DNA of 64,000 nucleotides from Dastarcus helophoroides (Eukaryota; Arthropoda; Insecta; Coleoptera; Bothrideridae). Made by a program: the position numbers and the translations under genes. Positions 1 through 64,000 of this stretch are shown here, piece after piece. The DNA lies in assembly GCA_028583605.1 (NCBI GenBank), contig CM053325.1, positions 46,570,987 through 46,634,986 on the forward strand, in the 5' to 3' direction. Position 1 is the first letter of the stretch; every line of letters begins with the position of its first letter. Below the pieces are notes generated by a model. The model made no database searches. It worked only from the letters and a program-made list of their open reading frames with translations, and was not told the DNA's origin.

Positions 1-150
1 GAATATGACAAAAGTACATTCCAATCATTTTCACAAGACACTGTTTGCATAGCAAGTAAATAAATCACAAAACATAAATAATCAGTAAAAAAATTGTTAG
101 CAATAACAGTTTTCAATGTAAGTATACGAGTGAAAGAAGTCTATAATACA

Positions 151-180
151 CAAGAGTAAATCAAATATGAACTGGAATTT
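151..180 (+). repeat. Left terminal inverted repeat of the mariner
   Basis: Begins CAAGAGTAAATC and runs to GGAATTT. It pairs with the complement of 1392-1421 except at two positions near the outer end. In mariners this is the transposase binding site. Confidence 0.9.
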
Positions 181-298
181 CTATCATGTCAGGGCGTCGG
201 GAGTGTGCGCGTACCCTTAGACATGTTAGGTGAGTACATCACGTGATTTCCTGGGCTCAAGCGAATTCCGTTCTTACCGTTCATCAGTTGTAAATACA

Positions 299-1320
299 AT
301 GAGTGAGCAAGAGATTCATCCGCACGTTGCGCAGCTCATTATTAAATTTCTTGCCATTGAAGGTGTAAAGCCCGCCGAAATTCTTCGTAGATTAGAAACA
401 CAGTTTGAAGATACTTATTTAAAGAAAAGTCAAGTGTTTGAATGGCACAAACAATTTTTGGAATGACAAACTCAAGTTAAAAATAAACCCATGCCCGTTA
501 TCCTCGGACCACTGTGATTGCGGACAGATTAAGGCTGTTCAATGCATTTTGTAAGGTGATCGTCGTTTAACTGTTGATAAAATTGCAGCTCAGCTTTGGG
601 AGTGCTCAATCCATCATTACAGATGACAGTTTCTGTAAGTGGTTACCTCGTGGTGGTTACCTCGTCTTTTGACTGAAGAAGAGAGACAACGTCTGGAGAT
701 TTGTCAGCACTACATTGGACGTTTTCAACATGAAGATGATGGTTGTTTTCAACATGAAGGGATGATTTTTTCCAACGTATCGTTACCATTATACCCCAGC
801 GTCTAAATAAGCAAGCATGAAGTGGAGAAGAAAGGGGGAAGGTGCACTCGTCAAGGCAAAAACTCGCGTCTCAGCTGGAAAGGTTCTTGCGACCGTGTTT
901 TGGGATTTTAAAGGAGTTGTGCACGTCAATTTTCTGCATAAACGTCGTACGGTTAATGCTGCCTACTACTGCCAGCTATTGGATGAAGCAAAACGTGCAT
1001 ATCGGCGAAAGGGTTGCGAATTTTCGGTCAGAAATGTGATTTTGCTTCACACAATGCCCGCCCCCACTAAGCCAATCTGGCAATCAAAAATTAAAGAAAA
1101 TGCATTGGGCAACATTAAAACACCCCCCTTATAGTGCCGACTTATCACCATGCGATTATCATATGTGTGGGCCTCTGAAAGAAGCTCTACGAGGTGAGCG
1201 ATTCCACGATGATGCTGCTGTTGAGACATTTGTGCGCAATTGGCTGCAAACACGCCTTCCTTCATTGATGATGATGGCATTAAAATACTCCAAATCGGTT
1301 GGGAAAAATGCTTAACAAGA
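299..1320 (+). pseudogene. Mariner transposase, broken by frameshifts and internal duplications
   Basis: Reading starts at ATG 299 (MSEQEIHPHVAQ); an upstream in-frame ATG-like start at 230 is not needed. The first part (299-466) is the helix-turn-helix DNA-binding region, including FEWHKQFLE. A second open part (817-1080) carries AGKVLATVFWDFKGV around the first catalytic Asp and ends in a damaged LLHDN motif: one base is missing, so the second Asp is lost. A third part (1100-1315) carries HPPYSADLSPCDYH with the third catalytic Asp of the mariner D,D34D triad. Between about 640 and 765 there are two short direct duplications (GGTGGTTACCTCGT and GTTTTCAACATGAAG), which also break the frame. 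No functional protein is possible. Confidence 0.9.
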
Positions 1321-1391
1321 TCAGGAGATTATGTAGAAAAATAGTTAATAACTTTCATATATGTATCTTGTACCAATAAATTTTTAAAAAC

Positions 1392-1421
1392 AAATTCCAG
1401 TTCATATTTGATTTACCCTCG
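1392..1421 (+). repeat. Right terminal inverted repeat of the mariner
   Basis: Inverted copy of 151-180, ending in TTTACCCTCG and followed by TA at 1422-1423, the expected target duplication. Confidence 0.9.
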
Positions 1422-1485
1422 TAGCTACTACATGAAAATATGAGTTGTCTTGTTAGCTCACCAAGGTGATGATGGTGTGTCCTCT

Positions 1486-1707
1486 CTAAGGCGGGTACTC
1501 ATCAGGAGCATTCACCTGTAATGTGACAAATGCCGACTCTGTATCGAACATTATTTTATAGTGTTGCATTAGCTCTAACACCAAAGAACATTGGTGTGTG
1601 TAACAAAAAGATTTATCTTCGACCAAGCAATTGAATTTGATCGTAATTGGAAAACTCACATTTTCGCTCGGATTATGCGGCCTAATTCTTTCAGTGTAAT
1701 GTGTCAC
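1486..1707 (-). other. Unassigned open segment, possible host exon
   Basis: A 73-codon open stretch whose composition (Cys, His, Trp-poor, mixed hydrophobic, few Lys/Asn runs) looks more protein-like than its AT-rich surroundings; it includes NVSFPITIKFNC and CSLVLELMQHYK. On the minus strand a possible acceptor AG lies at 1688-1689 and a possible donor (CAG then GTGAAT) at 1515-1514, giving a candidate exon of about 172 bases, 1516-1687. I do not recognise the family. It lies just outside the mariner right end, so it is not part of that element. It could be chance. Confidence 0.25.
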
Positions 1708-2235
1708 GTGGAAATAAATAAATATTACAAATTATTACAAAATATAAATATATAGTTTTTTTTGAAATACAATCCTATTGGCATTGTTTTTAATGCAATT
1801 CTGTTTCAGTTGAGAGAAAAAAATGTAAGTAAATCAAAATATTTCCCTCTACTCCACAAACCCACGTACACCTTGCGAGGGCCCGTTAGAACTAAATGAG
1901 TAAAATATTTTTTTATTTTTTGAGATTTCATTGATCATGTTTGATTGGTACTGGGCAGAGAGAAGTTTTTTTTAGACATGCTGCGATTAAGATCTAGTCG
2001 AGATCTAAATTAAAATTTTGAACAAAAAGAAATATTAGGATTATGAAATCACAATTTTAATTGAAAATTTGGAGATTCGATTTGAGCTGAAAAATTTAGG
2101 AAAAGTTAACTTTTTAAAAAAAAACTGAACATTTTTACAGGTTGTAACAAATTCACTTCTCACTATAGGGATCTTGAAAATGGTAAGACATGCAATATCT
2201 GTTAAATTGCACAATTTGACGATCACGAATATTCA
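1708..2235. other. AT-rich spacer with no recognised feature
   Basis: Sequence between the candidate exon and the foldback element. I see only AT-rich unique-looking DNA, with no protein-like frame or structured repeat. Confidence 0.5.
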
Positions 2236-3215
2236 GTTGACAAATCGAAAATATCTCTTGCTGGTCTTGAGGTTTTGGAAGAGAAGTAAAATTTTGAATT
2301 TTCGTTTTTATATTTTTTGCCTTTATTTGAAGAGTAATGAAGAAACAAAAACCACGTTTTCATTGGCGTTTTTTATTCTTTACAAAATAGCACAAGAAGA
2401 TTTTTTATTAGACTTTTTGTCATTTCGTTACCATTATCAAGTTCGTTATTTAAAATGCGAACCTGTAATTTTTATTGCAGCTTTGTGTAGCTTTTGAATC
2501 TTTGACTTTATTGATGTATGTGGCTAAAAGTTTCGTAACTTGAAATCATTATCAAGTAAAAAACATTTTTAGATTTACGCAACTTTAATATTTTTTCATA
2601 CTTAAAACGTAATTATTGGGACGCAATTAATGGGATTATAAAAATGTAATTAATTGGTAAAAAATGGGCTATGGCAGAATTAATAAATTTTTACAAAGAT
2701 CAGCAGACGATCATAAATAATTGACCACCAAAAATAATCGCTAATAACTATGGACAAAACAACTATGGATATTTAGGATAAAAAATAACAAATAAAACAA
2801 TAACTATCATATTTATTTTGTCGAATTTTATTATCTTCTTATTTAAAAATAAAAAATAGGTTCATCTGAAAAAAATCTTTTTTCTTGATGATAGTTTGCA
2901 GTTACGAAACCTTTAGCCACATCAAAGCTTTAGACATCAGTGAAGTCGGAGATTGAGGAGCTATACAAAGATCCAATAAAACTTAGAGGTCCGTATTTGA
3001 AATAACTTACTTGACGATAGGAACGAAAAGATGAAATGTCTAATAAAAAAACTTTTCGGAATATCTTGTAAATAACAAAAAACGCCAATTAAAAAATCTA
3101 TTTAGTTTTTCGATTAGGCTTCAAATAACGTCAAGAAAATATAACAAAAATCCAAAATTTTACTTTTTTCCAATCCCAAGAATAGGAAGGGATATTTTCG
3201 ATTTCTCGACGGCGT
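2236..3215. mobile_element. Foldback element with long inverted arms
   Basis: The left arm (about 2236-2570) is an inverted, diverged copy of the right arm (about 2880-3215). Shared words include AATCGAAAATATC near the outer ends, AAAGTAAAATTTTG, TTGGCGTTTTTT, TTTATTAGAC and, at the inner ends, ATGTGGCTAAA followed by TTTCGTAAC. The centre (2570-2880) is unrelated AT-rich sequence. Long-armed inverted repeats without a gene are typical of non-autonomous foldback or MITE-like elements. An open stretch of 107 codons across the left arm is a by-product of the arm and has no recognisable domain. I do not see a clear target duplication, so the outer limits are approximate. Confidence 0.7.
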
Positions 3216-3329
3216 AGTGCTGGTCACCAAATTATGCACCTTTGATCTTATTTAATCGATGCTGTATCTCCTACCGTTTTTGAGAAGCAAATTTGTTAAA
3301 AGTGGTATAAACAACTCAAAATATATTGA

Positions 3330-4900
3330 AGAAAATCAAGAAGCTTTTAACGGGAAATTTCAAGCAAAAATTTGGATTTTAATCTAGACATTAAAAGTTT
3401 TTAAAATATTTAAAGAAATATTCCAATTTTATGAATAAGTTAAAAAAAATCTAACTTTTAAAAAAACTTATGATTTGGAAAAAAATAAAAGCGGCATTAA
3501 CAAATTTCTCAAGTCTAAGTTTGCTGTGTTAACCTTCATCACAAACTTGCAACCTCAAGCGTTCGACCTTTTGGAAATATCGAATTTTAAACTCGAATTT
3601 TTACTCCAAATATCAAAAATATTTTAGATGAATATCAAAAACTTTCACATCAAGTAACCTAGATATTTTGAGATTATTTTAATAAATTGAATTTTTCTTT
3701 AATTTCGAAATTTACCAAAAATTTAAATTCTAATATTTTTCGAAATTTTTACTTTAAACTTATGATTTTTGCTGCAATATTTATAAATTTGTATTGGTTT
3801 TAAAATTTTTCTCAAAATTTTATCTTAAAACTAAATATTTTGAAGTTTTGGCAAACAGTTCCAGGTAAAATTTACAAATTTTTTAAACTATAAATTGAAA
3901 AAAACACCTGTATAGAATGTGGAAAAATTTAAAATTTTGAAATGAAAGTTTGACATGAAAAAAATGGTTTTTTGGAGAAAGCCAAAATTTCTTTTTATAG
4001 AAACTTTAGAAATAAATATAAAAAAGATGAACATAAACTCTGAATTTTGAAAAGAAGGCAAAGTTTTAAAAAAATAACTTAAAATTGATTAAAAAAAATA
4101 TTTTCAAAATTTTCTAGAATAATTCAACTTCTCGAAGTAAAGCAATTTCAAATCAAATATTTGTGAGGAAAGTAAATTTAACAAGAACATGCATTATTTA
4201 TTAAAATTTTGATGAAAGAATCAAATCTTGTAAAAAAATCTCAAATTTTACAATGGAAATTTTAGGAAAAGCTGGAATGGAAAGTAAAAATTTAAAATTG
4301 TGAATCAAAGTTTTGAAAAAAGCTCAGAAGTCGTAAAAATTTGAGCATGAATATAGATGAATATAGATGTAAAAAAACCATTGGTTTCGAAATTTCGAAA
4401 AACGTGAGAGTATTTCCAGAAATTTTGAAATTTCGAGTTTTTTACCAAATATTGGAAAAAAAATGAGAAATGTAAAGTCAGAATTCTTAGGCAAGGGTAT
4501 TTTAATTAACCCAAAAAATTCAAAATATTTCATAAATAAAATAAAACTTTGATATGAAAAAAATCAAAATTATTAAAAAAAATTAAAGTTTAGAGTTTAA
4601 CCAGCAATTTTAAAAAAATGTCGAGATAAACATTTAAATTTTCGATGAAGATCTCTAAACTGCAAGATTATAGATACTAAGAAAAGCAGACATTTTGAGT
4701 TTGCGATCAAAATTCTAGGAAAAGAAATAAAAATTTGTAAGTGTACACTTGCAATTTCAATGTTTGAGGTTCCACTGCTGACTTGCATTATTATGAAAAT
4801 ATGAAAATTGACATTAAATGGTTTTCTTAAAATTATTATTTCGTTGCAAAGTTTATATTGCACAAGTTGTTGTGAAGTGCAAAATATATGTTACACTTAT
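3330..4900. repeat. Degenerate AT-rich quasi-repeat tract
   Basis: About 1.5 kb dominated by drifting variants of words such as AAATTTTGAA, TTTCGAAATTT and GGAAAAAT at irregular spacing of roughly 25-40 bases. No protein-like frame. The same style of sequence recurs many times in the window, so it is probably the residue of an old minisatellite-like family. Confidence 0.55.
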
Positions 4901-4959
4901 TATTTGATCTCTTTCTAGATAACACGGGATATGCTTTAAAATAATTTCAAATTTGATAT

Positions 4960-5178
4960 TTGACGTTTTTGAAAGCGGCATGTTCTATGGTCGGTATGAA
5001 ACACAAAAATATGGAATCGTTGTTGTTGACCGCTAAGGGAAGGCTTTTTTGGGTCATTTTCTGTGTAGTCACGTTTGGCTTAACCTACCCACACGTTACG
5101 GCTCAAAATTGTATCGTTACAAAATACGCATGCTACTGTTCTCACCACGAATTCACTGATCTAATGCTCGTTTTCTAA
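4960..5178 (+). other. Unassigned open segment with one hydrophobic stretch
   Basis: An open stretch of 72 codons; the first ATG inside it is at 4987. It holds CSMVGMKH and then RLFWVIFCVVTFGLTY, a plausible membrane segment, followed by a Cys-rich tail (KYACYCSHH). A short Cys-Ser motif before a basic residue and a first membrane helix loosely recalls the N-terminus of DEG/ENaC (pickpocket) channels, but the diagnostic His-Gly is absent and the frame closes soon after the helix. A good donor-like CCGGTAAGTA lies at about 5202-5211, downstream of the stop. It may be a small secreted or membrane peptide, an exon fragment, or chance. Confidence 0.2.
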
Positions 5179-5179
5179 C

Positions 5180-7560
5180 TGTTCGATTTCAAGGTAATGA
5201 TTCCGGTAAGTATCCGCCTTTATAAGGTACAACACCCTGTATACCATTTCCCGATGATACGTATATTTAGTCAAGTGTCAAAATCCGGAACTTTAAATAT
5301 TGTTTCAAAATTGGACTATTTTCATCTTTCTCAATTGCTTTAACAAGCGTTTTTCATATAAAGGAATTACATTGAATCATGCGAAGCAGTCAGCTTTTGT
5401 AATAAAAGGTTAATTTAATTTACCAACAACATAAAAGCATGTTTAAGAAAAAATCCTAAAGCATCATGTTGCGTTTTAAATCCCAAGAGAAAAACTAAAA
5501 AAAGGACATTTTTACAGTTCGTCCATTCATCCGATAGAATGCCGTTATTTATGTGTTTTGGATAACACACTGGCGTATTTTGAGCATTAAAGTTGCTTCT
5601 AAGTTTGCACCAGATTCTACGCCAGAGATTCAGGCAAGCGTAAGTTTAGAGAGTTAGAGGACGTTTGGAGTTGTAGGAAAATAAATTATTTGCCGTTTAC
5701 AGACCTTCTAGCTCGAAGGAAAATGCTTCAGCGCCTACAAATGATGATGATGAAAGAGTTGGTAAACTTTCTGTTATATGCTTAATTTAACATTTAATTC
5801 GTTTGGTGCCTAGTTGTGTGATAAATTAAAATTTTCGCTTCGTCACAGCAAACTTTTCTGTTATTTTTATGCATATGATGTTTTCTTTTCGCATTAAATA
5901 TCTGCTAAGTAAAATTTGTTAATATAATGTTAAACATTAAAATTTTCTCTATCAACATGCATTTTACGGAAAATCATATGTGGATGAGTTTTAATCAAAT
6001 CTAGTGTATTTAATACGTAGCTGTTATTTCGCTAATGGCTGGTAAAGTGGAAGAGTCTAAGTAACTGGAAAAGTTAACATCATTGATATACTTGTCATTT
6101 AAATGCTATTGAAAAATGAAGAACACAGCTCACAAGAATCTTAAATGACATCAGCTTTAAAGACTAATTTTGTGTTGATTTATTATAGGTCATATATTTT
6201 TTTAATAAACTTTTCGAGCCGCTACCTTCGTTTTTTAAATGACGCTATTTTTTAGAATATAGATACTAGTAATTGTAGGAACATCAGAACATCAGTGAAG
6301 ACCTAATAAAGTAGGCATAGACGTTCGTCCTGGACTTCTCTAGAAGTCGACTATTCTGGAACGTGTAATTTAAATAAATAATGCAAGTCTTCTCTTGATA
6401 CTTTGTAGCAATTTTGATTACCTATGATTAGGTAAAAATTTTTGTGCCATTGGGCCCAGTGTTCATTGGACGTAATGTTCTTATTGAAGAACATTATACT
6501 CTACAGTGTCTTATTCACTGTGAAAGTCTCATTATATGTTCCGAGCGTATACTTCCCAGTGTAAAATTTTCTTTTCTGAAATACTTGATATCCTTTTGCT
6601 TACATAAAATGTGCAATATCTAACATTTTCACACTTTAAATTGTCAGTCAGCATTACTTTCTTTTCCATATTTATCCTTTTGATTAGTTCCCATTACTTT
6701 TTCTCTGTATCAACAAAGTCCTCACTATTCTCTCAAATATCTACAGCTCGAACATATCCCAACTTCTTTATATCAATCATTTTAAATTTATCAAGACATA
6801 GCGCCCCATCAGTTGTATTTCTAATTCGAGGTTTAGATCTCGAATGCAGAAAATGCATTTCATTTTCGTAAATATGCTTCTTACCTACTCGATTCTGATT
6901 CGTATTTATAGGGAGCTATTATTGTATTCGCTAAAGGTTATATCTAGATCTAGGTAATTGTATCCTTTCAACCTTACGACATGTTGAATTTTTATTTCGG
7001 ATATTCAAACGAAAAAGTTATCAAATGGGTCTAGAGTTGCGAAGAGAACGTAGCGATAAGGCATGCGATTGTTTACTGTCAGACTTCCAGTTGAAAAAGT
7101 TAATAAGTTGACTCCGATTTTTTGTCGGAAGAGGACGAAGCGAAAAAGGCATGCGATTACTTATTAACTATTTTGGCGGATTTGCCATGTGTCACTTTGA
7201 CGTCAATTCTTTATGTTAAGAGTTTAGAATTTTTTAAGATAAAAGAAAATCCTTTTTGCTTTTTTTGACGAAAGATGATATTGTTGCGCGCTATCGATTC
7301 GAAAATTAAAACTTTGTGAATTGCAAATTCGTAAAATAATGAGTCACACTACAGTTTTCTAGTAATATTACACAAAATCAATGAGACTTTTCATCAATAG
7401 GTATGTGATGGTAGTGGTTCAAATGTATTAAAATCTTGCAGTTTTCAATCACTGGTAAACTCTTTATGACATACCGTAAAAACAGAAGAAATTTTTACAG
7501 CCAACATTATGAATTTTTAAACTGAACACCAAATTTATTTTGATTGTTTTGTGGCATGTC
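5180..7560. other. Long stretch without recognised features
   Basis: Mixed AT-rich DNA with no protein-like frame I can name. A CACCCTGTAT word at about 5231 resembles the ends of ACAGGGTG-type transposons found elsewhere in the window, so a very old element end may be present. Confidence 0.4.
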
Positions 7561-7769
7561 GAGCACAACAATTTCTAAGATTTGGTTATCCAAAGAGGTG
7601 AGAGTTTTTTTCCTGGTCTTGGAAGGCAAATACCAAAGTTGAAACTCTTCAACGCTTCAGGTTTTGTTTTCATATAAATCATTACAAGTATGTTATTCCA
7701 AAGAGTCTCACTTTCATGTCCAGGGGGGTAATCCACAAGTTGTTATTTTTATTCTTTTGTAAAACAGAT

Positions 7770-8128
7770 GCTTGGCCGCTTTACCCGATCAGCCAAAAAT
7801 CTGAGTAATATACACTCTATGTTAAATGAATAACTTTAAATTTGAATTGATTGTATGAAACAATAGCCCAAAGTAAAACTATTCAACTTAAAATTATAGT
7901 AAATAACAAAATGGAAATTATCGTACGTAAAAAAGAATCCAAATGACACTTAAACTATCATTTCAGCTCAACGCTTTTAAACAGGTTTTATAAATGTCTT
8001 CTTTGTTCACTAAATAGTTAAAAACGATGTATTAGGGGAATTTTGAAACCTTGTTGCTAAGTAACTACCTCAAACAATCCAATTCCAAATCGGCAGTGGC
8101 CACTTTACTTGCTATGGCCACTTTACCC
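7770..8128 (+). repeat. Dispersed TGGCCACTTTACC motif, three copies
   Basis: Near-identical words at 7773-7786 (TTGGCCGCTTTACC), 8097-8108 and 8114-8126 (both TGGCCACTTTAC). The last two are tandem at about 17 bp. The block abuts a CCCCCC-bearing GC patch at about 8135. This could be an end of an unrecognised transposon just outside the hAT element. Confidence 0.35.
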
Positions 8129-8222
8129 AACTTTCCCCCCAGCTTCAGAAGAATTTAACCTCTTTAGCTTTCGCTCTATATGATTGGCATGTTAGGTAAC
8201 CCTGATATATTGTCTCGAATCA

Positions 8223-8230
8223 CGTTCACC
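8223..8230 (+). repeat. Left 8-bp target duplication of the hAT element
   Basis: CGTTCACC directly before the terminal TAGGGTTTCC. The same 8 bases follow the right terminus at 9572-9579. hAT elements make 8-bp duplications. Confidence 0.85.
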
Positions 8231-9571
8231 TAGGGTTTCCGGGTCTCCAAACCTAATAGCCGGACAGACCAGCCAATTTGGCCGGACATTTGGGTAAAAA
8301 GGCCGGACACCCTACATTATTGAGGATTTTGTGTCTCAGTATTAATAGGTATGACAAAAAAATAGTTTGTAAAATCAAGCTTCTTTAATTATTACCATAA
8401 ATCTTGTTAAATTCTAATGAAATATAAATAAAATCGAATGTTAAGTTAGTCTAAGGACTTCATTATTAATCAGTCAAATATTGTCATCAATCAAAATTAA
8501 ATTCTAGATAAACATTTATCAACTTTTTTAAATTCTTCTTAAATTCTCATGAAAGGCAATTGCACAAATAACTCTTATTTACCTGCTATTACTTCCCAAA
8601 GCAAAACAAAAAAAAGACAATCTTAACAAAACAAAACTTCTTCTCTTTAAGTTAACTTGTTTAAATAATAAAAATAATTATTCATATTTTTGATTGACAG
8701 AAATCTGCTTTAAAAGAGCAGTTTTTTTAATGCAGTTGTAAAAATCCTTACACGTCAAAATAAATATAATAAAATTAAATTCTACAACACAACCAACATT
8801 TTAACTACAGAGTCAACATGTAATCTGTTGCGGTCTTTTGACCATTGCTGACCTACGTATCAAGGAAAAAACTCTTTCAACGTTTGTATTATGTCCTGAG
8901 ATTCCAAAGCAATACTGACAAATAGTTAAGAACTCTGAAAAGCAATCTTGACTACTCATCGATTTAAAATAGGCTACTTATTTCTTGTGTGTTATTAGCT
9001 TCTTGAAATCAATGTTCTCTTTGTTATTATTTAGAAAACTTTTAAGGTCTTGCAGTTGGTCAAAACATTTGCTATCGTCAACTTTAACGTTGTTTTGTGA
9101 TAAGATATTTATAGTAAGTATTGGAAACTTGATTCCATTCAGGAACATCTTTTAGAGTCATCCATGAGAAATGGTTTGTGTCTTTGCAAAGGTTTTCAGT
9201 CCAAGATCGTAAATATTGTACTGCAATAATGTACATGTTTTTAATATCCTCTTTGAACGCTGTTCAGAATTTTCGTTGTCTTTGAATTTACGCAAAATAG
9301 AAGTCACTTTCAGTGAACCAAAGTCTTGTTTAATCCTTGCATTTATGCTATTCATTATCTCAGAACAGTTTTCCAAAACCTCATTCACAGAAACATCAGC
9401 CTTCTCTGTATCTTTGACGCGGGAGCGAGCGACTGACAGTCGACTCGCCTGCGCTCGTCCACGCTCAGCGCTTGCTCGTTTGCGAAATGTAAAAAGCCGG
9501 ACAAGCCAGACACCGATTATTTTGGCCAGACACGCAATCAAAAAGCTTTATCTAGACGCCTGGCAACGCTA
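8231..9571 (-). mobile_element. hAT-family DNA transposon with intact ends
   Basis: A 1341-bp element precisely bounded by an 8-bp target duplication. Its termini are inverted: TAGGGTTTCCGGGTCT on the left and, in complement, TAGCGTTGCCAGGCGTCT on the right, the usual hAT style. Just inside both ends are several copies of CCGGACA or CCAGACA in the same orientation (about 8258-8312 and 9497-9534), which look like subterminal transposase-binding repeats. The interior contains a relict hAT transposase C-terminus on the minus strand. Length and missing N-terminal regions suggest an internally deleted, non-autonomous derivative. Confidence 0.85.
8825..9460 (-). pseudogene. hAT transposase, C-terminal relic with dimerisation domain
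   Basis: Reading the minus strand from about 9460 down, one frame gives a Lys/Asn/Leu-rich helical segment ending at a stop at 9158. A shifted frame continues with FSWMTLKDVPEWNQ, and after a further break comes CFGISGHNTNVERVFSLI (around 8870-8920). The last piece matches the hAT dimerisation domain, whose hallmark is a NA-VER-FS-like core that holds the transposase oligomer together. At least two frameshifts and a stop are needed to join the parts. The zinc-finger and catalytic N-terminal regions are absent. The GC-rich stretch at 9418-9483 codes for an Arg/Ala-rich run in the open frame and is probably not original transposase. Confidence 0.7.
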
Positions 9572-9579
9572 CGTTCACC
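9572..9579 (+). repeat. Right 8-bp target duplication of the hAT element
   Basis: CGTTCACC immediately after the terminal CAACGCTA, identical to 8223-8230. Confidence 0.85.
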
Positions 9580-10636
9580 TCACCTCACTTTTACCTCTGA
9601 TATGGATGAAATATTAAGTTATGGGGAATTTTGTCTGCTCTTTTCATGCCTTGAAGGGTTTTATCCCATGTTAAAATTGAGTTACCTCACTCTTTGGCCT
9701 TGAATATTTTGTTCCTTTTGACTTCATAAGAGTTCTCTTCTAAAATGATTGACATAATGAATTACCGAAATCTTTTTATTTTACTTTAATTTCACAGATG
9801 TTTTAATTGACATACTATTTATTGAAAAGTGATTTTCTGTCCTAAATTTTCTGTACCGTTTTACTGCAGGGAAGTTTCATTCTTTATAATAAATGTTCTT
9901 AGTTGGCCTTTTCCTCTATCTCGAATTTTGTTTTGTGTTCTTCAAAAACATTAAATAGTTTTCTGGTTTTATCACGGAAAACGTATATCTTTTAGTTACT
10001 CTGAGGTGGTCATATTTGGTAATGTCGTTTTATATTTTTTATTCATGCTCAGCTTAATTAGAGACGATATTTCATAGGAAATTTGGTTGGAATAAATATG
10101 CTGCGTAAAACAAACTGGGCATAAGTTTATGTAAATAAATGCCAAGGAATAAAATTTTCTGATACTGACGCTCTAATGGCAATATGAATTCATGGGTCTA
10201 CTTTTTACCGATGGAACAAACGTGCATATATCATTTACATAAGCTTTTTAATCATGAAATGTGTATTTAATTATAGGCTATTTTTAGTTATACCATAACA
10301 TAAATTCAAATAATGTCTGCCCTATTTTGTTCAGTTCTTCAAATATACATTACATTCAATTATGGGTATATGAATTATGTGTATGTGGGGGCTATTGTTT
10401 TCCATCTCATATTGTCACAATCAAATGATATGCGTTACATGAATATTTAGACCCAAAAAAATCAGTCTAAATATGTCTAGGTATATTAGTAATGAACGAG
10501 CAGTATCTAGGTGGCCCCAATCCCTTGTTGATCATGATCAGTTATTGAAATCAATAATACATATGGTCTATAATTTAAAGCGTACGAATTCGGAGTGTAG
10601 ATTTATTTACCTACTGACTTTTAAATAAAGAATATA
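9580..10636. other. AT-rich spacer with no recognised feature
   Basis: No open frame or repeat that I can support between the hAT element and the next transposon end. Confidence 0.45.
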
Positions 10637-10780
10637 CAAGGCGTTTCAGTTGAAACGAGCACCCGAAATAGTGGCCATATTATACGTGTGAATAAAATTT
10701 TCTGAAACACGTAACTTTTATATGGAGGGGGACATTTTTTAATGTCAAATTGGAACTGATTATGTCAACCCCCTACCCTT
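10637..10780 (-). mobile_element. Terminal region of a DUF4817-type mariner relative
   Basis: Begins AAGGCGTTTCAGTTGAAACG, with an internal short palindrome (GTTTCAGTTGAAAC), and continues into GGAGGGGGACATTTTTTAAT. It lies downstream of the transposase relic at 10970-11560 and is on the side where the 3' end of that element should be. The terminal assignment is by position and style; the partner end on the other side was not found. Confidence 0.45.
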
Positions 10781-10969
10781 ACAAATACAACTCCTCACAA
10801 TATCAATAGGGAATTGTGACCATTCATTTGAAATATCTTGAAATTCATAAAATGTCATAAATGACAGTAAATATAAGTATTGTTTCTTAAATACACAATA
10901 CGTCAGAATGACAGTGTTTTATTAATTTCCAACTGAACATAACGTGTACATTATCAACCTGATCGTACA

Positions 10970-11560
10970 TTACTTTATTAGCTGCTTAAAATGATCTCTG
11001 TTCACCCCGACACAATAATACATTCGTAATTGAAATATACTCCTGACAATGTGTAACATTTCTAGTGTAAAACGGTGCCAATCCAAAATTACCCTCTGCC
11101 GCAAGTCTTCTGAAGACATTGGTTGTGTTGCATACACCTTGGTTTTCAAGTGCCCCAAATAAAATCTAACGGTACTAGCTACGGCAATCTTGCTGGCCAT
11201 TCCATGGAACCTCTTAGTGATCTCGGAAGTGTTGATTCAAAAATTACTGCACTTGGGCATCATAGTAAGGAGGTGCTTCTCCTTTCGGGAACACAACTGC
11301 TTCCATGATCAAGAAAATGATTTTATTTTCAAGCATATCAAGGAGATAACTCTATCTAAGTTTCCTTCTATGAATAGTGGACCAATAATATGATTACCTA
11401 GGATGCAAGCTCATTAACATTCTCTAGCCGTTAAGTATGTGCTAAAAGACTGTTTGTGTCGCCCCAGTATTGACAATTGCGGAGATCAACTTTGCCATGC
11501 AAAGAAAAGTTTTCTTATCGAAAAAACAAATGTTGTAGAGAAAATTTCAGTTGAGATAGA
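10970..11560 (-). pseudogene. DDE transposase relic, DUF4817 mariner-like family
   Basis: On the minus strand, joined across several frames, the order is LHGKVDLRNCQYWGDTN (about 11470-11520), then IIGPLFIEGNL (about 11360-11390), then a piece resembling the QDGAPPH active-site region (EAPPYYDAQV, about 11250), then FYLGHLKTKVYAT and a helical tail ending DHFKQL near 10978. This order is that of the DDE_3 catalytic domain of insect mariner-like transposases paired with a DUF4817 helix-turn-helix. The catalytic Asp of QDGAPPH appears as Glu, and there are frameshifts and stops. The N-terminal DUF4817 domain is not visible here. Related copies are at 36170-36729 and 49996-50331. Confidence 0.8.
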
Positions 11561-11599
11561 TTAGTTATCATTTCGCAAACCCCTCTCTTCGGTCAAAAT

Positions 11600-12440
11600 T
11601 GTCCTCCTACAATTCATGCTCCAACTTAATTCTATGGGCAGGAAATTTAAATTCGTGAAAAATTCCGCAAATTCATGATCTCTTAGCTCCAGTTGTCCTA
11701 GAGACTTGACTGATTGACGCAGTATTTCTCATTGCGGTTCCTGGTCCTAACATTTCGATGGCAACGTTTTCATTATCTATCTGAATTGCATTTTTATTGT
11801 CATGTAGGGATTCCGTTTCTTTAAAATTCTGTAATAATGCTAAGACGTATTTGTATTGCACATTTTTTCAAGGGGGCCTTGCGCTAAACAGTCGTGTCGA
11901 TGATTTTGCATTATCTCCCTTTTGGTAATACAAATTCACTAGTTTAACATGTTCCTGAATAGAGTAAATCATTTTTGATTTTGCAAAACTTTACGTTCAC
12001 GGCAAAAGTTATAAAGTAATGGATGTATATTAAATTAAAGGAAAAAAATCCAAACAAAAATTTAATCTCATAAAATAAAACTCCAAAAACAGGTCCAGGT
12101 GAGTTATAAGGAGAGTCAGCTTCAGAGTCAGGACTATAAATCTGTTAAAAATGTCAAATGCTGTAGAGCAAAGAATCCAAATCAATTTTGGTTTTTTTAA
12201 ATAGAACATCCGAATTATGTTGTTATAATTGAAATACTTTTACAAGTATTTTATAAAACATAGCTTATTATTAGATTCAGCAGTTTCAAAAATGTTGTTA
12301 AACTTAAAACGAAAACCTATGAGTATAACTCTGAAACCGTTTAGCATAGAAGAAATGGGCTCCTCTTTTCCTTTTTACTATTGATACATTTTGAAATATG
12401 CCAGCTTTTTAAGTTACTTCATTTTTTTTTATTAAAGTTT
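11600..12440. other. AT-rich spacer
   Basis: No recognised coding sequence. The segment 12190-12420 may hold a third, very diverged copy of the following tandem repeat, but the match is too weak to claim. Confidence 0.35.
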
Positions 12441-12449
12441 TAATCCAAA

Positions 12450-12980
12450 TGAACTTAGGAATGTATTGACGATTTAGAACCATCATTATTTTCAAAGCAG
12501 TTAAATTTAGATATGAAGTATGTTAAATAAATAAATAAAATATATTTTCAGGGGAATTTAAAAATGAAAAAATAATCGGAGTGTTCTACTTAAAAAAACC
12601 AAATTAAGTTTGGATTCTGGAAAACACCCTGTACATCGCTAAATCATTTTAAACAAAAATTAAGGCAATTCTTGAAAACTTTTACATTTAACATTTCTTG
12701 TAGATACCTAATTATTAGTATCAAATCAAGCTCATATTGGCGATTTATAACTATCAATATTTTGGAAAGAGTTAAACTTAGATATGGGTATGTGATATAA
12801 AACATATATGAAATTTTTAGGAAAATTCAAAAATAAAAATAAAATTGAGGTGTTCCGTTTAAAAAACCAAAGTTGACTTTGATTCTGCAAAAACGTAGCG
12901 CCCTGTATATCGCAAACTTATTTCAAATTAAAATTTAAGTGGTATCTAGAAACTTTTTTATTTAAAATTTTTTGTATCTA
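12450..12980 (+). repeat. Two-copy tandem repeat of about 270 bp
   Basis: Copy 1 (about 12450-12710) and copy 2 (about 12720-12980) share in order: TTGACGATTTAGAAC / TTGGCGATTTATAAC, GTTAAATTTAGATATG, GGAATTTAAAAATGAAAA, the word GTGTTC followed by TTAAAAAACCAAA, GATTCTG, and CCCTGTA(C/T)ATCGC. The offset between anchors is about 270 bases. The CCCTGTA words link it to the ACAGGGTG class of repeats. Function unknown. Confidence 0.7.
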
Positions 12981-13095
12981 TTATAATTCAAAAGATAAAT
13001 GGGAGGTGCATTTGTAACCAAAGACCCTGTACTTGTTCTATTCTGTTCACCCACTCATTGGTATTAACTATTTTGCACATTTTTCTAATATTTTC

Positions 13096-13098
<3 letters not shown>

Positions 13099-13145
<47 letters not shown>
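13099..13145 (+). repeat. (TC)n microsatellite
   Basis: An uninterrupted run of TC dinucleotides. Open frames across it coding for Leu-Ser runs are by-products. Confidence 0.95.
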
Positions 13146-13148
<3 letters not shown>

Positions 13149-13389
13149 CTTCATTTATGTTTTTTTTTCTGCTATTCTACGTATTATTTTCATTTCTGTT
13201 GTCTCTATCACTCTTTTTGTTTTTGCTGCCTCAGGTCGGGTTTCGGCTGTGCACGTCATTATGGGTCTCACTGCAGTTTTATAGATTTGGGTTTTTGCTA
13301 TATTATCAATATGTTTTTTTTATGTCCAATCCTTTCGTAAAGGATCGTTCTATTATTCCTTCAAAGCGACTCGAATAGGATGCGGAAAC

Positions 13390-15400
13390 CAGGAGAAATG
13401 GCAATGAACCGCCTTTTTAAACAAGGATAGATTATAATTTTTGGGGAAAATTCCGTTCAATACCGAGTTCTATAGCTTAAAAGTTCTATAGAAAAAAAAA
13501 GCCTCAGTAGACATAAGTCCTCACTGTATCAAGCTAGACCGCTTCTGAGAGATGTAATTGGCGATGGTGCGTACATGATTGTCCCAAGAGAAGTTGACGC
13601 TCGCATTTACTCATAGAGAAGACATATAAAATTCCATCTGAAGGATTTTAAGGTTCATTAGTATGTTTGTTGCATTATCCATTGATATTTTCTTAGAGAA
13701 AACCACGGCTTAAGTTTTTGAAGCATTGAAGTCTACTTGATTACCTGTATCTGTTGGTCCCTTACATGACCTGAAGCAGCGACGGATAATGGTTTTTCGG
13801 AAAAAAAAAAGATGACACCAGGCAACTATCATGTGCTTAACTGTATATCTGATTGAAAGTTCAAGCTAAGAAATTGTTTATGTGTAACAGAAGCAGAGTA
13901 GGAGATATGACAGACCTTTTAGGCACCCCTGCATTAAGCGCAAATGTCTTGGATGAGATGCCATCGACGACTACCTAAAGAGATCTGTCAGCAAGAAAAC
14001 TGGATATTAAATGACAGAGTCCAGGAGGAAGATCATGGAATGTTAATTTGGCGAGAAGAGATCTGTGCCAGACTTTATTAAAGACCTTTCAGATATCCAC
14101 ACACAGATATAAGTAACATATGCTAGTAGATCATCAGTTGAGCGTTGTTGTCTAAGAGCGTATCGCCTGTCCGAGATAATTCTATTCTCTTTCAGATATT
14201 TAAGAATCTCGATGTGAAACCCTTTTTCATCATTTTAGATATAACGGGCAACAAAGATATAGAGCGATAGTTTTAGCCAGATTCTTTTTTCCCTTTTTGG
14301 GATAGGCTGCACCCTAGCAGATTTTCAAATGTTACGGAATATACCTTTGTTGTAAGAGAGTGTAAATGATTTGCTTAGGACAGAAGTTAACTCTGGGGCG
14401 CACTTCTTAAACCCAATAGCGGGGATATCATTAAGGTCAGAAGTTTTCGAGATGTCGAACTCGAGGAGAATCTTCCTGATTGTGCGTTGTCTAAAAATAA
14501 CCGCAGGCATCGAAGTGCCAACCTTAGGAAGAATAGGAGGTTTTGCGTCTCGAGAATCAAGGTTGGAATTTTCAGCAAAAATTAAGGCTAGCAGGTCAGC
14601 CTTTTCCTTGGAAGTAGTCGCAATATTGTTGTCTTCAAGTAAACGAGGAAAATTTGAAGATGTAAAATTCTTTCCAATCAACTTTGCAAATCCCCAAAAG
14701 AACCTAGTAGCGTTTGGACAGTTGACAAGCTTCTAGCGCATTTTACGATCGAAATCACTTTTTGTCTCGTCAACAAGTGAAGTGATAAGTGAAGGTAATT
14801 GATTTACAAAAATTTCGTGCATTTACAAAGGTAATCCGAGTCTTGACGAAAGGATTATTTTTCCAACGACAATATGCGTGATTTTTGCAGGAGACAACCG
14901 GAGCACATTTTTTGCTAAACTAAGGTTTACTGGAGACACTTCTTTTGGGAATGGGAAATTGAACATTTCAGTGATGGATTCGGTGACTGAGGAAGAGTTG
15001 TCCGAATTGAAGCAGATTTATTGCCATGGAAAATATGCAAAGAAGTCTCTTAATTCCTTCCAGTTTGCAAAGTTAAAGTGCCAAACCCCATGGAGCTGTG
15101 CCTGGAAAGGAGGTGGTATATAAAGCAAACGAGAGGCTGCAACAAGCTTTTAATCGGAATTTCCAAGCGGTGATGTCACAGTGATTTTATACCAATTTGG
15201 AAAATTTGTAAGGAAAAGGTCGAGTAGATTAGGTTGATTGGTATCTACATCAGGAATTCTTGTAGGTTCCTCAACCAATTTCGATAGTCCACAAATGATG
15301 GCCAAACCTCTGCCACCCTTCCCGCGTCGTCAGTTCGGGAAAAAAACCTTAACCAGGGGATATTGTGTACTTTGCATCGAATGGGTATCTTAAAAGTAGT
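13390..15400 (-). pseudogene. Jockey-clade LINE relic (endonuclease plus reverse transcriptase)
   Basis: Read on the minus strand. The apurinic-like endonuclease is at 15150-15400: WLRFFSRTDDAGR, then PTRIPDVDTNQPNLLDLFLT, then SPLGNSD with the final His replaced by a stop. A linker follows, then the N-terminal reverse transcriptase (14325-14681: TIRKILLEFDISKTSDLNDIPA and KKCAPELTSVLSKSFTLSYN), then RRYALRQQRSTDDLLAYVT (about 14115-14170) and VVVDGISS (about 13960). The part that should hold the catalytic F-A-D-D box is not recognisable, and the C-terminal piece (FPKNYNLSLFKKAVH, about 13400-13455) follows after a deletion. Many frameshifts and stops: a dead copy. Such elements copy themselves by target-primed reverse transcription. 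The fragment at 48105-48610 belongs to the same family. Confidence 0.85.
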
Positions 15401-17270
15401 CATACATTTTGTCTTAGTAGTTAATGTTGTCATTTTGAATTTTTTTGCTGTCATTTTAAACTGAAATAGAACCGTTTTAAGTAATCATAATGTGAAGGTA
15501 TATTTCTCAGGGAATTTTAAAGATTTATTCCGCAGGCTAGAAAAACTTATATGCATTAATAATTCGTCTCTGCAGTGACGTCAGATGTTTAGCGATGGTG
15601 GTAGCATCTCGCTGTATGTAACACTTTTTATTCTCCCTGTGGATAACTCTTTTTTTAATTTCATTACATGTCTTACTCACAGCTACATAGTGCTGTTAAC
15701 ATTAGAGCATATTGATAACGCGAAATAATAAGTTTTCCTTCTTTTCAAAATTGTTTAATGCTCCTAAGAAAGTTTTCACTTCAAAAAACTTGGACTGCAT
15801 TTTAAACAAAGTATCCAAAAAAGTTTATTTAATAAAATGACAACTTGAACACAAGACAAATGCTAAAATACTTTAAATATTTCTAAATAACCTAGTTTAG
15901 TTGAAGTTGAGTGATTTTTAAAAAAACAAATATTTCTGTTTTATTTTGTATCAGAAACAAAAACCTAACAGTAAAGGATACCTACCTACTGGCTCTACCT
16001 TAGGAATTTTTCTACGTAGTCTACATTTGAAGCTACATTCGAGCTGTATTCGAAGCTGCTTCCATCTGCAGTCCAATAGGAACTTTCTAAATGAAGCCAG
16101 TTAATGTTTTTCAAGTGTAACATTTTCATTAATGTAATACGTTTTGAGTCTGACAGTGGAAGTTTAAACTAGTTTTCGAAAATCAAAACCTACTTTTTTG
16201 TGTGTCAAGTGTTCATCACCAAAATTAGTAAAGTATGTGTTTATGTCTGAATTGAATTACTTCTATCTTTATTCTATATTAAAAGTGAATATATGCCGAA
16301 ATGCATTTTTGTTTTCGTTTTTCGTTAGTAACCAACAATTGTAGCATACTGCAAAATGAACACAGCCGTCGTTTGCCCTAAGATAAAATAACATATAAAC
16401 CACATAAAACATTTATTTGTACTATACAAAGTTTCCAGAGAATGCAACGAAGACTTCAAAAAGCTGCTGCCTACGACGTGCGTTTGTACTGCGCTGTATA
16501 CTTCAACCAAAAATAAGAACAAAATTGACCAAACGTTGTGTAATTTAGTGAAAATGGCAAGGGACAAAGGGAGGAAAAGACTTGTAAGGCAACTGGGATA
16601 TATTGATGAATTAACGGCGGGCCGGAATGAACGGAGCATCAGGTGCGAACCGCGAGAAAGATTTACACAGTCCTCTGCCCCAAGCCGTATGATTGATAGT
16701 CGATACGAGTCCAGTACCAAACGCTTCAGAGCGTTTTAGTTCTTGCTCACTAATTTGGTTTTGAAAGGGGTTGGGCCGCTCCCGTTTCTACACCCATTTG
16801 TTACTGTTTCAACCGAACTTGAAATTTACATCGTGCCTTTGCGCAATGAATAGATGCCCTTTCTGTTGCAATAACTCTTATCTGCATTCATTTCGACCGC
16901 AAGTATGAGAAATTGTGAAATATGCTAATTGGATATCTATCGGGAAGCATTGCTGCTGTGTTCATCTATGACTTTTTTAATTAAAATCCAGAAGCATTTT
17001 TTGTGGGCGGCATAAAGATGTGCTGTACGTATTTCATATACCAAAGATGCTAATTTGGCTAGGTGAAATACGTGTCCCCAATTATTATGTTGCTATCTAC
17101 TTATGCCTTATTCTTTCTGATGATTTGTCTATTTCTTATTGTTTTAAATGCAGTTTAAGTTAATTGCTGATTAAACTAAAATCAGATGACTAAGGTTACA
17201 TGTCTGTCTTAATTCTTGACCTATGTTTTTGTTTCGATCCATTCGGAGTTTATATCAATAGAAAGAAATT
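15400..17270. other. Spacer, with a less AT-rich patch near 16540-16900
   Basis: Mostly unrecognised. The patch 16540-16900 is less AT-rich and open on both strands (131 codons minus, 67 codons plus), but neither product shows a domain I know. It could be conserved regulatory DNA or an old transposon. Confidence 0.35.
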
Positions 17271-17341
17271 ATTACTATGGGGTTGGTCATCCTTACAGCA
17301 CTAAAGCTATCGCTTATTGTGCCCCCCCCCCCACGATTATC

Positions 17342-17850
17342 TCATAATAGGCGCGCTCTTTTAAAAACTTTCAGATCCTCCTTTATGGGTGTCTCCACTA
17401 TTGTCTTTGGTTCAATCAGAGCATTCCCAAAGCTGGAATGTCTATCCCTTGCCAGAGCCGGACATTTGCTTAATATGTGTAAAGGAGTCTCTTCTTCCTC
17501 TCCACACATTCTACAAGTAGAATTTTCTTTTACGCCAATTTTTGTAAGATGTTTCATTAGGACACAGTGTCCCGTAAATAGTCCAACTGTCCACCTAAGC
17601 TGATTTTTGCTTAACTGTAATAGTTCTCTGGCTCTCTTTTCTGATGGTCCGTCAATGAACTTTCGCGATTGCCTCAGACCGTTGACACCCCTCCAGTGAG
17701 TGCTATGTTTTTTTTCTTAGTAGTTCCTTTATTACCTCTTTTGCCGCTTTGTAGGCAAGCGGTCAAGTAGGTTCCGGCCCTACTAAAGAAAACTCAGCTC
17801 CCCTTCTGCCTAGAAAGTCTGCTCTTTCATTTTCTTCTGAATAGAAAGAA
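17342..17850 (-). pseudogene. LINE ORF2 tail: RNase H end and zinc knuckle
   Basis: On the minus strand the reading begins SEENERADFLGRRGAEF (about 17810-17850), the end of an RNase H domain with the typical N-x-x-A-D pattern. It crosses a stop and a frameshift in a poly-A run, then gives QLRWTVGLFTGHC and KIGVKENSTCRMCGEEEETP, followed by HILSKCPALA. The C-x2-C-x8-H-x4-C zinc knuckle after RNase H is standard in I/R1-type LINEs of insects. The coding part ends near 17342, before a poly-C run at about 17322-17332. The RT region upstream is missing, so this is a 5'-truncated, dead copy. Confidence 0.8.
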
Positions 17851-17859
17851 AGGAATGAA

Positions 17860-19650
17860 ATAGAAAATTTAAGACTTAAGGCATAATTTTAAATAAAAAA
17901 GTCAACAAATATAAATTTTAATTTACCAGGTTCATACTTCATTTAGCAAAATGTTGTAACATTCATATTCAAAATGCTTCCCTCTACATTTGCCTCCATG
18001 CATGGATAACGTCTGGCTTGTCTTTCCATAGAAGGGATTCTTGACATAGCTATCATTCAGAGGAGTGTTTTACAACCTATTTTCGTGACACACTTTCGTA
18101 CTGAATAAAAAAAGGAGACCCACAAAAATTTGTAGGCGATTAAAAAAAAGCCTTCCCATGATCACCTAAAATGCAATGTTTTGAAGTTTAATATTTTGGC
18201 TAAGCACCTAGAAAAACATTACTATGTTACGACAAGTGAAACATTGGTTAGGGTATTTAGGAATTAACGCTTCCAGTTAAAGAATTTGTGCCATCAATCA
18301 TGTGTTTAGAACTTGTCAGCTTGAAAGAGTAATGTTACCTCTTACTAAACTTGGCCACTATATTTTAATTTATTTATATGCAGTCGAATAAAAAGTGTAT
18401 TTTAGCAATTTATGACAAATCCCTCTTCGAATTCAATTATGAGAACAAATTCGGAATTTACACAAGGCTTTGTTCGATGTTTTAAGTTCTTTTAAAAAAC
18501 TAATTATACGGGACAAAGCAAACAGGCGAATTGAATGTTTTATAATCCATGAGCTTTGTGCACTCTTGAGGCATGCATTTTGAATTTAATCGCAGAGTTT
18601 GATTTCGCTTTGCTCCAATCTAAACTTTCTTTTGTTTTAAGACGCTTGGAGCTTATCTATCTTGCTTATTATAATATTTAATTGAAAAAAATGATGACAG
18701 AGAAAGTCTCCCGTGAAATATTCATAAAACTTGGAAAGTTAAATGCAGGAGTTAATTGGTTGTAATAGCATTAATTAATACTTTTTTCGATTACGTTTAT
18801 GGCCCTTTTATACTTTCCCTTTATCTAATTTTAAATTTCCGAAGCAATTTTAATCCACACCAACACTGGAATGCGACAGAACATTCGTTCACGTCAAGGA
18901 CTTTATTTGTTTGGTAACTTTGGCGATTATTAGGGGATTCATGTTTTCCTATTATTTTTAAAAAGTATGTTAAGGTGACGGTCTGGTACTCTTAAAATGT
19001 CGAAATTTTTTGCTTGCCATTTTACAAACTACGAGAATACTATCGCTTAAAATTCAATTAAAGTTGGTAATAATGTTTAGAAATGTTGGGGAATTCACTC
19101 TTTGGAACCAGATTTTTGATTTTTTTCTTAATATTCGAACAAACGGGCATACAATTTAACCCTTTTTTGCCTGTTTTCAGAAGCTAATATCTCGGAAATT
19201 TAAAAAGTACTTCCAAAGCGCTAGTTCGACATCCTTGCTTTATAAGTTCTCCAAAATTGAAAAGAAAGTATTAAAAAATAAAGGCATCATTTGTAAAATG
19301 GGAGTTTGGCTTAAAAATTGCTCTTATATTTCGATTGCCCTCACTCGGGTCTGGCTTGGTACGGAGACAGACGTGATCCGGATCGGAGAAATTTTTACCC
19401 CTTCCGAAATACGCCGTCAGCGAGCGAAGTACCTTTGGCTTTTAAGCTAATGTTTCTTTATCTAAGAACGGTAGATATATCAAAAGAATAATAAACAATA
19501 TTAAAATATTCGTTCTACCAGAGTTTGAGAGAGAAATGAATTGTTTACGTATTTCGAGCTTACTGAATATTTAGTGGTTTTTATTTTGATATGTTTACAA
19601 TTTTTTTTTCCTCTTCATTAACCTTTTTGTATTACTCTTTAGAAAAATAT
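17860..19650. other. Spacer with no supported gene
   Basis: AT-rich with a GC-richer patch at about 19340-19440 that contains CCGGATCGG and AGCGAGCGAAG; it may be an old transposon piece. No domain recognised in a 71-codon open stretch there. Confidence 0.35.
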
Positions 19651-19699
19651 AAATTGTTTAAATAAATAAGAACTATTACAGATTTAAGAAAAAAAGAAA

Positions 19700-20170
19700 A
19701 ATTGATTTTATATCATTTAAATTGTAAATTTTATATTCTACTAACATCAAATCTATCAATTATATCTGTAAAGAACAAAATTGTTTTTTACCTAATTAAT
19801 TTATGGGTATTTATTTATATGGGGCTCTTTTTAAAAATTTCGACTTTTGGCTTTTTTCAAAGTTTCGACAGTGTTTTGAAAATCAACTTTTTTAAAAATG
19901 TCATTTTTTTAGAATCTCGACATCTTGAAACTTTGAACCGTTTTGAAAAATTATGAATTTTTTTGAGGAATACGATTTTTATGATAATTTCGATTTTTTC
20001 TTATTCATTTTTGAAAATTGCGACCACCCACTAAATATTTCGAATTTTTTTTTTGAAAATTCCTACTTTCTGATACATGCTTTCAACTTTTTTTTTAAAC
20101 TCTCTAGTGTTTTTGAAGAGTTCGACTTTTTTTTTAAATTTCAATACTTTCAATTTCTACTCTATGTTTA
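19700..20170. repeat. Degenerate AT-rich quasi-repeat, T-rich strand
   Basis: Recurring TTTTTTGAAAATT and TTCGACTTTTTTT words at about 30-base spacing. Open frames here are Phe-rich by-products. Confidence 0.55.
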
Positions 20171-20179
20171 GATCATTTG

Positions 20180-21200
20180 GATTCTTCTGTATTTCCAATT
20201 TTTCGCTTTGTCATCAAGAATGTCATTTGTATTTTTCTTGAGTGCCCTATAAGAAGTTGTCAACATGTGGGAAAGGCGTCCATGGCACCTTGTCTTGCCT
20301 TTGAACTCCTATCAAAATCTGCTTCATTTTTAATAAATTGGTTTATAATTTCTGTTATAGTGGTTAACCTGGTTTTCAGAAATGCTGTTGAAAATTTTTG
20401 TTGTTGTTTAGAATCACTATTTTCAATATATTGTGTTTTTCTTGATCCACTATTTTGTTGAGCTCATCATCAACATTTCTTTGAGATCTTCCACATTTCT
20501 AAACCTGTTTGTTTCGCTAATTTCGTTCATATCAAAGAGTTACTAGTGACACCGACCTCGTTTAGATCTTGCGAAATATTTTTACAGACCTCTTTTTTCG
20601 TCACCTCATTAAATAAAAAATTATATATACAGATAAGGAAAAATTTTCATTATCCATGTAAAACGCTAAGAATTGTCCCTTCCATAGTTTTCTATGGCCG
20701 CTGAACTTATTTCTCTACTTTGACGTAGCATGCTCGTATCTTCCAGTTTAGATGTTAGAAAAAACTCGTCGAGAGTTTTACAACAGACTGGAATTTTGTT
20801 TAGCACAGTCTGGCGGCCTATTTGAACTCTTTATATTGTAATGTTTAAAGAGTTATTATGTTATATTCTTTATTAGAATTATTATTGATTTTGTTTAAGA
20901 AATCTCGTTTATTTCTTTTAGTTATCAAAGAATATCGGTTTTATTTTGCCTCAGACGTTGATTAAATCAACGGACTAAAAGAACAAATAGCATGTGGTAC
21001 GCATATTTTGTAATCCCGTAACAAAATATGTTAGAAGCTATGATGTACTACTGAAATCTCCATCAGCACTGATCGCTGCGCTCTGCGTCGAATTGTTTAC
21101 ACCAGTGTAGGAGAATACAAGACGCCGCCCATCTATCCCACTACTAGTTCTCAATGTTAAATCTCTCATTAATATTCTCCCTATGGACAGTGTTTGACTT
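20180..21200. other. Spacer, no supported gene
   Basis: Open stretches on both strands at 20177-20560 show no recognisable domain. A near-palindrome GTTGATTAAATCAAC is at about 20957-20971. The patch 21060-21150 is less AT-rich, with no assignable feature. Confidence 0.3.
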
Positions 21201-21205
21201 TCCTA

Positions 21206-21208
<3 letters not shown>

Positions 21209-21271
<63 letters not shown>
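21209..21271 (+). repeat. (TA)n microsatellite
   Basis: Uninterrupted TA dinucleotides. Confidence 0.95.
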
Positions 21272-21274
<3 letters not shown>

Positions 21275-21339
21275 ATGTACTTTAAATTTAGGGGAATCTC
21301 AATGGTGCCTGCAATTTTCAGGTAATCTCATTATTCCAA

Positions 21340-22190
21340 TAAAAAAGCTTTAAACCGAGTCAGCCCTAAACGGAGCATGCTAGTTTTGCAACTTTCAAGT
21401 GTTTTAAAGTTTCGACCTTTTTTGGAAATTTTTATTTTGTTGTAAATTTTGACCTTTTTTAAAAATTTCCACTTTTTTGACAAGTTCGGCTTTTTAAAAA
21501 GTAAACAGACGAATATGTGGACTTTCATATTTTCTAAATATTTCTTTAACAATATTTGACAAAAACCCACTTTTACATATTTTTAAAAATTTTTGATTTA
21601 TAGCCAAAGTTATTGGTATTTCCTCAGCGATCGGTCTTTCCTTACAAATTTTAGCAAAACTGATTTATGAAGGCAGAAATCAGTTAAATGTCGAAAATCT
21701 TGATTTTGGTTCAAAGTTTTTTAACAATTTGAACATTTTTCTCCTTTTTATAATTTTTTTATTTTTTTTCCCATATTCACATATGCATTTTGAAATGCAA
21801 CCCCTTATTAAAATTCTAAAAAGCAAATATCTTAAGAAAAGAAAAAATAAGAGAGCAATATGAATGGTTTTTGAAAATTTCAACACTTTCTTAAAAAATT
21901 GATTTAGAGACTATAATTTTGCCGAAATTTTTATGATTTTAAGCTTTCAAAGTCATAATTAAAAAGTGCAGTTTTCACGAAATTTTCTTTTATTTTTTTA
22001 GTATCAATACATTTCTTAAAATATCGTCGTTTTGTTGTTTTATATCTCTGCCACAAAGTTTTGACCTTAGGGTCAATATTTCAATGCTTTTGCAAACTTT
22101 TGTAAAAAATTATTGTAATTGGTATTTTTAACCGTTTCTTGAGTTACGAAAATTTTTAGTTTAAAACTAAAATTTCTCATAAATCAAAAA
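21340..22190. repeat. Degenerate AT-rich quasi-repeat tract
   Basis: Variants of TTTTGACCTTTTTT and AAATTTCAACACTTTC with no protein-like frame. Confidence 0.45.
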
Positions 22191-22225
22191 AGGGCTCTCT
22201 TAAAATTAGTTCTCTTTTATTTACA

Positions 22226-22745
22226 TACTTCTTCCGGGATTGCACCGTACCAAAAAACTATTAAAAGTATTCGACGTTTCGCCCAGCATCGTAGGGGGTT
22301 AGGCTAGGTACAAAAAAAAAGATGAAAGTTACAAAGAAAATATACAAGAAATGAAAAAACAAATACCAAATCCAAAAGAGCATAGCAATAGGAAAGGAAG
22401 GAAAGAAAGTCTGCGCGATTACTTCCGAAGGTTACCGATGGTTGGTTTCCAGGTGGAGGAAAGCATGTAACCGCCGTCTCTGTTGATGTTTTTCGGAAAC
22501 TTTAGAATTTCAATGGCCTCGCGTATCTTTCCGTTACAGAAATTGGGAATATTGGATTTAATTGAAATATTATCAAACAGAATTTTATGTCCAGTTTTAA
22601 GTTGATGTTCCCCAATGGCGGACTGCCAAAATGAACCAGACCTAAGAATCATTGGTGCTCAGTTATTTGCGTCTTAATAGATCAAACCGTTTCTCCGATG
22701 TTTTTCCCTATTTTCAGCAGAGTTAGAGGATCTGGGTTGCTACAA
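22226..22745 (-). pseudogene. Penelope-like element fragment: GIY-YIG end and 3' terminal sequence
   Basis: On the minus strand, the upstream part (about 22655-22710) reads NIGETV, stop, SIKTQITEH, the YIGET...EH core of a GIY-YIG endonuclease. After a frameshift it continues (22419-22640) with SAIGEHQLKTGHKI, then GKIREAIEILKFPKNINRD and MLSSTWKP, the usual C-terminus of Penelope-like ORFs. The rest (22226-22320) matches 49022-49110: shared words are CCGGGATTG, AACTA-TAAAAGT and TTCGA-GTTTCG. That terminal block contains the GAAACGTCG side of a hammerhead core, but the CUGANGA side is lost. The RT is absent. Confidence 0.8.
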
Positions 22746-22749
22746 GCCT

Positions 22750-23312
22750 AATCCAATTTCGTGAGATAAATTTCCTGCTCATAACAAAAATGTTGTATCT
22801 TGTATTTTGTATTTCCATACACCTAAAACTTTTTACATTTTTTTGTTTCGGTAATTATATCATGCACTTAATTTTGAAGCATATTAAAGTTGGTTAGCAG
22901 GAAAATAATTGTTGCTTAGAAAAAATGTGTAAACGATAGCCCACAATGTATTTATATTATTACTCAAGTGTCTTCTGAACTATTTGAAAAGTGTCAGGTA
23001 TATTAAAAAAATTATGATTCGCCGATAAACAAACACATAGTTTAAAAAATTTCCATCATCATCTCATATTTTTCTTACAGCAGTACAAAACAAGCTCAGA
23101 ACGTCGGAAAATAACTCCCAATAATTAATTGCTTTCATACAAAAAAGCAAATCAGTTAACGATTTTTTTGCAGCCCCCGTTGCCGACAGTATTATTTAAT
23201 GATTTTCGTATTGTCATAAATTAAACAAAACCTAGCAATAATTTATTTATTTGTTTCCGCCCGACTACAGGTTGTGCAGCCGTCATATCTTCTTATTTCT
23301 ATTTAGCTAGGT
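22750..23312. other. Spacer, no supported feature
   Basis: AT-rich unique-looking sequence. I see no gene or repeat I can name. Confidence 0.4.
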
Positions 23313-23360
23313 CAGGGCCCGTCAAACCGCGGCTCGCGAGCCGCATGCGGCTCTTTAAAA
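23313..23360 (+). mobile_element. hAT-type transposon end with two overlapping palindromes
   Basis: Starts CAGGGCCCGTCAAACC, a style common to the ends of animal hAT elements. It then holds two perfect 16-bp palindromes that overlap by seven bases: GCGGCTCGCGAGCCGC (23329-23344) and GAGCCGCATGCGGCTC (23338-23353). It is an abrupt GC-rich island in AT-rich DNA. I could not find the partner end. Confidence 0.6.
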
Positions 23361-23449
23361 GACAATGGCGGCACTCAAAATTCCCCTAAAAATAAATAAA
23401 TAAAAGCTTGAGTGGACAGACACTCAGAAAATGAGTACTTATTAAACAA

Positions 23450-25880
23450 GTGACCTACAGAAGTCGAAATTTCCAAAATGCTTTTCTACGAGTTTTCACA
23501 TTTTGCTTAAATTTTGAAAAAAGTTATAATAAGCCTTGTATATAAGAATATATACAAGTTTATTACGATGCAATTCAAATCTAATTTTATTAGAATCTAA
23601 TGAAAACTAGATTGCAATTGCAAAGTTCACGTAGATGAGGCAAAGCTTGTATCCCGGGTTGCATCGCAACATCCTCCGTACCATACTGATGAGGCCAAGG
23701 AAGGCAGAAACTAGTCTATGGTTGCGGTTGTACATATTTTCAATTTTAAGCACTTTTAACTTATGTTTAATTACAAGCACGTTAAACTGGTCATTTATCA
23801 AAAAAGTTATGACTTCAAAAAGTATTTTTTCAAAATTTTTAATTGTATTGCATTACCATTTTGAAAAAACACATAAATTGTGAAATTTCTAGAAAAAGAC
23901 CAATTTGGAAAGTCACAATTTCTAAAAAATACTTTTCTCATGATTTTTATTTTTTTATTAGTAAATTTTCTACAGACTTGAAATTTTGTGAAAAAAAGTT
24001 GATTTCTTTTTGCAAAAAAAATTATAAATTTATAGAAATAGCAAATGTCCAAGTTCAAAATAAAAGCTGAAATTTCCAGAAAAAGCCAAATTTTGAGAAA
24101 AAGGAAGAGATTTCGAAAACAATTGAGAAAAAGGAAGAAATTTCTTAAAAAGTGAATTTATCAAAAGTTCACAAAAAAGGGTAAAATTTTAGAAAAAAAA
24201 CGTCGGATATTGATAATAGATTGAAACCCAGAACAAATTGAAACCCTGAAATTTTTAGATAAATTTGAATTTTTTGGAAAACTAAAATATCAAAAAGAGA
24301 AATTATAAAAATAAACTGGACGCTTAAAAAATTTGTCGAACTTTAAAAAAGTCGTAGTTTTTTAATAAAAAAATCAAAGTCAAATTATAGGAAAAATTTC
24401 AAGGAAAAAGTCAAATTTTTAAGAAAAGCTCGAATCTTCGACAAAAAGTTGCAATTTTTCAGAGAAATTTAAATTTTGAGAGGAAATTTAAAATTTTAAG
24501 AACAGGACGATTTAAAAAAAATCCAAATTTTCTGATAAATTCGAATTTTAAGAAAATTGCCAAAATAATTTCAAAAGAAAGGAGAATGTCGATAAAACTT
24601 CCAGTTTCGAGAAAAGTATTGAATTTTTAATAAAATGGTCAAAATTTCCAAGAGGTCAAATTTAAAAAAAAATCAAATTTTAAGATTTCAAAATAAATGA
24701 ATTTCGTTCGAAATAAAGATTGAAATTTCCAGAAAAAGTTTAATTTTGGAAAAAAAGATTTCGGAAAAAAATGAATTCGTCAAAAGTTTTCCAAAACGCA
24801 AAATTTTTAAAAAAGACTTTGAATTTTTACGATATATTGAAATTCGCAGGCTAATTTAAAGGCCTGAAATATTTAAACAAATTTAAATTTTGTGAAAAAT
24901 TGTAAAATTTGAAAAGAGAAATTGTAAAAAATTAAAAGTTTAAAAAGGTTATTGAACTTTTTCAGAAGTCGAAGTCAGAGTAAAAGAAAATAAAAAAATT
25001 GCAGTGTTCCAGTAAAAGTTAAATTTTAAGAATATATTGAAATTTCGAGAAAAAGACGAATTAATAAAAAAATTTCAAATTTTCAGATAAATCGAATTTT
25101 GAGAAAATTGGTAAAATAATTTCGAAAGTCAAATTTTAAGAAAAAAAATTAAATTTTGAGCTTTGAGAACAGCATTTAATTCGAAATAAAAGTGGAAATT
25201 TCCAGAGAATACCGAATTTTGAAAAAAAGTGACTTAAAAAATTTGTCAAAAGTTTTCAAAAAGATAAAATTTAAAAAAACGTCGAATTTTGACAATGGAT
25301 TAAAACCTAGAACAAATTTAAAACCTGAAATTTTTAGACAAATTTAAATTTTGTAAAATTTGGAAAAGAGCAATAAGTAAATAAAAGTCTAAATATTTAG
25401 TGATAGTCAGTTTGGGAAAAATGTTGAAATTTAGTTAAAGGACGAATTTTAAAAAAACTGTAGAAAGTTTTAGAAAAAAATTTAGAACCAAGTCGAAAAA
25501 ATGTAATTTTATAAAAAAATGAAATTTAGAATAGATCTAAATTTCGAAAAAATAAACCTCTGAAAATAAGGTCGAAATCTTCAAAAACTACTTTACTTAA
25601 CATCTCCAATTACTTCAAATTTTTACTTTTTTTATTAAAAAATCGACAAAAGATGATTTTTGAGAAATAAGTCTCATCTTCCAGTTAGTCGAATTAGAAA
25701 AAAGTAAACATTTTTACTAATTGTCGAGTTTTGAGAAAAAAGAAAGATTTGGGGCAAAAGTTTAATTTTGGGAACAAGATAAATATTAAAGACTAATACA
25801 AAGAAGAGTTAAAAAAGTCTAAATTGCGAAATAAAAAGACAAATTTTGAAGTAAAGGTTTAAATTTTGAGCAATAAAAGG
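23450..25880. repeat. Largest AT-rich quasi-repeat tract, purine-rich on the plus strand
   Basis: About 2.4 kb of variants of AAATTTTGAGAAAAAGTCGAAATTTC at roughly 25-40-base spacing. There is strong strand asymmetry: A runs on plus, T runs on minus. No coding signal. Confidence 0.7.
24056..25560 (+). repeat. Higher-order tandem repeat within the AT tract, three copies
   Basis: Anchors recur in the same order. Anchor one is (G/T)GAAATTTCCAGA at about 24070, 24728 and 25194. Anchor two is a block starting ACGTCG or GACTTTG, then ATTGAAA or ATTAAAA, then CCTGAAAT(A)TTT, then AAATTTAAATTTTGT, at about 24204, 24815 and 25278. Copy spacings are therefore about 610-660 and 465 bases. This shows that at least part of the tract arose by tandem duplication of a long unit, not only by drift. 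Confidence 0.65.
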
Positions 25881-25889
25881 TCTTTTGAG

Positions 25890-27934
25890 CTGAATGTATT
25901 TTCGTTTGACTACATGAGTCAGCCTTTGTCCCATATTTTGTCTGATTTATCGGATTTAATTTTGAAATTAAAAATGTGTACAAAAGAAAATCATCAATAT
26001 GTTGGAAAGTTCTGATAACTTTATCTTTAGCTTTATTATTTTGTTCCCGTTCGAAGTAAGTAATTTCACGAGCAAAACTCTAACGTCTTTATTTAACATG
26101 TTGCCGGGCATTTTGCAAAGATAGTTTTCCAACATTACACAAAAAGCGCACCACTTAATATGTATTTATTGTCTATTTGTCATAAAACAATGCAGAATAT
26201 TAAAAATTAAAACCTAAAAAGCCAAACACGAAAATAACTTCCGACCCGATGAACGCATATTACTCAAATTAAAAAGCTAATTTAGACAACAAAACTGAAC
26301 ACATATTGTCTAATCCATAACTTCATATTGTTAATGTACGCTGTAGTTATATCGTACGCTTGGAAGGCACTCTTGACGTACTTTGACTTAAACAGTAATT
26401 TACATATGTTTGAAAAGTGCAAATGTTGATGACGCAGAAATCAACTTTTGTGAAATGAACTGTATCTGGCAACCGTTCCAACAAAAGTTCTTACTAATTA
26501 GGACTTCAGCAGAATTGGTTTCCGAATTATTTATTAATTGTAGAAAAAGTATGCCTATCTTCTGCAGAATATTTTGAGTTAACACTACTATTTAATTAAT
26601 GTTTGCAACAAACTGACCTTTGTGTCTTTAGTCTGGACCGTGCACAATGCAGATTATGTAAAAGGATTTTATGATCTTCAAAAATGTAGCCGCTGCTGGT
26701 ACATTTCTGTACATACACGCCCATAAAAATTATACAAACGATTCTATGGGTTTATGTTTAAATCACGTCTACTTCAATTTTGTTAATATACTTTGGAAAT
26801 ATATCTACACATATAAATAACTAACTATGAAAGTCCTTTTTGTAAGACGATTCGCTCGCCAATCGATCAATATTGAAAATATTTGCGCATATTTCAGTGG
26901 TCTCTTATATAAACCGGTGGTATTTTCCGAACGAATACATCGGATATATCCCCTACTAAATAACTGAAATTAATGAAATGAAATTGTTGAAGCCACAATA
27001 GCGGTAAATTAATGATAAACACATTATATTTGTACAAATTTCGTTATGGCTACTGAACAAAGATAAAATAGTTATTGGAGTTTCAATAGATAAACAGACA
27101 ACTTCCCCAAAAGAATGTTGAACTGAATACAATTTCCGGCTTTAGATCCGCTATCCTTTCTGTTTCAGATTTCTGAATTAAAAGCAAATAAACCGTACAC
27201 GCAAATCTGGTTTTCGAATACATATTGTATATGTTAATTGCGAGCAATGTAGTTAGGAGATTTGACGTACACATTTGGTATAGCGTTCAAGCAAATTATG
27301 TCAACAGCTTATCAATTACCAACAGAAGTTTACATAGGACGCTTTCTGGGGAATTTCTTTAATCAACCCTGAAACCAGAGCAAATATACCTGTTATAACC
27401 ATTTATGTATCCGTAGGTAAATACTAAGCATCTATGAAGTTATATCTAATGAACATATGTAAATATTTTATTTTGAATAGAAGAGAAAATATTTATAAAT
27501 CTCATTTAATGGTTAATACATATATAGAAAACTATTTTATCTGTCATGTGACTTTTCTTGGAGTTGGGGCAAATTTGTGAGTTACAATCCGCCTTAGTAA
27601 TCTATACTGTCAACTATGGAATTTCATCCTTACGGATGCATTTACCTCTAGCTAAAGTTGACTCACATTACGCCCAAAATAAAATAACCAACAAGCATAA
27701 GCTCCGTAAGTTAATGAGTAAATCAAAAGTATAGAAGTAAGAAATAATTATAATGTGAAACGGCACGATTTTTAAGAACCATAGAGCAACAAATATAATT
27801 ATGTTTTTTTTAATTCAGTAATGAAAACACACAACACTCTGTTGTGTACAATTTTGAAGCAAAGCTGAATATATTAAGGTCAGCCATCTCTACCTCTCTG
27901 GATTGTAAATTTTGTAGATTTGTGTGAGACTGTT
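25890..27934. other. Long spacer without recognised features
   Basis: AT-rich DNA. Short open stretches at 26400-26585 and 27083-27274 (minus) have no recognisable domain. I see no transposon ends here. Confidence 0.4.
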
Positions 27935-28046
27935 TGGTTAGATTAGGTTAGGTTAGGTTAGGTTAGGTTAGGTTAGGTTCGGCTAGGTTCGGTTAGGTTC
28001 GGTTAGGTTCGGTTAGGTTAGGTTAGGTTAGGTTAGGTTAGGTTAG
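27935..28046 (+). repeat. Interstitial (TTAGG)n telomere-type repeat
   Basis: About 110 bp of GGTTA units, the ancestral insect telomere repeat read as TTAGG. The two flanks are nearly pure, but the middle (about 27979-28010) carries a variant in which GGTTC alternates with GGTTA (one unit GGCTA). That gives a 10-bp period, which suggests local amplification after a point change. It lies inside ordinary AT-rich DNA, so it is interstitial, not a chromosome end. Confidence 0.9.
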
Positions 28047-28049
28047 TTT

Positions 28050-29120
28050 TTTATGGACTTTTTTCACTTTGACCAACTTAGTTCTATTATGAATAGAGAG
28101 CGGATTATATGTACAGGTTTTTAAACAAAATATGCGCATATTATATGCAGATTCTGAACGAAATTGCATAGCAATTACAAAAATTTGCCCATTAATATGC
28201 ATTACATGCATCATAAATCCAAATAAATTGGGTTCGATGTATGTCAAACATTTAACGACCTTTAAAAAGTATATTACCATTAATTAATTGCTATAAATCA
28301 GAAGTACTAAAATTTTATTTTTATTTAATAACTATTAACAACAATTGTCGAAACTAAAACTTTTTTGTGCACATTATTTCAAAAATATAGATGTAAATAG
28401 AGCAATTTGAAATTGCTAAGAATCGCATTTTGCAATAAAAATTTTAAAACTGCATCATTACTTCTGAATTCAACATTAGTTTTTGGTAAAATTTTAAGCA
28501 TTTAAATAAATAATACTCCATGTTCTTTCAAATATGGATAAAAATATTTCACTAAAATTATTGGGAAAAATTTTTTTTTACACGAGTTGCTTCGTTGCCT
28601 CGTAGAAATGTCAAAGGAGTCTAAGGATAAGGACATATTACAGTAATTTCACTTCAAAATATTGATCAAGCTAAATCAAAAGCTGAAAATTTAAGTCCTA
28701 AATAAAGGAGAAAATCTATTTGTATTTGCTACTGTATAATATAATATGACTATATTATATGTCTGAGCCTAATATGTGCAGTATTTTTCTACAATATTTT
28801 TGTAGAATTGTCAAAATAACGTACTTATCTTGTATTAAATCGAGATATAGTCGAGATCATGTGATTTACATTCAATATTCGACATTTTTGTACTGCAGGC
28901 ACTACGGCATTTAAACATAATGAAACGCAAGTGTTAAGATTAGGGGAAAAGAAATACAAATAACAAACATTGTTCATTTGGAAACCTGATTGTTGATAAA
29001 TTGTTTATAAACAGTCTGGGAACTGGATCTTTACCACCCACCACCATAATTTTGACACCAATCGTGTAGTTGCTCGTTGGACAAAACTTTTACCTGTGAG
29101 TTTACGTTTACGTTTTAATG
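28050..29120. other. AT-rich spacer
   Basis: No gene or repeat that I can support. Confidence 0.4.
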
Positions 29121-29249
29121 ACTTTAATTTAGGTAAAATCTTATTTTACTGTCGAACTTAACACTTTTTTGCCGAAGGCAATGGAAATATTCAAAGTTAT
29201 TAGAAATATGAAAAAAAAATAATAAAAAAGCAAATTCGAATGCAGATGC

Positions 29250-29372
29250 CGTCTGTTTATTCAGCTTATTTATGGTTGATAGATACTTCCTTCTGTTGTT
29301 CATCAATTTCTCTTGCAGCCTCTTAATTTTCTTTGATTTTTCCGTGGTATCTTGCAAAAGATTTTCTTTCAC
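29250..29372 (-). other. Short basic coiled-coil-like open segment
   Basis: About 40 codons with heptad-like spacing of Leu/Ile and many Lys: DTTEKSKKIKRLQEKLMN and then YLSTINKLNKQ. The pattern resembles the coiled coil after the THAP domain in P-element and THAP proteins, but nothing around it confirms this. It lies just downstream (minus strand) of the LINE tail at 29440-30000, so it might instead be adjacent insertion debris. Confidence 0.25.
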
Positions 29373-29439
29373 TTTTACCTTGTTTTTTTACGTCTCAATA
29401 TAGTTTATCAGCGGCTGGTAACTTTTTCGAATACAAATC

Positions 29440-30000
29440 GACTTGACGAATGTTTCATTATGCCCCATATCATTCAGGAGCCGTCGTACAATATTTGTTT
29501 TATTGCCTCACCCAAGACATGGCAGAATCTACCTAGACTGGTTATCCCTTTTTACCATTTTTCTTAAATTGGTATTTCAAGGGACAGTCACCGATAATAA
29601 CATCAATAATAAGCCTCAAATCATCTTGGGTAGATCGATGAGCTTACTTAACCATATATCTTTTTGCTTGTCTTTACCCTAGAGAATATTTCCAAAAGTG
29701 TTTTTTCTTTTATCCACTTGGCTGTTGAGACCTGGCTCCTGTTATACAAAATAATTGTTTGGGCTTATAAAATATTGCCTTGGTTCTTGTTTTTCCAAGG
29801 TTCTCATTTCTTTCTATTCCCTCTTGGCCTTGTACCCACATTAAGGACAATTTATTACCCATTGCCAATTCCTTTAGGTATTGTTTGCCTTCCCAGGCAA
29901 TCGCAGAGTGAAAATGGTAGTACCCCTACGTCCCTGCTATTACTTGGATACTTTCTAGTACTGATGTATTTTCTTGAAAATTACTTAAAAGAGATGGTAA
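29440..30000 (-). pseudogene. LINE RNase H domain and C-terminal region, decayed
   Basis: On the minus strand, joining frames: VLESIQVIAGT (about 29930-29965), then LSLMWVQGQEGIERNENLG (about 29790-29850), which is the WVPGHEGIEGNEKAD core of RNase H with Pro and His replaced by Gln. Next comes AIFYKPKQLFCITGARSQQ, then DDLRLIIDVIIGDCPLKYQF (about 29570-29630), then a damaged zinc-knuckle region. This order is that of an RNase H-bearing insect LINE (R1/I-like). Several frameshifts and stops. It is a different family from the relic at 17342-17850, whose RNase H tail and C-terminal words differ. Confidence 0.75.
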
Positions 30001-30544
30001 TTGGTAGTGTTACCTGATTGCTCATTATATGTGACATTTTTTCCATTTTTAATACACTATGAATGTAAATGTGCAGTTATGGTATATTCTCAATATTCAA
30101 AAGCAGAAGGTTCATACTGCAACCCTGTCATTCTTAGCTTTTCCACCAATGGCGTTGCTAAATTCTCCTTTTTTACTGGCCCAGTCTCTTGTTATTTGAA
30201 TCTACCTATCTGCATTTTTAATTTCCCGTTGATTCTTATTTTCGTATTTTGGTGAACAGATTAAATGCCGTTTGTAGTTCATAACGAATATTAAGTTTGC
30301 ATTAATCGAAATATTCATATTCTAAATTAATGGTGAGTTTTTTGCTAACTCTAAAAGTCGCAGTTTTGTTTTAAACAGTGATAGATAGATTAAACCACTA
30401 CTTCATTGTTGCACTCTAAGTTTTGAAAATATGCAATCATTTAAAACCTTGGGTTAACTAAAAGCGCATAACCTATGACTCGATCTTATAGCTTATTTAT
30501 ATTTACATTTTTTTGACATTTTTATTCTAATTCCAAACTTCCAG

Positions 30545-30707
30545 AGAAAAGCTAAGAGTGTGTCTTCAAATTCAGCATATATCATCGATTACGGTTGCTG
30601 AAAATAAGAATGTTTTGGTCAAGTATTTAACGAACTTACTGCAAAGGTTTGAAAAAGTCGATGCACAATTTGTGCAGCTTCTATTCCCACGACAATGGTT
30701 ACAGTGG
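30545..30707 (+). other. Candidate internal exon, 163 bases, family unknown
   Basis: A pyrimidine-containing acceptor (TTCCAAACTTCCAG, ending 30544) precedes an open segment of 54 codons that ends at a donor (TGG then GTAAAT, 30708). The protein reads EKLRVCLQIQHISS, then NVLVKYLTNLLQRFEKVDAQ and FVQLLFPRQWLQW, an amphipathic, helix-friendly composition with Trp and Cys that stands out from the AT-rich by-product frames. I do not recognise a family. If real, it would be part of a plus-strand gene with very long introns. Both neighbouring regions are non-coding. Confidence 0.35.
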
Positions 30708-30799
30708 GTAAATTCAATTTCTGTATCTTATATATTTATGGTATATATTATAATAATTTCTTTTAGCGCTTTGGCTGCCTCACATTATTGAATAATAGC

Positions 30800-32530
30800 A
30801 GTGATCATAGTTTTTGGGCTGTCAGTTGGGTGACAATTAAAATTGTCAAAACATGACATATTTTGCAGGCTTGTCGCAGTTTGCATTATAAATATAAACA
30901 GTTTACTTGAATCAACAGCACAAAACTATTTTTATGGAAATAAAAAAATAATTTTAAATAAATGATTTTTTTCCAAATTTAAAAATCAATTACGTATAAC
31001 CTTTTTACACTGTATTTCAGATTAACGAGACCTATCATATCTAAGATTATTTTTGTGTAATAATCTATTTTCTTTAAACAAAATGAAAATATTCGAGCAA
31101 TCCTTTTATAAACGGTTTGCTATTTTGAGAAATTTTAAACCACCAGAAATAAAAATCTCAATAATTGGTCCAGAAAGAACTGTAGCGTGATCATATCTGT
31201 AGGTACCACACAAAGCAACGAACAGAAATGAAATTCGTGTAGAAAATGATGTTATTGCTTAAAAGAAGCTTTTCTCTATCAAATAGATCTGGTAAAAAAT
31301 TATCCCAGATATAATAAATATTTTTACGGTGAAATGGATCATAGCAGACGATCGTGGTATGCTATTCCGAGGAATGTTCCTAATTCTAATTACTAAGATA
31401 TTTTTAAAGTTTAAACTTTTCTCAAAGTTTAATTTTCGAGGAAAATTTGAATCCGAAATTCGGAAATTTTTACAAATTTTGAAGACAAAATAGTAAATTT
31501 TTGAAACTTCAAATAAAACATCGAGGTACAATTAATAGTGTTTTTAGTCTTCAAACTTTAATATCAATGTAGAAATTTTGAATATTATCTCAAATTTTAG
31601 TATTTTCCTTTACGAACTTATATACCAAGCATCGAAACTTTAATTTTGTTTTCTCCGAATTGCGATAGTGAGCCAAGAACTTGAGTTAATAAAGTCGCAA
31701 GCGACGGTTAGTTGATTAATAGAGTTTGCGTACCAAGAAGGTTTAAATTACAAAATCTTTTTAAAAAAAATCTTACTTTGTTTAGACTTTGTTTCAGTTT
31801 ACCATTTCAGTTATTTAGAGTTTGGGAAAATAAATAGACAAAAACAGGAAACTTTGTGAATATAAACAAACTATCCAGACACATTAAGCTCTATTATTTT
31901 AGCTCTATTAAACATTACGCATCGACTAGTTTAGAAAAATAGCTATTTCAGCAAGATCCTCCTACACAAATTTTACGAGTTTGGTTATTTTATTATTTTG
32001 TCACTGATGCTTACATGCAGCACATTCTATACAATACATTTTCGTATTAATATTATTTGGTGAAATTATTCGATTTGCTTTAAATTAGTTTGGCTTCGCG
32101 CCAAAAGTAATTCATTCCGCTGAAATTTCAAATAAACAGTCTGCCTAAGTAGCAATTACTTAAGTGTTTTCGCGCTTTCAAATTTCCTCTGATTTATTTA
32201 TATAAAGTGTATCACCCAATGCAATATTTTGAGATTTGAACAACTTCCGCATATCCTCGAATTTATAGGAAATAGGCTTAATGAAAGTAAATGTCTTGGG
32301 AGAAAACCTAAAAAATGGAAAGCTTTTAGATTAATATCTATTGCACGTTATTGAAAAGATTAGTTTACAAAAAAGATGAAAATAAAAAACAAAATTATTG
32401 TTTTACATTTTACTTATGAAAATTAATGACAATATTATTTTATATATAGTAATGGACAGATTCCTAAAACTTTGTTCGTATTAATCAGTGTTTGTTTTAG
32501 TGTTTCGTTTAAGATAATATGAATGGTCTT
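30800..32530. other. Spacer, no supported feature
   Basis: AT-rich DNA with some TTTCGAAA-type words near 31380-31620. No named gene or element. Confidence 0.4.
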
Positions 32531-32539
32531 TTTTATTAG

Positions 32540-33760
32540 CCGTTCCAGAAAGTTAAAATTTTAAAAGAAAGGTCAAACATTTCATATTTTATCTTCAAAT
32601 TTTGAAATAAAGTTAGAAATTTGAAAAATTCCCAATTTCTGCAAGCATTTTCTAAATGTTGAATGTTTTCTCCAAATGTCGTTTTTCCAAAAAGTTAAGA
32701 AATTTGACTTTAGTAACTAAATATTTAAAATATAAAATTTAATTAACTGTGAGAATGAGGTGAAAATTTTTAAAATTGCAAGATTTTTTCAAAATTTCCA
32801 GAATTTCAATAAGATTTAAAAGGCTTTTTTTTCATCTTAATTTTTCTTACTTTTTGAATCTCAGCTCAAAAAAAATTTATTTGTTGATAGAAATCTGAAA
32901 AGTTAAAATCTGTAACTACACAATTCAAGAAAACAACTGAAATTGAAAAAAGCTTAAAATTTATTTAAAAACATTCGAAATGTTAGATGTTTATCGAACT
33001 TCCTACTTTTTTGCCAACATTTTTAGTTTAAAATTAAAATCTATCATTTTCCAATTTTTTTTTGGAGCCACATTTTCACATCATTGTTTTACATAATTTT
33101 GAAATAACATTTTCAACTTTAAATTGGAATTTTTTTTATGGACTAAACTTTTTATTCGAAATTTCGGTTGTTTTTAATGACGTTAAATTTTTGATGCGAA
33201 TGTTTTTTTCTATAAATTCTTAAAAATCTTTGTTTACGCCTTCAGTTTTTACTTTGTCCTTAGAACTAAATGAATTATTTTTTTTATTATTCCATTATTA
33301 ATATGTAGTAAACTTCTATAATTTTTTTATTCGATTTTTTATAATTTAAAATTAATATGTTTATTTTCTTTTTTAAACAAACTTTAGCTTCAATAAGGTT
33401 TCTTCAGAATTCCAAATTTTAATTAAAAATTTTGATTTGTTATATCCATAAGTCATGTGTTTCTTAAACTTTTACTATTTCTTAAATTTTCCGGGTTACA
33501 CATTTCATTTGACTATTTTTTGGAATTTTAAATCTTCTGGAAACGAGTTTAAACCTGCTTTTTTTGAAAATTATTTTTTCTCAAACTTTTCAATTCCTTG
33601 TCATCATTTTAAGGTTACAAACTTTCGAATTTAAAATTCCCACTGTAAATTTGGTAATTTTTATTAATAGCAAATTTTTCCGAATGAAGATTTTAATCTC
33701 GCAATTTTGATATTTTCCTGCAAATGTAAGAATTTCTGTATTGGAAAATCTCTTATCCAA
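32540..33760. repeat. Degenerate AT-rich quasi-repeat tract
   Basis: Drifting AAATTTTGAAATAA and TTTAAAATTTC words, switching from purine-rich to pyrimidine-rich on the plus strand near 33000. Confidence 0.5.
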
Positions 33761-33769
33761 TAAACCCTT

Positions 33770-35740
33770 AGAGCGTCAATCACAGCTCACTCCTTAGGTC
33801 CATAGCGCCCACTATTGGGCATTTTGAGCTTACTGGTGGGAGGTAGAAGTTTTGTCCAAAATCAATTCCTGATTGTTAAATTAAAATTACACATCTTTTC
33901 AGAAGATCGGGGGGAGTAGGATGGCTGTTTGAATGTGAAGACTTTTTATTAGTCATTGAATGTATATCTTTATGACAATATGATTATTATTTAATCATTA
34001 TTTTTTAATCGTCACTAACAACTTTGACTAGGTATATATTTTTGCGAATAAAAACCTTTTTTTTTAGTTGTTAACTAATATCGCCTCATTTTTGGTTTTT
34101 GGTGGGCGGTGGGCGGTAGAACCGATTTATTTCCGAAATTGATACAGGAGTGGGCGGTAGACATAAAAAAGTTTACTACGTCTGGTTTGGTCGCTCTAAT
34201 TAGATTGTGTGAAAACATAGCGTTTATTATACCCATAAACCTTATAAGAAAGGCCAGAAAGCTATGCATATTTCGCCTTGGTAATAGTGATTATTATTGA
34301 CTTCTATGTTACTAAATTCAGTTGCAATATTTTCTTTACATACCAAGATGTAGATTGTTTGATAATGAAATGTCCATTCAAAAAGTATTATGCCAAAAAA
34401 TTATTAAACAAACATTCCCTACGTAGTAATTTTATTTGCAAATATTTCAGTTTCGTTAAAGCATAAATCTTGCAATGGAGCTACATTTCAACTACCAATT
34501 CCGTGTTGCTTCATTGATTTTTATCGCCCCAGAAATATTTTTCGTTCTATTACATTACTTAAAAATAGCTGCGAGAAAGTTAGGGTATTCGATGGGACTG
34601 TTTGCACAATTTAGAGAAATCTTGTTATAAAAACAGAAGTATATGACCCACGTGTCATTTCATAACAGTCTTAATATAGAAATGTTTGTTTTAAAATTCC
34701 TTTCGAACAAGTGTGCGGATAAAGAAAATTAATGTCGTCTAAAATAATTTCATAACGTCCACTTTTCTTCGTTTCTATATTACCGACCAATAGCTTTCAG
34801 ACATAATTTTAGAAACTGAAGCTACAGTATGTCTGTTAAGTAAGTACCTAGGTCAGTATTGAAAAATATCATTATTAAAAAACCACATTTTGCATAAAAA
34901 AATATGTTTTACCTGAAGTTTATATTTTACTACGGCGGGAATCGCCACACTTATTTATGTCCGATATTCGTTTTCTCAAATAAACAGCTACATTGGCAGA
35001 GTCCATGCCCCAGTAAACAAATTGGAAACAAGGCAGTTCGAAAAATAATGCCCCTATATGCTGGTGAAGGAATTTTTCATTTTGCATTTCCGCGTGCGTG
35101 CCTTTTATATTTGACCCAATTTGGATTTGAGCCCTTGTTTATAACCAGAAGCTCCAGTCACACTGGCGACAGTTTAGAACACACTTGTTGGATGGTGCAG
35201 ATCATTAATTTTCCTATTTTGTACGGATGATCTCTTACGAGGTATTCGGCCAACGAGATCTCCTTAGCGCATTTTATTAGGTAACTTGCTACGAAAACTT
35301 CTTACGCGGCGGGCGATAGATTTTAAGCACTATCATTTTCAGAATGCTCCACATACATATTGGTGGTAAATGACGAATCTAAACAAAGTTAGCTTTCCAG
35401 TAATATTAAATAATGTCATAATATATTTCGGTGGGAATATATATTTTTGTTTCTCAAAGCTAGTGGGACAAACCATATTATCATCAATTCCTTTTACTAG
35501 AATAAGGTAGCGTGTTACACGCAATCATTACCACAAAAAAATTAAAAGCAAACATTACAAAATACTAGTGACAAAAACAGGGGTATTTAAGTTTTGTTGT
35601 CGACAAGCCAAATGAAATTTTCGCAATATGACGCGGGCCGGATCAAGAATCACTGATAAAATCAAAAATGTGCACTTTGATTTGTTCTAGAAATTTCGAT
35701 TTTTATACCAATATTTATACAGGCTCTAACTTAAGTATTT
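33770..35740. other. Spacer with two GGTGGG(A/C)GGTAGAA patches
   Basis: GGTGGGAGGTAGAA at 33836-33849 and GGTGGGCGGTAGAA at about 34107-34121, the latter in a small GGTGGGC tandem, with similar following bases. They may be remnants of a repeated element. Otherwise unrecognised. Confidence 0.3.
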
Positions 35741-35744
35741 CAAA

Positions 35745-37190
35745 ATATTTCAGTGGGCTGTTCCTGAATTATCTTTAAAAAAAAAGTTTATATAAACCTG
35801 TGTCCGGAATACTTTGTTCCTGAGATACAGGCTGTTGAAGTAAGAATTTTATTTTCGATTTTTTTAATAACTTTTGCGAAAGATAAATTTTTCGCACAAA
35901 ATTTGGCAAGCGAGGGATTTTTGAGATGAGAAATAACAATTTGGCATCATTTTTTTGGAAACACTTAATTATTATTATTAATTTTAATTTACCCCAACTT
36001 TTATGAGAGTAAAAGGTTTTTTATGAATTAGCCATATTCCTACACCTCTTGAGATCGCCGTTTTCGAGAAATTTACAAATTTCTGCATCGATGCAACTTG
36101 CTAAGTCCGATAAGGGTTAAATGCATTGAGAATATTACAACTCAATATGTACATGGTACATCTCATGGAAATAAAAATAAAAACGAAATAAAAATTAGAA
36201 ATGTCTGGATTGACGATAATCCACCCGCAATTATACAAATTCGTTTCTAAGACAGATTTCCTTTTAATGTATGGATAGGCAATATTGGCAACTATTTAAC
36301 TGGGCCCTATTTCCTCCCTTTACGATTTTATGGAAATACCTATCAACATTTTTAAGAAAATGAGTTGTCCTAGCTATTGGAGGATGTTCACATATTGGAC
36401 TCCGAATTAATTTTTGGTTTATGCATGACGGAGCGCCAGTTCATTTTATTCTGACAGTAAGAAATTTCTTAGACTGAGAGAGTATACACCATTATTCCAC
36501 TTGGTCACCCAAACTCAACTCCGCCGTTTTTTTTCTTTGGGGTTACTTAAAATCCTGTGTTTATGCTAAGAAATTTAAGACAAAAAATGTTAAGAAACCG
36601 TACAATAGATTCCTCTGAAATGATAAGAAATACTCCTGGCATTTTCCAACGGGCACGAGATTCTTTGGTAAGGAGAGCAAAATGTTGTATTACTGTCGGG
36701 AATGGCCACTTTCAGCAGCTGTTCTAATACTGTTTTTTTTTCTTATTAATGCATAAAATGTAACACCTTTTGTAAATTTCTCAACGCCTAAATGACTTGG
36801 TAAATTGGATCGATGTAGAAATTCATAGATTTCTCGAACACGGTGACCTCTAGCGTTATTAATAAAGTATACCTTTTCTGCTTAAAAAAGGTGTAGGTAT
36901 TTGCTCCATTTATAAAAAATTAGAAAAATTTACTGTCAAGAAATTAGGGCAAACTAAAATTAAAAGCGCTCTCTAAGTTCTGCTCAAAAATAATAACAAA
37001 TTATGATTTTTCACCTCAAAACACATGGTTGCCAATTTCGTAAGAAAAATTATTTTTTTGTAACATTATAAAAAAAATTGAAAATTAAATTCTACTTTAA
37101 ACAGCCTGTATCCCAGAAACGAAGCATTTCCTGGCACAGGTTTATGTAAACTTTTTTCTTACAAAGAACTCAGCAATAGTCCACAAAAGT
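35745..37190 (+). mobile_element. DUF4817-type mariner-like transposon with long inverted ends
   Basis: The left end (about 35745-35965) and the right end (about 36995-37190) are inverted, diverged copies. Shared in order are AAGTTTA(T/C)ATAAACCTGTG, then GATACAGGCTGTT (left) or GGATACAGGCTGTT (right, complement), then AATTTTTCG-type words. Between them lies a relict DDE transposase on the plus strand. Ends of about 200 bp around a single transposase are unusual for classic mariners but occur in related families. The copy is inactive. Confidence 0.75.
36170..36729 (+). pseudogene. DDE transposase relic inside the long-ended element
   Basis: Joined across frames on the plus strand: NVWIDDNPPAIIQIRF, FNVWIGNIGNYLTGPYFLPL, INFWFMHDGAPVHFI (HDGAP is the second catalytic Asp region, about 36415-36450), then FFLWGYLKSCVYAKKF (about 36525-36575), and finally NTPGIFQRARDSLVRRAKCC followed by NGHFQQLF and a stop at about 36729. 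This is the catalytic half of the DUF4817/DDE_3 mariner-like transposase, which cuts and joins transposon ends in the nucleus. Stops and frameshifts are present, and the N-terminal helix-turn-helix half is not visible. Confidence 0.8.
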
Positions 37191-37194
37191 TGAC

Positions 37195-37760
37195 CCTTTT
37201 TTAAAAAGGTTTAGCTTTTCTTCAAAACCTGGTTCTCTCCTAGACTATCTGCAAATTTTGACTTGTTCCCAAAATTATGATTGTTTTTTTTTAAGTTTTT
37301 ATTTTTTTAGAAATTCGACCTGTTCTAAAAATTCTCAATTTTTGACAATTTGGACTTGTTTATTAAATTTTATCATTCTTTCAAAATTTTGACTTTCCTT
37401 TTCTCTCTGAATTGGTTCTAACAACATTTATTAATATTTCTACAACTAATTTTTCTTCGAAATTTATGTTTCTTCAATTATTCTTTTTCAGTACAATTTT
37501 GTCACCAATATTAAAATTTATCTTTAAATTTAACTTTTTCTAAAATATTTTGTCTCTTTTTAAATTTTGGTCTTTTTTGAAAATTCATATGCTTTTTTTC
37601 TAAGGTAGATTTTTTATAAAATGGTATTTTCTTGGTATTTCAATTCATTATTAAATTCGTCCAATTTTTTAAAATTTCTACTTTATTGCCAAAATTTCGT
37701 TTTTTTTTTCTCACAAATTGATTTGCTAATATAAAGTCCCGCACAGGTATTGTTTAAAAT
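37195..37760. repeat. Degenerate AT-rich quasi-repeat, T-rich strand
   Basis: Recurring TTTTGACTT, AAATTTTGGTCTTTTTT and AATTTCGTTTTTT words; the reverse orientation of the tract at 23450-25880. Confidence 0.55.
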
Positions 37761-38020
37761 ATTCTCTGTAATTTATTTGCGAAGTATTCATATTTGTATG
37801 CAGTTTTATTGGCTTTTTCTTCGCCGGTCACTCCTTTCACAATCCTAAATTTCAGTACCTTCTATTAAGGAATGGCAATCTGTTTTAGATTGCCGCAAAC
37901 AGCGATTGCGTTAGATCTTGGTTTGTCAATCGCTGTTTGGGACTCAACACTGAAAAACACTTAAAACCATATTAAAATTTAAACGACGTAAAAAATAAAT
38001 AACAACAAGATTATTTAAAA

Positions 38021-38065
38021 TTTTAACGATTCGGGCAGTGTTATTCTCTGCCCGTCGTCAGAAAA
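38021..38065 (-). ncRNA. Hammerhead-ribozyme-like motif downstream of a Penelope-like ORF
   Basis: On the minus strand: four T (38065-38062), then CTGACGA (38061-38055), then a perfect 7-bp hairpin CGGGCAG / CTGCCCG (38054-38048 and 38038-38032) with a 9-base loop, then AA, TCGTT and four A (38024-38021) that can pair with the opening four T. This follows hammerhead order. The core is damaged, however: an extra C (or a missing G) at the stem II junction, and U where the consensus has A15.1. It lies about 80 bases after the stop of the GIY-YIG ORF, where Penelope-like elements are known to carry hammerheads. Confidence 0.5.
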
Positions 38066-38142
38066 CCAATTCAAATGTATTCCTTTACAAATTTTTTTGT
38101 AAGCTGTCAGAAAGTAATTCTGACAGTTTATTAGGTTATTCC

Positions 38143-38952
38143 CTAGGTGATTCTAAGGCGACCCAGTTGTTTTTCTCGTTTTAACAATGGCAGCCACATA
38201 CCGTTAATATCAATCGAACAATTTGCGACACAGTTATCTCCATTTAGTAAAATTAAAGCTGCTTCTTTAATTTTTCTTTTTTCATAATGTGTTTCTTTGC
38301 CAATAATGCAGGACTTTGTCCACTGAACTCTGTGATCGTATTGAAAAGAGTGTTCGCAAATTTTCGATTTTGAAAAATCTTCCTTACTTAGGTAATTCTT
38401 ATGTTCGTTAATACGAATCCACATAGGTCTGGTTGTTTCACCTATGTAAATTTTGTTGCATTCACAGGTTATTTTATAAATACAATTTTTAATATGTTGT
38501 GTTTCATTTTTTGGTTTTGTATTTACTAGTAATGATCTTAGAGTATTTTGGGTTTTGAATGCTGTACGTATATTGAACTTTTGGCCTATTCGTTTGATTT
38601 TATTCGAGAGACCTGGTATGTATGGAATAATTAAGGTTTTTTTATCTTGAATGGGTGATGTGTTTATGATGCCATGATTATGATTGTGTGATCCTGATTC
38701 TCTTCTGTTTATAACTTTTTCCACAAAATCTTTTTGATACCCATTTTTTTGTAATACTGATGTAATATTAATTTTTTCTTTATTATATATTTCAGAACTC
38801 GTGCTGATATTTTTAGCTCTGTCAATTAAAGAAGTTATTACACCTATTTTTATATTTTTACTGTGATTTGATTTGGTGCTTGCATTCCAAGGCTTCTTGA
38901 CCCACATGGAAATAATTAAAAAAGAGCCTGATTTAGCTGAAGGATAGCACAA
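38143..38952 (-). CDS. Penelope-like element protein, C-terminal part with GIY-YIG endonuclease
   Basis: A 269-codon open frame, the longest in the window. Residues about 30-75 (NHSKNIKIGVITSLIDRA) match the thumb/linker that follows the RT in Penelope-like proteins. Residues about 155-215 form a GIY-YIG nuclease: IYKITCECNKIYIGETTRPM, then RINEHKNYLSKEDFSKS and CEHSFQYDHRV. A Cys pair (CEC) and the C-terminal SIDINGMWLPLLKRE also fit. In intact elements the RT copies RNA and the endonuclease nicks the target. The RT core is missing upstream (5' truncation, or divergence around 38950), so the first Met is not the true start. The open frame suggests a relatively young copy. Confidence 0.85.
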   Translation of the reverse strand: MCYPSAKSGSFLIISMWVKKPWNASTKSNHSKNIKIGVITSLIDRAKNISTSSEIYNKEKINITSVLQKNGYQKDFVEKVINRRESGSHNHNHGIINTSPIQDKKTLIIPYIPGLSNKIKRIGQKFNIRTAFKTQNTLRSLLVNTKPKNETQHIKNCIYKITCECNKIYIGETTRPMWIRINEHKNYLSKEDFSKSKICEHSFQYDHRVQWTKSCIIGKETHYEKRKIKEAALILLNGDNCVANCSIDINGMWLPLLKREKQLGRLRIT

Positions 38953-39300
38953 AGATCAAATTTGACTTTAACATTATTTCATTCATTTCAAGTTCTCCCA
39001 AGACAGTAATTGCGGTTGGAATTGAATATTTTGGAGCGATCCGAGGCAATCTCATAAACTGGGTTTGTAAAGAACTTATTGCGAATTGCGAATGAATGGG
39101 TTTTACCTTAGACATTATAACTAAAAATGGGCATTCTCTTTTTGCAATTATAATTCAAGAACAATTTAATAAAATTTCAAATTGAAAGAAATTAAATGAT
39201 TTCATTTGGTCTGTTGACTGTTCACTGCAGAAATTGCTACAAAACCCTAATTGTGCGCACCAGACTCGCTCTTGGTTGAATTTTTAAATAATTGCCACGT
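38953..39300. other. Flank of the Penelope-like fragment
   Basis: An open stretch at 38933-39115 (minus) has no RT motif that I can recognise. This is probably the point of truncation. Confidence 0.35.
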
Positions 39301-41040
39301 TTTATCTTCTTATTCTTGTAAAAGTTTGTTTTTTGCCGGAAATATTACGGTTACAAAAATTTTGATTTCGTTTTTTATTTTAAAAATTTTGACTCTTTTG
39401 AAATCAAATTTCAACTTTATTAGAGAGATTAAACATTTTTGCAGAATTTTTGTCTTTTATTTGAGGTCTATTCTTAAAGTTTGACTTTTGCTAAGAACAT
39501 TTTTTAAAGCTCGGTTTTCTTGAACAATTTACAGAGGTATTTTAATTTAATTCTTTTGCAATTTATTGCAATTTAATCGCAAATGCGTCTTTTTTTTAAA
39601 TTTTGACGTCTTATCAAAATTTTACCTTTTTGTGAAAATTTGACTTTCTCTCATAAAAATGTATATTTCTAAAACATAGTTGTGTGTGGGGATGTCTATC
39701 TTTTATGTTAAAATTTGGTAATTTATGCTTCTCGAAATTTCGATTTTTTCCTCGACATTGGTCTTTTATCCAAAGTTTTACTATTTTATTTTTTAAAATG
39801 TTGTAAGACAGAGTAAAAGTTTATCCGAAAATTATTTTTTCAATATTTAACCTTTTATATTTCTGCAAATTTCGACTTTTTCCTTTAGATTCGTCTTTTA
39901 TTTCAGTTGCAACATTTTTTTCTTATTATTACCCTACCTTGCCCTAAACTTTGTTCTTGGAAATTCATCTTTTTTTAAAATTTCAACATTATTTCGAACA
40001 TTCATTATTGTTCTCAAAAATTAATTTTATATTTTTAGAATTTTTTTTTCCTTCATTTTCTTCAAAGTTTAGGTTCGTCTGAAAATGTTTGCATTTATGT
40101 TAAAATTGGGGTTGCCAGATCTCCCGTATTGTCCGGGTTCTCTTGTACTTTGGTAAATAGAATACTCTCCCGACTCTCCTGCATTACCGTATTTGAGAGA
40201 AAATCTCCCTTTATTTGAAATAGAAGGTAAAGGCCTGAATTTCTAGTCATCCATTTAAGCATAAAACAGTAATTCAGCTATTACCAGCTATTACTTGGGG
40301 ATTTAGACCCTATTTTTGCAATCAATGGTTTCTAAACGACAAAATTCCAGCGTTAATAGTCTTCCGTAAATTAATGCAAAACTCGTTTTTCAGATACCAA
40401 TCCATCCAAAAGTTAGAGGTGGCAACAAAAATTTAACACTATATTATCATAATTATTAAAAATTATGATATTGTCCATTTTTTTGAGATTCATTAAAAAG
40501 ATAAAATGGCCAGAAAAAACATTTCCCAAATATTTAAATTAATTTTTTAAACTTTCGGGACTGTCAGAATTTAAACAAATAAGTCTAACTTCATGTCGTT
40601 TATTTGTTTATTTTCTAAAAACTAGGTCAAACTTTTACTAAAAGTGCCAATACTTACGAAAAGATATTTTTTCTTTGAAATTTGAAGAGGAAGCGATGTT
40701 TTTGGAAATTACAATTTTTTGAAGATTTTAGTGGTTTTAAATAAAAAACAACAATATAGAAATACAGGATAAATTTTAAAAATTAAAAAAAAATAAATCT
40801 TAGGCAAAATTTTTACCAAAACTTTCAAAAATCAAAAAATTTTAGAGCCGAAATTTAAGAAGTAACTTTGTATTACTTTCGAAAAAATTAGAGTAGCATG
40901 TCGACATTTTACATAAAAACTTTATGAAAATATTAGGAGAAAAAAGTGAAAAATATAAAATGTTTGGATAATTACAAAAACAATTTTTTTTTTTATTTTG
41001 GGCAAATTAAAATTTGGAAAAAATTTAACTTCAACATTTA
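39300..41040. repeat. AT-rich quasi-repeat tract, interrupted by a possible hAT end
   Basis: T-rich words (AAATTTTGACTC, TTTCGACTTTTTCC) to about 40100, then purine-rich from about 40500. At 40108-40140, GGGGTTGCCAGATCTCCCG followed by TATTGTCCGGG resembles the TIR and CCGG subterminal repeats of the hAT element at 8231-9571, so a decayed hAT end is likely here. Confidence 0.45.
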
Positions 41041-41044
41041 TGCC

Positions 41045-42660
41045 TCGGGCTTACGGATCGGCGAATGCTCAACCCCGGACAAGAACATTCGTTACTTTGT
41101 TCACTAAAAAAAGTTGAAAACGTTTAATTTTTAGATGTTTTACCAATAAAATATTTTTTGCCAGAATATTCTAGCTCAGCATTATTCACAGGTACATGGG
41201 TTTTTAGTAATGTTGTGATTAAATTTATTAAAGTATTCTAAATATCCAGTAAAGGTAGAAAATAGAAAACAACTTCTTTTTTTTATTTTTATTGTTTTTT
41301 CCACTTCAAACACTACTGAACATAAGTCGGAGCCACAATTCATCAACATGGATAATAAGCTCACTAATTCTTCGGGCGAATGATTTTTCTATACTTCTGA
41401 AAGTAATTTTTGACCTCCTTTAGAGAAATAAGAAGAGGAGAATTGTAAGGAAGACAAAAATTTATTTTATGCTTAAAAGTTTCAAGAATGTTAATGTTTG
41501 AAAAGGAAACGAAAATGAAATATTTGAAATTTGTAAATGTTAGTAAATTACATTCCTTTACTGCGGATAAGCGCTCACGAAATGTGTGATTGAAGCGGAT
41601 TCTATCTATTGACGGTAACATTCGACTCTTATTAAATTATATTGTTAGATGGAAGTAAATGAAATTAAATTATGAGATTCATAGCATATACTTCTCAACG
41701 TTGCATGAAACTAATGCTGATGATCAAAATGTGCAAATAACTAGTATAATTTTCTGAGTATAGCAAGGCGCAGCGTAATTTGAGATGAAAAGTAGTGTGA
41801 CAAATATCTCCAAGCACAAGAGCGCACACGAAGGTGATAATTACATTTTACGTGAAGCGTACAAAGTTTTTGACCCATATTTGGAACAAATATTAATTGC
41901 ATTTCCAGCTTGCTGCTTCGAATGTAAAAGTCTGTAAATCGTATCTTAACCCTCGTTGCTTTCCCTGACATGTTCTGGAAATTTCAGTTATACAGGAAAC
42001 CATATATCAGTCCGATATCCGACATATGCAAAGAGAAACAGGCGTGGCATGATAAGAGTGTCATCTATTTATTCGTTTAATAATTTTCCCGAATGTACAA
42101 AGCAATCTGAATCATGCGTGTCCGATTGGTGGCACCCTTTTCGTTTTATTTTAAATGGAAATATGGTTCCATCAAGTTTAAAGAATCGGGAAATACACGA
42201 TGTTATATGGGGTGGTCCGCTTTCCATGGCGAAAACTTAAGGGCCAATGGTATATCAAGAAATAATGCCATTTTTATGTAAACAATGCCTCTTAAACGTA
42301 CCTACCATTTTTGAGATATAGGGTGTTAAATTCTTCATTTTATAAACGACGTTATTTTATATCTCTTAAATGAATAATAATGATTAACATCTTCAACACT
42401 TATTATGTGAAATTCTGCAATATTCATAACTATTAAATAATTAACAGTAAACACAACAAGAAATAATAAAAATTTCACGATGTTTCTATAAATATTTGAT
42501 ATGGCCGGACCTGATTTTGCTTTTTAGCATCGTCGACGGCTATACTAGTAGCTTGTCTAGCCGTGGTTATGCTAACAAGCTCCATGAATCACAGACTTCT
42601 ACGAATATTCCATCTAATCCGAATTATCGTCCAAAGCTTCTATTAGAGGTGTATTCAGAA
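41045..42660. other. Spacer, no supported gene
   Basis: Open stretches at 41364-41621 (minus), 41741-41971 (minus) and 41956-42240 (plus) show no recognisable domains. The segment 42528-42575 can fold into an imperfect hairpin (AGCAT...GGCTA...TAGCC...ATGCT). GATATAGGGTGTTAAA at about 42314 resembles an ACAGGGTG-type transposon end. Confidence 0.3.
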
Positions 42661-43390
42661 GATCTATTTCTAAAAGAAGTTCAAAGCTTTTAACTTTTTC
42701 TAAAAATTAAAACTTAGGTAAATTTAGCTTTTATTTGAAACATCCAACTTTTTGAGAAGTTCTACATATTTTAAAAATTTGGATTATTCCAAAATTTTGA
42801 TTTTTTAAGAATGTTTGACCCTTTATTATGATGTTCACTTTTTTTGAATATTTCAACCTTTTATCATCGAAGGTTTGACTTGTTCCCGAAATTTTATATT
42901 TCTCAAAATTGGGACTTTACCAACAATTACACTTGTTTTTCAAAATTTTGACTTTTCTTGCAAATTTGTATATTATGATTTTTTTTTCCAAATAAAAACT
43001 TTTTCTGAAGACTTCGACCTTAGTTTAAAAAGTTTTGGCCTTTGTAAATTTCAACATTTTTAAAAAAATTTCAAATATTTCTTGGAATTTTGACTTTTTC
43101 TTGGAGTTTTGCCTTTCATGTAAATTTTTTTGGAAAATTTCGCTTTTCTTGAAAAGTTTTTGAAAATTTCAGCCTTCTGACTTTTCAAATTGCAAATTTT
43201 TAAAATCTTGAAGAAATTGAATAAAATGAATTCGGGACCAAACGTAATTTCATTTTTAATGGTGGCATTTTAAAAAGGCGAATTTTTCAAATTTAAACTC
43301 AAAGTCGAAGCTCAGAAGAGTTTTCGAGCTAAAATTATAAACAGAAGTTTTGAAAAAAAGAGCACACATTTCGAGAAAAAAAAGGATCTT
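42660..43390. repeat. Degenerate AT-rich quasi-repeat tract
   Basis: T-rich words such as AAATTTTGACTTTT and TTTCAACATTTTT at irregular spacing, turning purine-rich near 43200. Confidence 0.5.
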
Positions 43391-44690
43391 TAGCATTTTT
43401 GTAATTCACGAACCATTAACTTGACACAGCACCGGGCCCCTGTGAAGCTCGGACCCCGACGCATTTGCCCCCTTTGTCCTCCTCTTTCGGCAGGGTTGTT
43501 ATCTAGTTTGTGTAATACTGAAAAGTTTATAAAATTATAACAAAAAGTCTGCAAAAATTTGTCAAATATCTGGTGTTTTATTTGTTTTGATCTTGTTTTT
43601 CTTTTATTTTACAGGTAAGCTTTTTTCGTCTTAGGCAATAACGTAAGTATTCTGTTAAGTTTAGGCTCGTCTGACACATTATACGTACTAAGTATGTCTC
43701 CAAGGTTTGGCAGAAAGTATTTAACGATATTCTTTTGTAATAAATAATTTAATTTAAACTTATATTATTTACCATAATTATCAGCATGGTAACTAACAAA
43801 ATTATTAGCTTAAAATAATAAAGGTCCAGGCTGTTTGATGAGCCGCAATTTTGTGTTAATATTAACCGTCAAAATTTGGATGGGTTCAATATCAACTTAA
43901 TGTACTTTTCTGACAATTCTAGGCTTTCATTGTTTTGTTTTCTATTTACCATGCCATATCATACATTTTGCGAGATAAAAGTGCTCAAATATATTCAATT
44001 TGGCTGGTTAAGGTTAATTAGGAGGATTATCGTTTCTGGAATCAAACGGTATGTTTTGATCAAAATAATTTCGTGTTTCCTTGAAATAACAACATGATGC
44101 CAAGAAGCCCAAAACATTTCATCGTCTCCATCCTTATGTTGTGTACCAAGGCAAATTTTGTCAGACATGTTTTAATCTATGCCTCACGTTTCCCCTTTTT
44201 TTCGCTTGTTTGATAACGTTTTGTTCTGCGACATTATAATTCCCCTTCTTGCCCCCTATTTGCGTCACGCCTACCCAATTGAAGATTTTTGGACACTTTT
44301 ATCTCGTAAAGTATATGACGGAGGGTGGCAAACAAAAACAAAGAACCACTAATGCGTAGAATTTTCAAAAATATATGTGTAGTTGATGTTAATGTTCAAA
44401 TTGCCCAAAACCAAATGATTCACGTTTGCAGAAAATTCCTCCTGATTGAACAGCACAGGCCCATTCATTTGGTTTAAGCTAATAATCTTACTAAGGGGTA
44501 ATTTACTAAGTTGTAAATTCCAATAAATAATATATAAATTGGAATAAAATTATTTATCCTAAAAAAAGTTGTTAAATATTTTGTGCCAAAACTTTTAAGA
44601 CATAAGTTATTACTAATAGTAGTAGTCATAATTAATCAAGATGTCAATTGGAAAAGATAAGCAGTTTATTACCTTTAAATTGACTTATAC
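43391..44690. other. Spacer with a GC-rich patch at 43425-43490
   Basis: The patch ACAGCACCGGGCCCCTGTG followed by AGCTCGGACCCCGACGC is abruptly GC-rich. It could be the end of an unrecognised transposon. No gene recognised. Confidence 0.3.
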
Positions 44691-44691
44691 A

Positions 44692-44800
44692 GAATGGACC
44701 ATAAGTAATGGTACACAGAACAAGAGTGGAATTTTCATGTAAAAATAATGTGATTTAGCTAAATTTACCTTATAGCAAAAGTTGATATTAACCGAGATAC
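44692..44800 (+). repeat. Partial arm of the foldback family seen at 61704-63053
   Basis: Matches the outer part of the left arm at 61704: shared words GG(A/T)...ATAAGTAATGGTACA, then AAAAATAATGTGATTT, then TTTACCTTATA-CAAAAGTTG and ATATTAACC-AGATAC. The match stops at about 44800, where unrelated GC-richer sequence begins, consistent with truncation by a later insertion. Confidence 0.75.
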
Positions 44801-44869
44801 TTTATAAGGGGAAGCGGCCGCGCTAATAAATCAAACTGCAGATAAGGGCTCCAGAAATTTCGGCAAAAG

Positions 44870-45060
44870 ATCTGCTGCATTCTTCTAGAACCCGAACAGG
44901 GACCTATATAAGGCGGTCGCTTTTCCCTTAGAGAAGTTAGTTAGAAATCAATGAATAAGTTGGTTAATTTAACAGTGTTAATGAATTACAATTTTAGTGT
45001 TCCGAGTTTAGTTTTGAAATAAAGTGGTTACAATTCACCAAGTGTTAATCATTTGAACCG
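44870..45060 (+). promoter_or_regulatory. LTR-like or promoter-like block with a TATA box
   Basis: CCTATATAAGG at 44903-44913 within a locally GC-richer stretch; about 110 bases downstream is an AATAAA signal (about 45019). The spacing of TATA box, short transcribed region and poly-A signal, followed at 45075 by ATGGAGCTCACAACGG, looks like the U3-R-U5 of an LTR retrotransposon and its primer-binding region. I found no second LTR and no gag or pol. A 51-codon open stretch at 45156-45311 (KTPLEFFYGEPLRI) is unassigned. Alternatively this is a host promoter. Confidence 0.35.
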
Positions 45061-45859
45061 ATAACGTGCAACAATATGGAGCTCACAACGGTAAAATAGA
45101 CAATAACTTTCTCTCCTACTTATTTGAAACACAGATTATTATAAACGATGGTTAGCACGCTTGGCCGCCGCGCCTCCAGGATAAAACACCACTAGAATTC
45201 TTCTATGGGGAACCGTTAAGAATCAGGTTTTTGCAACGACTACTACATGACAAACACATTGCTAGGAACAACCGGATGTGCTTAAAAAAGTTACTAGATT
45301 CGAAATCTTAACATATGCCTTTAAATGTATTGAAACAGAAGAGCCTCATTGTTGTTCTTGATGTAATTTGTTGTCAATTATTTTATTTTCCTATTACTTA
45401 TTATGATTAATTCTTGAAGCTTTCATTGCGTACAGCTAACTTCCTATTTGAAAAAATGGAGATGTTTGATTCTTTTTAATTTGAGATTTATGTAAAATAC
45501 CTCTGTAACCGTGCAAAATTTTGAAAAAGAAGTAATGTAACTTTTTTCTCCCTTTTATGTGCAGAATTCAAAAATGATTTAAAATTATATAGATCCTTTA
45601 AAAAAAAAACAATAAGGATTATAAAATTTCCGTCACGCTGTATAATAAAAGTATAATCTGATTACGCTATTACAGTCTCCACAATATTTCATGATTTCAA
45701 CCCAAATTTAATTTTTTTACTGCAAATAATAAAAAATATGCAAATAGTCGAAACAACCCTCGTTTCTGTCATTTTTTTCAAAAAATTGAAATATCTTTAA
45801 AACTATCAAATATAGCAATAAACATGTATACATTAATTCACTCTATTTTTTACGTAAAA

Positions 45860-46045
45860 TCGAAATAAAATATAAATTTTGGGGGTTGCCATTTAAAATA
45901 AGAAAGTTGATGTCTACTTCCAGTCTAACCGAAGGAAGTTGAAAATATTTTTAAAAGGTAGTTTAGCCCCGATTAGCCACATCAACCAAATCAGTTTGTC
46001 TTTATAATAAGTGGTACTCTATATAAAGGTAACCTCCCAACTAAA
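45860..46045. repeat. Decayed copy of the 50884-51075 repeat
   Basis: Shares CATTTAAAATAAGAAAGTTG with TATTTAAAATAAGAAAGTTG at 50897, followed by TTCC--TCTAACCGAAGG against TTCCGGTGCAACCGGAAGG. Same orientation. Confidence 0.55.
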
Positions 46046-46738
46046 AAGAAGACCCGGTATGTCAAATTTTGCGACGACAATGTTTTAACGCATAAATTGC
46101 AGATGCAGTTTTACAATTCACATTTAGCTGTAAGTATAAAAAAACGTACATTGTCACAAAATTAGCTTATAATTTAGGGCATCTTTATTTTAGAGAAGGA
46201 AGAAGAAAAAGAACAGTATATCGTACATAATAGCTACCATACATTCATTCTCGTTTTCCCTGCTAATATCAGTTTCGTCAAAAGCAATACCCATCTATTT
46301 TGGATTTCTTAAATAAAACAACTGGATACAATTGCATTTTTGGGATCTGGATACAATGAACGTCAAATAAGTAATTTTTGAAGTATTAATACATTTTTTG
46401 GATTCATGTTATTATTTAGTCTAGAGTCTGCAAAGCCATGGCCCATTCTGATTAAGAATCCTAACCAACCAAACGCTACAAAAAATCAAACAAGTCAAAA
46501 CAGGCTATTTTGATTTTTAAGTTGAAACCAAAAAAAAATTGAATATAATTCGGAACTTAGAGAAAAAATTCAACATTTCGGAAAAACACAATTCGTAAAA
46601 TTGAAAAAGAATGTCTAAAATTTCGAATTTATTTTCAGATTTTTGTTCTGGTCTCTTATATCTCGAAATTTTGATATTAAACTTGAATATTCCAATTCTA
46701 TCTTGAACTCTTGAAGTTTTAAGTATTTACTCGAGCTT

Positions 46739-46930
46739 TTAGATAAAACTTAAAACTACAAAAATTAAAATTTTAATTTTAACTCGAAGGCTTGAGTCGA
46801 TGGTTATATCTTTTAAAACTCTTGAACTTTGAGTTTTAACTCGAAATTTTAAATAAAACTTAAAACTACAAAAACTTAAAATTTTAATTTTAACTCGAAA
46901 GCTTGAGTCGATGGTTATATTTTTTAAAAC
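46739..46930 (+). repeat. Two-copy tandem repeat of about 110 bp
   Basis: TAAAACTTAAAACTACAAAAA, then TTTTAACTCGAA-GCTTGAG, then TCGATGGTTATAT recur at an offset of 110-111 bases with few differences. Recent local duplication inside an AT-rich quasi-repeat tract that begins near 46520. Confidence 0.85.
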
Positions 46931-46934
46931 AGGC

Positions 46935-48095
46935 CACATAATTATTTTCGTAGAAGATATTTATTTGCCCTACTGAATCTATAGTCAAAAGTAATCTGTA
47001 AAATTTAGGGATATTATGTGTAAGGTTGAACCTATTGAAACCTCGAGAGATTTATATATTAACGATTTTGTGGACCAGTTCTGGCGTTTTCGATCTGTGA
47101 AACAATTGTTAACAATCGCTGGTTTTTCAAATTTTTTAATGAAATACTGAAATACCAGTTGCAACTTTCCAGCATCTCCCAACTAGGCAGTTGAATCCTT
47201 AAACTTATTTTGCTTAGTAATGAAATAAATGGCGAAATTTTTGTGAATCCAGTAGAAGGTGATATGCATTTTAATTTTCACGAGGTCGTTGAAATGAGCT
47301 TCAGTCAATTTCCACGTCAGCAGTGTCAGTCCTACATAATATCGCTTCTTTGCACCGACTAAAGCAAATGACACACATTTAACGGGAAGTATCAGATTCA
47401 GGAATTAGCAAGCTCATCTGCACCGATGGCTTTTTATCCATCCACGCGAACCAAATACCCGTCTTCGATCTGGCTTTTTTGTGCAACCCTGTCCCCCGAC
47501 TTTAGTATTGTAATTTATGGGCAGAGCTTCGAGTAGCTCGACTAGCGCCTGAGGTTAGGCTGCTGCAAATTAAAGAGGATTTTTCAACGTACCGATTGAA
47601 TCTACTCCTGAACTTGATTTATATTGTCTTGCGAGCTGAGATATCGATGCTCGGTTCACAGGAATAGATCCCTTAAAGCCACCTTTGCCGGAAATACTTT
47701 ATAGTCGCGTTTCTTTTGTTCTGACAGGTTTTGTCCTACAGGAATGTTCGCAATCCCCTTTTGGCGTAATTATTGACTCAAATATAAAAAAAATTGCAAG
47801 AGGACTTGACATTTCAACAAATCCGATTAAATTATCATTGACTTTTGCATTTTATTTCCATTTTCATTCTTATTTTACGGTAAAATTAACGTTGAAAAAT
47901 GTATTTTTATAAGTTTTCAAATAACTGAACTGATTTTTTTAATTGACAGGTCTGGTCTTAGCAAATATTTATCGAAACATCGTGAAATTTTTAATCTCTG
48001 TTGCTATTTTAATCGTTAATAAAGTTTAATAGTCATGATTTTTTTAAGTTCAAATCACTCGTGAAGTGTCATCCTGTTGCTATGCGGAAATATAT
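46935..48095. other. Spacer with a less AT-rich patch at 47250-47680
   Basis: The minus-strand open stretch 47183-47374 (KKRYYVGLTLLTWKLTEAHF) is more protein-like than its surroundings, and the adjacent sequence at 47400-47480 also reads open in another frame, including TGIWFAWMDKKPS. This may be a decayed retroelement, but I cannot place it in a family. Confidence 0.3.
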
Positions 48096-48104
48096 ATAGA
48101 TGGC

Positions 48105-48610
48105 GATGAATCGCTTTTTTAAATAAGGATAGGTTGCAATTGTCGGGAAAATTCCTTTCGGTAACGAATTTCATAGTTTGAAAATTTTATAGTAGGAAAG
48201 ATTTTCAACAGACCAATGTCTTCCCTGTGCCAAGCTGGAGAGCACAGGAATTTGCTGCCTTTGACTGTCTTGTATACCTCAAGAATGTTGCTTTTGGAGG
48301 GATCAGGACCATCAGTTTTCGCGAGCACCTCTCATAAAAGTACTTGTAGAAAAGTGACAAGTCATCAGCCTATGCTCTAGTGATTCGCGACACCTGGTAA
48401 AATTCTCATTGTTAATTAAGCGAATCGCTCTTTTTAAAATTGAAACCAAAAGAGACACAATGTGCTTTGGGGCTGAATTTCAAACATGAGAATGGAATTC
48501 TAAGTTGAATTTTTTAGAGTAAGCAGTTGTTTATATGTGAAGCTTGGAAGAGAAAGCCCAGTTTTAGAGAGGCGGAGTTCGTAATGGCGGGCACATGGTT
48601 GTTTCAGGAT
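48105..48610 (-). pseudogene. Jockey-clade LINE fragment, C-terminal end of the RT protein
   Basis: On the minus strand across frames: ARHYELRLSKTG and YKQLLTLKNST (about 48500-48590), then LKRAIRLINNENFTRC (about 48400-48440), then SKSNILEVYKTVKGSKFLC and SPAWHREDIGLL (48205-48300), ending FPDNCNLSLFKKAIHRH (about 48105-48155). The RAIRLINN motif and the NLSLFKK end match the C-terminus of Jockey-type ORF2. The last 90 bases align with 13397-13490, so this and the relic at 13390-15400 are the same family. The RT catalytic core is not included; it is a 5'-truncated dead copy. Confidence 0.8.
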
Positions 48611-48689
48611 ATACAGCTCCTAGTATATACAGTTTAGGTCCATAAGTATGATTTTACATTTTGCCGTCCATAAGGATATAAGAATGTAA

Positions 48690-49010
48690 GAAGGAAAACA
48701 GATTTTTTTATCAATTTTTACTTTTTTCTGGAAAGTTTGACCTAATTTTAGATTCCACCTTTTTCAGGAAGTTTTGTAGAACCTTAAATTGAAATTCAAA
48801 ATTCTAAATGAAAATTTCGATAATTTGAGAAAAAGATCGAAATATAATGCAAAGGGACCAGTAATCGTCAATATGTCTTTTTTTAGATATCGATTTTTTA
48901 TGCAAGCTTAGACCAAAGAATTTCCACATCTTATGTTTAAATCTTTAATTTCGAAAACATATTTGAAATTTGTAAGAAAAACAAAATTTTTAGAAAAATT
49001 CGAAATTTTG
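48690..49010. repeat. Degenerate AT-rich quasi-repeat tract
   Basis: AAATTTTGATTTTAAAAG-like words; no coding signal. Confidence 0.45.
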
Positions 49011-49021
49011 ATTTTAAAAGA

Positions 49022-49240
49022 TATACTTCGTCCGGGATTGGACCGTGTCAAAGAACTACTAAAAGTGTTCGAAGTTTCGTCCACCATCGTAAGGGGATTC
49101 TTCAGGAACTAATACAAGGAAATACAAGGAAATGTACAAAAATGAAAAAAGAAAAAAGAAAAAAGGGGCCAAATTCAAAACATCAGAGCACGGTAACTCA
49201 GTATGTCCACCATACCAGAGGCGAAACTCTTCTTCTTCAG
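49022..49240 (-). repeat. Penelope-like terminal sequence with hammerhead-like core
   Basis: Homologous to 22226-22400 in the same orientation. On the minus strand 49109-49066: GTTC, CTGAAGA, a weak hairpin with TCC / GGA pairing (about 49098-49080), GAA, ACTT, C, GAAC. The opening GTTC and closing GAAC form a 4-bp stem I. CTGAAGA and GAA are hammerhead core elements and C is at position 17. Stem II is imperfect and the short stem III palindrome (ACGT in the sibling copy) has a G-to-T change. No ORF adjoins it; a (TA)n run follows on the plus-strand right side. Confidence 0.6.
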
Positions 49241-49244
49241 AAGA

Positions 49245-49245
49245 G

Positions 49246-49301
<56 letters not shown>
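49245..49301 (+). repeat. (TA)n microsatellite, slightly interrupted
   Basis: TA dinucleotides with one phase break near 49268. Confidence 0.9.
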
Positions 49302-49304
<3 letters not shown>

Positions 49305-49539
49305 CGTAAAAACATGTTTACTTAGAAGGTAAATACAGAGTTTTGCTTCTAGTGGACTCCTATGTGAAATTGTCACATTTATATTTAGAATAATATTTCA
49401 TTCTATTCATGTATTCATAGAAAATATAAATCGTAACAGGTACAGTTACGCAGCCTACAATGTTAGTTTTTTTATGTATGTTGCGAGTTCTATGAGAAAA
49501 CATTTTAACTGAACTGCCACAAGGGAACTACCTTAAGGC

Positions 49540-49990
49540 ACAAATGTTTTACTTAGAATTCTAAATTTGAGGAAAAGTTTAAACATTTAGGAAAAGATAA
49601 TAAATTCAGTTTTAAACTGGAAATCTTGAGAAAAAGCCTAATTCCGAGAAATGAATTCTACAATATTTAAGTTGCACAAATTTAAGTTAAGTCTCGTAAT
49701 TTTGACACATTTATAACAAACATGACCTTTCAAACAAAAAAAATTAAAATTTGGAAAATAAATTTGAAAATAATAATCAATTTTCAAAGTTTATAAAAGT
49801 GAAATTTTAGGAAAAAGGTAGAGTTTTCAGAAATTTGAAATTTTAGGAAAACAAACTTAAGTTTCAAGAAATTTGAAATTTATAAGGCAAATTCAAATTT
49901 TTGAATTAAATATTTTAGTTTAAATTTACAAAATTTTCTGAAAAAATCTTCGATTTTGTAAACTACCTAATTCGATTTTTTTATAAATCT
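49540..49990. repeat. Degenerate AT-rich quasi-repeat tract
   Basis: Purine-rich AAATTTTAGGAAAA and TTTGAAATT words up to the edge of the transposase fragment. Confidence 0.45.
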
Positions 49991-49995
49991 TTATT

Positions 49996-50331
49996 TTATT
50001 TTAGCTCCACCTTGTTTTGCGAATTTTCGACCTTGAATTTGAATTGTTCACAATTCCCCAAAATTCTGGTACTTAAATGCGGATCTTGGACCACAGCAGC
50101 CGCTACTAAAACTTGGTTTTCTTCATGCGTCGTTGGTTTTCTACGCTCCTTTTTCTCGTATTTCGTACTACCAGTTCGCTCAAACCTCTCTCTTAATTTA
50201 GCGAATGCCGCTGAATTTGGATGTCTCCGATCGGCAAAGCATTGGGCATAAATTCTTGAGGCAAGAAATGGATTTCTGTCAGCACTGCCCAAGGCGTAAA
50301 GCATATCGACCAATTCTTCTTGAGAAAACAT
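49996..50331 (-). pseudogene. DUF4817 helix-turn-helix N-terminus of a mariner-like transposase
   Basis: A 111-codon open frame from ATG 50331. It begins MFSQEELVDMLYALGSADRN and continues PFLASRIYAQCF, RRHPNSAAFAKLRERFERTG and DPHLSTRILGN. This is the DUF4817 pattern (acidic start, A-R-Y, P-R-x-P, F...L-E-G, then NPH-STR), the DNA-binding half of the transposase family whose catalytic half is seen at 10970-11560 and 36170-36729. After residue 92 the frame runs into unrelated AT-rich sequence, so the catalytic domain is missing. The preserved frame suggests a younger copy than the other two. Confidence 0.8.
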
Positions 50332-50883
50332 TGTCTTTCAGTACTAATACCAAGACCTCGCGACAACAATGAGATAAATTGTCAGTTATTGCCGGACAAA
50401 CGAGACGAAACAAAACCGCGACATCCAGGGCTAACGCGATAATACGAAATTAATTAAAATGTTTACAAAATTCTAAATTTCTTAAAAATTATTGGACGGA
50501 GGTGGCAATACCTGGTACCAAAAAAAAGGTAATTTAATTTCGCATCCGATAAGACAATCCAAGATAGGTGGTTCCATTTTTGAAAAAATTAAGTTATGCA
50601 TGTTTGAACAACTGAAGAATTGAGCCGACGGATGTGAAGAAATTTAGAAAATCTCGCTAACAGCAAAGACGTAAACAAATACTCCATTTCTTCCTGAATC
50701 CAAAACTGTATGCCACACAACTCTGAGTCATTGCGTTTGGAAAATATCGTTAATGGCGTCAAGCTCCGAAATCGTCAAATTTAACCAAAAAAATTAAATT
50801 ACGCGAAAACGGTTCAACTAAGGGCCCATGTCGTCTTAATAAATTCATATTTATTTTAAACAAGGAATCCAAAAATGTAAAAA

Positions 50884-51110
50884 TACATAGGGTGTTCTAT
50901 TTAAAATAAGAAAGTTGTGTTCATTTCCGGTGCAACCGGAAGGCCGCCATATTTGGCAATAATTTGAGGTTGTGGAGAACTTTATTTCGAACAACTTTTA
51001 TTTAAAACATTTTTCGATATTTTGAACGATACGCCTACCAAAGACCGATTCCCGCTTAGTGACTCACCCTGTATATACCATTACTTATGGTTCACCCTGT
51101 ATATATGGGT
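50884..51110. repeat. ACAGGGTG-type repeat ends, nested
   Basis: Starts ACATAGGGTGTTC (about 50888) and closes GACTCACCCTGTATA (about 51068), the inverted AGGGTG/CACCCT ends seen on many insect DNA elements. GCAACCGGAAGGCCGCC is a GC patch inside. Directly after, ACCATTACTTATGGTTCACC followed by CTGTAT (51080-51106) is a truncated end of the foldback family at 61704-63053. This block is 5' of the DUF4817 fragment and might be its terminal repeat. Confidence 0.6.
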
Positions 51111-51114
51111 ATTA

Positions 51115-54100
51115 GATTCGTTTCCACTCACATAAACACTGTTACTCTTTGTTTTAAGTTTTCAGTTTCGTCGGCAGTCTCATGACTGCCTAATTTTTTT
51201 TGCTGGGATGAAATTAGTAATTAATATTTTACTCAAGCAGATTTGTCAAATTTATTCTATTATGAGTTTTGTATTAAATGGTTATTTAAATAACCTTACG
51301 ATTTGCCAAATATTATAGATTTAAGTTATGGTTAACTTAAGCTTCAAATGAATGATATTTAGCTGCAAGCAAAGTTTTTTTTGTTTTATTCCGCAATGAC
51401 TCCAAAATGATGACACAAAACATTTTACGAAAGAAACGGTCTTTCATATGTTATATTTTACTATTTTTAAGGATAATGGTTTATCAGGAAAATAATCATT
51501 AAAATTGTTCCAGTTAGTATTTATCAAAGAACTTTATATATTTTTCAGAAATTAAGAAATAATTCAAAACATAGTAACTATAGCAGCTAATGAAATTTTC
51601 CCATTATCTTATTTGGAATTGTTTAATGAAATTTTTAAGTTTAAAAAATTAATCCCGAATTACCGTGTATGCAAATCAACAGTTAGTACAACTGAAATTA
51701 CTTTCAGGGGTGGATTAGGGAATTTATATTTTACCCTACAAGCGTTCCATTATCACTTTTCACGTTGAAAGAACTTTTTGTAAATGGCGTGATCGTCGTC
51801 GCTGCGTGTCGAACGCTGTATAAAATTGAAACGAAAGATAAGCAGGAAAAAATTACCGAAAATTGTTTCGAAGGACCGTTTAATTTGTTTTGACATGGCC
51901 GCAAGCAAAACAAATCATTTTACAAATTAGATTCCTGTTTGCTTTCGGTTTGTTCGTTCAAGTTAATATTAAAGCGACTGGGCAAAAAAGGGTTGAGTTT
52001 TTTTACCGGATTTGTCTGTCATAATATTTGAGACCCTAGCATTTGTTTATAAATGGCAGGCTTCAATTTTTTATGCCATCGACCTAAAAATGTTTCGAAA
52101 TAGTGCCAAGTTTTTGTTGGTCGGTTGAAAATGATGTATCATTTCGTCCTGGCAAATTCAAATTTAGATTATTAAATTATTATTATTTCATAATATTATT
52201 CGCAATCCTATTACGGTTTTTAATTAAATGTTTATGTTGTAGATCTATTAAAGTGGTGTGATTTCGTGGCAGCATGATGGTTTATGAAGGGTTGCGGGCA
52301 GGTCATTTGCTCTAATTCTTTTCTGATGGATTATTATTTTTTTTAATTTGATGGAGGCTGGTTGAATTGTGTATATAAAAACAACGTTGTCACATCTAAT
52401 TAACTGCAATAAAGTACAATAAAACATACCTTTTTGATATTTATTCGTTAATTACCACTATCACATGCTCTAAATTTTGAGCTTCCATGTGTCTAATATG
52501 TTTTATATGTTATACTTCATCTCTGTTGGGCTGAAACCTGAATAGTACCTTTTGTGAAATATTATAAAATCTCCGATTTCTCATTAGACTCAATGTGAAA
52601 CGCCTGAAATTTCAAATGCAGCTTTTCAAACAATTACCTGGATCATCATCTTGCTATAATCTACCAATAGGTCAAATTCTTTAACTTCCGAGCCATAATT
52701 CTAAAAACGACAGTCCTACCTTAAAATAAATTATTGTTAAATTCTTACAAAGTAATGTTTTATGGTATTTCATAATTTGACACATAAGCTGCTGTGGGTA
52801 TTAAAAATCTGGGTATATTTTAGTCTTTTTCATAAGTCTTCGTAATAAAAACATGTTACAGTAAATTATCCGGGGCACAAAATTAGGGACCAAATTTATG
52901 TCTGCCGGAAGGTCTGTGACCGTCACTGGAAAATTTTATATTAGAACGACTCTCGAAGGATGCGACCTTGAGTGTGAAAATTCACCTCTGGCATGTCGAG
53001 ATTAAACAAAAGGCGGTGCGTGGACAACTCTTAATAAATAATATCGTCTCCCAGGGGAAAATCCTGCAAGCTTAATGGGAAAATCTACGTAAACTTTAAT
53101 GGAGACTGATGCCGCGATTTAGAAGGGAATTGAACTTTGACTAATGGAGTGAACTTTCATTAAATTTTTGATGACGGGTTCAGAAACCAAACGTGTGAAT
53201 TATATGTCGTTAATACTTCGCTGTGATTGATCTAAAGGATTTGACCTATTTCGTTCTAGGGCGAGTATCCGTTTCTAATAAAATAGTTTTGTAAATGAAT
53301 TTGATTAGAATCGATTTTTTGAAGCAATTTTGATATATGTGTAACTAATGTTTTAAAATTCTAATAATAAAATAGAAATTTAGAAAAAATAAAAATTTAC
53401 AGTCTACCTCTGTTGATTTTTTAAAATTCTTCTTCTAAAATTCCCACTTTAACATCAGAATGTACAGATTAAATTTGAGAGGTAGTAAATGAGAAATGTT
53501 GAAGTAAAATTCAAAATTATTAGACTAAATTCGAATTTTTGAGGTTAAAATTGATTCAAAAAAATGACAACGTTCCATGCTTAAAAACCCTGAAAATAGC
53601 AAATATTGAAAATTGGAGACATTGAACCTCTATTTAACTTCGAAAGAAAAAAAAATATATTAAAAATGTACATCTTTAAAATATAATCCTAAATAATATA
53701 GTTTTTTTACCTTAGAATAATATATGGTTTCTTTTATTCAATGTAACATAATTCGAAGGTTAAGGAAACCAAAAGCGAAATATTTACAGCGTAGATAAGT
53801 TGAGAAATGTAAAACAATTTTCTTCTCCTGATTTATTAATTTACAAACGTATCTGCTGATATATTGTCAGAATGACGTACAGTAAAAGTTTCTCGGCGAA
53901 AAAGAAGTATTATTTACATTCAAGTTTGACTCCACGCTGCGAAATAAAAACAAAAAATAATCAAAGTTTACCTAGCAAAACACGACAGACATTAAACATT
54001 TAACATTGTGGGAGAAGGCAGTCTGAACATTATCAGTGCCTCTCTTTCAAGAATCATCTATTATAATTGGAACATTCCAAGTATTTCGTTCGCAAGCTCT

Positions 54101-54535
54101 ATAAGCCATAAGGGGGCAATGAGTAGGAAATGGCACATTTTAAACAGACAATTAACCCTACGCTGAGCCGTAAAACCGTTTTGCCAAAATAATTGTCAGA
54201 TATATAAATTTGAAAGAAATTCTCATTAAATTTTTATCTCCTGACATCACTAATGGTATATAATCATATGGAGCTACACAAATACAGAATTTAAAGACAA
54301 AATCTGGAATACCTAATAAAGTTTAAATTGTGTCGCTGTTTTGGGGAAGGGGAAGAGGGGATTACAGCATTGATCTCACACTATACCTTGATAATATTGT
54401 TTAGTGGAAATCCTCATTATTTGACCATTACTAATAATCACTTTTGTGAGTGACATCTCCTGCTGGGTTGTATTTTTGGAACAATGTAGCAGTTTTTTTT
54501 TAGTGCAGCGGGCTAATACTTGGTTATCTTCAAAA
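51115..54535. other. Long spacer without recognised gene
   Basis: No coding signal that I can support. Patches 51760-51960 and 52900-53240 are less AT-rich and less repetitive, and could be conserved non-coding DNA. 53330-53720 returns to AT-rich quasi-repeat style. Confidence 0.35.
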
Positions 54536-54541
54536 ATTAAT

Positions 54542-54742
54542 ATACAAATATTGTCGCCTAAAACTAAGAAAGATTAAAAAACACAACAAAGCTTGCTCTA
54601 ACACGTTTCGCCAGCCAAGCTATCATCTTTAGAGAGATGTAGTATTTCTCTGAAGATGATAGCTTGGCTATTGAAACGCGTTAGAGGAACCTTTGTTGTG
54701 TTTTTTAATCTTTCTTGGTTTCAGGGGACAAGATTTGTATTT
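54542..54742. repeat. Near-perfect inverted repeat, Penelope-like terminal sequence on both arms
   Basis: Arms of about 98 and 96 bases around a tiny loop near 54640. Shared in inverted order are ATACAAAT-TTGTC, AAGAAAGATTAAAAAACACA followed by ACAAAG, CTCTAAC-CG, and AGCCAAGCTATCATCTT. Each arm contains AAGATGATAGCTTGGCT followed by GAAACG, the style of Penelope-like terminal ribozymes. Head-to-head terminal sequences are typical of the complex inverted or tandem structures left by Penelope-like insertion. Confidence 0.8.
54645..54687 (+). ncRNA. Hammerhead-ribozyme-like motif in the right arm
   Basis: Stem I TTTCT (54645-54649) can pair with AGAGG (54683-54687), with two wobbles. CTGAAGA (54650-54656) is followed by a hairpin ATAGC / GCTAT (54659-54663, 54667-54671) with a G-U pair and one extra U. 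Then come GAA (54673-54675), a self-complementary ACGCGT (54676-54681) and T at position 17. The left arm carries the mirror copy with CTAAAGA, one core base changed. The order fits a hammerhead with a dimer-type stem III; the extra U weakens the case. Confidence 0.5.
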
Positions 54743-54744
54743 CA

Positions 54745-55400
54745 ACGTAGCAATTGTCGTTGCGACTCCTTTTAACACAGAAAATAGTATTTTTTTAATT
54801 TCGTTAACATCGAATTTTAGTCGCTTTTTTTTGAGAAAATATAAAACCAAAATATTGCTGAGGATGAACTAGATCGCCACAAACATTCTAGAGTCTATCA
54901 AATTATGTTGAAGAAGGATCATATGTGGGACAAACAAAAACATCAATAATAACTTATTCAATAGAGTTATTCAAAAACATTGAGCAATTTCCTGAATATT
55001 AAAGCTAATTTAATAGTGCGTAAACAACATCAGAGTCACATGAAAAATTTAGTAGAAAGACATATAATATATTTAATTGAAAAAAAAAACTTAATGGACC
55101 CTTAGTGGGCAGAAATATTGTTGGTTTTAATAGCTATTAAAATAAACGATTTTTGAACGGTATTATGATAGGTAACTAACGTATTATAATTGTAACTAAC
55201 GTATTATATTCTACTACTTGTAAGTTATTATGAAGCCGCTATAACATTATCAGGTTAATAATAAAAATTAATTATAATAATTATTATTAAGCTTATAACA
55301 TTTAGTAGCTTAATAATTGGTAGAGACCGGATTTTAGGCACAATCAATAAAGGGGAAAAGGTGAATTAAATGTTAAATTAGGAAAAAACGAATAGCTAAA
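54745..55400. other. AT-rich spacer
   Basis: A small duplication GTAACTAACGTATTATA is present at 55170-55208. No other feature. Confidence 0.4.
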
Positions 55401-57760
55401 AAAGGCATCAAAAAGGCAAAATACCCCAAAAAAAGGCACTAAAAGATCAAATCCACAATTACCAAGAAAATGCAGTGCCGTAGTCAGGAATCTTGCAAAA
55501 GAAGTTTAAAATTTATACCAAAAATTACTCGAAAAAAAAACAGTGTTGAAAGTGCAGATTTTAAATTGTGAGAAAACGCCGAAATTTCGAATTAACTCAA
55601 AGTTTATAAAAAATTTTGAAAAGTCGAAATCTCAAAAACACATAGAAGACCAAAAGTCCCAACAACAACAAAATTGAGTATTTAAGCGAACTACTAGTGA
55701 AAATTAAAATCGAATTTTTGAGAAGAAAAGTTGAATATTGATATTAAAATACAAAATTTCCTGAACTTCCGGGTTGACAATCGAAATTTGTTAGAAAAAG
55801 TGAAAATAAGAGTTATGAAAGAAAAGTCGTTATTAAAAAAAAAAACCGAAAAATTTATAACAGTTTAAACTAAAAGTTTCGCAACTAAGTTAAAATTTCG
55901 GGGTTAGGATTGAAATTTTAAAATTGAGTAATAATTTAATAATTAATTTAATAATTTTAAGAAAAGAGTTAATTATTGAATTTGATGTTTTGAGAAAAAA
56001 GAAAATTCGACAAAAAACAATAATAAAAAATACCTCGTAATCTCAATAAAAAAGACGATATTGTGGATTGAAATTTGAAAATAAATAAACATGTCTAGAA
56101 TACACCTAAAATTTGAAGTTTTAAATTAAATTTTTAACAAAACAATTAAGACGGTTCAAAGGAATTTGTAATTTCAAAATTTTTTTTGATTATTAGATAA
56201 ATTTTTAGATTTCAGGTCAAAATAAAAAAACATCACTTTTCGGGCATAGAATCTAATATTTCGAGAAAAAAAGTCAAAATTTTAAGATTAAAGTAAAATT
56301 TTCGACCTTAGAAGGCCAACATTTCAAGTTTAGTTTCAGAATGCTGTGAAAAGAGCCTTAGCAATTAAGGCGTCAAAATTAGAAAGTGTTCACTCGAAAT
56401 GTTAAAAAGAAAGTTAATATTAGGTTATACTTAGGATATTTAGAAGCAGCATATATACTTCCAAGTTAAGAAATTCTTAAAATTTCGAATTTATTCTCAA
56501 AAGTTCACCCCAAATCTTTTCATTTTTAATTTAAAATCAAATATTTGACCTTTTTCTAAAATTTGTGTTTTTAAATTTGTGATTTCGTGTGAAAAAGTCA
56601 AAATTTTGAGAATAAATGTCGAAAATTCAAAATAAAGCCAATATTACAAAGTTAAGCTTGAATTTTTTACATTTTTTAAAAATAGTTTCAACTTTTCTTG
56701 AAATTGCTTTTTATGCAAAATTTTAATCTTATGTTTCAAATTTTATAAAACACGTTAAATTTTGCAGTCTAAAAATTTAAAGCTTAAACTTCAAATTTAA
56801 AAAAAAAGTTTACATTTTAGGAAGAAATCAAAATTTATATAAACGATCTTTTGAGATTCAACACGAAGTTTCGAGAAAAACTTGAAATTTGTAATAGTTA
56901 TTTAAAATCAAAGTTTACATGCGGTATTTAAATAAAAGATTAAATATTTCATTCTTTACCAAAAATTCAAAATCTGTTTTAAAGCCATAATTTTTAATAA
57001 TTTTTTTAGGAATTTTTCAACAAATTTTGTCTAAAATTTAGAAATTTACACCAAATCTGAGTATTTTTAAACTTCGGGACTCAAGATTCAGATTTTTTTT
57101 AAAAGCATCTTAACTCAATGTTGAGTAGACTTGTTTTGATATTTCGATTTTGATTCCGGAAATTCGACTTTTTTTAAAATTTCGACTTTAAATCAGAAAG
57201 TTTGAAAAAAACTTTGACGTTTCAAATTCAGCTCTGAAATTTGGAGCAAAGATACCCAATTTCAGCTTTATTTATAATATTTTTACAAATATTTATAAAT
57301 ATTTTGCCAAAATTAAAAAAAAAACCGGTTTTAATAACTTCGGTTTTTTCCTTCAAAATTCTTACATTGACCAGTGGCTCAAAATTCAGACTTTTTCAAA
57401 TTATCTTGACTTTTCTCTCTCAAGATTGAGACTTTGAAACTTTTTTTTTTTAACTTTTTCACTGGGGATTTTGAGAAGACGGTAAAAGTTTTGAGGAACG
57501 TCAAAATTTATTCTCTAAATTTTGCTCCAAATTTCAAAATTTTTAGAAAATATTGAGTTTTGATGGTTGCTAATTGGTTCGAACTCTTTGAAATTTGGTC
57601 ATCTTTTTCTAAAATTTCTAATTTCAACTTGCCTTGCAGTTTTTATAGTTGATCTTTTTTTTTAAATTTTGCCATCAAACTTTTTTTTCCAGAAATAATG
57701 GCTTCTTTTTTCTCGAGATTTAGACAATAATTCTAAATGTCAACTTATTTTTATAATTTT
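55400..57760. repeat. Long AT-rich quasi-repeat tract
   Basis: About 2.4 kb of AAATTTTGAGAAAAAAGTC-like words, purine-rich on plus to about 57000 and then T-rich. The polarity switch near 57000 suggests two tracts in opposite orientation. No coding signal. Confidence 0.6.
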
Positions 57761-57781
57761 GAGTTAAAAAGCTGAATATCG

Positions 57782-58178
57782 AGGTTGCATTCTACTTGCA
57801 TACGACATTGTTGGCGATGGCCATAGTTTCTCTATGGACCAATAGGTGGTAGTACTAAGAATCACACGCTTGACGTCCGTGAATTCTTTAGTACTTACTT
57901 GTCGGAACATTTGTTAGCATTCGAGTTGGATATACCAAACTGACGAGATCTAACAAGATCGAAACCGGTCTTTGGTTTCCAAACTTCAAATCTAATACAT
58001 CTTCAAACCTATTGGTCTGTGCATTAGAATCCTTGTCTTCTGGGAAATTTTTCTTAGAGAGCAACCGCTTCGCTAGGTGGTAGTGTTTCAACTGTTGGTA
58101 GTTCAACTACCTCTGATTCACTATACACGCCTGGGGGGCTGCATGAATTTGTAGTCTAGGTTGCATTCTACTTGCATA
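57782..58178 (+). mobile_element. Retrozyme-like unit: 376-bp repeat-flanked block with a hammerhead ribozyme
   Basis: A 21-bp exact direct repeat (AGGTTGCATTCTACTTGCAT plus A) begins at 57782 and at 58158, an offset of 376 bases. The block is clearly less AT-rich than the tract before it. It contains a consensus hammerhead (57934-57976) and other strong hairpins: CCATAG / CTATGG (about 57820-57837), TAGTACTAAGAAT against ATTCTTTAGTACT (about 57849-57896) and GGTAGT / ACTACC (about 58097-58111). An 11-base direct repeat TAGGTGGTAGT is at about 57842 and 58074. The longest open frame (72 codons, minus) has no domain. The pattern fits a small non-coding element propagated through circular RNA, or one unit of a ribozyme-bearing tandem repeat. 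Confidence 0.6.
57934..57976 (+). ncRNA. Hammerhead ribozyme, complete consensus core
   Basis: Parts in order: stem I 5' strand ACCAAA (57934-57939); core CTGACGA (57940-57946); stem II GATC / GATC (57947-57950, 57957-57960) closed by TAACAA; core GAA (57961-57963); stem III ACCGGT (57964-57969), which is self-complementary; C at position 17 (57970), the expected cleavage site; stem I 3' strand TTTGGT (57971-57976), pairing perfectly with ACCAAA. All core positions match the consensus CUGANGA...GAA...NUH. Stem III has no loop, so as a monomer it would be poor; two copies could share a 6-bp stem III, as in known dimeric hammerheads of newt satellite RNA and Penelope-like elements. Confidence 0.85.
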
Positions 58179-58179
58179 T

Positions 58180-58690
58180 AATTACACATGTTTAAGTTTT
58201 GTGAATCTATGAGGCCAACATGGGATGAAAATTGTTTAAACAATAGGCTGCTTACCAACGAATCGTCTTTTTTCTTTTATAGTACCTACAACCATTAAAA
58301 ATTTCAGAAAAATATGTAATTGAATAGCTTTCTAAGTATACTGCACCTACTCTGATTTTGGGCTTTGTTAAGAAATTTCATCGTTGGTACATTTTTCATA
58401 AACAACTCAAATTCCGAAATTAAATAAAGGGGCTATTTGGATGTTGAACATTAATTATATGGATGCGTCACATCCTTATTTATTTTTAAGGATTCATATT
58501 TTACTTTGTGCCAGGCGGGTTAATTTTTTTTACAAGATTTTAAATTCATTCTTTTCTTGAATGTTTGTTTTAATTTACGTCAGATCAGCTGATCAATAAG
58601 ACCAAAAATGTTAAATAAATGCAATTATTTTCACTTAAGTTTGAGGTATATGAAAATACAAATTATTCTGCGGCCAAATATTTCTATGCA
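58180..58690. other. AT-rich spacer
   Basis: No gene or repeat I can support. Confidence 0.4.
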
Positions 58691-59300
58691 GATTTTTTTT
58701 GCCCCTAATTAGGGAGGTTTTGCAGTGGCTAAGTTGCCTTATTGCAACACCCAGAGTGGATGATAATTTGATACGCATCTGTTGGCGCACATTTGCTGCG
58801 ATAGGTAGTGCCATGTTAGGGAGTATTTATGAATTAATTTGCGAATTATTACGAATAAAAAAATCGATTTTCTGTCTTTACTAAGCTTTCAAAATTAATG
58901 ATTGTATAACTAACAAAATTAAAAATTGTGCAAAATAACTAGCCAATTATTAAAAACATTAATGAATTTTTTAAGTATTTAAGTTTATATAATGCTTATT
59001 TATAAAATTTTTGTTTTAGTTCTAAACAAAAATTCAGGGGGAGAAACACCGTTGTCTAGATTTATGAGTAATTAGCAGTGAGCGGGTATTTATTATTTCA
59101 GTAATTTTAACGTCAGAGAGTGTAATTTTGGCTTAATGAAAATGGTTCTCGCCGAGAGTTAAGAGATTCCCAAAAGGGCCAAATAACGAACAAATTGATT
59201 TAAATAATTTCCCAAAAGGATATTTAATTAATATTTGTACTGCATTAAAATAAAACTTCTTTCAAATGTAACTTAATAAAGGAATTCGTGTTTGAATCAA
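58690..59300. promoter_or_regulatory. Possible conserved non-coding region
   Basis: CCCCTAATTAGGGAGG (58693-58708) contains a 12-bp palindrome centred on TAATTA, a homeodomain-type core. Nearby are TTATGAATTAATTTGCGAATTA (in two parts) and, at about 59068, AGTAATTAGCAGTG. A 61-codon open stretch at 58699-58884 is without a recognised domain. Candidate only. Confidence 0.3.
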
Positions 59301-59790
59301 TTTCAAAGTGAGGCAAATCCTTCAACTCCGCGATATCTCCGAGAGATTGGCATTCGACTTTAAGGGCAAGGACAACATTAATTTCAATAAGTCGCCCTTT
59401 TTCGTACCGCCGGCTTCACCGACTCAGCCAGTATTCACTTTAATAAATCTCATTGAAAGAGCATCTGCCTCGGCAGAAATTCGAGGGCGAAAATGTATTT
59501 AGGAGATTTCCGCGATGGATAAGATATCAATCAATTTTTATTTAAGCGCGTTACCCGATTTCCAGCCAGGCAAATCGATGCAAATGAAGCCTCTAATTTG
59601 TTTTATCGCTGGGATAGCTGGCAACCGTCGTAGAAATTTATCATTTCCTCGGGAATTGCAGGCATATCACGGTTCGTTCGCTCGCACACATGCCGAATGG
59701 CTCTATTTGAGACACCTCAGGTACTCCATAAGCCATTCCGTTTCTTACAGAAATGAAATTTCCTTTCTAACCACTTCGTCACACCTTATA
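59300..59790. promoter_or_regulatory. Less AT-rich island, possible conserved non-coding region or unknown exon
   Basis: A 490-base island with balanced composition and CpG-containing words (TCCGCGATATC, ACCGCCGGCTTCACC, CGTTCGCTCGCAC). It is open in part on the plus strand (59308-59502 and 59515-59835), but the products show no domain and the first ends at a stop just before the second. No splice pair stands out. It resembles developmental enhancer-like DNA more than a gene. Confidence 0.3.
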
Positions 59791-60129
59791 AAATTCTTAC
59801 ACGAATTTTACCAAAGAGGTGATCCATCATCATGACTTTACTAAAACCTATAAATTGATTTAAGAATAATATAATAATATGAAGAAAAACACAAGTTACT
59901 CAATCATAATACCAGATACTCAAATATTTAAGGGAAAATATTGCACAAGGTGAAATTGTTGGTAAAACCAAAAATATACACACCAAAAGTTGACTTTATA
60001 CTTTAGATTTGAAATATCCGCTTTGTTACCAAGATTTTAAAAAGTTCTCAGGGATATTTCAGAATGACCGTTCTTACAAGCGCAAGGAGGTCGACTGTTG
60101 GCGACAGCCCTGGGAACCTTCAATGACAC

Positions 60130-60165
60130 ACTAGTATCTCGCGACACACCGGTTGGGAATGACTG
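60130..60165 (-). mobile_element. hAT-type transposon end
   Basis: Complement begins CAGTCATTCCCAACCGGTGT and continues GTCGCGAGATAC, close to the CAGTGGTTCCCAACC style of Charlie-like hAT ends. The rest of the element was not identified; GGGCTGTCGCCAACAG (complement, about 60090-60110) may be its interior. Confidence 0.55.
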
Positions 60166-60429
60166 ACATAGAGGGCTACATCATTTTAGTTCAGATTGCA
60201 TTCTATTTGCACGTTACTTGCAAAACTATTTTTCTTTCATTGTTGGGAGGCTAATTTATACAGATGAGTCCTTGATTTACAACTGAAAGTGACTCGTCTC
60301 GCAGACGTACCACATTCATTCCGTTTCCAGCAAAATTCTTGTACATGACGTCGACTTCAATAATAATTCATAATCGATTATTCCAATTTTCCTATGGTCG
60401 ACAGTTAAAATTCAAGCTTTGAGTTTTAC

Positions 60430-60930
60430 AATTTGACTCTGCTGAAAAGCATTTCACTTGTCACTTCATATCATGATATCAGGCACTCGCTGCATTCGAA
60501 TATTTTACAACTTTGTAACTCACTAGCTTCCCAAGTGCTAGTTTTCAGCGCTATAAATAAAATGACGTACGCGTCCATCCCGGTTTATCGCACAACAACG
60601 AAGGCAGCCACTGTTATTTCGAAATCAGCTGAAATGAAGTGGTTTGAACGCTTCAGTGCTCGAATTGTTTGTGATTGAACGTCAATGCCGGATATCATTT
60701 TTAGATGATTGCTTTGACTGAGCGCGGCTGAAAGATGATAGAATGTGGGTTCACATTGCCTCGACGTTTAATTACCTCAAGAGAGTGCGAAGTCACGATA
60801 GACCGACGGCTCATAATTATGACATCAGTAGATCCGAGACGCTCCATAAATGACTCAGGAAGCTTATATAAGCCAGTTTGGGGCGACGGACGTACGTCGC
60901 CGAGAGACGCAAAAACAGCTTCTTCTAATG
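60430..60930. promoter_or_regulatory. Candidate regulatory island with homeodomain-like sites
   Basis: Less AT-rich block with GTTTAATTACCTC (about 60767), a palindrome TCATAATTATGA (60810-60821), CCATAAATGACTCAG (about 60844) and CGACGGACGTACGTCGC with a perfect ACGTACGT-centred palindrome (about 60884-60902). TATATAAGCC at about 60866 could be a TATA box. Open stretches here (60433-60678 and 60735-61107) have no recognised domains. Clustered sites suggest an enhancer or promoter; this is inference. Confidence 0.3.
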
Positions 60931-60934
60931 GCTA

Positions 60935-61420
60935 AAGTTTATTTCATAAGTCGTATATTATGTTTTTTATCAATCAAGTTGCTTAAGTTTGTCGAAGTTT
61001 TAAACAGCAATTTGGTTTTTGTTCCTTTAATCCTGTGGTGTATATTGAATAAAATATTTAATTTCAGATTGCATTCTAATTTTAAACTTAAAAAAAATAT
61101 TGGATAGTTATGGGGACTGCCGACAGAAGAGAAAACTTAAGACTCGGATGTAACAGTGCTTTTTATTTAATTTTCAAACAATAATATCAAAAATAAAAAT
61201 TCATTATTTTGTAAATTAAAATTATTATTTCTAGTTTTTATATCTTTTATATTTGTACAGGATCTAGTCTTTGATCTTGTATATTTTGAGTTATTGCATA
61301 CTAAAAAATCTGTCGCAATATCTAAATTTTATATTTGCATGGCAAATTTCAAGATATTTCAGAAAAATATGTTTTTAATGTAGTGATTTTTCGCGATTAC
61401 GTAAACACTTTAATTTGAAT
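60935..61420. other. AT-rich spacer
   Basis: Contains CAGATTGCATTCTA at about 61068, a word shared with the direct repeats at 57782, 58158 and with 60186. Otherwise nothing recognised. Confidence 0.35.
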
Positions 61421-61424
61421 AATC

Positions 61425-61683
61425 TCAATACTGCTCGTTGGATGAGTCGATATGCAAAATACAGATGTAGAATTATTTCACTTTAATAATTCAAATATAA
61501 TAAAACTATCTATATCTCAAAGATAAAGCAATTTTATAGCTAAAAAAATTACCTCAAAACTGTTCATTGGATGAATCGATATGCAAAATACAGATGTAGA
61601 ATTACTTAACTTTAAAAATTCAAATAAAATAAAACTATCTATATCTCAAAGATAAAGCAATTTTATAGCTAAAAAAATTACCT
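61425..61683 (+). repeat. Two-copy tandem duplication of 129 bp
   Basis: GATGA(G/A)TCGATATGCAAAA, then TACAGATGTAGAATTA, then ATAAAACTATCTATATCTC and AAAGATAAAGCAATTTTATAG recur at an offset of 129 bases, with only a handful of differences. Recent duplication abutting the foldback element. Confidence 0.9.
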
Positions 61684-61703
61684 CCAAAATTGACAGATCA
61701 AAT

Positions 61704-63053
61704 AACAGGGTGGAATATAAGTAATGGTACATAGAGAAAAAGTGGATTTTTTGTATAAAAAAAACGTGATTTGGTCACATTTACCTTATACCAAAAGTTG
61801 ATATTAACCTAGATACAGGGTGTCAAAGTTGAAAACAAATTTTTGATTTTTTCGCATAACTGATGAACATATTTCAATATAGTTAAGAAATTTGGCATAG
61901 GAGAGTTTCTTGGGTCGATAAATTCAAATTTGCAAACAGATTGCCAGTAACTCATAGGGGGCGCCACCTGCGCTACCCTGTATTGTTTTAAAGCATCACA
62001 ACTTTTTTGTGCCTCAATGTACACTTATCTTAAATGAGTATTTTTATGTATCTGTATTTTAAAAAGGAAACCTTTCTGAATGTTGATACAAGCAACCGTT
62101 TTCAAGATATTTGCCTTTAAAGTTTGCAGTACGTTTATTATAAGTTATGTAAATGTGAATTTTTCGTAGTAGGTTTCAAAATAAAAGTAATAAAACTGAC
62201 TCTAAAATAGTTTATTTAAAAATTTAGTCTACTGACATTATTAATTCACGTATTTTTCTTATTTCTAAAGCAAATTTAAACAAAATACCAGAACAAAATT
62301 TATTTAAAAAAATATGTATGCGAGAAATGACCCTTTTTATGTAAAGGGATTGTAAACAGTTAAAAATCTGGCTGTCTCTTGATGGAATTCATATCCAACT
62401 ATCTGCTTTGAACACCCAGACTATTAAAATTTTCTTGTGCGGACTCAGAGAGCATGTCTTTATCTCTATGTTAGAAAATAAATTATGTCTTAATTTCTTG
62501 CATTTTCTTTATTGAGATTTTCAAAATTTGGGTAATAATATTATCAGCAAAGTAATATTTGACATAAATTACTTTAAAAGCTGTCATCATTTCTTTTAGT
62601 TCAAGTGTACTTCGAAAATTTAATATCATAGTAATTTAAAACGAATGCACTTCAAACATCTTGAAAACGGTTGCTCGTATCAACTTTCATAAAGTATGCT
62701 TTTTTTACGTAAAAAATATGGACAAATAAAACCACCCATCGAAAATAAATATATGTGGGTACACAAAAAAGTTATGATGAATTAGAGTCATGCAGGGTAG
62801 TACAGGTAGCGCCCCCTATCAGCTATTGGTAATATGTTAGTAAATTAGAGTTCGCCTACTTCAGAAACCCTCTTATGCCAAATTACGTGTCCATATTACA
62901 ATTTATTCAATAGTTGTACAAAAAAATCGAATTTTATTTTTTAATTTTGACATCCTGTATCTCTTAATATCAGGTAAATATAGCTTAATCACATTATTTT
63001 TATACGAAAAATCCACTTTGGCTCTATGTACTATTACTTATGGTCTATCCTGT
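61704..63053. mobile_element. Foldback transposon with arms of about 400 bp
   Basis: The left arm (61704-62110) and right arm (about 62640-63053) are inverted copies with clear but imperfect identity. Shared in order are ACAGG-T-GA, ATAAGTAAT-GTACATAGAG, AAGTGGATTTTT-GTATAAAA, TTTGGCATA-GAG, TAGGGGGCGC, ACCTG, TACCCTG, CATAACTTTTTTGTG (or CACAAC...) and GCAACCGTTTTCAAGAT at the inner side. The centre (62110-62640) has no gene. Termini are ACAGGGTGG and, in complement, ACAGGATAG. Non-autonomous. Partial copies are at 44692-44800 and 51080-51106. The target duplication is ambiguous because the flanks are AT-rich. Confidence 0.85.
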
Positions 63054-63059
63054 ATAAAC

Positions 63060-63425
63060 AAAAACATTAATGAGTTGGTAGTAGGTAAAATCGTAGTAGG
63101 TAAAAAGTAATAAGTCACTAGCAGGGAGATGAATAGAGCCGTTGTACTGTAGGTTCGCCTTTCTTGTCTTTATTGCCGTTGTCTCTCACGGCGCATTTCT
63201 AATTAAGGCCTGTCGGCCAGAATTTTGCCAGCGTTTTTTCTCTTCTAATATAGATAGTTTTCGCTTACGAAGAGATAAGAAATAACAATAATCAAATGTA
63301 AATACAATTCAAACAATTATAGTATACACATTTTGGCATATTCAATTTAAATTCAGTGGTGCAGTGGTAGAGCAATCAACTAGTAGTTTAAAGAGATTTT
63401 TTTGGTAACGCAATAGCGATATATG
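63060..63425. other. Spacer with a tRNA A-box-like word
   Basis: TGGTGCAGTGGTAGAGC (about 63357-63373) fits the tRNA A-box pattern, but there is no B-box within tRNA distance and no cloverleaf. It may be a SINE head fragment or chance. The patch 63130-63240 is less AT-rich and unassigned. Confidence 0.3.
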
Positions 63426-63432
63426 TAATTAC

Positions 63433-64000
63433 ATACAGGGTGACAATTTCAAAACTAGCAATCGGGAATATTTCTGAGACAAAATTTACTATGAGCAAGA
63501 TCTAAAATACCTGTCGGGGATTGGAATGGGAACCAAAATGACATTCTTTTTGAAGCTTTTTGCCTTACCCCTTAGGGGGTAGCCACCTAAAATTATTTAT
63601 TTTTAAATATGAACCTAGCTTATTTGGCTCACTGTTGGAAAGCTCGTTGCTTTCTCTTTACAGTCTTATAGCAAAATCTTAAATGGTACGATTAGTTTTG
63701 GAGATATCGATGTTTAAAATAAGCAACATTCTTGAAAGCTAATAATTTTGATTATCTTTTGGGGTGCGTTTAGATTAGACACTTCCATATATTTTTCTCT
63801 GACATAAAAATATATCATGTGTAAACCATCCTGAGAGAAGCTATCTGAGACTAATCACACAGCTAAGATAAATTACTGAATATAAAATGTCAAAACAAAT
63901 TTCAGCCAGTGTCTGACATACATCTCAGAAGTTGTAGTCGTCTACTGTCTCTCAAGATATTTCTTGCGATTAACTATTGTATATCACTTATAAAATCGAA
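63433..64000 (+). repeat. ACAGGGTG-type repeat, left end, running off the window
   Basis: CATACAGGGTGACAATTTC at 63433 has the terminal style of the other ACAGGGTG elements. The following sequence (GGAATATTTCTGAGAC, CTTAGGGGGTAGCCACC) is less AT-rich and reads like transposon terminal DNA. No transposase is seen before the window ends. Confidence 0.4.

Follow-up and report, generated by a model that had tools for sequence, protein, structure and literature searches.

What kind of element is a 376-nucleotide (nt) repeat that carries a ribozyme and no recognizable protein, and, if it spreads through RNA, which enzyme returns it to DNA? This question is raised by a locus in the 64,000-nucleotide stretch of the Dastarcus helophoroides genome analysed here (hereafter, the window).

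The ribozyme-bearing unit and its genomic family

The repeat occupies positions 57782-58178 of the window (plus strand) and was initially described, from the letters alone, as containing a complete hammerhead ribozyme. The letters agree with this description throughout: the core bases are where they had been placed (CTGACGA at 57940-57946, GAA at 57961-57963, and C17 at 57970), and so are both strands of stem I (ACCAAA, 57934-57939; TTTGGT, 57971-57976), stem II, in which GATC and GATC enclose TAACAA (57947-57960), and the self-complementary ACCGGT proposed as stem III (57964-57969). Motif letters and the Rfam model Hammerhead_HH9 together define a type I core at 57934-57976, plus strand, with stem II in the form GATC(T)/(A)GATC, and the predicted cut falls between 57970 and 57971, that is, u189/u190 in the numbering of the unit. 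The presence of a complete type I hammerhead in the 376-nt unit is thus confirmed as a real observation.

The preliminary description named the lack of a covariance-model hit above threshold as evidence against it, and, strictly taken, such a hit is lacking. In a 1-kb search with Rfam, the best match is Hammerhead_HH9 (37.0 bits, E 1.5e-7, model positions 1-77 of 77, spanning 57922-57993), and the E-value in the whole 64-kb window is 9.7e-6, but the score is below the gathering score of 52, at which the window gives no hammerhead match, so that a default Rfam scan overlooks this ribozyme. Nor is a bare motif scan decisive by itself, because the relaxed hammerhead motif yielded 35 matches in 200 control windows generated with a first-order Markov model. 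A second hammerhead was sought on the minus strand of the unit with both Rfam and motif scans, and none was found. In 53 of 62 copies from the 30 loci that best match the unit (L001-L030), all core bases are preserved, whereas stem I is paired in 55 of them, stem II in 51, and stem III reads ACCGGT in 45; the mean mismatch in these copies is 1.3% at the ribozyme core vs 3.8% at the remaining positions of u150-201. Stem III can be read either as one pair with a palindromic CCGG or, in a dimer, as a loopless helix. Given that it is so short and palindromic, the hammerhead probably works as a dimer; the energy of the two-strand co-fold (-27.7 kcal/mol, compared with 2 x -11.3 kcal/mol for the single folds) allows a dimeric hammerhead and does not demonstrate one.

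The window copy comprises 1.06 laps of the unit, that is, u1-u376 followed by u1-u21 of the next lap, as delineated by alignment to the unit and by a 21-bp exact repeat (57782-57802 and 58158-58178; offset 376); similarity to the unit end extends further back to 57779 (u374), with one mismatch. Among exact direct repeats spaced by 200-800 in the window, this is the only one to exceed 18 bp. The repeat had been thought to flank the unit. Its existence stands, but not the flanking role: it is the wrap-around overlap of a copy slightly longer than one lap, because tandem copies elsewhere in the genome have the same spacing of 376 and share the 21-bp stretch. A target duplication was considered as well and ruled out, given the spacing of the tandem copies and the recurrence of a 3' end at u21 at unrelated sites, and a fold test of the repeat was weak (z about -1.7; 16/200 and 12/200 replacements were equally good). 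At the borders of the window copy, no target duplication was found, the best match of 6 bp being at chance level, and the repeat search showed no long terminal repeat at the unit. The copy carries one ribozyme only, so that, alone, it cannot release unit-length RNA.

The unit indeed has no recognizable open reading frame (ORF), as originally stated: the longest frames around the circle are 63 (plus strand) and 72 (minus strand) residues. Being non-coding, without an ORF for a reverse transcriptase (RT) plus a GIY-YIG endonuclease, it is not itself a Penelope-like element (PLE). The GC content is 41.6%, and the predicted fold has an energy of -123.7 kcal/mol (z -5.59), with 0 of 100 shuffles as low.

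The genome searched comprises 539 Mb in 50 contigs. The ribozyme pattern, allowing up to 3 mismatches, occurs at 8,217 sites, compared with 0 for a reversed control, and a search with the unit gave at least 105 matches on contigs C1-C13, with 40 of 2,665 first-look candidates scored. Among the scored matches, identity to the window copy is 91-95% where almost the full query is covered, and several of these matches are tandem, about 376 apart; tandem spacing at many loci supports the unit length of 376 nt. Relatives are abundant, and single-copy status, named in the preliminary description as evidence against a mobile element, clearly fails. The reading of the unit as a small mobile element is supported by its dispersed and partly tandem occurrence, from the thousands of ribozyme sites, and from features published for metazoan retrozymes. 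One locus (L048, positions 1-3031) is an array of a related, shorter unit, with a spacing of about 319 and 73-100% identity by piece, perhaps a second retrozyme subfamily. The same assembly also contains a COX1-like mitochondrial sequence (C3:12967862-12970609), in two pieces 1.4 kb apart inside a 47-Mb contig, which is either mitochondrial DNA copied into the nucleus or a join made during assembly. Read with the invertebrate mitochondrial code (code 5), its best match, at 95% identity, is a Cucujiformia record; the others among the 120 matches listed of 7,997 scored are 88-91% identical and mostly bear beetle names, so that a cucujiform beetle is the probable host.

Metazoan non-LTR retrozymes, as characterized by Cervera & de la Pena 2020 (PMC7229834), resemble the unit in their type I hammerhead, length of 170-400 nt, low GC content, lack of coding capacity, strongly paired RNA, dispersed tandem copies, and the presence of PLEs in the same genome. 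The account in PMC7229834 also includes target duplications of more than 4 bp, and border matches of at least 9 bp are enriched in the unit family (see below). Tandem copies, a retrozyme feature, are present in the family and absent at the window locus. The stem III of the unit, with one pair and four palindromic bases, resembles the newt and axolotl type of that account, according to which most invertebrate hammerheads, unlike the unit, have a stabler stem III. Thus, the 376-nt window unit is a non-autonomous retroelement of the metazoan non-LTR retrozyme kind, and the family to which it belongs in Dastarcus helophoroides is new.

A viroid-like RNA replicon captured by the genome would share some of these properties, the RNA being small, highly paired, non-coding and potentially circular. 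Such an origin is exceedingly improbable, given that the ribozyme is found on the plus strand only, that the genomic sites number in the thousands, and that no match was detected in viral contigs (with an exact 26-nt pattern) or in phage records, although few beetle RNAs are to be expected in either collection.

Two fixed 3' ends and head-to-head arms

Reverse transcription copies RNA in the 3' to 5' direction, so that insertions with the same 3' end share the point at which cDNA synthesis began, and the 5' end marks where it stopped. We mapped the ends of copies in a sample of 80 loci, namely, L001-L030 and the first 50 listed ribozyme-pattern sites (L031-L080; all on contig C1, with 0 mismatches to the pattern), a choice that makes the sample lean to young copies and ribozyme-bearing arms. 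The loci were aligned to the repeated unit, and arms of at least 61 bp were kept; arms that were shorter or lay within 20 bp of the locus end were left out, and overlapping loci were counted once, resulting in 144 distinct arms.

Most of the 3' ends (111/144) lie no more than 8 nt from u21 or u250, where about 13 would be expected. Separately, 44 of the 144 fall this close to u21 (start point A) and 67 to u250 (start point B), with about 6.5 expected for each; the corresponding numbers for 5' ends are 4/144 and 6/144. The modes are at u20-22 and u248-250, with a lesser one at u253, and both start points are evident in either part of the sample (A and B account for 21 and 20 of 50 ends in L001-L030, and for 23 and 47 of 94 in L031-L080). 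The distribution of the 5' ends is broad and non-uniform, with 70/144 (17/50 in L001-L030) in u90-u169, a crowding that is due in part to the sampling, because the ribozyme (u159-189) was the basis on which 50 of the 80 loci were chosen. In the window copy, both u1-u21 stretches (57782-57802 and, in the second lap, 58158-58178) end at A, and 58178 is the 3' end of the insertion; B, the preferred 3' end elsewhere, is located at 58029-58031 (plus strand) and is read through.

Grouping of the arms gives 98 insertions that span at least 61 bp and do not come within 80 bp of a locus end; of these, 43 are head-to-head, that is, both outer borders are 3' ends, and 0 are tail-to-tail. At least one A or B end is present in 85 of the 98, and neither type in 13. 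Among the 29 head-to-head insertions in which both ends could be classed, 27 combine A with B, with 1 AA and 1 BB (binomial p 8e-7). A stricter count, limited to directly adjacent arms, gives 30 head-to-head and 0 tail-to-tail insertions (17 AB, 1 AA, 1 BB; in the other 11, an end remained unclassed). At the borders, exact matches spanning 9 bp or more were found in 28 of the 98 insertions vs 1.7% of 972 re-paired borders, although not all of the 28 are true duplications: in L024, the match is the element's own sequence and, in L048, it lies within a tandem array. By class, such matches occur in 18/43 head-to-head insertions, the other 25 having none of 9 bp or more, and in 10/51 single-arm insertions.

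These observations bear on the possibility that the unit is ordinary satellite DNA that was amplified by recombination and contains a hammerhead incidentally. Cave-cricket pDo500 (PMC2837043) and newt satellites are comparable hammerhead repeats from an insect and amphibians that, in the available accounts, are described as satellite DNA. The 376-bp units do occur in tandem, and some arrays, for example, L048, may have expanded secondarily, but short insertions dispersed over contigs C1-C13, with target duplications and fixed 3' ends, make satellite DNA a very improbable explanation for the copies sampled.

A different possibility is that a LINE moves the unit in SINE fashion, with inverted arms resulting from twin priming, a process that yields head-to-head inserts. 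The duplication lengths overlap, and the window itself contains frames that we take to be LINE-like, one at 14328-14732 and another, of 124 residues, at 17345-17716 (minus strand), presumably resembling the end of a LINE ORF, for which a database search found no relatives. (Additional frames, at 811-1312 on the plus strand, are presumably remnants of a mariner-type transposase.) In twin priming, however, the inverted arm starts anywhere, whereas both arms of the retrozyme insertions end at fixed points, A being combined with B in 27 of 29 cases. Furthermore, AAAAA was found within 9 nt after the end in only 1 of the 111 arms ending at A or B, even if a poly-A tail is not universal among LINE-mobilized elements, and the retrozyme has its anatomy in common with the PLE of this genome. 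Mobilization by a LINE is, accordingly, improbable.

The arms also carry information on the template. They reach 3.64 laps, and 46 of 143 exceed one unit. Divergence between laps is 5.8% within an arm (n=62), 7.4% between the two arms of one insertion, and 9.3% between insertions (n=16,074), and, at 43 of 51 loci, laps resemble one another more closely than they resemble those of other loci. Repeated copying of a single small template predicts that laps within an arm are alike, but the same holds for laps derived from one genomic array, which makes the argument weak. Arms read through the cleavage site in 158 instances, and the 5' end lies within 5 nt of this site in 3 arms, which is about chance. 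The template therefore was continuous at this site, being either a re-closed circle or an uncut multimer.

If, instead of a closed circle, the template were a multimeric transcript left uncut, the mobilizer would be the same and the hammerhead would be dispensable for insertion. The crossings of the cleavage site and the paucity of nearby 5' ends fit uncut RNA equally well, and the report on a published PLE (PMC11167929), in which uncut RNA is inserted in vitro and hammerhead mutants still inserted, calls for caution in this respect. The closer similarity of laps within an arm points the other way, if weakly, for the reason given above, and so do the better conservation of the ribozyme core compared with its surroundings and the published abundance of metazoan retrozyme circles (PMC7229834), which favours a re-closed circle. 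On this evidence, we consider an uncut template unlikely but deserving of serious attention, and retain the re-closed circle in what follows.

The Penelope-like element of the same genome

On the basis of general likeness and co-existence, PLEs have been named strong candidates for the return of retrozymes to DNA (PMC7229834). The window contains part of such an element at 37759-38955 (minus strand), with the 3' region and a long (tailed) 3' end, as recognized from sequence relatives and genome copies. The ORF is open only in the C-terminal part (38146-38955, minus strand; 269 residues), in which Pfam found no domain. In a longer copy (L081), Pfam identifies RVT_1 at 6.6e-11, and the GIY-YIG label derives from the names of the protein relatives, not from Pfam; the named relatives come from beetles (Exocentrus, Diabrotica). 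A genome search produced at least 147 matches, with 143 of 3,399 candidates scored, and the longest open frame among those listed is 841 residues.

Where PLE copies of opposite strands are neighbours less than 4 kb apart, they are head-to-head in 11 of 11 cases. Of 13 PLE 3' ends that were read, 8 have a 31-nt tail and 5 have none, and all five head-to-head pairs examined consist of one tailed and one untailed arm. The duplications are 11-13 bp in the 4 pairs for which they were computed, and an 11-bp one is visible in the letters of the fifth pair (L082/L083). The element with the 841-residue frame is itself head-to-head (L081/L092, C2:6437880-6441400), with a short, tailed left arm, a long, untailed right arm and a 12-bp duplication.

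Elsewhere in the window, a long imperfect palindrome (54556-54726) matches Rfam MIR5048 with a score of 46 vs a cut-off of 160, and its ends, by eye, resemble the flanks of another PLE insertion (L086/L087). This palindrome may be a dispersed MITE-like repeat and not a microRNA.

Similar layouts have been described for PLEs of other animals. Penelope of Adineta vaga has head-to-head arms, an optional 31-bp tail on one arm, and duplications of 8-10 bp that are not present in every copy (PMC3846280), and PAc of Anolis starts at two internal sites and, in vitro, cuts and extends both strands of the target (PMC11167929). In these two accounts, PLEs resemble the unit family in having two RT starts and head-to-head arms, and their features further include extension of both target strands, a tail on one arm and duplications of about 8-13 bp; PAc, like the unit, contains a hammerhead (PMC11167929). 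Unlike the PLEs, the unit lacks an RT-endonuclease ORF, and it is almost unrelated in sequence to the PLE of this genome. Among hammerhead repeats, the combination of two fixed 3' ends and head-to-head arms found in the unit family is absent from the main text of PMC7229834. The Schistosoma W elements / SMalpha are small hammerhead repeats that are considered mobile, with one presumptive target duplication, but a two-ended head-to-head anatomy is not described for them in the available text of PMC8490949. Our search for prior descriptions of such insertions among retrozymes covered part of the literature, and we do not claim that it is absent from print.

The PLE contains, in its 3' region, a hammerhead-like motif (38030-38061, minus strand) that reads as CTGACGA, a stem II of 6-7 bp and GAA, with one extra base beside the core compared with the canonical form; Rfam found no hammerhead in the 3' region of the window PLE. 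In the L081 copy, the motif is GAAACGTT and includes a palindromic ACGT, which, from its letters, may form a short stem III analogous to that of the unit; in the window copy, it is GAATCGTT. The sole 7-mer shared by the PLE and the unit, TGCATAC, is located at start point A and at the untailed PLE end, and, by likeness to the PLE, A ranks 1 of 376 at 12 and 14 nt, and 2 and 3 at 16 and 18 nt, respectively. At start point B, no common 6-mer was found. The sequence likeness of the start sites is thus suggestive, and for A only. The spacing of the start points is about 31 nt in the PLE vs 148 or 228 nt in the unit. Nevertheless, because the retrozyme insertions and the PLE show the same anatomy, we infer that the enzyme involved is the PLE RT-endonuclease; most likely, the retrozyme is mobilized by the PLE machinery, by two-site target-primed reverse transcription.

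A proposed cycle and a candidate start structure

The explanation that best accounts for the whole, and that we regard as probable, is that the retrozyme is copied from a 376-nt RNA and inserted by the PLE enzyme from two fixed starts. Genomic copies of at least two laps would be transcribed, each lap would be cut by the hammerhead, probably as a dimer through ACCGGT, and the unit-length RNA would be circularized by a host ligase, by analogy with published retrozymes. The PLE RT-endonuclease would bind the retrozyme RNA and cut the two DNA strands at positions staggered by about 9-15 bp, and reverse transcription would proceed from A (u20-22) and B (u248-250), typically, one per DNA strand. 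It is this two-start step to which the two sharp 3' ends, the head-to-head arms, the combination of A and B ends, and the target duplications point. The cDNA may make more than one round of the template, which would account for arms as long as 3.6 laps, and the two arms would then be joined, consistent with the anatomy of the insertions. The window copy would be a single arm that began at A and ran for 1.06 laps, thereby creating the 21-bp repeat.

Structure prediction offers a candidate for what the enzyme might recognize. In the circular fold predicted for the window copy, u8-13 pairs with u244-249, and u16-20 with u238-242, so that A and B are located at the 3' ends of the opposite strands of one helix (strand 1, u8-u20, 57789-57801; strand 2, u238-u249, 58019-58030; both on the plus strand). 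Such a placement at both 3' ends of a single helix, to within 1 nt, would apply to 117 of 70,500 position pairs (0.17%). When full copies are folded as circles on their own, the minimum-energy fold keeps this helix in 22 of 42 and ribozyme stems I and II in 29 of 42. The strands of the helix are 96% conserved vs 90% for the whole aligned stretch, but a neighbouring helix is also 94-96% conserved. The alignment of the helix contains almost no compensatory changes, mostly single-sided ones, and covariation was dropped as an argument because there is too little variation. As a start structure, the predicted helix is a lead, not a result. Tentatively, and with slightly less than even confidence, we propose that the 3' ends of the u8-20/u238-249 duplex might be the two RT starts, used at once by a dimeric Penelope RT, one per cut DNA strand. 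If so, the retrozyme would be a Penelope parasite that imitates the start structure of its host element rather than the sequence, and metazoan retrozymes would gain an identified mobilizer.

To the question of how animal retrozymes return to DNA, the 98 insertions sampled offer a specific answer that is amenable to in vitro tests, namely, a 376-nt RNA with two starts at defined bases, each serving one target strand. Through the anatomy of the insertions, with the same layout in a PLE from this genome, an animal retrozyme is tied to Penelope-type mobilization, and paired 3' ends in any retrozyme family would point to its mobilizing enzyme in other genomes.
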